Positions 1 through 40,683 are shown, counted from the first letter of the stretch. The stretch is DNA of 40,683 nt from Bacillota bacterium (GCA_021795575.1 JAJYPH010000009.1:1-40683), one strand, 5' to 3'. Program-made: numbers and translations. The notes: generated by a model not told the origin, from the sequence alone.

Positions 1-186
1 TTCCGCATTGAATTGGGAGATCATCTGTTGTTCGACGGCGAGAATCTGGGTGTTAGACATCCCGGCGACAGAGACCCGGACCCGTGGTGACGACGTCGCG
101 GCGAGCGCATGCACGTTCGCGGCCGCGATGAGCAGTACGGAGCCAGCTCCCGTCCCAGCGAGCCAGCGAAGCTTTCTCTTCTCCAT
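1..186 (-). CDS. N-terminal part of an exported protein (signal peptide; runs off the left edge), possibly a solute-binding protein
   Basis: Minus strand from ATG at 186 is open to the window edge: MEKRKLRWLAGTGAGSVLLIAAANVHALAATSSPRVRVSVAGMSNTQILAVEQQMISQFNAE; positively charged N-region, hydrophobic core, AxA-type cleavage. Absent from the ORF track because it is open-ended. Confidence 0.6.
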   Translation of the reverse strand, partial: MEKRKLRWLAGTGAGSVLLIAAANVHALAATSSPRVRVSVAGMSNTQILAVEQQMISQFNAE

Positions 187-457
187 GGTTTCAGCCCTTT
201 AAAGTGTGAGCCTTTGAAGAGGTCCTTCGGCACACGGCTGGGAAATCCTGCTTGTCAGTCGAAAGTTTTCGGACGGGCGGTGATCGAGGGTTGCACTAGT
301 CGCTCAAGGTAGCGGTCCCGACCGTGGCGGCGCCCAGGAGGCTGTTTAATCCTCGTCGTGCGCCGGACGCATCGTGTCCCTCCCGGCCTAGCGGTGTCGG
401 CCGGTGTAGTCGCGGTCAATCTGGGCGGCGGCCTTGCGGGGATTCAAAGTTGATTGG

Positions 458-530
458 TGCGCCCGGACGGAATCGAACCGCCGACACGAGGTTTAGGAAA
501 CCTCTGCTCTATCCACTGAGCTACGGGCGC
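458..530 (-). tRNA. tRNA-Arg (anticodon CCT)
   Basis: Reverse complement GCGCCCGTAGCTCAGTGGATAGAGCAGAGGTTTCCTAAACCTCGTGTCGGCGGTTCGATTCCGTCCGGGCGCA folds as a cloverleaf: acceptor GCGCCCG/CGGGCGC, TTCGATT T-loop, anticodon loop TTCCTAA. Confidence 0.95.
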
Positions 531-922
531 CCATCACCTGACCAGTTTAGCGAGAGCGATCCGAAGCGGCAAATTAGCACGACCCGCGGCTTCGTCTACC
601 CGTCGGGGCGTCAGCCGTCGGTCATGTCAACCTGGTGCATTCGGAATCCCCCGTGCAGCCATTATATTACATGTTGGCACTGATGCCAAGGACCCTTCAT
701 ACGCCGTTGACGGCGGCGTGGCGCGGTCAGCAATTGGGGCACGCTCAAGGAACTGCGCCGCACCACCCTGGGGTGCGTGCGCCCGGCGCGCGACGCGGCG
801 CCCAAGAGACCGGCGTCATCAGGGAGATGAGCGTCGGAGGCGCTGCGGTGGCGGCAGATGCGCAGAGCCCCCTGCCCTGCAACAGCGTTGGCCGGCTCAC
901 GACCACCCTGCCGAGCAGGAGG

Positions 923-1246
923 CTATGCCTCTGACGCGGCCAGCAGATCCAGCAGATCTCGCACGGCACGTCCCCGTTGGGCCGGGTGACGCATCGGCAG
1001 GTCGGCGTGGACTTCGTACCGGTTAGTACGTCCATCCCGGTGTCGGCTGATATACCCCTCCCCTTCCAAATCATCGAGAATGCGCTGCACGGCACGCTCC
1101 GTAATCCTTGCCTGAGCCGCAATTTCTCGGGCAGTCAAGCGCTCTCCATCCCGGCGAGCCAAGCACAGCAACACTTGCGCGTGGTTGGTTAAGAAAGTCC
1201 AGCCGACCACACGCCACCCCTTTCGCGCTCCCGGCGGCCCTACCAT
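923..1246 (-). CDS. Winged helix-turn-helix (MarR-like) transcriptional regulator
   Basis: TNHAQVLLCLARRDGERLTAREIAAQARITERAVQRILDDLEGEGYISRHRDGRTNRYEVH is a classic wHTH with wing. Confidence 0.75.
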   Translation of the reverse strand: MVGPPGARKGWRVVGWTFLTNHAQVLLCLARRDGERLTAREIAAQARITERAVQRILDDLEGEGYISRHRDGRTNRYEVHADLPMRHPAQRGRAVRDLLDLLAASEA

Positions 1247-1379
1247 CGGGCCGCGGACTCGTCTGCCGGTCGGCCCTGCCGTCCTTGCCGCATCAGGCGC
1301 TTGCTACGCGGTGGAGTTGGCCAAGGCCCTCATGCGGCCAAGATGCACCGGACATCTCGGTCCCCACGGTGCACGGCCC

Positions 1380-2837
1380 CTATCCGTGAACGGCCGAAAA
1401 CCCTGGAACCCCGTCAAACAGGTACAGGTTCTCGGTCTTTATGACGTCAAACCCATCGTCCACCAATTTCTTCAACAGGTTCACCACATCCGTTGGCCGC
1501 ACCACATCCTGGTCCATCTGGAAGCGGCACCGCCAGTGGTCGGTGCAGAAGGTCTCAGGAAATCCGTTGGGCCACACCTTCACCCCACGGTTGGTGATGA
1601 CGCGCAAGGTCCAGCCCTGAGCTGCCGCCGCAGACAGCGCCGGCCCCAGCGTATCCGGCCCTGGTCCCTCCCAATTGAGAAACACGTCCACGCCGACGAG
1701 TCTGCGGTCGGCGTGCGGCTCCTCCCGTGGCGCTGAGGCCGTGGGAATTCGTGGCGCGTTGCCGTACTCCACGGGGGCGAGCACTTCGGGCCGACGCCCG
1801 AGGCGGGCCACCACCGCCTCAGCGAACTCGACGGTCCCCACCGCCTGCCGACTGACCCCCTCCGTAAAGATGTCCCGCGTGTGCACGCCGTCTTCAATCG
1901 TGCGGAGCCACGCATTGTGGACTTTGGTGGCCACGTCGCTTTGGTTGATGTGCACCAGCATCATCACGGCCGCCAGCAGAAGCCCCGACGGATTCGCGCG
2001 GTTTTGCCCGGCCAGACGCGGCGCCGAGCCGTGAATCGCCTCGAACATGGCGCACGTTTCACCGATGTTGGCGGACCCGGCCAATCCCACTGACCCGGAA
2101 ATCTGCGCCGTAACATCCGAAAGAATGTCGCCATACAAATTGGGCATCACGATCACATCGAACATCTCTGGCGTAGAGGCCAACTTTGCGGCGCCGATAT
2201 CCACGATCCAGCTTTCGCTTTGTATCTCTGGATATTCTTTAGCAATAGAGTCGAAAATCTGATGAAACACTCCGTCGGTAAGCTTCATGATGTTGTCCTT
2301 CATAAAGCAAGTGACTTTCTTTCTGTTGTATGCCTTTGCGTACTCAAACGCGTACCGTATCACCTTCTCCGAGCCGGGCCTGGTGATCAACTTCAGGCAC
2401 TGATACACCTGTTGTGTCTGACGGTGTTCTATTCCCCCGTACAAATCTTCTTCGTTTTCCCTGACGATCACTACGTCCATTTTGGGGTGCAACGTGTGAA
2501 CGAAAGGCGGATACGCAATGCTGGGACGGACATTGGCATACAGCCCCAGCGCCTTGCGCATGCTGACATTGAGGCTTTTGTATCCGCCCCCCTGTGGCGT
2601 GGTGATGGGCGCCTTGAGAAAAACCCGCGTGCGGCGCACCGACTCCCAGGCGCTGGGTTCAATGCCGTTTTCCACACCGCGCAGGTACACCTTTTCTCCA
2701 ATTTCAATCACCTCGGGAGCCACCCGTGCGCCGGCTGCGCGGAGCACGTTCAGCGTCGCCTCCATGATGTCGGGTCCGATGCCATCTCCGTAGGCCACGG
2801 TGATTGGGGTGGGATCCGCACTTGACAGATTCTGCAT
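1380..2837 (-). CDS. icd: NADP-dependent isocitrate dehydrogenase (long form with C-terminal extension)
   Basis: ITVAYGDGIGPDIMEATLNVL...RENEEDLYGGIEHRQT...MPNLYGDILSDVTAQISGSVGLAGSANIG...FEAIHGSAPRLAGQNRANPSG; isopropylmalate/isocitrate DH signature. Confidence 0.93.
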   Translation of the reverse strand: MQNLSSADPTPITVAYGDGIGPDIMEATLNVLRAAGARVAPEVIEIGEKVYLRGVENGIEPSAWESVRRTRVFLKAPITTPQGGGYKSLNVSMRKALGLYANVRPSIAYPPFVHTLHPKMDVVIVRENEEDLYGGIEHRQTQQVYQCLKLITRPGSEKVIRYAFEYAKAYNRKKVTCFMKDNIMKLTDGVFHQIFDSIAKEYPEIQSESWIVDIGAAKLASTPEMFDVIVMPNLYGDILSDVTAQISGSVGLAGSANIGETCAMFEAIHGSAPRLAGQNRANPSGLLLAAVMMLVHINQSDVATKVHNAWLRTIEDGVHTRDIFTEGVSRQAVGTVEFAEAVVARLGRRPEVLAPVEYGNAPRIPTASAPREEPHADRRLVGVDVFLNWEGPGPDTLGPALSAAAAQGWTLRVITNRGVKVWPNGFPETFCTDHWRCRFQMDQDVVRPTDVVNLLKKLVDDGFDVIKTENLYLFDGVPGFSAVHG

Positions 2838-3027
2838 ATACCCATCGCTCCTTTAAGGTCCGGTCCTCCATCCGAAGGCCGGCTGTTTACGCGCCGATGA
2901 CCGCGTCGCCACCCGCCCCGGCACGGCGGCGACTCCATTATCACACTCTCAGGCAGCCGAGACACTCCGCGGTAAACGACGCCCCGGTCGCGTCTTCCCG
3001 TGATACAGCCCCTCTGTTATCCCGCAA

Positions 3028-3906
3028 TCACGGATTGCACCACTCGCAGTCGCCCGCCGACGCCGCAGTGAGGCCGTGGGCTGGGGGATGCGAATCCTGG
3101 TGGGAACATCGGGCACACCCAAACACCTCCGCCTTGACGAGGGGCGTGGCTGCACCGCAAGACTCACACGCCAGCCCACGCACCACATCGACGAGGCCCC
3201 ATCCCGGCGCACCACAGGCGGGACAGGCCGCGGCCAAGCGCTCGCCCAGCCGCCCGGCCAGGACCGCCAGGACCTGTTGGCGGCTCGGATTCATGTGCGC
3301 GCGCATGTCCGTTTCCACGTGCGCCATGCCGTCTTGCGACACCGCGGCCGCGCGGGCCACCGCGTCGTGCAAAACGGCGGGATCCACGATGCCCTTCCAC
3401 AGATACCCTTCCTGCAGGCCGGAGTGCGGCCGCACGATCAGGCCATGACTCGGAAATTTCACGCGGTCCAAGAAGTCCGCCAGTTCGTCTGCATCAGCCG
3501 GGTGCACCGCCACCGAGGCAAAATTGGTCTCCGGGCTGAGCCACTGCTCGACCACCTCTAAACCCAGCTCATCGTCCAAAAAGACGAGAATCTCGTGATC
3601 GGCAGGAATCATGGGCCACGAAGGAAAGGGGCCAAAACTTCCCTCGTTGGCCAGGCCCAAGCTCATGTGGGCGGCCTCCATCCCCATGCGCGCCTTCCGC
3701 ACCGCCACCGACCGAGGGGGCCCCTCCCTCGGAACCTCCCCGGTAAACGTCCCCAGGGCGTCCGTGTCCAAGTTCGGCGGCACATACAGCGCCAGTCCCA
3801 GTGTCGTAGACAGCGGAGGACCAATGACGGCTTCCTTTTGGTGCTTGGTGGCCAGCACAGCCGTCCGCCCCCGATACGGCGACTGACCCGATGGCGCTTC
3901 CCTCAT
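3028..3906 (-). CDS. DUF6671-type family protein with C-terminal zinc-ribbon-like cysteines
   Basis: RTAVLATKHQKEAVIGPPLSTTLGLALYV...ARMGMEAAHMSLGLANEGSFGPFPSWPMIPADHEILVFLDDE...CPACGAPGWGLVDVVRGLACESCGAAT...CARC; start chosen at MREAPSG. Confidence 0.65.
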   Translation of the reverse strand: MREAPSGQSPYRGRTAVLATKHQKEAVIGPPLSTTLGLALYVPPNLDTDALGTFTGEVPREGPPRSVAVRKARMGMEAAHMSLGLANEGSFGPFPSWPMIPADHEILVFLDDELGLEVVEQWLSPETNFASVAVHPADADELADFLDRVKFPSHGLIVRPHSGLQEGYLWKGIVDPAVLHDAVARAAAVSQDGMAHVETDMRAHMNPSRQQVLAVLAGRLGERLAAACPACGAPGWGLVDVVRGLACESCGAATPLVKAEVFGCARCSHQDSHPPAHGLTAASAGDCEWCNP

Positions 3907-4140
3907 GCCCCTCGTCCCCCCTGTTTCCCACCCCACCGCGTCGCCGACCCCTGAGCCCGCTGCGACCACCCGGACCCCATTAATCCGCAGTCAGAGTCGC
4001 GGTTAGTATATCACGATATAAACGTCGTTTATTCCGGGTCGTGTTGGGTGAGCCTCGGACGCACGCTCGCCGCCCGCCCGCTATGGCACCGCAGGAAGTG
4101 TCCTCCGTCCGGCTGCGCTAAAACGGCCTTGAGCGGTTTC

Positions 4141-5727
4141 TCAGCGCTGATCCGGCCCCAGTCGCTCATTACTGACCCGCATGGTCTGAGGATCTTGCCA
4201 TCGCTCGCGCAGCAACTGTTTTTGCACCTTGCCCGACGGCGTCCGCGGCAGTTCGGCCGCGAACAGCACGTGGCGCGGCTTCTTGTAGCTGGCCAAGTGC
4301 TGCCGACAATAGGCGACGACCCCATCCACATCGAGATCCTGGTCCGGCGCTCGCACGATGATGGCGCACACGGCTTCCAGATACGCGGCATCCGGAACCC
4401 CGATGACGGCGACTTCCTGCACGCCCGGGTGCCTCATCAGCACGTCCTCGACTTCCGCAGGGTAGACGTTTTCTCCCCCGCTCCGAATCATGTCCTTTTT
4501 GCGACCCACCACGTAGAGATAACCTGCGTCATCGATATATCCCAGGTCTCCCGTGCGGCACCACCCGTCGCGAAAGGTCTCGGAAGTCGCCTCGGGGCTG
4601 TTCCAGTAGCGCAGCGCGACGACCGGGCTGTGGGTCCAGATTTCTCCCACCTCGCCGACGGGGCAGGGTTGGTTCTTGTCGTCCATGACCCGGACTTCGG
4701 CCAGGGGCAGCGGCGTGCCCACTGAGCTGGGGCGCAGGGGCTCCCCATCCAGGCTGGTGATGATGGGCGTGCCTTCGGTCAGCCCATAAACCTGCGTCAA
4801 CACGGCGTGCGGCATCCGGCGGGACAGTTCCGCGGTGGCCCAGGGCAGCACGGGATCGCCGCCCGAGTAGATGTGGCGCACCGTGCGCATGGCCTCGCCC
4901 CAGTCTTCTGGCCGATGAAGCAGAGAATAAATCATAAAGGGAAACAGCACGGCGTCGGTCACGCGATGCGTCTCGATGCTGGTCAGGGCACGCTGAATAT
5001 CAAACTGACGGCTTTGCATGAGAATGACATGCCCGCCGGCGAGCAGCGTCGCCAAGCCCACATCCTCGATGGCGCCGACATGGTACATGGGCCCGGTCAT
5101 CAGGGCGGCCGTCTCGGGTCCCAGCCCCCAGCGCATCCGCTGCATCGCGGCAAACCACAGGAGGTTGTCGTGGGACCAGAGGGCCCCCTTGGGACGCCCC
5201 GTCGTACCCGAGGTATACATCAGCATAACGGGGTCGTCCGCAGACGGCCGCTGAACGTGAGGCTCATCGGCGGACCCCTGGCCCAGCACGTCCCAACCCT
5301 CCGCCCACGCCGGTACATCATCGGACGGGGCCCGGACGATCGTTCGACCCACCGGCAGGGTCGAGGCCAGCGTGGCGATGGTTTGGGCCGTGGCTCCATC
5401 CAGGCAGAGTACGGCGGGCGAGGCATCGTGCAAGATGAAGGACAGTTCCTCAGCCACCAAGCGAAAGTTGATGCGCACGGCAATAGCGCGACACCGGGCC
5501 ACGGCCAGGTAGAGAGCCAGGTATTCAATGGCATTCTGCATGAGGATGCCCACCCGGTCACCCGGCCCCACACCCATAGCCAGCAGGGCGTTCGCGTATC
5601 GGTTCACCTGGTGATGCAGCTCGCGGTACGTCCAGGTGGGCCCTCCCTCAAAGGAAACCGCCGGGGCCTCGGGGCTGGTCGTTCGACTGGGGCTCATCGC
5701 CTGCCGCGTGAGCCAACCAATATCCAT
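4141..5727 (-). CDS. AMP-binding acyl-CoA synthetase/ligase
   Basis: MLMYTSGTTGRPKGALWSH, YGLTEGTP, GWCRTGDLGYIDDAGYLYVVGRKKDMIRSGGENVYPAEVEDVL, PRTPSGKVQK. Start placed at MDIGWL with upstream AAGGAGAGGG. Confidence 0.93.
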   Translation of the reverse strand: MDIGWLTRQAMSPSRTTSPEAPAVSFEGGPTWTYRELHHQVNRYANALLAMGVGPGDRVGILMQNAIEYLALYLAVARCRAIAVRINFRLVAEELSFILHDASPAVLCLDGATAQTIATLASTLPVGRTIVRAPSDDVPAWAEGWDVLGQGSADEPHVQRPSADDPVMLMYTSGTTGRPKGALWSHDNLLWFAAMQRMRWGLGPETAALMTGPMYHVGAIEDVGLATLLAGGHVILMQSRQFDIQRALTSIETHRVTDAVLFPFMIYSLLHRPEDWGEAMRTVRHIYSGGDPVLPWATAELSRRMPHAVLTQVYGLTEGTPIITSLDGEPLRPSSVGTPLPLAEVRVMDDKNQPCPVGEVGEIWTHSPVVALRYWNSPEATSETFRDGWCRTGDLGYIDDAGYLYVVGRKKDMIRSGGENVYPAEVEDVLMRHPGVQEVAVIGVPDAAYLEAVCAIIVRAPDQDLDVDGVVAYCRQHLASYKKPRHVLFAAELPRTPSGKVQKQLLRERWQDPQTMRVSNERLGPDQR

Positions 5728-5770
5728 CGGACCCTCTCCTTCCGAGATGCGGCAACTTGGCCGAACCGCC

Positions 5771-6553
5771 CTACCGGTTATTGCCCTCGGCGATGTACCG
5801 AGGCGCTCGCTTCTGGCTGAACGCTTGAAGACCTTCCTGGGCATCCGGGTGCGCAAACACCTGACGCGCCAACGCCGTTTCCAGCGCAAAGGCTTCGGAA
5901 GTGGGCAAGTCGGCGCCCTGCAGCACGGCTTGCTTGATCGTCTGCACCGCGACCGCGCTGTTGCGGGCAAGGCGTTCCGCCCACTGGACGGCGGTCGACA
6001 TCAGGTTGGCGCGGGGCACCACGCGATTGACCAATCCGAGAGCCAGGGCATCCGCCGCCGAAATGGGTTCACCACTCAGCAGGAGCTCCATCGCGCGGCA
6101 ATAGGGGACTTGGCGCGGAAGGCGGACCGTAGACCCGGCCGCCGGAAACAACCCCCACCGGGGCTCCGGCAGACCGAAGATCGCTTCGTCCACGGCAATG
6201 CGGATATCCGTGGCCTGCAGCAGTTCCATGCCTCCCGCCAAACACGCACCATTGACGGCCGCCACGACAGGCTTGTACAGGGGGAATCCCTTCAGAAGGG
6301 CTTGGAGACGCCGGGAATCGAGCGGCACCGCACCCGAAGCGACCGCCGGCATCAGGCTCTTGAGATCGCCACCCGTGCAAAATGCCTGGGTTCCTGCTCC
6401 GGTGATGACGGCCACCCTCAGGCTGTCGTCATCCCGAACCTCCGTCCAGATCGCCAGCAGACCATCGAGGGCCTCTTCATCGAGACTGTTCATGGATCGC
6501 TGTCGATCCATCGTTATATACGCAATACCATGGCATTTTTCTATCTTAATCAC
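5771..6553 (-). CDS. Enoyl-CoA hydratase/isomerase family protein
   Basis: IKIEKCHGIAYITMDRQRSMNSLDEEALDGLLAIWTEV...GTQAFCTGGDLKSLM...AAVNGACLAGGMELLQATDIRIAVDEAIFGLPEPRWGLFPAAG; GTG start behind GGGAGG. Confidence 0.9.
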   Translation of the reverse strand: MIKIEKCHGIAYITMDRQRSMNSLDEEALDGLLAIWTEVRDDDSLRVAVITGAGTQAFCTGGDLKSLMPAVASGAVPLDSRRLQALLKGFPLYKPVVAAVNGACLAGGMELLQATDIRIAVDEAIFGLPEPRWGLFPAAGSTVRLPRQVPYCRAMELLLSGEPISAADALALGLVNRVVPRANLMSTAVQWAERLARNSAVAVQTIKQAVLQGADLPTSEAFALETALARQVFAHPDAQEGLQAFSQKRAPRYIAEGNNR

Positions 6554-6786
6554 GGCATACCTCCCTAATCTATTCGGAACAAAAGGACGACACAACCGCT
6601 CATATAAAGCATACCGCATGGCATTCCCGTGTCAAGACTTTTTCGGAAGCCGCCCGTATGACTGAGGGACCACAACGAAACCCGGGTTCATCCGTCAGGT
6701 CTTCCTACGGGGCGCCAGGTCGAGCGACGCGCGGCCATGCTATAGTGTGGCGTCGCTTTCTCCGGTCACGCAGAAAGGAATATGCC

Positions 6787-7197
6787 ATGCGCTACCTGCA
6801 CGGAGCCGACACGGTGGTGCCTGAACATCTGACAGGCGGATTCTTCGAGGGGTGGGCCTCGCCGCCCACGCCCGCTGTGCACCTGCGCATCCTGCAGGGC
6901 AGCCGCCACGTCGTGGTGGCGCGGCCCGACGGCGACGACCGGGTGGTGGGCTTCGTGACGGCGGTCGGCGACGGGGCAATCTCGGCGTACATTCCGCTCT
7001 TGGAGGTGCTGCCCGCGTTTCGCGGCCGCGGTGTGGCGTCGGAGCTGGTCCGCCGTCTGCTGGCCTTGTTGGACGACCTGTATATGGTCGACGTTGTCTG
7101 CGATGTGGAGCTCATACCCTTCTACCGGCGATTTGGCCTGCAGCCCTTGACCGCGATGGCGCGCCGCCGGTATGACCGTCAGTCGGGCTCCCAGTAA
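6787..7197 (+). CDS. GNAT family N-acetyltransferase
   Basis: VVGFVTAVGDGAISAYIPLLEVLPAFRGRGVASELVRRLLALL...IPFYRRFGLQP; RGRGVASEL acetyl-CoA binding motif. Confidence 0.88.
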   Translation: MRYLHGADTVVPEHLTGGFFEGWASPPTPAVHLRILQGSRHVVVARPDGDDRVVGFVTAVGDGAISAYIPLLEVLPAFRGRGVASELVRRLLALLDDLYMVDVVCDVELIPFYRRFGLQPLTAMARRRYDRQSGSQ

Positions 7198-7254
7198 GCC
7201 ACCGGGCTGATTTGCACCACACAGCGCAGAATTTTCAAAGTCCCTTGGCGTACC

Positions 7255-7602
7255 ATGGACGACGGCGCGGCCTACCATGGAGGAGGAAGCAGATTGCTCG
7301 TGTCGTATACGCCGATCCTCGTGATCTTTGGCTTCTGGCTGGCCACGATGGTGGGCGCCGTGTGGGTCAGCGTGCACCTGGGTCACAAAAAGGACTTGTC
7401 ACTGCTGGGATGGGTTCTCGGCATCGTCCTGGGGTGGATCGGCGCGGTCATCATGCTGATCATTCCGGCGTCGGCGGAAGCCCAGCGCCGCGTGGCCCTG
7501 GCGAACGGCTTTGCCTGCCCCTACTGCCAGGAACCGGTGCGCCATGGCGCCACCGTGTGCCCACACTGCCAACGCGACCTGGGGGCGAGTACCAAGAACT
7601 AA
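7255..7602 (+). CDS. Small membrane protein with C-terminal zinc ribbon (copy 1)
   Basis: Two TM stretches (VIFGFWLATMVGAVWVSVHL, LGWVLGIVLGWIGAVIMLIIP) followed by CPYCQEPVRHGATVCPHC. Confidence 0.7.
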   Translation: MDDGAAYHGGGSRLLVSYTPILVIFGFWLATMVGAVWVSVHLGHKKDLSLLGWVLGIVLGWIGAVIMLIIPASAEAQRRVALANGFACPYCQEPVRHGATVCPHCQRDLGASTKN

Positions 7603-7658
7603 CCGCTGTCCGGTATGGGGCACACGCTGGCTGGCGCGCGCCAGAAGGAGGAGCACCG

Positions 7659-7955
7659 ATGGCAGTTGGGGTCGGCATTGCGACGCTGCTATCCCTAGCC
7701 TTCACGGTGGCAGCGGTTTGGGTCAGTGTGCATTTAGGCAACAAAAAGGGCATGGTGGCGCTGGGGTGGATCCTCGGCATCCTGTTGGGCTGGATTGGCG
7801 TGGTCATCATGCTGGTCATCCCCGCGTCGGCGGAAGTCCAGCGCCGCGAGGCGCTGGAGCACGGCTTTGCCTGCCCCTACTGCCAGGAACCGGTGCGCGA
7901 CGGCGCCACCGTGTGCCCCCACTGTCGACGCGACCTGAGGGCGGGCGGGAGCTGA
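7659..7955 (+). CDS. Small membrane protein with C-terminal zinc ribbon (copy 2, tandem paralogue)
   Basis: MAVGVGIATLLSLAFTVAAVWVSVHLGNKKGMVALGWILGILLGWIGVVIMLVIPASAEVQRREALEHGFACPYCQEPVRDGATVCPHCRRDL; AAGGAGG upstream of the ATG. Confidence 0.75.
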   Translation: MAVGVGIATLLSLAFTVAAVWVSVHLGNKKGMVALGWILGILLGWIGVVIMLVIPASAEVQRREALEHGFACPYCQEPVRDGATVCPHCRRDLRAGGS

Positions 7956-7981
7956 CCGGCCCGCCGTCGCGGTGTGCACGG

Positions 7982-8848
7982 TCAGTCCCAGTCCCGATGG
8001 TGGTGGTGCTCGTGATGCTCGTGATGCTCGTGGTGGTGTTCGGCATAGGGCCCTTCGTCCCGCATCACGTCCCGCCACTGCCGCGCAATGTCCCGCACCA
8101 CCTCGCTGTGCCCCGACCGGTCGGTGCGCAGCACTTGGAGGTGGCCATCGTGGATGTCGGCGCCTTCCAACATGGTGTCGATGTCCATCCGCTGCATGAT
8201 GCCTGGGCTCATCTGCTCTTGGATGGCGCCCAGCGCATACGCGAGCGCGGTCCACAGATAGTTGTCGAGCGACGTGAGCGTTCCCGCGGACGGTGCCTGG
8301 TCGCGGAAGCCGTACAGCAGATGGTTCGCCGAATCCCAGTTCGTCGACGCCTCCGCGAAGTAGAGCTGCGCCTGCTTTAACGCGGGGCCCGACTGCACGG
8401 CAACTTCCACCCACTCCATGACGCCCTTGACCGCGCCTCCGTAAGCGCGGAAGACGGTCATGTCCTCCCGGCTGGCCCCCATGACCCGTCCCTTCAACAC
8501 CCAGGGCAGATCCACGTCGCGACCGCCCCCGGGGTCAATCGCCTCCTGCTTCGCGGCCGTCACCAGCTCCGGAATCGGGTGGTACAGCGCAAGGGCCTGG
8601 CTCCGAACCCAATTGGGCATGTGGCTGGCCGCCGACGGTTCCTGGTACGGTGCAATGAGCCCATCTGCCGTGAGCTCCAAGCAACGAGCGACCTGGATGT
8701 ACGCCAGAGCGGCCCCGGGCGCGTTCTCCTTGGTCAGGCGGTCCAAGACATCCAACACCTGCCCGCCAATCTGCTGAAAGCCCACCACTTCTTCTTCCGT
8801 GTGGTTCGCCGGGTCCACCAGGTGATGCAGAGACTGCCACAACCGCAC
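7982..8848 (-). CDS. Uncharacterised protein with histidine-rich C-terminal tail
   Basis: 289-codon ORF ending ...DEGPYAEHHHEHHEHHEHHHHRDWD; no family recognised. Confidence 0.7.
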   Translation of the reverse strand: MRLWQSLHHLVDPANHTEEEVVGFQQIGGQVLDVLDRLTKENAPGAALAYIQVARCLELTADGLIAPYQEPSAASHMPNWVRSQALALYHPIPELVTAAKQEAIDPGGGRDVDLPWVLKGRVMGASREDMTVFRAYGGAVKGVMEWVEVAVQSGPALKQAQLYFAEASTNWDSANHLLYGFRDQAPSAGTLTSLDNYLWTALAYALGAIQEQMSPGIMQRMDIDTMLEGADIHDGHLQVLRTDRSGHSEVVRDIARQWRDVMRDEGPYAEHHHEHHEHHEHHHHRDWD

Positions 8849-8918
8849 GACGCCACCCCTTCCGTATCGACCGGCACTGGGCGCTCGGGTTGGTCGCCAG
8901 CGCCCGCTGTCGTGACCG

Positions 8919-10012
<1,094 letters not shown>

Positions 10013-10016
<4 letters not shown>

Positions 10017-11188
10017 GACGCGGCCTCCTTGCCCAGGGCACCGTAAAAATCGTCAATGACGTCGGCCACCTGTTCGATGCCCACGGAGATGCGCACCACC
10101 CGCCCGTCAATCCCGACCGCTTCCTGCTCGTCGGGCGACAGTTCGCGGTGCGACGCCACCTTCGGATGGGACAGCGTCGTAGCGACATCCCCCAGGCTGG
10201 GCACAAAGCGCACCAGCTGCAGGCGGCGCACCATCGACTGGACCGCGTCATAGCCGCCGGCCAGCGCCACCGACACGATGGCACCCGAGCCCCGGGCCAG
10301 CAGACGCTGGGCCACCGCATGGTCCGGATGCGAAGCCAACCCCGGGTAGTACACGCGGTGCACCGCCGGGTGCACCTCCAGGGCCGTGGCCAGCGCCAGC
10401 GCATTGGCACTGGCCCGCTCCATCCGGATGGCCAGGGTTCGCGCCCCCCGCAGCGCCAGCCACGTGGCGAACGGGTCGGGCGTCAGCCCGGCCGACGCCA
10501 CGAGCGCACGCGCTGCCGCCATCCGGTCCCGGGATCCGGCCACCACGCCCAGGATAAGGTCGCTGTGGCCGCCGATGAACTTGGTGAGCGAATGCACCAC
10601 GACGTCCGCGCCCCATGCCAGCGGCTCGGCGTGAAACGGCGTGGCAAACGTGTTGTCGATCATGACCGGCACCGACGCTGCGTGGGCCGTCCGAATCACC
10701 TCATCCAACGGGGCCACGCGGCCCAGGGGATTGGAAATGCTTTCCGCCAGCAGGATGGCGGGCGGGCCGGCACACGCGGCGGCGACGGCGGCCGGGTCGT
10801 GGAGATCCACCCACTCCATCCGATAGCCCAGCGGCGTCAGGAGGCGCCGGCTCAAGCCGACGGTGCCCCCATAAATTTCTCGCGACACCAGGAGGCGCAC
10901 GGGACTCGGGGCCAGCGTGAGAATCCCCGCCAAGAGCGCGCCCGTACCCGAGGCGGTCACTACGGCCGCCTCGGCATGCTCCAGGCCCGCGATGAACCGG
11001 GCCAGCGCATCAAAATTGGGATTGCCGCCGCGGGTGTAGGAGTAGCCCCCCTGGGAGCCGCCCAGAAGCTGGTCCACGGCATCCACATCGTGAAAGGCAA
11101 AGGCCGACGTCTGAAAGATGGGCGGGGACACCGCGTTGTCTGGCGTGTCCCGCTCTTCGGGCGCCACCACCCGGGTATTGAAGTCCAT
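10013..11188 (-). CDS. Cys/Met metabolism PLP-dependent enzyme (cystathionine gamma-synthase/lyase or methionine gamma-lyase type)
   Basis: MDFNTRVVAPEERDTPDNAVSPPIFQTSAFAF...GYSYTRGGNPNFDALARFIAGLEHAEAAVVTASGTGA...VPVMIDNTFATPFHAEPLAWGADVVVHSLTKFIGGHSDLILG; 4-nt ATGA overlap with mtnA. Confidence 0.93.
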
Positions 11189-11301
11189 CGCGCCTTCCCC
11201 CCTGCATCGCAGTGTTCCCCCCGGCCTGACGGCTGTCAAGCTGCGTGAAGCCGCACCCGCACCCCTGGGCCGCGAAAAACGCGGAACCCTCTGCAACACT
11301 G

Positions 11302-11331
11302 TTGACGAACCCGCGTGAGGTCGTATATGAT
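11302..11331 (+). promoter_or_regulatory. Candidate sigma-A promoter of the T-box/aroF operon
   Basis: TTGACG (11302-11307), 18-nt spacer, TATGAT (11326-11331). Confidence 0.6.
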
Positions 11332-11337
11332 CGCGGC

Positions 11338-11591
11338 CAATATCCGACAGCGATGACCGGAAGAAGCCAGACAGCCCTGGCATCAGAGAGATGGCGGTGG
11401 GTGCAAGCCATCTGGGGCCCCTGGTTATACCCCCGGGAGCGCAGACCGAACGTCCCGTACGGGACCAGTAGGCGAGACGGTTGGCCGCCGTTATCCGGCG
11501 CGAAGAGTGGCGTGCCCTCGCCGAGGGGCTGGGCGCGCAATCAGGGTGGTACCGCGAAGGCAACTTCGTCCCGATGGGGCGAAGTTTTTTT
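11338..11591 (+). promoter_or_regulatory. T-box leader, tyrosine specifier likely
   Basis: AGAGAGATGGCGGTGGGTGCAAGCCATCT stem I distal hairpin; conserved T-box AGGGTGGTACCGCG (11543-11556); terminator AACTTCG...CGAAGTTTTTTT; specifier region GGTTATACCCCCGGGAGCGC contains TAT and TAC, both Tyr. Confidence 0.9.
11562..11591 (+). terminator. T-box regulatory terminator
   Basis: AACTTCG-tcccgatgggg-CGAAGTT followed by a T tract. Confidence 0.85.
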
Positions 11592-11647
11592 GTGGTTCGG
11601 CCGTACCGTCGCTCTAACATTAGCTCCCCTACGTAAGGAGGGTGCGC

Positions 11648-12586
11648 GTGACCAGAACACTAACTCCAAACTCCCCGCTTCCCACCGTCGTGCCGGCTCA
11701 ACTCCCTGAGGAGCGGGCGGCGTATCCACTGGACGCGATGGCTCTGGCCCCCGCCCTCTTGGGTCGGCCAGACTGGCGGCTGGTGTCGCGGGCCCACCAC
11801 CCCACGCCGACGACCATCCCGCTGGGCGGCGGCGTTGTGCTGGGGGGACCGCAGGTCCTCCTGATGGCCGGCCCGTGCGCGGTGGAAAATGAAGACCAGC
11901 TCATGGCGGTGGCCCAGGCGGTGTCAGCCGCCGGCGCCACCGTGCTGCGAGGCGGTGCGTTCAAGCCCCGCACGTCTCCTTATAGCTTTCAGGGTCTGCT
12001 CACCCAGGGGCTGAAGTTCCTGGACGAAGCCCGGAGCCGCTTTGGTCTTCGGATTGTCACCGAAGCACTGGATGCCGAAAGCCTGGCGGCCGTAGCGGAG
12101 GTGGCCGACCTGATTCAGATTGGCGCCCGCAACATGCAGAACTTCTCGCTGCTGTCGGCCGCCGGCGCCACCAAGAAGCCGGTGCTGTTAAAGCGCGGCC
12201 TGGCCGCCACCATAGACGAGTGGCTGTACGCGGCGGAGTACATCATGGCGGCTGGCAGCCCCTATGTGGCGCTGGCCGAGCGTGGCATCCGCACCTTCGA
12301 ACCCAGGACGCGCAACACGCTGGACCTGGCAGCGGTCCCGCTGCTCAGGGCGCTCACGCACCTGCCGGTGGTGGTGGATCCCTCGCACGCCACCGGGGAA
12401 CGCGCGCTGGTGCCGGCGCTCTCCCGCGCCGCGGTGGCGGTCGGGGCCGATGCGCTCATTGTCGAGGTGCACCCCAATCCCCGCGAGGCGTTGTCGGATG
12501 GGCCGCAGAGCTTGACGCTGGGCGGGTTCGAGGCGTTGGTGCGCTCGCTGGGCCCCGTGGCCGCCAGCGTCGACCGGATGCTGTGA
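11648..12586 (+). CDS. aroF: 3-deoxy-7-phosphoheptulonate (DAHP) synthase, aroF/aroA(G) type
   Basis: [48 protein letters not shown]...[14 protein letters not shown]...KKPVLLKRG...[18 protein letters not shown] start behind AAGGAGG. Confidence 0.94.
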
Positions 12587-12587
12587 C

Positions 12588-13406
12588 ATGAGCGATCAGG
12601 TGGAAATCTGGGGCTTGGGCCTCATGGGGCTGTCCCTGGCGGTGGGCCTGATGCAATCCGAGGCGGCGTTCACGGTATACGGCCTGGACTCGAGTGCGGC
12701 CGCGCGCGCGCATGCGGCGGCCCAGGGCGTCCAGATTGGGCGGGCCCCACGTCCGCGCTGGGTGGTGCTGGCCGTGCCCCCGCTCGCCGTCGTGCCGGTG
12801 CTGGCCACCGCCACCGCCCGGCTCGAACCCGGCACGGTCGTCACCGATCTCTCCAGCGTGAAGCAGCACGTCCTGCCCGCGCTGGCGGCTCTGCCCCGCC
12901 AGCTCCGGGTGGCCAGCTCGCATCCCATGACGGGGCGCGAACGCGGGGGGAGTCAGAACTTCCAGGCGACGCTGTACGCCGACCGCATTTGGGCGCTCAT
13001 TCCGGTCCCGGGACGGGAGAACTGCGAAGCCGAGATGCGGGCGCTGGTGGAGCCGCTGGGCGCCCGCCTCTTGACCGTCCCCGCGGCCCGGCATGATCGG
13101 TTGGCGGCGCGCACCAGCCATCTTCCGTATCTGAGTGCGCTGGCCCTGACGGCCGTGGCTCATGGGGATCGCGACACGCCGACGCTGATGGGGCCCGGGT
13201 TTTTGGGTGCCACCCGCACGGCGGCAGCCCCTCCGGAGTTGTGGTCCGAGATCCTGGACGCCAACCGGGATGAGCTGTTGGCCGCACTGCATGACTACGT
13301 CGCCGAGCTCACGACCTGGGAGGCCGCGCTGTCATCCATGCCCACCGACCACCTGCGGACGCGCATCCAAGCCATCCAAGAGATACGCACGCGCTGGTCG
13401 TCGTGA
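12588..13406 (+). CDS. tyrA: Prephenate dehydrogenase
   Basis: [32 protein letters not shown]...[16 protein letters not shown]...[15 protein letters not shown] immediately after the aroF stop. Confidence 0.9.
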
Positions 13407-13521
13407 GGTCGGCGCGATCCGAGGCGTCAAATGCCCGTTAGGGTTGGCATGCCGAGCGGGACACTGGTAAACTCCGCGCACTGGTGAAGGATCGCCTGTG
13501 AAGGATGGGGGTTGCATCACG

Positions 13522-13549
13522 CGCAGATTGGCCGGAGAGCCAATCTGCG
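13522..13549 (+). other. Perfect 11-bp hairpin in the intergenic leader upstream of the GGDEF gene
   Basis: CGCAGATTGGC-cggaga-GCCAATCTGCG. Confidence 0.6.
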
Positions 13550-13626
13550 GCAGACCATTAAGGGGAGACTCCCGTGAACCGACGGACCCAGGGAACTGGC
13601 AACCACCGCGGTGGCCAACCGCTTGA

Positions 13627-15276
13627 GTGGGCCTAGTCGTGCACGCCTTGTGGTTGGCCGCCGTATTTGGCATCCCGGTCTTCTTCATGTTCCATTGGGG
13701 CTTGGACACTCTGCGCAGCAACGTCGAGCACACCAGCGCGCGCCTCATTGCCGCCCTGCATTTCGCCTTCGGCCTGATGCTGCTCGCGGTGTACGCCCTC
13801 CAGGTGGTGCCCCCCAGCGACGACCCGGTGCTCGCCCTCTATGTCATGGGTACCTTGGGCGTCCTCATCGCGGCCTTTGGCGTCCACCTGAGCCTGCGCG
13901 TCCTGCGGGTGATGGATCGGCTGCCCCCCGGGGTGGGCGTCGCGGCTGCGTACGTCTGGACCGTGCCGGGTTTGTGGACCCTGGTCACGGGACACAACGT
14001 CTTTGACGCCGACGCCTTTGTTCACGTGGGGTTTTGGATCGATCCGCTGTACAATCGGCCGTTCCACTTAGCGATGTGGGTGGCGGTCGGCCTGTCGGTC
14101 GTACTGGTTGCGGCACTGGCGTGGGTGCGCCGCCGCACCCGGGACCCGGGCCGCCGCGGCCAGATTGACGGCCTCTTGTGGGGCAACGCCCTGCTGGGCG
14201 GTGCGGACTTGTTTCTGGGTGCCCTGCTGCCCGTCCGCGCACCGGGTTGGATGCCGCCGTTCCCTTACCTGGTGGGCTTGCTCCTGTGGATATGCGCTGT
14301 GCGCCTTGCATTGCGCCGGTATGCGTATCTCCCGTTTCGGCTGCAGCAGTATCACCATTTGTTTTCGCTGACGCCGGCTCCCCTCCTGATGGTCGACGGC
14401 ACGGGCCGCATCGTGGATCGCAACCCGACCGCAGTTCACCTGGTGGGGGCGACGGGTGATTCCCTGGCTGACCTCTTGCCCGCCGACCAGCGGGACGTGC
14501 TGGCCCAGTTTCGCACCGGGTTTGCGCGCCGACGGCCCATACGGGGACGCGAGATCACGTTCCGTGGGTCTACCGGGGATCGCTGGGTGACGGCTGAGGG
14601 CGACTACGTCACGGTGGACGGCACCACGTACTGCATCTTGGTGCTGCACGACCTCACCGAGGAACGCCAGCGGCAGGCGCAGCTGGCGCATATGGCGTAC
14701 CACGATGACCTCACCACGCTCCCCAACGCCGCCCAGTTTTATCAGCGCGTCGCCGAGGCCCTGGCCGACGGCCCCGGCCATTGGGACACGTTTGCGCTCG
14801 CCATTCTCGATCTGGACAACTTCAAGCAGATCAACGACACGTGGGGCCACCAGGCCGGCGACGCGGTGCTGGTGGAATTGGCGCAGCGCCTGGCGCGCCA
14901 ACGCCGCGGCACCGATGTGGTGAGCCGGCTGGGCGGCGACGAATTTGGCGTGTTGCTGGCCCAGGTGCCCGACCGACTGGGAGCGGAAGCCGCCGCCGAG
15001 CGGCTGCTGGCGGCGGTGCGCACGCCCATGATCGTCGGACCCGGCGTCTCGATCGACCCCACGATCAGCGTGGGCCTCTGCCTGTACCCGAGCCAGCGCC
15101 ACGACCGGGACAGCCTGATTCGCGCCGCCGACATTGCCATGTACCAGGCCAAACGCGCGGGCAAGAACCGCGCCTACGTCTTCCAGGAGGACTGGGCGCA
15201 CGACGGGCCCTGGGTGGGCGACGCGCGTCCGGCCCTAGCCACCGATCCCGCGGGAACGCCGGCCGGCCTCGCTTAA
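13627..15276 (+). CDS. 7TM sensor - PAS-like - GGDEF diguanylate cyclase
   Basis: Seven hydrophobic segments; LFSLTPAPLLMVDGTGRIVDRNPTAVHLVG (PAS-like); YHDDLTTLPN...DLDNFKQINDTWGHQAGDAVL...RGTDVVSRLGGDEFGVLLA with intact GGDEF and an RxxD I-site five residues upstream. Start uncertain. Confidence 0.9.
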   Translation: MGLVVHALWLAAVFGIPVFFMFHWGLDTLRSNVEHTSARLIAALHFAFGLMLLAVYALQVVPPSDDPVLALYVMGTLGVLIAAFGVHLSLRVLRVMDRLPPGVGVAAAYVWTVPGLWTLVTGHNVFDADAFVHVGFWIDPLYNRPFHLAMWVAVGLSVVLVAALAWVRRRTRDPGRRGQIDGLLWGNALLGGADLFLGALLPVRAPGWMPPFPYLVGLLLWICAVRLALRRYAYLPFRLQQYHHLFSLTPAPLLMVDGTGRIVDRNPTAVHLVGATGDSLADLLPADQRDVLAQFRTGFARRRPIRGREITFRGSTGDRWVTAEGDYVTVDGTTYCILVLHDLTEERQRQAQLAHMAYHDDLTTLPNAAQFYQRVAEALADGPGHWDTFALAILDLDNFKQINDTWGHQAGDAVLVELAQRLARQRRGTDVVSRLGGDEFGVLLAQVPDRLGAEAAAERLLAAVRTPMIVGPGVSIDPTISVGLCLYPSQRHDRDSLIRAADIAMYQAKRAGKNRAYVFQEDWAHDGPWVGDARPALATDPAGTPAGLA

Positions 15277-15300
15277 AACCGCTTAAAACCGCTTAAAACA
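15271..15300. repeat. 10-bp tandem repeat, three copies
   Basis: GCTTAAAACC GCTTAAAACC GCTTAAAACA between two convergent genes. Confidence 0.95.
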
Positions 15301-16099
15301 TCTGATGGCCTCCGTCGACGGACAGCACCTGGCCCGTGATGAAGTCGGACTGGGGGTGAACTAAGAAACGCACCGCCCACGCAATATCCTGCGGCGTGCC
15401 CAGCCGGCGCACCGGTGTGCCCGCGACCAGCCGCCCCTGCTCCTCGGGGCTCATCGCGCGCCACTGGCGCTCCGTAGCGGGGTTGCTGCGGATGAATCCC
15501 GGCGCAATCGCGTTCACCGTGATGCCGTGCGGTCCCAACTCAAACGCCATCTGCCGCGTGAGCCCAATCTCACCCGCCTTGGTGCTGGTGTACGCCTGAA
15601 TGCCCGTAAGGCTCCAACTGCGGCCCGCCCCGGACGTGATATTCACGATGCGACCGTAGCCGCGCGCCTTCATGAGCGGTGCCACCGCGCGGATCCCGCG
15701 AAACGCCCCGCCCAGGTTGACCTCCATCACGGCGGCCCAGTCCTCGTCGGAAATCTGTTCGATGGGGTGGTGCATCTGACCGGCCACGCCCCCCGCATTG
15801 TTGATGAGGATATCCACTTGCCCGTCATGGCGGTCAGCGATGTCGTCCACCCAAGCCTCCCAGGCCAACGAATCCCGCACGTCGAGCGTCCGCGGGACGA
15901 ACGCCCCCCGGTCCGCCGCCGCTATCCACTGCTGCGTGGCCCGCAGTTCGCCCGCCGCGACATCAGCCCCATGCACCACCGCACCCAATTCGGCCAGCAT
16001 GCCGGCCATCGCCTGGCCCAGCCCGTGCCCTGCCCCGGTCACGATCGCCACCTGACCCTCAAACGCGTCCCGGCTCATCGTCGACGTCTCCGCTGGCAT
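15293..16099 (-). CDS. SDR family NAD(P)-dependent oxidoreductase
   Basis: VAIVTGAGHGLGQAMAGMLAELGAVVHGADV...DILINNAGGVAGQ...YGRIVNITSGAGRSWSLTGIQAYTSTKAGEIGLTRQMAFELGPHGITVNAIAPGFI. An alternative start is 16078. Confidence 0.93.
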   Translation of the reverse strand: MPAETSTMSRDAFEGQVAIVTGAGHGLGQAMAGMLAELGAVVHGADVAAGELRATQQWIAAADRGAFVPRTLDVRDSLAWEAWVDDIADRHDGQVDILINNAGGVAGQMHHPIEQISDEDWAAVMEVNLGGAFRGIRAVAPLMKARGYGRIVNITSGAGRSWSLTGIQAYTSTKAGEIGLTRQMAFELGPHGITVNAIAPGFIRSNPATERQWRAMSPEEQGRLVAGTPVRRLGTPQDIAWAVRFLVHPQSDFITGQVLSVDGGHQMF

Positions 16100-16107
16100 C
16101 TTTGTGT

Positions 16108-16731
16108 TCAGCGCTCCTTCTGGTCCATGTTCACAGAAACCGACCGCCGGCGCGCGCGATGGCGCCGCGCCTTCATCCGATTGCCGCACGCGGCCATGGA
16201 GCACCACTTCTGCGTGGCGCTGTGCGACCCATCGTAGTACGCCCACCGGCAGGCGGGATTTTGGCACACCTTCACGCGCGCCCAGGCGGGACTGGCCTGG
16301 CACAGCGCCACGTCTGCCACCAGTGCCCCCAGCGCGTCGGCTACCGTCCTCGCCGGCTGCGGCTGGTCGAGAAACCCGTCGGGGGAGACGACAAACGGCA
16401 CCGGGTACTGGACCAGCGATGCGTTCAGGCGGTCCAGCTCCTGGGCCGGCGGCGCGTCCCCCTGCCCATGCCAGGCCACCACGTCTCGAAATCCTTCCCG
16501 CAGCACCCGCGCGGCCTCGGTTTCCTCCTCCGAGGGGCTGGGCCCCGTGAACGCCCGCTCCTGGCGCAGCCACGCGTCGAAGCCGGCCGGTGCCTTAAGT
16601 ACGTCCTGCCCCTGGTCAATGTCACGGGTGTTCAAAAAGCCAATGATGCGATCCGCCCGCGCTGGCATGGTGGCCACGAGATCCCCCCTCTTCGGCTCCG
16701 GTGCCTTCAGTTTGTCACCGGGGGTCACCAT
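16108..16731 (-). CDS. CGNR zinc finger (ABATE-domain) regulator
   Basis: C-terminal VKVCQNPACRWAYYDGSHSATQKWCSMAACGNRMKARRHRAR is the CGNR zinc finger. Confidence 0.88.
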   Translation of the reverse strand: MVTPGDKLKAPEPKRGDLVATMPARADRIIGFLNTRDIDQGQDVLKAPAGFDAWLRQERAFTGPSPSEEETEAARVLREGFRDVVAWHGQGDAPPAQELDRLNASLVQYPVPFVVSPDGFLDQPQPARTVADALGALVADVALCQASPAWARVKVCQNPACRWAYYDGSHSATQKWCSMAACGNRMKARRHRARRRSVSVNMDQKER

Positions 16732-16761
16732 GGTCCACCTGTTGACAGAGGCCCAGCAGGA

Positions 16762-16794
16762 GGATAACCTTTTATTATCTATAAGAGGTTATCC
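16762..16794. promoter_or_regulatory. 33-bp near-palindrome in the divergent CGNR/MBL intergenic region, candidate operator
   Basis: GGATAACCT tttattatctataag AGGTTATCC; overlaps a TTGACA-N17-TAACCT promoter-like element (16742-16770). Confidence 0.6.
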
Positions 16795-16821
16795 CGCCCG
16801 GGATGACAGGGAGGCGCAGAA

Positions 16822-17487
16822 ATGATCCCGATGACCGCGGTCTATCCCGGCGTGTGGCGCTGGGAGACACCCGACCCCGAGGACGACTGGATGATGGTGG
16901 GTCATGCCCTGGCGACCCCCACCGGCGTGGTGTTGGTGGACCCGCCGGTGGTGCCGGGCATCCAGCGTGTGCTGGCAGGGTTCGGGTCCGTCCTGGGGGT
17001 GGTGCTGACCACCCATGACCACCTGCGGGGCGCCGAGTGGTTTCACCGCACCATGGGAGCACCGGTCCACCTGCCGCAGCGATCCTACGAGCAACCGGGG
17101 ATACGGGCCCGGCTCAGCTGGGCCAGGCCCTATGACGACGGCGATGCGCTGCCCGGAGGACTCGCGGCTCACCGCATCCGGGTGCCCGCCCTCATGTGGG
17201 ACGAGGACGGCACCTACGTGGACGAGATGGCCCTCACCACCCCCGACGGGCGCGCGCTCTTCACCGGCGACGTGGTGATGGGTACGCCCGTGGGCAAGCT
17301 CTGGGCCTGCCCCGAGGGACTTGTCCTACATCCCGATCCCCGAAAAGTCGCCGCCTCGGTGACGTCCTTCCGTGAGCTCTTGGCACGCCACCCCTCGGTC
17401 CACACCCTGCTCGCCTCACATGGCACGGACCTTATCGGGTCCCTCGCCGCGGCGGCGGACCAACACCCATCCCGAGCGCCGGCGTGA
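16822..17487 (+). CDS. Metallo-beta-lactamase-fold protein with degenerate metal-binding motif
   Basis: VLVDPPVVPGIQRVL...LGVVLTTHDHLRGAEWFHRTMGAPVHLP...LFTGDVVMG...HTLLASHGT; MBL fold layout, but the canonical HxHxDH reads HDHLRG. Confidence 0.72.
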   Translation: MIPMTAVYPGVWRWETPDPEDDWMMVGHALATPTGVVLVDPPVVPGIQRVLAGFGSVLGVVLTTHDHLRGAEWFHRTMGAPVHLPQRSYEQPGIRARLSWARPYDDGDALPGGLAAHRIRVPALMWDEDGTYVDEMALTTPDGRALFTGDVVMGTPVGKLWACPEGLVLHPDPRKVAASVTSFRELLARHPSVHTLLASHGTDLIGSLAAAADQHPSRAPA

Positions 17488-17499
17488 CCGGCGCCCGAG

Positions 17500-18615
17500 T
17501 CACCGAAACTTCTCGCGGCGCGCTGCGCGGCCGTCCCGCGTACGCTGGGCCCACTGGCGGCGCGCCGCCGCCGCCAGTGCACGATCCTCCTTGCGGGCCT
17601 GAAACGCCTGCTCGCGTTCCAGCCGTCGGTACGATTCGAGCCGGCCGGGGTCCAGGTGACCCTCGGCCAACGCGTCCCGCACCGCACACCCCGGCTCGCC
17701 GTCGTGGCGGCAGTCCGTGAATCGGCAGCGCGCCGTGAGGGCGTCGATATCGCCAAACACTGACTGGAGCCCGCCGTCCAGGGCCACGAGGCCCACCTCG
17801 CGCATACCCGGGGTGTCAATCAACAGCGCCCCGCCCGCCAGGCGCAGGAGATGGCGAGACGTCGTCGTATGCCGTCCCCGGCCGTCCTGGAGCCGGACCG
17901 CCCCCACCGCCTGCTGGGGTTCCCGGCCGATGGCGGCATCCGGGTCTCCCTCGGCCCGCAGCGCGTTGACCAGGGTGGACTTGCCCACCCCGGACGAGCC
18001 CAGCAGCACGACGGTCTTCCCCGGCTCCAAGAACGGCGCCAGCTGGTCCAGCCCGGCTCCGGTGGCCGCACTCACCGCCCGCACCGGCACGCCCAGCGCG
18101 ACGGCCTCGGCCTCGTCGATCCGGGTGGCCGCGTCCGGCGCCTGGTCCACTTTGTTCAGGACGACGACGGGCGACGCCCCCCCGTCCCAGGCGAGCGCCA
18201 GGTACCGCTCCAACCGCCGCACGTTGAAATCGTGGTCCAGCGCCTGCACGATGAACGTATAGTCGACGTTGGCCGCGGCCACCTGGGCCAGCGTCCTCTC
18301 CCCCGCGGCCTGGCGGACAAACTGCGAGCGGCGCGGCAGCACACCGTGAATCCGATGCCGACTGGCGGGCGTGGCCTCCACGTAGTCACCCACCCCGGGC
18401 AGCGCGTCGACCTCCGTCACCTGATGCCGCAGGCGACCCGACAGCTCCGCCTCGCAGGTGCCCTGCCCCGTGGCCAGCCGGTACAGCCCCCGTTGTTCCT
18501 CGATAATGCGGGCGGGCTCCCCCGTCCGCGGTGCCCCGTCCCAGGCCGCCTGCCACCCGGCATCCCAACCCCACGCCGCCAGCGACGACGTCGGTCCCTG
18601 TCCTGATGCGTTCAA
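17500..18615 (-). CDS. rsgA: Ribosome small subunit-dependent GTPase A
   Basis: Circularly permuted GTPase: VVVLNKVD (G4) before VVLLGSSGVGKSTLVNAL (G1), LLIDTPGMREVGL (G3), C-terminal CRFTDCRHDGEPGCAV zinc site. TTG start behind AAGGAGG. Confidence 0.95.
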   Translation of the reverse strand: MNASGQGPTSSLAAWGWDAGWQAAWDGAPRTGEPARIIEEQRGLYRLATGQGTCEAELSGRLRHQVTEVDALPGVGDYVEATPASRHRIHGVLPRRSQFVRQAAGERTLAQVAAANVDYTFIVQALDHDFNVRRLERYLALAWDGGASPVVVLNKVDQAPDAATRIDEAEAVALGVPVRAVSAATGAGLDQLAPFLEPGKTVVLLGSSGVGKSTLVNALRAEGDPDAAIGREPQQAVGAVRLQDGRGRHTTTSRHLLRLAGGALLIDTPGMREVGLVALDGGLQSVFGDIDALTARCRFTDCRHDGEPGCAVRDALAEGHLDPGRLESYRRLEREQAFQARKEDRALAAAARRQWAQRTRDGRAARREKFR

Positions 18616-18670
18616 CGCGGCCTCCTTGTTCTGGTTGCACACACGCCACACCTCTCGCCACAAGCAAAAC

Positions 18671-18693
18671 GGCCTGGGCAGGGTGCCCAGGCC
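18671..18693 (-). terminator. Terminator-like hairpin in the rsgA leader
   Basis: Minus strand GGCCTGGGCA-CCC-TGCCCAGGCC followed by GTTTTGC; perfect 10-bp stem. Confidence 0.6.
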
Positions 18694-18711
18694 GCGAGAG
18701 CGCGTGCGAGC

Positions 18712-18789
18712 CTACCAGGAGGCCAGCCGATCACCCCACGGGGAAATGGCACAACGCTGCCGACCCGCAACAACCCGCCAGGCCGTCAT
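18712..18789 (-). CDS. Putative 25-aa Trp-containing leader peptide upstream of rsgA
   Basis: Minus strand GGGAGG-N8-ATG: MTAWRVVAGRQRCAISPWGDRLASW*, three Trp in 25 residues, stop 18 nt before the hairpin. Confidence 0.4.
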   Translation of the reverse strand: MTAWRVVAGRQRCAISPWGDRLASW

Positions 18790-18862
18790 AGCCGCCACCT
18801 CCCCTCACCGGACCCCTTCCTCCGGCCATTCGTGTAGCCCATGATGATGGCCGGCCCTGCGG

Positions 18863-19669
18863 TTGTCAAGCGTGTCCCGACGGAGAGCCCGCTCGAGGGC
18901 CTGGAGAATCCGCTGGCGCGGCCGCACCAGCGGAAAGAAAAACGTCGGCCTCTCCCAAACCGCCGTCAGCCGGATCTGGCGCGCGTTTGGGATCCAACCT
19001 CGCCGCACCGAGTCGTTCAAGTTGTCGTCCGACCCTCTGTTCGTGGACAAGGTCCGCGACGTGGTGGCGTTCTACCTCGACCCGCCCGAGCGCGCCGTGG
19101 TGTTCTGCGTCGATGAGAAGACGCAAATCCAGGCCTTGCACCGACAGCCGCCCCTGCTGCCGCTGATGCCGGGGACACCGGCCCGTCGGAGCCACGATTA
19201 TCAACGCCACGGCACCACCAGCCGGTTTGCCGCCCTAACCTGGCAGATCGGGGAGGTGGTGGGGAGCCTGCGGCACCGGCATCGGACCCAGGAGTTCCAA
19301 GCGTTTCTGGGCCGCCTCGACACGACGGTCCCTGCGGACCTTGCGGTCCATAACGTGTTGGACCACGATGCGACCCACCAAGCGCCCCCGGTTCAGCGCT
19401 GGCTGGTCAAGCACCCGCGGTTTGCCCTGCATTTCACGCCCACCAGCGCCTCGTGGCTGAATCTCGTGGAGCGGTGGTTCGCGGAACTGACCACGAGAAA
19501 GCTCCAACGGTCCGCCCATCAGAGTGTCAAAGAGCGGGAAAGCGATATTGAGGCGTGGATCGCCGCCTGGAATGACCGTCCCCGGCCCTATGTGTGGGTG
19601 AAGACGGCCGACCAGATACTCGCGGCCCTTGCAAACTATTGCAAACGCATTTCCAACTCAGGACACTAG
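18863..19669 (+). pseudogene. IS630-family transposase, N-terminally truncated
   Basis: GLSQTAVSRIWRAFGIQPRRTESFKLSSDPLFVDKVRDVVAFYLDPPERAVVFCVDEKTQIQAL...VLDHDATHQAP...FTPTSASWLNLVERWFAELT...; DDE domain present, first HTH missing. Confidence 0.85.
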
Positions 19670-20589
19670 GTCCCGCACCAGCCGTGCAAACCCACTGCGT
19701 ACACGGTCGTTGCCCTGCACCTGGCTGGCCATCGCCTGGTAGTGGTCCAAGCCCTCAAGCACTGTCTCGATGAAATCCTGGTCAAAGGACCCGAGGCTGA
19801 ACTGCTCCTTCGTGTTGTGGCGCGCCTGTTCCCCCAGATGGTCCCTTTCGAGGAGCTTGCCGGCCACATGGTCCAGATATGCGATTGCGTCGGCATCCGT
19901 GAGTTCGCCGTCGAAGAGGTTGTTTATGGCCTGGATCAGTTCACTGAGTGCTACAAGCTTTTCATCCCGCACCTTGGCGCCTCCGACGCTCGTCACCGGG
20001 CGCACCGCGGTGGCGGCACTCCCGCGTTGGAGATCCCGCATCCCCTGGTCGCTCAGGCGATAATGGGTCAACTGGGCCCCCGAGAGATCAATCGCTTGGT
20101 GAAGATTCTCGTCTCTCAAGAGGGCCGCCAGCGCCTTGGAGAAGTGATAGCGCTCCTCCAAGTCGGTGTCGCCGTGGTCGAAGATCTGCGCCAAGAACTC
20201 GTACGCCCGCGTAAAGCTGCCCACGTCCTTGCGAAACAGGTCCAGCACCTCCAGCGACTGGGGTCCGACGCCTGCTCGGCGGCTTGGTACCGGACGCAGA
20301 ATCGGTCCACCGCCGGGGCCATGATCCGCTGGAGATCGGCCTGCCGGTCGTGCGGATTGAACAGGGCGTGAGCAAACGCCGTCACCTCACTCAGCAGGTA
20401 GATGCCCGTCCGGTCGAGCTTCGTTTGCAGGTCGTGGAGAACAGTCGGATCGGAGGCCCCCTGGAGTTGGGTGGCACCGTAGTAGGGCGCGAAGGCGGCC
20501 GTGATCCGAACGTGGTGTCCTTGCCCGGGGCCGTGCGATTCAACCGCGACAGTGTCTGCACTGCCTTTTGCAGGCCGTTCACTCGCTAA
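19658..20589 (-). pseudogene. hsdR: Type I restriction endonuclease R subunit (HsdR), C-terminal remnant with frameshifts
   Basis: Fragments in successive frames: KAVQTLSRLNRTAPGKDTTF, then TAFAHALFNPHDRQADLQRIMAPAVDRFCVRYQ, then DEKLVALSELIQAINNLFDGELTDADAIAYLDHVAGKLLERDHLGEQARHNTKEQFSLGSFDQDFIETVLEGLDHYQAMA. Confidence 0.7.
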
Positions 20590-20606
20590 GTGGCGATTGC
20601 GAGTCG

Positions 20607-21092
20607 TCAGTAATTACTGATGCCCTCCGGCAAGATTAATGGCCACTGTCCATGGTAGCCCACCATCGCGCGCACCTCGCCCTTGCTCGCCGACAACTTA
20701 CGGTAAGTTACCCCCTGTAAGGCGACTGTCACGATATAGTGCTGCGGGAGTCGGGCAACCGTGAATGTATCCGACACCTCGCCTCTGCGTGCATCGTAGC
20801 GCCACCGTGGCGAGCCAAACGCCGCAGCCTGCATAGCCGTGGACCGACGCTCTACGACCGTCCATTGGGGCGTCGTAATAGTAGCCACGTCCGGATGGCA
20901 GGGTTGGCGGCACGGAGAGAGCGTCGTGCGGTGCCAAGCGGGGGCCTGGGGGACATAGAAGGACAGGAAACCGCCGGGTGGGGCCCGAACCAGGGTCCAG
21001 GCAGGCGCGCCCCCACACCCCGCAAGGGTCAACAGGCCCCCTGCGAGCAACGCGCAGAAGGCGTTGACGCTCTTGCTCTTAAGGCGTAACAA
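20607..21092 (-). CDS. Putative lipoprotein
   Basis: LRLKSKSVNAFCALLAGGLLTLAGCGGAPAW lipobox (LTLAGC) then a polar domain; TTG start proposed. Confidence 0.55.
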   Translation of the reverse strand: MLRLKSKSVNAFCALLAGGLLTLAGCGGAPAWTLVRAPPGGFLSFYVPQAPAWHRTTLSPCRQPCHPDVATITTPQWTVVERRSTAMQAAAFGSPRWRYDARRGEVSDTFTVARLPQHYIVTVALQGVTYRKLSASKGEVRAMVGYHGQWPLILPEGISNY

Positions 21093-21488
21093 TACAAGCT
21101 CCCTGATCTGTGTCTCCCGGATGCGTAAAAGTGATTGGGTTCGACGACCCTCCATTCGTGATGGCCCCCACGTTATCCAGAAATTGCCCGCTGTCGTCTT
21201 GGAGAAGGGTAAATAAGTGCGCCCAATTCCCCATATACTTTGATACCGTGCTGGTTCTCGTACCGGCGTCAGCCTCGGCATTGTTAATAGTTGCTGTTCC
21301 GAAATTGGCAGGCGAGCAAGGGGTTAAATGTCAGTGGCGTCACGTTGGGAGGAGGCCCGGCTCCTATCGAAACCAACGAAATCGACACTCCGGCGACCAC
21401 CGCCAGCTACGGACGTGGCATCTTCACAATAGCACCTCGGGTGGAATCATATGCCTTCGACGGCTCCGAGTCAAGGGCATAACCGGCT

Positions 21489-21835
21489 CTATGTCAAACC
21501 CTGTGGGATCTGGATCGGTGGACGGAAGCGAGCAACATCTTCCGGCGATAGCGATCGCGGTGGCGGAACCCATAGCTCGGGCGCTTCTGGCTCTTGATCT
21601 GGGTGTAGCCGCCCTCGACGGACCCGTGGGTGAACGGCTGGGCCCGTGGCCAGCGCACCAACAGCGCGGGCCGCCATCTGCGGAGCGTCTGGGCCTATTG
21701 GTAGCCTTCGGCGTCGTGCCGCCTCGGCGTTGATGAGCCAGCGGTTCAGGTGCGCGGTCGCCGCCGTTCCGGCCGGCGCCTGGATGAGCCTCCGCCGGTC
21801 TTCTTTCAAGCGGTGGAATGGGCCCTACGCCGGAT
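21489..21835 (-). pseudogene. ISL3-like transposase C-terminal remnant
   Basis: In one minus frame: FTHGSVEGGYTQIKSQKRPSYGFRHRDRYRRKMLLAS, resembling the ISL3 C-terminal K-x-x-x-R-x-x-YGFRN motif; frames are broken. Confidence 0.5.
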
Positions 21836-21922
21836 AGGTAGTTTGAATCGGTGCGAGCGCCTCCGGCTGCGGGGGCCAGCCGCGCGCTGGGGATGCACCG
21901 GGCGGTGCCTCGAAACGAGGCT

Positions 21923-22856
21923 TCATCCATGGACCGCACCACGTCCCCGGGGAGATCCCACCCCGGACCGTCCGCGAGCGCCCCCACGCGGTCCACCCAG
22001 CGACGCCAGCGCCCGACGCCCACGCCCAGCCCGGTGGCGACTCCGCGGAAGCTCCAGGCGCTGCCACGCCGCCAGGTAGATGGGGCGCAGCGCCGCGGTG
22101 AGAGCCGCGTAGTCCTTCCGGGCGGCATACGGGATTGAGTTCCGGATCTGGTGGACAATGCATTTGTGCACGTCGGCTTTCGGGAAGACGGTCGCAATCG
22201 CCTCTCTGAAGCCGGTGAAGTGGTCCACCGCCACCACCAGGACGTCCTGGTAGCCGTCGAGGTCAATGCCCACCACCATGTAGGCGGCTTTGGCGACCAC
22301 CCGGCCGTCCTTGCGGACCTTCTAGTGGATGGCGTCCAGGAACACCACGGGGTAGCAGGCGGCCAGCGGCCGCTGCTGCCACTCCGTGATGCGGGGCAAC
22401 AGCTTGTCCGTGATGTTCGAGACCAGGGCCGGCGAGATCTCCACGCCGTAGAGGTCGGCCAGCTGGGCCTGAATGTCCCGGGTCGGTCCCCCGCGCATAC
22501 CGGGGTCCTCCATGCCCACCATCGTGGTCTGGTGGGGCGGCACCACGACGGGCGTGAAGCGCCCGTCGCGGTCGCGGGGGATCTCGAGCGGCACCTCCCC
22601 GTATTCCGTGGGGACCTGCTTGGGGGTACCGGCCGTTGCGCCGGTTCGGGGTGGGTTTGGGGCCGGCCTGGTGCTTGGGATAGCCCAGGTGCGTCTCCAG
22701 CTCGCCGTCTAACAGCGCCTGCAGCGTCTCGGCCAAGAGTCCTTTCAAGGCCCGCTGGACGTCTTCGGGGGACCGGAAGTCATGGGTCGCGATGAAGTCG
22801 CGCATTTGCTCGGGCGTCAACATGCTCATGGGCAGCCTCCTTACGGCAAACTCCAA
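21923..22856 (-). pseudogene. IS256-family transposase, frameshifted, nonsense-interrupted and internally deleted
   Basis: MLTPEQMRDFIATHDFRSPEDVQRALKGLLAETLQALLDGELETHLGYPKH then, in other frames, IQAQLADLYGVEISPALVSNITDKLLPRITEWQQRPLAACYPVVFLDAIH(stop)...VAKAAYMVVGIDLDGYQDVL(deletion)AVDHFTGFREAIATVFPKADVHKCIVHQIRNSIPYAARKDYAALTAALRPIY. Confidence 0.88.
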
Positions 22857-23015
22857 TATATGGGACCACGGAGTTTACACAACCCGTGCTGCACTCCCTC
22901 ACGATCCCGAGCCTCGCCGATTTGTGGGTTGACCCATCTTGCCTCCTCGCTTTAGAATCTGTCTCAGGTAGGAGACGATATGCTTTGCTGCTTTGACCGC
23001 ATGGCCGTCCGCTAG

Positions 23016-25241
<2,226 letters not shown>

Positions 25242-25265
25242 CCTCGTAGGCTCCGCTTCGCTCAT

Positions 25266-25291
25266 GCCGGTCCGCCAAGTGGCGGGCCGGC
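25266..25291 (+). terminator. Hairpin downstream of katG, possible terminator
   Basis: GCCGGTCCGCC-aagt-GGCGGGCCGGC (one G:T pair); no strong T tract. Confidence 0.45.
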
Positions 25292-25628
25292 TTGCACGTG
25301 GTACGCGCCTGTTGCTCCCCTCAATGCCGCCCCTTGCCTAGTCTCGGGGCGGCGTCGAGCGGCACCGCGGCGGCCAGGACACCAAGAACAGCGCCATGCC
25401 GACGCGGTGCTCACGCCACCGAAAGACCGCCCGGAGACGAGGGGTCACGGAATCCGGACCCGGCCACCCGGGGACTCAGGCATCTCCAGAACATGGCGAT
25501 ATGTGGCGCGCACGCGCAGCGGGTGATTACCTCCTGGTTGAAACGTTGCTGGATGCTTGGGTCCGGTGGATTCTGCGCGACGGCGAGCGACCCCGTCGCT
25601 CGTTTTCGGCCATGCTACACTCGACGGG

Positions 25629-26456
25629 ATGACAAACGCGAGTCCGCGTCGATCCCGTGCCGCGCCGCCGCATGCCGTGTGGCGCTTGTACCTGTCGGAA
25701 TGTGTCGGCACGCTGCTGCTGGTCGCCGTCGGTTGCTCCTTTGTGGTGTTCGACTTTGCCAAAGGCAGCCCCATGGTGCACGCGGTCCCCAGCGCGGCGG
25801 CGCGCCGGGCGCTGACGGGGTTTCTCTTTGGGGCCACCGGGGGCTCCATTGCCCTGTCACCCGTCGGCCGGGTTAGCGGTGCCCACATCAACCCGGTGGT
25901 CTCGCTCGCGTTTTGGCGCCGCGGCAAGCTGGCCCTGGGTGTGACGGTCGGGTACGTGACCGCGCAGTTGCTGGGCGCCATCTTGGGCGCCCTGCCGCTC
26001 CTGCTGTGGGGGCCGTGGGCGGCCAGCGTACATTTGGCCGCGACGGCACCGGGTCCAGCGGGCCCCCTGGTGGCGGTCCTGGGCGAGGTGGGCGCCACCA
26101 CCTGCTTGGTGGTGGGCTTGTTCGTGTTTCTGGGCCACCGACGCCTGCGTCGGTTCACGCCCGGCCTCTTTGCGCCGCTTTACGCGCTAATGGTGTGGCT
26201 CGAGGCGCCCCTGTCCGGCACCAGCACCAACCCGGCCCGCAGTCTGGGCCCGGCACTGGTGGGTCACGTGTGGACGGGCTGGTGGGTCGACTGGATCGGC
26301 CCCCTGGCCGGCCTCGCCGTCGGTTTGGCCATTCTCCAGCTTCCACAGCTGGCGCGCCTCGAGGAAGAAGTGGCCAAGCTTTACCATTTTCACTGGGACC
26401 CGCACGGCATCCTGCACGGCACACGCCCTCCCACGTCGCGATCCTTGCCCGACTGA
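25629..26456 (+). CDS. MIP/aquaporin family channel
   Basis: RVSGAHINPVVSLAFW...LSGTSTNPARSLGPALVGHVW; two half-helix motifs, six hydrophobic segments. Confidence 0.9.
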   Translation: MTNASPRRSRAAPPHAVWRLYLSECVGTLLLVAVGCSFVVFDFAKGSPMVHAVPSAAARRALTGFLFGATGGSIALSPVGRVSGAHINPVVSLAFWRRGKLALGVTVGYVTAQLLGAILGALPLLLWGPWAASVHLAATAPGPAGPLVAVLGEVGATTCLVVGLFVFLGHRRLRRFTPGLFAPLYALMVWLEAPLSGTSTNPARSLGPALVGHVWTGWWVDWIGPLAGLAVGLAILQLPQLARLEEEVAKLYHFHWDPHGILHGTRPPTSRSLPD

Positions 26457-26549
26457 TCACCAGACCCGACCCGTGTGCTGAACTGGCGCACTTGGGGTAT
26501 CATGAACCAAACTAGTTGACCCGGTTAACGATCGGCGAGGTGGAGCGAA

Positions 26550-27785
26550 GTGACCCAAAATCTGAAGTGGCTGTATTGGGGTAGAGGCCTGCGCAGTTTT
26601 TCCACCGCGTTTCTGACGGTGGCTTTTCCGCTGTATCTCGCGGTGTCGGGCTACAGCGCCGCACGCTTGGGGCTGGTGCTCGGGGTGGCCGGCGGGGTGA
26701 CGCTGGTGCTGGTGGCCACGGTGGGCATCATCGGAGACAAATATGGCCGCCGGCGCGTCATCATGGGCCTGGCGGCGCTGGCGGCCATTGGCGGCGCAGT
26801 GCTGACGCGGTCGGTAGCCTTTTGGCCGGTGGTGTTGGCCAGCGGGCTGGGTGGCGTCGGTAAAGGCGGCGGGGCGGGCAGTGGAGGATCCTGGGGCCCG
26901 GTATTTCCGGCTGAGCAGCCGCTGGTGGCGGGCGCTGCGCGCGACGACAACCGAACCCGGGCGTTTGGAACGATCTCGTTCGTGGGGGTCATGGCCGGCG
27001 CCGCAGGGTCGCTGGTGGCCGCGGTACCGGAGATCCTGCACAGCCATGGCTGGACGTGGGCGGCCAGCTACCAGTTGCTGTTTGCCGCGTCGGTGGTGGT
27101 TTCGCTGGCCATGGTGGCGGTCACCATCCCGCTGCGGGAAAACCCGCCCTCGCAAACTCCCGCCACGGCCGCCGATGCGCCACCCATCTCGTTTAAGCAG
27201 CTCCTGGGGCGGCTCGGATTCACGAATGCGTTAAACGGTTTGGGATTCGGGTTTTTGGGCCCACTGCTGACGTACTGGTTCTACCGCCGCTACGGCGTCG
27301 GCCCCGCCGAGTTGGGCGTCTTGTACACCGTCGTCAACCTGGCGTCGGCCCTGCCGTATCTCTGGTCGTCCAATCTGACCGCGCACTGGGGCGCCGTGAA
27401 GACGGTGACCTATACGCGGGCCATTGGTCTCTTGGTACTGCTGTCGATGGCCATCTGCCCGACGTTCGTGCTGGCCGGGATCGCCTATATGCTGCGCATG
27501 ATTTTCAACTCGCTCGGCATGCCCGCCCGGCAGTCGTTTGTGATGGGCGTGAGCGACGACCGGTATCGCAGCCGGGTGTCGGCCTTCAGCTCGCTGCCGT
27601 CCCAAGTCACCGCGATGGTGAGTCCGGTGGTGGCCGGCGCGATGATGGAGGCGGTCTTGGACATTCCCATCTTCGGTGCCACGCTGTTTATGGGCATGAA
27701 CCTGGTCGCGTATTACTGGCTGTTCCACGATGTGCGCCCCCCAGAAGAGCGATCGCCAGCCCGCGTGGCCGGCGGGTCCACCTGA
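26550..27785 (+). CDS. MFS transporter
   Basis: 12 hydrophobic segments; IIGDKYGRRRVIMGLAALAAIGG between TM2 and TM3. Confidence 0.9.
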   Translation: MTQNLKWLYWGRGLRSFSTAFLTVAFPLYLAVSGYSAARLGLVLGVAGGVTLVLVATVGIIGDKYGRRRVIMGLAALAAIGGAVLTRSVAFWPVVLASGLGGVGKGGGAGSGGSWGPVFPAEQPLVAGAARDDNRTRAFGTISFVGVMAGAAGSLVAAVPEILHSHGWTWAASYQLLFAASVVVSLAMVAVTIPLRENPPSQTPATAADAPPISFKQLLGRLGFTNALNGLGFGFLGPLLTYWFYRRYGVGPAELGVLYTVVNLASALPYLWSSNLTAHWGAVKTVTYTRAIGLLVLLSMAICPTFVLAGIAYMLRMIFNSLGMPARQSFVMGVSDDRYRSRVSAFSSLPSQVTAMVSPVVAGAMMEAVLDIPIFGATLFMGMNLVAYYWLFHDVRPPEERSPARVAGGST

Positions 27786-27909
27786 CGCCGCTGCCAACAA
27801 CGGCAACAACGTCCCCAGGCGAGCCTTACCCGATGGTCGGAGGATTCCGTATGATGGGCCCGCCGCCGAACATACCGCAGCCAGTCATGGCAACTCAAGG
27901 AGGTTCCTG

Positions 27910-30036
27910 ATGGACAAGCGACCCCTCACCGTAGAAGACGTGCAACGTTTCGAGCTCGCCGCCTCGCCCCGGCTCTCACCCGACGGCACGCGCGTCATCT
28001 ACGAGCGCACGGTGGCCGACCTAGAAGACAACGGGTACCGCACGCACCTGTGGATCGTCCCCGTGGACGGCAGCGCGCCGCCCCGCGCGCTGACCGCGAG
28101 CGGCAAGCGCAATGCCGGCGCCGCCTGGTCCCCGGACGGCGCAACCCTCGCGTTTGTGTCCAATCGCAGCCATGGGTCGCAGGCGTGGCTCCTGCCGCTG
28201 GACGGTGGCGAGGCCACCCGGCTCACCCACCTCCGTCGCGGGATCTCGTCGCTGGTGTGGGCGCCTGACGGCCGTACGCTCTTCGGGCTGGTGCCTACGC
28301 CGTACGACGGCACCATTGAATTGTTCGATGCCGACGTGTCCGAGAAAGAGGCCCAAAAGCAGTTCGAGAAAGAAGACAAAGAGTGGGCCGAGGGAGCCAA
28401 GCGCTTTGACCGGCTGCACTACAAGATGAATGGCATTGGGCTTCGTCCCCACCGCGTCCCCCAGCTGGTGGCCGTGGACGTGAGCACCGGCGCCGCGCGC
28501 CAGCTGACCCGGGGCGACATGGGCGTGAGCGGGCCCACTCTCTCCCCGGATGGCCAGACGATCGCCGTGATTTCCAACCGCCATCCCCTCCGGGAGACCG
28601 AGCAGCAGGAGCACCAGCACGTCTACCTAATCCCGGCCACGGGGGGCGAGCTCACCCTGTTGACCGACAAAGTGTCGGCTCGCGACGTGGCGTGGGCGCC
28701 GGATGGCCAGCACCTGGCCGTGGTGGGCGTCGGCGAGGAGATGTACCGGTATCGGTCGGCCACCCAGGCCAAGCTGTTTCTGGTGACGCCGGACGGATCC
28801 GACGTCGAAGATCTCACAGCGTCGTTCCCGGACTCGCTGTCGAACGCCTGCGGATCCGACGTTCATGCGGCCGGCGAGGGTCCGGGCGCCATCTGGGCGC
28901 GGGACGGGCGCGCCATCCTGGCCATTTCGGGTCGCGAAGGGCGGTCCGAAGTGGTCCGCCTCCCCGTGGCCCACGGTCAGCTCGCTGGCGCCATCACGGT
29001 GGTGATGGGCGGCGACCGCAACGTCTTTGCCTTTGACACCCGTGACGGCGAGCACCTAGTCGCCATCTACGGAACCCCCACCGACCCGTCGCGCGTCGTC
29101 GCCGTGCACGCGGCGGGTCCAGGCCGTCCGCGGACCGCCCGCCCCCTCACCGAGCCCATCCCAGATAGCCCCGTGGCGCCGTTCCCGGCCGAGGAGACGC
29201 GGCTCGACCACGACAATCGGTGGCTCGCCGAGGTGGACCTGGTGGAACCCGAAGTATTCACGTATACGTCGGCCGACGACTGGAGTGCCCAAGGCTGGGT
29301 CATCCGGCCGGCGGGAGCGGAAGCAGGCAAAAAGTACCCGGTCATCCTGGAGATTCACGGCGGGCCGCAGACCAACTACGGACACATGATGTTTCACGAG
29401 ATGCAGTGGCTGGCCGCGCAGGGCTACGCGGTCGTGTACACGAACCCGCGCGGCAGCACCAGCTACGGCCAGGAATTTGGGAATGCCGTCCGGCGGCACT
29501 ATGGGGAGAACGATGCGGCGGACGTCTTGAATGGGCTGGACGCGGCGTTGGCCCGGTTTGACTGCCTGGACGCCGAGCAGGTGGCGGTGACCGGCGGCAG
29601 CTATGGCGGCTTCATGACCAATTGGCTGGTCGGCCACACCCACCGGTTTTTCGCGGCCGTGTCCCAGCGGTCGATTTCCAACTGGCTGTCGTTCTATGGC
29701 GCGTCGGACATTGGGTCCACGTTCGTGGAACATCAGCTGGGGGTGGCGCTGTATGACACGCCGGAGGACCGCGAGACGCTGTGGCGCATGTCCCCGTTGG
29801 CCTACGCGGCCAACGTCACCACGCCCCTGCTGCTGGTCCACTCGGAAGAAGACTTGCGCTGCCCCATGGAGCAAGCCGAGCAATTTTACACGGTCATCAA
29901 GCGGCACGGCGGCGAGGTAGCCCTGTTCCGCGTCCCGCAGGCCAACCATGATCTGTCGCGCAACGGCAAGCCCAAGCTGCGCCTCGCGCGGCTGGCCGCC
30001 CTCCACGATTGGATCGAGGGCCACCGACCCCAGTAA
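27910..30036 (+). CDS. S9 family peptidase (acylaminoacyl-peptidase/dipeptidyl aminopeptidase type)
   Basis: TolB/WD-like propeller repeats (LSPDGTRVIYER, WSPDGATLAFVSNRS, WAPDGQHLAVVG), then GGPQTNYGHMMFHEMQWLAAQGYAVVYTNPRGSTSYGQEF, GGSYGGFMTNW, HSEEDLRCP, QANHDLS. Confidence 0.95.
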   Translation: MDKRPLTVEDVQRFELAASPRLSPDGTRVIYERTVADLEDNGYRTHLWIVPVDGSAPPRALTASGKRNAGAAWSPDGATLAFVSNRSHGSQAWLLPLDGGEATRLTHLRRGISSLVWAPDGRTLFGLVPTPYDGTIELFDADVSEKEAQKQFEKEDKEWAEGAKRFDRLHYKMNGIGLRPHRVPQLVAVDVSTGAARQLTRGDMGVSGPTLSPDGQTIAVISNRHPLRETEQQEHQHVYLIPATGGELTLLTDKVSARDVAWAPDGQHLAVVGVGEEMYRYRSATQAKLFLVTPDGSDVEDLTASFPDSLSNACGSDVHAAGEGPGAIWARDGRAILAISGREGRSEVVRLPVAHGQLAGAITVVMGGDRNVFAFDTRDGEHLVAIYGTPTDPSRVVAVHAAGPGRPRTARPLTEPIPDSPVAPFPAEETRLDHDNRWLAEVDLVEPEVFTYTSADDWSAQGWVIRPAGAEAGKKYPVILEIHGGPQTNYGHMMFHEMQWLAAQGYAVVYTNPRGSTSYGQEFGNAVRRHYGENDAADVLNGLDAALARFDCLDAEQVAVTGGSYGGFMTNWLVGHTHRFFAAVSQRSISNWLSFYGASDIGSTFVEHQLGVALYDTPEDRETLWRMSPLAYAANVTTPLLLVHSEEDLRCPMEQAEQFYTVIKRHGGEVALFRVPQANHDLSRNGKPKLRLARLAALHDWIEGHRPQ

Positions 30037-30047
30037 CGCTCCCCACG

Positions 30048-30085
30048 AAGGCCGCGAATCCGTCGCTGCGGGTTCGCGGCCTTTT
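30048..30085 (+). terminator. Rho-independent terminator
   Basis: AAGGCCGCGAATCC...GGGTTCGCGGCCTTTT. Confidence 0.85.
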
Positions 30086-30178
30086 GCACGGGCGCCGCGG
30101 TCCGTCCGGGTGGTTGGTGGCTCCCATCGCGGCGGGCGCGTCCCCCCGCCAGCGTTCTCGCCGCGATCCCGTCCGCGC

Positions 30179-30217
30179 TTTACAAAATCTTAACGGGCGG
30201 ATCTCCAAAGCCTAACG
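30179..30217 (+). promoter_or_regulatory. Candidate Pho box upstream of MFS transporter 1
   Basis: TTTACA (30179), TTAACG (30190), CTAACG (30212) on an 11-bp register. Confidence 0.5.
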
Positions 30218-30309
30218 CGCCACCCTGACAATGAAAGTGTGTTATCCAGACGACGGGCGTTGGGCACTATGACCCAGGGGGCGTTCGATACACAAAGGAG
30301 GCGTCCACG

Positions 30310-31737
30310 ATGGCGGGCGGGGGACCAACAGGCACGGTGCGGGATCGAATTTTGAGCCCACTGGAAGAAGCGGGGTTGCAGGGCTTCCATTTTCGCACCT
30401 GGCTGACCGCTGGCATGGGATTTTTTACCGACGCGTATGACTTGTTCATTATTGGGGTGGTTACCACCCTGCTCACCCCGATTTGGCATCTCACCACCGT
30501 GGACTTAATGCTTCTCAACAGCTCGGCGCTGTTTGCGGCCGTTCTGGGCGCGTTGGTTTTCGGCCGTCTCATGGATCGGATCGGTCGCAAAACCGTGTAT
30601 GGCATTGAAGCCGCGTTGCTGGCCCTGGGCGCCCTGGCGTCGGCCTTTTCCGTCAGTTTTTGGATGCTGTTTGCTTTGCGCTTTGTCGTCGGTCTCGGCG
30701 TCGGGGGCGATTATCCGATGAGCGGCGTCTTTATGAGCGAATACTCCAACCGAAAGCGCCGCGGGTTCCTGGTGAACTCGGTTTTCGCCATGCAGGGCTT
30801 TGGCTTGCTGGTGGGCCCGCTGGTCGCCATCATCTTGCTGCACACGGGCGTGGCACCGGCGTTGGCCTGGCGCATCATGTTGGGACTGGGTGCGGTCCCC
30901 GCGGCTATAGTCATCTACCTTCGGCGCAAGGTGGCCGAGACGCCTCACTTCACGCTGGGTGTGAAAGGCGACGTGGCCGGGACCGCCCGCACCATCCACC
31001 AGTTGACGGGAACCTCGGTCGCGTCCACCGGTACGGTGGCCCCGCTCGATTCCCGAGCGTCCATGTTGTTCAAGAACCGCACGCTGTTGCTGACGCTGAT
31101 CGGCACCGCGTTTTCCTGGATGTTTCTCGACATGGCGTTTTACGGCAACAGCGTATCGTCAGGGCTGGTGCTGACGGCGCTCCAGCCGGCCGGCACCTTG
31201 CTGTCTCACACGACGACGTCTTTTTGGATTTTCCTCATCGCGGCCGCCCCGGGATATTGGGTGTCGGCGCTGTTGGTGGACAAACTGGGGCGCCGATTCA
31301 TTCAGGTCATGGGCTTCATCGTCATGGCGTTGGCTTACGGAGCGCTATGGCTGATCCCGGGGATTCAGGGCGTGCCACTGGACTTCCTGCTGGTGTACGC
31401 GGTCAGCTACTTTTTCATCGAGTTTGGTCCCAACAGCACCACGTTCGTGTATCCGTCGGAGGTGTTTCCGGTCACCGTGCGGGGAATGGGTTTTGGGATC
31501 TCCGCGTCCACCGGCAAATTTGGCGCGGCGGTCGCCGCATTCCTGTTCCCCCTGTTGCTCCTGAATTTGAAGCTGCCGGGAACGATGGGCATCTTGGCAG
31601 TGATTTCGGCGCTGGGCGCTGTATTGACCTTGCTCGTGCTGCGCGAACCCAAAGGGCTCACCCTGCGCGACGCCTCGCACGAAGAGCTCATGGAAGTGGC
31701 CGACCCGGGCGGCCCGTCCGCTGCCAGTGCCGAGTAA
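30310..31737 (+). CDS. MFS transporter, PHS-like (phosphate) family, copy 1
   Basis: FHFRTWLTAGMGFFTDAYDLFIIGVVTTLLTPIW...GRLMDRIGRKTVYGIEAA...GLGVGGDYPMSGVFMSEYSNRKRRG. Confidence 0.9.
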   Translation: MAGGGPTGTVRDRILSPLEEAGLQGFHFRTWLTAGMGFFTDAYDLFIIGVVTTLLTPIWHLTTVDLMLLNSSALFAAVLGALVFGRLMDRIGRKTVYGIEAALLALGALASAFSVSFWMLFALRFVVGLGVGGDYPMSGVFMSEYSNRKRRGFLVNSVFAMQGFGLLVGPLVAIILLHTGVAPALAWRIMLGLGAVPAAIVIYLRRKVAETPHFTLGVKGDVAGTARTIHQLTGTSVASTGTVAPLDSRASMLFKNRTLLLTLIGTAFSWMFLDMAFYGNSVSSGLVLTALQPAGTLLSHTTTSFWIFLIAAAPGYWVSALLVDKLGRRFIQVMGFIVMALAYGALWLIPGIQGVPLDFLLVYAVSYFFIEFGPNSTTFVYPSEVFPVTVRGMGFGISASTGKFGAAVAAFLFPLLLLNLKLPGTMGILAVISALGAVLTLLVLREPKGLTLRDASHEELMEVADPGGPSAASAE

Positions 31738-31769
31738 TCGACGTCTCAACCGTGCATGAAGTTCCAGTG

Positions 31770-31804
31770 CGCAGCACGCCCGCCCTATCGGCCGGCGTGC
31801 TGCG
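31770..31804 (+). terminator. Hairpin after MFS copy 1, possible terminator
   Basis: CGCAGCACGCC...GGCGTGCTGCG followed by CCCCTTTG. Confidence 0.5.
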
Positions 31805-31890
31805 CCCCTTTGCGCGGGGTGACGCCACCCCGCCTCGCCGTCCCCGACGGGAGGCGGGGTAGGGCTGGCGGCATCCCCGAGACCGGGGCC

Positions 31891-31929
31891 TTCACACAAT
31901 GTTAATCGGAATCTCACCATCCCTTTATG
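31891..31929 (+). promoter_or_regulatory. Candidate Pho box upstream of MFS transporter 2
   Basis: TTCACA (31891), TTAATC (31902), CTCACC (31913), TTTATG (31924): four hexamers at exact 11-bp spacing. Confidence 0.55.
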
Positions 31930-32055
31930 AAACCATCACGCGCTGTTCACGGGCGCGCCCCACACTGGGCCCAGACTTATCAACCGTCGGCGCGCCATAC
32001 GACGCATGCGGCGCAGACGACACACACCCACACCCACACCCAAAGGAGGGCACCC

Positions 32056-33459
32056 GTGGACACGCGAGACACCGCGTCAGCGCATTCGACGAACAGCCTG
32101 ACCGACGCGCTGAACAACGCCCCGTTGAGCCTGTTCCACCTGAAGGCCATGATGACGGCCGGCATGGGGTTTTTCACCGACGCGTACGACCTTTTCGTCA
32201 TCGGAGTCGCCGCCGTCCTCATCAAGGCCACGTGGCACCCGGCCACGTGGCAGCTGGGACTCTTGTCCTCCACGGCTCTCTTGGCGGCTTTTTTGGGAGC
32301 GACCCTCTTTGGTCGACTGGCCGACGTCTGGGGTCGCAAGCGCATCTACGGCGTGGAGGCGGGCATCATGGCCATCGCCGCGCTGGCTTCGGCCTTTGCT
32401 CCCAGCATCCTATGGCTGATTGCGATCCGCTTCGTATTGGGGATTGGCATCGGCGGCGACTACCCCGTGTCCGCCGTGCTGATGAGCGAATACGCCAACA
32501 CCAAGGACCGGGGCCGGCTGGTGGGCATGGTGTTCTCCATGCAGGCCGTCGGTCTGGTCACCGGCCCGGTCGTGGCCCTGGCGCTGTTGGCGGCGGGCGT
32601 ACCAGCCGAGTTGGCGTGGCGACTGCTGCTGGGTCTCGGTGCCATTCCCGCCCTGGGTGTGATTCTGCTGCGGCGCCGCATGCCAGAATCTCCGCGTTAC
32701 CTGGCTCGGGTCCGTGGGGAAACGGCGCAGGCCGCCGAGGCCACGCGCCAGTACTCCGGGCAGACCGTCACGGCCTCGTCGCAGTCGGAGAGCCGGGTGC
32801 GGGCCAACCTGCGGCCCTATCTGCTGACGCTGTTGGGCACCGCGGGTACCTGGTTTGTGTTTGACTACGCCTACTACGGCAACAGCATCTCGACCCCGCT
32901 GATTCTCAAGATGGTCGCGCCGCACGCCAGCCTGTTGCAAAGCACCGCCTGGACGCTGTTCGTGTTTGCTCTGGCGGCGGTCCCCGGATACTTCCTGGCG
33001 TTTTCCAAGATGGACAAGATCGGGCACCGCCGCCTCCAGCTGATTGGCTTCGCCGTCATGGGGCTGGCGTTCCTGGCGATGGGGGTCATTCCCGGGTTGA
33101 CCACTACCCTCATTCCCTTCCTGCTGGTGTACGGCCTGTCGTACTTCTTCGCCGAGTTTGGGCCCAACACGACGACGTTCGTCCTGTCCGGTGAGCTGTA
33201 TCCGGTGAACCTGCGCACCACGGGCCACGGGCTCAGTGCCGGCATCGCCAAGGCCGGCGCGTTCATTGGGGTGTTCGTGTTCCCGCTGCTGGCCGCCTCC
33301 CTGGGGCTGGCGGGCACTCTGACCATCACGTTTGCCTTCGCGGTCGTGGGCTTCCTGCTGACCTTGACGCTGCCCGAACCCGCCGGGCGGTCCCTGGAAG
33401 AGGTGTCGCGGGAGAGCGAGTTCGAAGTGGGAGTCACGCGCCAGTCCGCCGCTGGCTAG
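32056..33459 (+). CDS. MFS transporter, PHS-like (phosphate) family, copy 2
   Basis: FHLKAMMTAGMGFFTDAYDLFVIGVAAVLI...GRLADVWGRKRIYGVEAG...GIGIGGDYPVSAVLMSEYANTKDRGRL; GTG start behind AAAGGAGGG. Confidence 0.9.
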   Translation: MDTRDTASAHSTNSLTDALNNAPLSLFHLKAMMTAGMGFFTDAYDLFVIGVAAVLIKATWHPATWQLGLLSSTALLAAFLGATLFGRLADVWGRKRIYGVEAGIMAIAALASAFAPSILWLIAIRFVLGIGIGGDYPVSAVLMSEYANTKDRGRLVGMVFSMQAVGLVTGPVVALALLAAGVPAELAWRLLLGLGAIPALGVILLRRRMPESPRYLARVRGETAQAAEATRQYSGQTVTASSQSESRVRANLRPYLLTLLGTAGTWFVFDYAYYGNSISTPLILKMVAPHASLLQSTAWTLFVFALAAVPGYFLAFSKMDKIGHRRLQLIGFAVMGLAFLAMGVIPGLTTTLIPFLLVYGLSYFFAEFGPNTTTFVLSGELYPVNLRTTGHGLSAGIAKAGAFIGVFVFPLLAASLGLAGTLTITFAFAVVGFLLTLTLPEPAGRSLEEVSRESEFEVGVTRQSAAG

Positions 33460-33475
33460 ACCCCCTTCCCGGTTC

Positions 33476-33502
33476 AGGGGCCCGAGCCACGCTCGGGCCC
33501 CT
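33476..33502 (+). terminator. Terminator-like hairpin after MFS copy 2
   Basis: AGGGGCCCGAGC-cac-GCTCGGGCCCCT, perfect 12-bp stem. Confidence 0.75.
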
Positions 33503-33527
33503 GCCTTGTGTAAAGGGCGGCCGCCGC

Positions 33528-33953
33528 CTACCCGCCGGCGCGCGGCATCACGGTGCGGCCGCTGAGCAACATGTGGTGGTCGAACGCAAAGACCGTGTCG
33601 ACGCCCTCGCGCTCTATGAATGCCAGGGACTGCGCATCGACGTACGACAATTCCTGGTCGGCGTAGCGGCTGATATTTTGGCGCGTATCACGGTCCACGT
33701 CCGGGTCCGGAAAGAGGACGACCAGTCCATGGTCGGCGACTGCCTGATCCCCGGCGTGCAGCCATCGCAGCGCTGCCGCGACATTGCGATGGTATCTCAG
33801 TCAGGTATATGTTTCCCCGACGACGCCCACACTGGTGACCTGCTGAACCGCGAGAGCGTCCGGAGCGCGGTTGTATTGCGCGGCCTCCGCGTGATGGTGG
33901 TCAGACGCATCGAACAGCGCGATAAACGCGCCGGTATCAATGAAAAGACTCAT
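33528..33953 (-). pseudogene. PIN-domain (VapC-like) toxin interrupted by a single in-frame UGA
   Basis: MSLFIDTGAFIALFDASDHHHAEAAQYNRAPDALAVQQVTSVGVVGETYT*LRYHRNVAAALRWLHAGDQAVADHGL...QELSYVDAQSLAFIEREGVDTVFAFDHHMLLSGRTVMPRAGG; same frame on both sides of the TGA at 33801-33803. Confidence 0.8.
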
Positions 33954-33960
33954 GCGACCA

Positions 33961-34191
33961 CTACTGCCGGTCATAGATGTCATCGTGGTGAGCACTGCCA
34001 GTACCGGCGCCCGACCGGACCATGCCAATGAGGTCCAAGAACGGATGGGAGCTTCGCGTCCGCCGCTGCAGGTATTCACCGAGCGCCTCGCGAATGACAT
34101 CGGCCTCCGACCGACCCTCGGCACGCGCTAGGCGTTGCCACGCCTGTTCCTGCGCCGACGAGAGATAGGGTTGCTTTCTGACGTAGCTCAC
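33961..34191 (-). CDS. Ribbon-helix-helix antitoxin (VapB/CopG-like)
   Basis: VSYVRKQPYLSSAQEQAWQRLARAEGRSEADVIREALGEYLQRR; lies 7 nt upstream of the PIN gene; GTG start proposed. Confidence 0.75.
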   Translation of the reverse strand: MSYVRKQPYLSSAQEQAWQRLARAEGRSEADVIREALGEYLQRRTRSSHPFLDLIGMVRSGAGTGSAHHDDIYDRQ

Positions 34192-34319
34192 GCGATCCAC
34201 CCCCTCGAGCACTGATGGCGTCGTCCCGCCCTTTCCGATCTGTCGACCTCACGGCGTCTAGACCCCATGACAGCGACAGCATGAGGTCCCGTCTAAACCC
34301 GGCTCAGCACGGCGGCTGC

Positions 34320-34348
34320 TTGACATCGGCCTCGGACGCGTACATACT
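34320..34348 (+). promoter_or_regulatory. Candidate promoter for the transporter-Fur operon
   Basis: TTGACA-N17-CATACT. Confidence 0.5.
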
Positions 34349-34400
34349 GCAGATGCAAGTTTCTTTCATGTGCGGCTGAGTGGCGGCGAGGAGGCAAGCC

Positions 34401-35291
34401 ATGAATCTCTGGAACCCGGATCACCTAACCCTGTTGCTGGTGCTGCCCACGGCGCTGCTGCTGGGGATGGTGCACGGCATCACGCCCGATGAGCACACGT
34501 GGCCGATTACATTTAGTTATGCGGTGGGCAGCTACTCGAGCCGAGCGGGCCGCCGCGTGGGCTTTCTGTTTTCGGCGGCGTTCACACTCCAGCGGGCGAT
34601 TGCGTCGGAGCTGGCGTTTCTGGCCCTCTCCAGCTTCGAATTTGCGACGCGGTGGCAGTACGACGTGTACGCGGTGGTGGGTCTGGTCATGGCGGCGTCC
34701 GGCCTGTACATCCTGCACCGTGGCCACCCGCTGCACTGGTCCGCCGGCCGCCACGGCCCGAATGACGACGGGCCACGGTCGGCTCCGCCCTACATGCCGC
34801 TGGTGCACGGCTTCATTGCGGGGTGGGGCATCGGGGCGTTTGCCGTCATCATCTACACGGTGCTGGCCCCCACCATGCCCAGCGCCTGGGTGGGCTGGGT
34901 ACCCGGTCTCCTGTTCGGCTTGGGCACCATGATTATGCAGATGATCCTGGGCAGTGCCTTTGGCGCGTGGATGGCGCGCCGCCGCCTGACCGCCGCCGCG
35001 CGCGAATTTGTCGCCCGTTCCATGAGCGGCAAAACCCTCACGGGCGGGGGGATAGCGTTTATGGCTGTGGCCGGCTTAGGCATCTTGGCACCTAGCCTGG
35101 TGTCGCATATCGTGATCGTGACCCCCATCCAGGTGCACAATCTGCACAACCTGGGAGCCGGGTTCTTCTTGGCGGTGCCCGCGCTGTTCGGTGTAGCCGT
35201 GTGGGCCTTTTGGTCCAGTCGGACCGAGGCGGCGCGACGATTTGGCGAGGATGCCCCGACCAGCGTCGGGCGGGAGGAGGTAACCACGTGA
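34401..35291 (+). CDS. Polytopic membrane protein with NiCoT-like HX4DEH motif, putative Ni/Co-type metal transporter
   Basis: LLGMVHGITPDEHTWPITFSYAVGSYSSRAGRRVGFLFSAAFTLQRAI; GAGGAGG RBS. Confidence 0.65.
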   Translation: MNLWNPDHLTLLLVLPTALLLGMVHGITPDEHTWPITFSYAVGSYSSRAGRRVGFLFSAAFTLQRAIASELAFLALSSFEFATRWQYDVYAVVGLVMAASGLYILHRGHPLHWSAGRHGPNDDGPRSAPPYMPLVHGFIAGWGIGAFAVIIYTVLAPTMPSAWVGWVPGLLFGLGTMIMQMILGSAFGAWMARRRLTAAAREFVARSMSGKTLTGGGIAFMAVAGLGILAPSLVSHIVIVTPIQVHNLHNLGAGFFLAVPALFGVAVWAFWSSRTEAARRFGEDAPTSVGREEVTT

Positions 35292-35752
35292 GCGTGCTGA
35301 ACTCTGACGCGGAGGCGCTCTTGCGCGAGCGCCTGCAGGCCCACGAGCTGCGCGTCACCCCGAACCGCCTGTCGGTGTTTCGCGCCCTGCTGCAAAGCGC
35401 GCGCCCGCTGTCGGTGCCCGAGCTGGCCACGCATCTCCAGGACGATGGCTTGAGCGTACCTACGCTGTACCGCATCATGGAGGTATTTTCCGCCATCGGC
35501 GTGACCCACCCCGTGCTGGTGGACCACCAGTCGGTGGGCTACGAGCTGCGCGAGCCGTTTCGGTCCCACCACGACCACCTGGTGTGCAGCGCCTGCGGCC
35601 GCGTGGTGGATCTTTACAACTGCGACTTGACGGAAGCGATGGCGCAGCTGGGACGCGACAACCACTGCCGCGTGAACTTCCACCAGGTGGAGTTGCACGG
35701 CCTGTGCGCCGACTGCGCGGCGGTCAAAGGGGCCGAAGTGGCTCGGGGATAG
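35288..35752 (+). CDS. Fur family transcriptional regulator
   Basis: ERLQAHELRVTPNRLSVFRALLQSARPLSVPELATHLQDDGLSVPTLYRIMEVFSAIGV...SHHDHLVCSACGRVVDL...GLCADCAA; GTGA overlap with the transporter. Confidence 0.92.
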   Translation: MSVLNSDAEALLRERLQAHELRVTPNRLSVFRALLQSARPLSVPELATHLQDDGLSVPTLYRIMEVFSAIGVTHPVLVDHQSVGYELREPFRSHHDHLVCSACGRVVDLYNCDLTEAMAQLGRDNHCRVNFHQVELHGLCADCAAVKGAEVARG

Positions 35753-35844
35753 ATAGATCCAGCGGGTAGGCACCCAGCGGTGGCCGCAGCTGGGTCGGAG
35801 ACGGCGGCGGTTGCACGGAAACGAGAATGAGGTGAGGTGGCGAT

Positions 35845-36170
35845 GTGCCCTGGAGGCTCCAGGGCCCATACCGAACCCGGCCCATCCGGGTTGACGTGCC
35901 GGAGGGTGCGCTCCGCACGTTCTGTGAGCAGAACGCGGTCCGGGAGCTCAGCCTGTTCGGCTCGGTCCTGCGCGAGGACTTTACTCCCGAAAGCGACATC
36001 GACGTGCTGCCCACCCGCCAGCTGACGTTTGCGGTCCTTGCCCAGATGGAGGACGACCTGGAACGGTTATTTCATCGCGCGTCGATCTCGTGTTAAAGCA
36101 CACGCTGTCGCCGTATATCGCGGCCGATGTGTTGCGCCAGCGGCGGGTGCTGTATGTCGCAACACACTGA
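35845..36170 (+). pseudogene. MNT-domain nucleotidyltransferase antitoxin (MntA-like) #1, frameshifted
   Basis: LSLFGSVLREDFTPESDIDVL (GSX10DXD), then frameshift after LFHR into VDLVLKHTLSPYIAADVLRQRRVLYVATH*. Confidence 0.8.
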
Positions 36171-36536
36171 CGCGCTTTACCTCGGACACATCCACGACGC
36201 CGCGCACCGTGCGCCTCATACGTCGACCGCCTCACGTGGGATGACTTCCTGGACAATGAACTGGTCCAGGACGGCGTCATTCGCCAGCTCGAAATCGTAG
36301 GTGAAGCGGTCAAGCGCGTGAGCGACGCGTTTCGGTCCACTAATCCGGACTGGCCGTGGACCGAGATGCGTTCCATGCGAAACCATCAGACGCACGGCTA
36401 CGCCAACGTCGATGTCCAGATCGTGTGGGCCACCGCCGCCAACGACCTACCTCGGCTGGCCAACTTGGCCGCAGCCCCCTCGATTGCCAACAAGCCGGTC
36501 GCTCCTAGACGTCCTGAGGGCATCACCGCGACCTAG
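36154..36536 (+). pseudogene. HEPN-domain toxin (HepT-like) #1, frameshifted
   Basis: MSQHTDALYLGHIHDAAHR then frameshift to ASYVDRLTWDDFLDNELVQDGVIRQLEIVGEAVKRVSDAFRS...MRSMRNHQTHGYANVDVQIVW; RX4HXY present. Confidence 0.8.
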
Positions 36537-36667
36537 TGCACGTGATCGCGGCGGATGCCCGCGTGGTAGACTACCAACAGTTGTTTTGCCTCCGAGTCCG
36601 AGGGATGCTCCGCGGCAGTAGCACTAGCGGGTGATGTCGGCCGCGAGATTGCAGGAGGAACGTCGTC

Positions 36668-36988
36668 GTGAAAATTGAACCCCACACTCTCTCAATCGAA
36701 TTACATCGCGATGAGTTAAGAAGAATTTGCCAAAGCTTTGGAGTACAAGAACTCCGTCTGTTCGGATCCGTATTGCGAAATGATTTTCATGCCCAGAGCG
36801 ACATCGACGTCTTGTGTACGTTGCAGCCAGCCTCCCCGGCCCGCGGTATGAGGTGGATCGACCTCCTCTTAGCTTTGGAGGACATGTGGGGCCGGCCGGT
36901 CGATCTCGTTAAACCAAAGTTTCTTAACCGCATGATTCGGGAGGAAGTTTTGCAGGAGGCACAAACGATCTATGTCGCGTCATCATGA
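36668..36988 (+). CDS. MNT-domain nucleotidyltransferase antitoxin (MntA-like) #2, intact
   Basis: CQSFGVQELRLFGSVLRNDFHAQSDIDVLCTL...LLALEDMWGRPVDLVKPKFLNRMIREEVLQEAQTIYVASS; GSX10DXD. Confidence 0.9.
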   Translation: MKIEPHTLSIELHRDELRRICQSFGVQELRLFGSVLRNDFHAQSDIDVLCTLQPASPARGMRWIDLLLALEDMWGRPVDLVKPKFLNRMIREEVLQEAQTIYVASS

Positions 36989-37328
36989 GGAGCTCTATGT
37001 CGGCCATATTCAAAACCCCATTGCGAACGCCATCAACTGGGCGAGTCATGTAACCCAAGCCGAGTTCATGAGCGATGAATTCGTCCAGTCCGCCATTATC
37101 CGGCAGCTGGAAATTGCCGGGGAGGCCGCGGGACGTCTATCGGAGGCGTTTCGCCAAGCCCATCCGGAGATTGAGGCCCGGCGTCTCAAAGCGTTGAGAA
37201 ACGTCCTCATACACGGATATGCAGATGTCGACCTTGATACGGTGTGGGACATTGTGACACACGACCTGCCAGCGCTCCAAAGACAGTTGCGGGGTCAGGG
37301 TGATTCCGGGCGACACGCGGGGGACTGA
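36972..37328 (+). CDS. HEPN-domain toxin (HepT-like) #2, intact
   Basis: MSRHHEELYVGHIQNPIANAINWASHVTQAEFMSDEFVQSAIIRQLEIAGEAAGRLSEAFRQAHPEIEARRLKALRNVLIHGYADVDLDTVWDIV; RX4HXY = RNVLIHGY. Confidence 0.9.
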   Translation: MSRHHEELYVGHIQNPIANAINWASHVTQAEFMSDEFVQSAIIRQLEIAGEAAGRLSEAFRQAHPEIEARRLKALRNVLIHGYADVDLDTVWDIVTHDLPALQRQLRGQGDSGRHAGD

Positions 37329-37552
37329 ACACGCTGACTCCGGCTCGGCTGGGCGAGGCACCGCCGTGAACGCACGCGGATTCATGCGGATGTGCGGGAC
37401 CAACAGCGTCGGCGCGGCGGCCGCTGCCGCGCCAGCACTTGGCCCAACCACCCGTGGTGGCCGCAGTCAACCAAGACGTCCGCAGCACATCAGCACGACG
37501 TGGTGGTGTCGAGGTAGGCTCCAGCCCCGTAGATCTAACACGGGCGACGTTC

Positions 37553-38245
37553 TCACGCGTCCTTTCGCTTGACGGCGGCGGACGGCTCGGGCTCGGGGCT
37601 AGACATAGCCTCAACTGCACGGGTGCGGCCCGCCGACGGCCCACTGACAAACATCATGACCAAGGCAATCCACAGCAACTCCGCGCCGATGAAGATGCGC
37701 TCTTCGAGGCCTCCGAGGCTGTGTGGGTGAAATCCGCTCCGCCCCAAGGCCAGGAACGCCAGCGCTGCTATCACCCAGACCGCCACCACCATGACGGACA
37801 CGCGTCCGGCTCGGCGCAGGGCCATCGTCAGCAGGAGCGTGCCCACGACACAGCTGATGAACGCCAGCATGGCGAGAACCAGGTGAATGACACCATGTGG
37901 GGTTGGGGGCGCCCCCTCCAGGTCGTCGGGGAAAAACGCCAAGAGACCGGACAGCACGCCCCACAGGCCGACTAGGACAATCCCCACGCGCGCGAGGGCG
38001 GTCGCCGACAGCGTCCGCCACAGGACCACACCGGCCAACAGCGACAGCACACCCCGTATCAGAAAATTGGCGTCCATCACCCAGGCGTAAGGACCGCCGT
38101 GACCGTAGTCGCTCTCGGCATTGTGGAGCAGGCTCAGATTAGGTTCCAGGAAATGCAGGAGTACGTCGATGCCGGCATACAGCACGACACCCACCACCAC
38201 CAGCCTGGCAGCGTCCCGCAGGTAGAACGACGGTGCGGTCCTCAT
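37553..38245 (-). CDS. DUF998-like integral membrane protein
   Basis: Six hydrophobic segments; YAGIDVLLHFLEPNLSLLHNAESDYGHGGPYAWVMDANFLIRGVLSL. Confidence 0.7.
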   Translation of the reverse strand: MRTAPSFYLRDAARLVVVGVVLYAGIDVLLHFLEPNLSLLHNAESDYGHGGPYAWVMDANFLIRGVLSLLAGVVLWRTLSATALARVGIVLVGLWGVLSGLLAFFPDDLEGAPPTPHGVIHLVLAMLAFISCVVGTLLLTMALRRAGRVSVMVVAVWVIAALAFLALGRSGFHPHSLGGLEERIFIGAELLWIALVMMFVSGPSAGRTRAVEAMSSPEPEPSAAVKRKDA

Positions 38246-38395
38246 GGTCTCCCCCTCTTACGCCAAACAACGTCGGACTCTCTGAGCCCGTCGGACACCC
38301 TCCAACGGTCAAGGACCCGGGATCGGGCCGGAGAAGTCGCCTGCGGCTACGCAAACGGACACTGTGAGAACCAGCCACGTTTGTTGACGGGGCGC

Positions 38396-38430
38396 CTCCC
38401 ATATACGCAACCAGGTTGCCTATATGGGAG
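38396..38430. promoter_or_regulatory. 35-bp near-perfect palindrome, candidate MarR operator
   Basis: CTCCCATATAcGCAACCaGGTTGCcTATATGGGAG: 16 of 17 base pairs symmetric; ends 12 bp before the MarR ATG. Confidence 0.75.
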
Positions 38431-38442
38431 TATGATAGGCTT

Positions 38443-38952
38443 ATGAGTACACTGTCAAGCGACCCGTACGGATTCGGCGACCTTCTAGCGCTGGCGCGCG
38501 CAAGCTGGGTGGCCCAGATGGCCGACGCTCTCGAGGCGCAGGGCTACCCAGGCTACCGCCGCACCGATGCCTGGGCCATGAGGTTACTCGCCTCCGGGCC
38601 CGTTCCCATCACGCAGGTGGGCAAGCGGTTCGGCATCTCACGCCAGGCTGGCCGCAAGGTGGTAGACGGACTCATGGCTCGCGGGTATGCCGCCACTGAC
38701 CCGGACGTGACCGACCGCCGCCGCGTCAACGTGTCCCTCACCCCGGCGGGCGCCGCCTACGCAGACGCGGTCATCGCCGTGATCCGAGAGCAGAACGGCA
38801 GCCTTGCAGCCCTCGTGGAGCCCCGAGATCTTGAGGCGGCAGACCGGGTGCTTCGCGCCGCCATGGACGAGCGAGCCCGGCAGACCGCGCAGCGCCTGGT
38901 GCGGCCGGCGCGATCGTTGGCAGAGGCAGCCCTTCCGGACGAGGTCAGCTAA
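38443..38952 (+). CDS. MarR family transcriptional regulator
   Basis: AMRLLASGPVPITQVGKRFGISRQAGRKVVDGLMARGYAATDPDVTDRRRVNVSLTPAGAAYADAV. Confidence 0.92.
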   Translation: MSTLSSDPYGFGDLLALARASWVAQMADALEAQGYPGYRRTDAWAMRLLASGPVPITQVGKRFGISRQAGRKVVDGLMARGYAATDPDVTDRRRVNVSLTPAGAAYADAVIAVIREQNGSLAALVEPRDLEAADRVLRAAMDERARQTAQRLVRPARSLAEAALPDEVS

Positions 38953-39596
38953 TGCCGTCTCGACTGGGCTCCACTGGTCCCGCGTGGGGCCTGGGGCAAC
39001 AGCCGGTCGAGAAGGAGTGGTACACAAATGCAGCCTCTGCTGGTGTTCCGCTCGCGCTCACGCTATCGCGCCTCTAACGAGGGGATCGAGGTCAGTGGCT
39101 GCCGTTCGTTGGCATCACCTCCCGGGCGCTTTTACACACTATACGGTACGTGACTCCGATTCTGGGATTTTAGCTCCAGCAGACCGCGGTCAGGGTGGAG
39201 GGCACAACGGCAGCGACGCTCACCGGAAGTCCAGACGAGGAGAGGCATCCACGCGATGGCCCGTCTCCCCACTGGGCCACTAGCCTGATCCGGGTGTGGG
39301 CGTGGGGGACCAGCACCCAGTATCCGCGCCTTCCAAGGCTGTTGCTGCGCCACGACGCTGGAGCCGATCCACCTATAGCGCTCCCCGCGTGGTCGCCCGC
39401 TCCCTCCTTCGCCGAGTTTGCCACCGGATGCGCGGCCCCTCTCTCCTCATCGCTACGGCCGATACCGGCGGGAACACCGAGCGTGTTCCCGACCGCCCCT
39501 CCCCACTTTGGCCCCAAAGACTCTCGGCGTAGAACTGCCGGACTCCCGTGGTAGAATGACAGCAATCACTGCGGTGCCCGAAGGGGGGAGACACCG

Positions 39597-40076
39597 ATGG
39601 CCCAAGTCCATGTTCCGACTCATCTGCCAGTCGCCGTCGATGCAGCGGCCCTCACAGCGATCGCGGAGCGCCACCAGGTGCAGGAACTCGCCCTCTTCGG
39701 GTCCGTCCTGCGCGACGATTTCACGGCGGCGAGCGACATTGACGTGTTGATTACCTTCCAACCGGACCGTCCTTTTTTGCGGCTCTTCGAACTGTTCGAT
39801 ATGCAGTTCGCCCTGGAAGACCTCCTCCATCGACCAGTGGATCTTGTTCCGGCCGATGCCCTGCATCCCCTGATTGCCCAGGACGTTCTCAACAGGAAGG
39901 TGGTCATCTACGTCGCAACACCAAGTGCTGCTGTATCTCATCCACATGCGGGACGCCTGCCATCGCTGAACGCTATACCGGTGGGGTCTCCTGGGAGATG
40001 TTTGCAGAGAACGACGAAAAACAAAGTGCGGTGGTTCGGCAGCTGGAGATCATCGGCGAGGCTGGCAATCGAATAG
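39597..40076 (+). pseudogene. MNT-domain nucleotidyltransferase antitoxin (MntA-like) #3, stop codon lost and C-terminus extended out of family
   Basis: ALTAIAERHQVQELALFGSVLRDDFTAASDIDVLITFQPDRPFLRLFELFDMQFALEDLLHRPVDLVPADALHPLIAQDVLNRKVVIYVAT, then ~50 residues read through the HEPN gene in another frame. The catalytic core is intact, so it may be functional. Confidence 0.75.
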
Positions 40077-40282
40077 ATCCCACTGTGCAGGCCCGGCACC
40101 CGGCGATCCCCTGGCGCCACACCACGGCGCTTCGGAACCTCCTGATCCACGGGTACGATGATGTGCATCTCGAACAGATCTGGGACATTGTGCAGACCGA
40201 GATCCCGGTCTTGCTCCGAAGCATAGAAGCCTCAATCGCTAGCATGGCGCTGGAGGACCGGCCTCCGGAGGCGGAACGCTAG
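39910..40282 (+). pseudogene. HEPN-domain toxin (HepT-like) #3, start lost (ACG) and frameshifted
   Basis: Frame 1: (ACG)SQHQVLLYLIHMRDACHR*; shifted frame: AERYTGGVSWEMFAENDEKQSAVVRQLEIIGEAGNRIDPTVQARHPAIPWRHTTALRNLLIHGYDDVHLEQIWDIV. Confidence 0.8.
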
Positions 40283-40400
40283 ATCACCCGTAGTGTTTTT
40301 TCCGGCGGCGGGAGGGACGGAGTCGGTGGAGATCGCAGGGACCCCTCTGTGCCATGGTAGTTGTGGGCAGAGACCTCTGCTACAATGACGCTTCGAGATG

Positions 40401-40683
40401 ATGTCCGTGGCGATTCGAGCTGAAGAGACCGAGATTGAAGTGCGGGCCTACCGGCGTCCGTTTTCGGCGGCCTACAAGCTCCGCATTCTGGCCGAAGCGG
40501 ATGCCTGCACCGAGCCGGGCGCCATTGGTGCTTAGTTGCGCCGCGAAGGGTTGTATTCGTCCCACCTGGCCACCTGGCGGGCCCAACGGGCGGCCGGCGC
40601 CCGCGCGGCCCTGGGGCAGCCGCGGGGGCGCAAGCCGCCACCGGCCCTGGTCCGCGAGAATGCCCGGCTTCGCCCAGAGCTGG
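40401..40683 (+). pseudogene. IS3-type transposase orfA (HTH) fragment with in-frame TAG, runs off the window
   Basis: [93 protein letters not shown]. Confidence 0.75.

Follow-up and report, generated by a model that had tools for sequence, protein, structure and literature searches.

The HepT/MntA pair of Shewanella oneidensis (SO_3166/SO_3165) is a type VII toxin-antitoxin system in which the HEPN protein cuts RNA and the MNT protein adds AMP to the Tyr of the RX4HXY motif (PMC7641770). Class I pairs are defined as neighbouring PF01934 and PF01909 genes that carry RX4HXY and GSX10DXD (PMC7641770). A HEPN-MNT pair from Legionella pneumophila has the same motifs as the modules described here; its HEPN toxin is reported to be Mg-dependent with a different catalytic site, and catalytic details can thus differ within HEPN-MNT systems (PMC11586414). 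Broken or lost toxins beside kept antitoxins, the pattern also found here, are known from degraded type II loci of families other than HEPN/MNT, both in a Klebsiella survey (PMC7192599) and in a review (PMC7354431).

The window, meaning the whole stretch of 40,683 nucleotides analysed, is contig C274 of a draft genome (G000; 3.68 Mb, 305 contigs), which is placed in the Sulfobacillus group on the basis of its close relatives, Bacillota MAGs and Sulfobacillus harzensis. It encodes three MNT-HEPN pairs, all on the + strand with MNT 5' of HEPN (Table 1). As a preliminary description made from the sequence alone had reported, GSX10DXD and RX4HXY are present in all of them. Profile searches likewise bear out its assignment of all six parts to HEPN/MNT toxin-antitoxin families, as the three HEPNs pass the cut-off of PF01934 (HepT-like) and the three MNTs that of PF01909 (NTP_transf_2).

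Table 1. Features of the window around the three MNT-HEPN modules (E values for HEPN genes from the protein scan, for HEPN domains from the genome-wide scan)
Feature	Position	Strand	Profile match	Remarks
VapC-like PIN toxin pseudogene	33528..33953	-	PIN match weak, E 0.01, below cut-off	in-frame stop at 33801-33803
VapB-like antitoxin, open	33961..34212	-	PF07704 E 1.3e-4 and RHH_1, both just below cut-off	
fur-like gene	35288..35752	+		anchors the variable site on its left; orthologues in G001, G002 and G003 occupy the same place
Module 1	35845-36536	+		both genes broken
MNT1 pseudogene, antitoxin of module 1	35845..36170	+	PF01909 E 8.2e-7, over cut-off; PF18765 E 5.2e-6	GSX10DXD: GSVLREDFTPESDID
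HEPN1 pseudogene, toxin of module 1	36154..36536	+	PF01934 E 4.8e-22	RNHQTHGY retained
HEPN1 domain	36213-36470	+	PF01934 E 1.6e-21	
Module 2	36668-37328	+		both frames open
MNT2, open, antitoxin of module 2	36668..36988	+	PF01909 E 1.3e-11	GTG start after AGGAGG; GSX10DXD: GSVLRNDFHAQSDID
HEPN2, open, toxin of module 2	36972..37328	+	PF01934 E 4.4e-25	RNVLIHGY
HEPN2 domain	37047-37289	+	PF01934 E 1.3e-24	
DUF998 membrane protein	37553..38245	-	PF06197 E 2.1e-26	cargo between modules 2 and 3
MarR-like regulator	38416..38952	+	PF12802 E 4.3e-7	cargo between modules 2 and 3
Module 3	39597-40282	+		HEPN broken
MNT3, open, antitoxin of module 3	39597..40076	+	PF01909 E 5.1e-16	GSX10DXD: GSVLRDDFTAASDID
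HEPN3 pseudogene, toxin of module 3	39910..40282	+	PF01934 E 1.6e-22	RNLLIHGY
HEPN3 domain	39965-40228	+	PF01934 E 4.8e-22	
IS transposase-like frame	40399-40683	+		in-frame stop near 40534; reaches contig end

Applied here as a HEPN of PF01934 or PF08780 adjoining an MNT of PF01909, with RX4HXY in the former and GSX10DXD in the latter, the Class I definition describes 3/3 modules. Judged by sequence, the three belong to the ordinary Class I HEPN/MNT toxin-antitoxin systems (HepT/MntA-like, type VII). They share the family pair, the motifs and the gene adjacency with the Shewanella oneidensis system, but none of the three (0/3) reaches the 60-bit cut-off of the NCBIfam HepT/MntA equivalogs (NF047751, NF047752): modules 1, 2 and 3 score 31.7, 40.0 and 32.8 bits for HepT and 23.1, 43.2 and 53.3 bits for MntA. 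The modules are therefore relatives, not close orthologues, of the tested HepT/MntA proteins. MNT2 aligns over residues 10-98 of 106 with PDB 1wot, a putative minimal nucleotidyltransferase (E 1.6e-8), which is a structure of the MNT alone and whose entry gives no function; a sequence search of solved structures with HEPN2 returned no match at E 0.001. Profiles of the PADLOC phage-defence candidate PDC-S09 match all three MNTs (best E 2e-27), though this is a candidate model only and its coverage does not include the HEPN partner. Phage records yielded only five weak matches, which gives no support for a phage origin. Among plasmid records there are many relatives, none above 60% identity, and no recent plasmid donor was found.

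The three modules differ in their state of preservation. Only module 2 has both frames open, its genes overlapping by 17 bases (36972-36988). In module 1, MNT1 has a frameshift near 36079 and is one base shorter near 35881 than its counterpart in the sister genome G001, while the HEPN1 frame is broken near 36205. In G001, a 342-bp deletion removes the equivalent of window positions 36061-36402, and G003 has a shredded copy whose pieces match 35879-35977 and 36104-36167. In module 3, HEPN3 is frameshifted at 39966/39967, outside any repeat, and this lesion puts the tail of MNT3 out of register. The preliminary description of one intact and two decayed modules thus stands for modules 1 and 2 and for HEPN3, but not for MNT3, whose frame is intact.

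MNT3 is open in three species, in two of which HEPN3 is broken. HEPN3 is open in G001, and in G003 it carries a different frameshift, located in a run of A; each of the module 3 lesions involves 1-2 bases. The usual ATG start site of HEPN3 is ACG in the window, G001 and G003, so that even the open frame of G001 has to start further downstream, at a GTG or ATG. In the window, a truncated HEPN3 product could start from the ATG at 39998. MNT3 differs between the window and G003 by 20 synonymous and 11 non-synonymous changes (dN/dS ~0.16), a firmer estimate than those between the window and G001, where each module gene has just 1-3 synonymous changes and the values carry little weight.

The site behind the fur-like gene was compared in four congeners, namely the window genome, its sister G001 (TL1-2.bin2), G002 and G003. 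In G002, similarity to the window stops at the fur gene, with no module behind it. G003 has module 3 immediately after the shredded module 1 remnant, and lacks module 2, DUF998 and MarR at this site. The G001 contig contains the deleted module 1, module 2, DUF998 and MarR and then ends in sequence not found in the window, while a second G001 contig starts with a transposase-like gene followed by module 3 at 98% identity. Given these two unjoined contigs, one IS has apparently inserted between MarR and module 3 in G001; the contig ends themselves comprise the transposase-like gene (L056:1-1174) and the foreign sequence (end of L052). The DUF998 and MarR genes (37553-38952) adjoin module 2 in both G000 and G001. 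The VapBC-like pair (33528-34212) is present in G001 and absent from G003. This synteny, which runs from no module (G002) through a remnant and module 3 (G003) to all three (G000 and G001), supports reading the site as a variable one of toxin-antitoxin turnover, in line with the earlier suggestion of a turnover island beside VapBC and IS debris. From no module through one with a relic to three, the four congeners form a small natural series in which the gain and disarming of modules can be studied. As separate observations, the MarR gene is under relaxed constraint (dN/dS ~0.64, G000 versus G001), and a second, partial copy of module 2 lies near a contig end in G001 (C82; L055:5802-6228), comprising the 3' half and ~210 bp of flank at 86% identity.

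Comparison of the window with G001 gives a synonymous divergence of 0.029 for MNT2, 0.037 for HEPN2, 0.024 for MNT3 and 0.013 for HEPN3, as against 0.157 for fur and 0.227 for the MFS gene. The difference of the modules from fur is significant (Fisher p 0.001 and 6e-5, computed on rounded site counts). Because of this low divergence, modules 2 and 3 were probably exchanged between the window species and G001 after the split, and the lesions would be younger still. The window has an open HEPN2 and a frameshifted HEPN3, and in G001 the states are reversed, with HEPN2 frameshifted and HEPN3 open. VapC, a pseudogene in the window, has an open frame in G001, but the first Asp of its PIN motif (FIDTGAF) is His, a change that presumably kills the toxin. 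This pattern leaves each sister genome with one intact-looking toxin frame out of four, a different one in each. Except for MNT1, the partner antitoxins have open frames in both genomes, the G001 VapB from a later start.

The relationships of the modules were addressed with a joint MNT+HEPN tree of 85 loci (IQ-TREE, LG+F+R4). Module 2 belongs to a clade of eight (bootstrap 100) that otherwise comprises its counterpart in G001 and those of six genomes from a different family of the same order (G014, G030, G032, G034, G035 and G037). Its amino-acid identity is ~0.73-0.81 to the other-family copies and 0.41-0.50 to its neighbouring modules, and DNA similarity to the other-family copies is confined to the two-gene module. 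The tree placement together with this confined similarity supports a separate acquisition of module 2. The copies of module 3 in the window, G001 and G003 make up a clade restricted to the genus (bootstrap 100), which module 1 joins with weak support (bootstrap 72). Pairwise identity among the modules of the window is 33-45% for the HEPNs and 41-51% for the MNTs. With module 2 nested among other-family copies and module 3 confined to the genus, the three modules are not products of recent tandem copying, in agreement with the preliminary description. An old tandem duplication at the site followed by divergence, in place of separate capture, is unlikely for the locus as a whole. It draws on the single clade of modules 1 and 3, yet the support of that clade is only 72, the tree speaks against it for module 2, which is far closer to the other-family copies than to its neighbours, and clusters elsewhere in the phylum likewise hold dissimilar HEPNs (20-45% identical). 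The former alternative of independent acquisitions or old duplications therefore leans towards acquisition for module 2, and modules 1 and 3 possibly stem from an old duplication.

Such clusters are not peculiar to the window. PF01934 is found in 38 of the 41 genomes nearest the window; multiple copies are frequent, and many copies are fragmented. A count made by eye over a sample of 150 genomes of the phylum gives at least eight HEPN pairs within ~5 kb of each other, versus 1.2 expected, and one contig (G148:C3) carries three HEPNs within 5.5 kb. Clusters of unlike modules are a recurrent feature, of which the window is one example. Besides the window, clusters of several unlike MNT-HEPN modules within a few kb include L142 (G148:C3:51000-60500) and L143 (G173:C109:27500-34500).

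Which partner breaks first was addressed by a census of all HEPN-seeded loci in the 41 related genomes, with frames scored by profile hits and then by frameshift-aware alignment to the nearest open relative. Scores were corrected by hand for long-type HEPNs, since these come out of the alignment as partial, and for the truncated HEPNs of L112 and L116. Profile hits had given module 1 as MNT broken/HEPN open and module 3 as open/open, statuses overturned by the frameshift-aware alignment and by reading of the frames; both modules were misread because their lesions lie near the HEPN start. Among the census loci, which are related by descent, have statuses mostly from draft genomes and were scored by hand partly after the result had been seen, ~28 have MNT open and HEPN broken versus three with the reverse (L041, L043 and L090; binomial p 5e-6). 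A generous census, in which the lesion shared by L067 and L085 was dropped and two HEPNs without a found MNT were counted on the opposite side, gave 27 versus 5 (p 1e-4). Because the census is seeded on HEPN, loci that have lost it wholly are uncounted, a bias that works against the toxin-first result. A further 9-11 loci of the 41 genomes have both genes broken, as expected if the rest of the module erodes after the toxin. In other classes of the phylum, the MNT was open in 19/19 loci sampled with an open HEPN. It was also open in nine of the loci selected for a damaged HEPN, including some from single-contig genomes, a set that is supportive only because HEPN damage was the basis of its selection.

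That the HEPN breaks first points indirectly to the HEPN as the toxin, with gene order and gene identity confounded in that the census HEPN is always the downstream gene. This reading is in line with the toxin assigned by experiment and runs against the initial bioinformatic proposal for the toxin partner (PMC2701414; noted in PMC3710099). The literature searched, which spanned part of the field, contained no published break-first count for HEPN/MNT. With such a count, the identity of the toxin partner can be tested independently from genomes. As an extension of a known system, toxin-first decay is modest and testable, its principle being already known from other families.

Could the broken HEPN frames be errors of assembly or sequencing, with all three modules functional? 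The window and most of its relatives are draft metagenome assemblies, and the small size of the module 3 lesions would suit such an origin. Errors, however, should affect MNT and HEPN alike, in contrast to the strong imbalance of the census; module 1 carries several lesions and is deleted or shredded in its relatives, and similar half-broken loci occur in the single-contig genomes G055, G084 and G125. Errors are thus a highly improbable source of the pattern. Phase variation of the HEPN by slippage, or programmed frameshifting, would account for the recurrence of HEPN frameshifts in many loci, and the G003 lesion in a run of A is of the kind it would produce. The HEPN lesions are nearly all different, however: they are spread along the gene, include shifts of either sign, stops and truncations, and most are unique to one locus, and the window HEPN3 lesion does not lie in a repeat. 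Phase variation was rejected, as the lesions have no common site, and we regard it as scarcely credible.

A further alternative is that orphan MNTs are kept on purpose, in an anti-addiction or regulatory role, and that toxin loss is adaptive. Anti-addiction by orphan antitoxins has been proposed for other families (PMC7354431, PMC7192599), and MNT3 has stayed open and conserved in three species despite the broken HEPN3 of two of them. Long-term upkeep was sought as lower HEPN conservation in half-broken loci, and no difference was detected: identity to the nearest open relative is 0.83 for HEPN and 0.84 for MNT in half-broken loci, and 0.863 and 0.865 in intact ones. Since the HEPN is as conserved as the MNT in half-broken loci, the toxin losses appear young, and no sign of long retention of orphan MNTs was found. 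The conservation of MNT3 may accordingly predate the loss of its toxin, and purposeful retention appears improbable.

The best overall explanation, which we hold with high confidence, is a stack of separately derived Class I modules subject to turnover, in which the HEPN usually breaks first. The families, motifs, frames, synteny, phylogeny and asymmetry of decay were observed directly, and the biochemical activity and the selective reason are what we infer from them. At least two, perhaps three, separately derived modules would have piled up behind the fur-like gene of a Sulfobacillia genome, gained and lost by transfer and recombination. In module 2, HEPN2 would act as an RNase toxin, silenced by MNT2 through AMPylation of the Tyr in RX4HXY; modules 1 and 3 would be relics with a dead toxin. 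Loss of the antitoxin first should be costly and loss of the toxin first tolerated, so that the toxin-first pattern would be expected if the HEPN is the toxin. After arrival, the HEPN would usually break first, so that an orphan MNT persists briefly until the module as a whole decays.

A broader life cycle may tentatively be proposed for Sulfobacillia, although we consider it somewhat less than an even chance. Capture at clustered sites would be followed by quick loss of the HEPN with the MNT spared and then by erosion, and sister lineages would silence different toxins until about one live frame per site is left. If true, such a cycle would provide an evolutionary assay of the toxin partner that could be used for untested two-gene modules.

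Two further observations concern the window and its genome. At 7357-7958, two stretches match G001 at more than one nearby place, which suggests a local repeat with unequal exchange. The window's own genome also holds two additional MNT-HEPN loci (G000:C235:6401-7140 and G000:C227:1292-1813), one a long-type pair with both frames open and the other with an open MNT and a broken HEPN.
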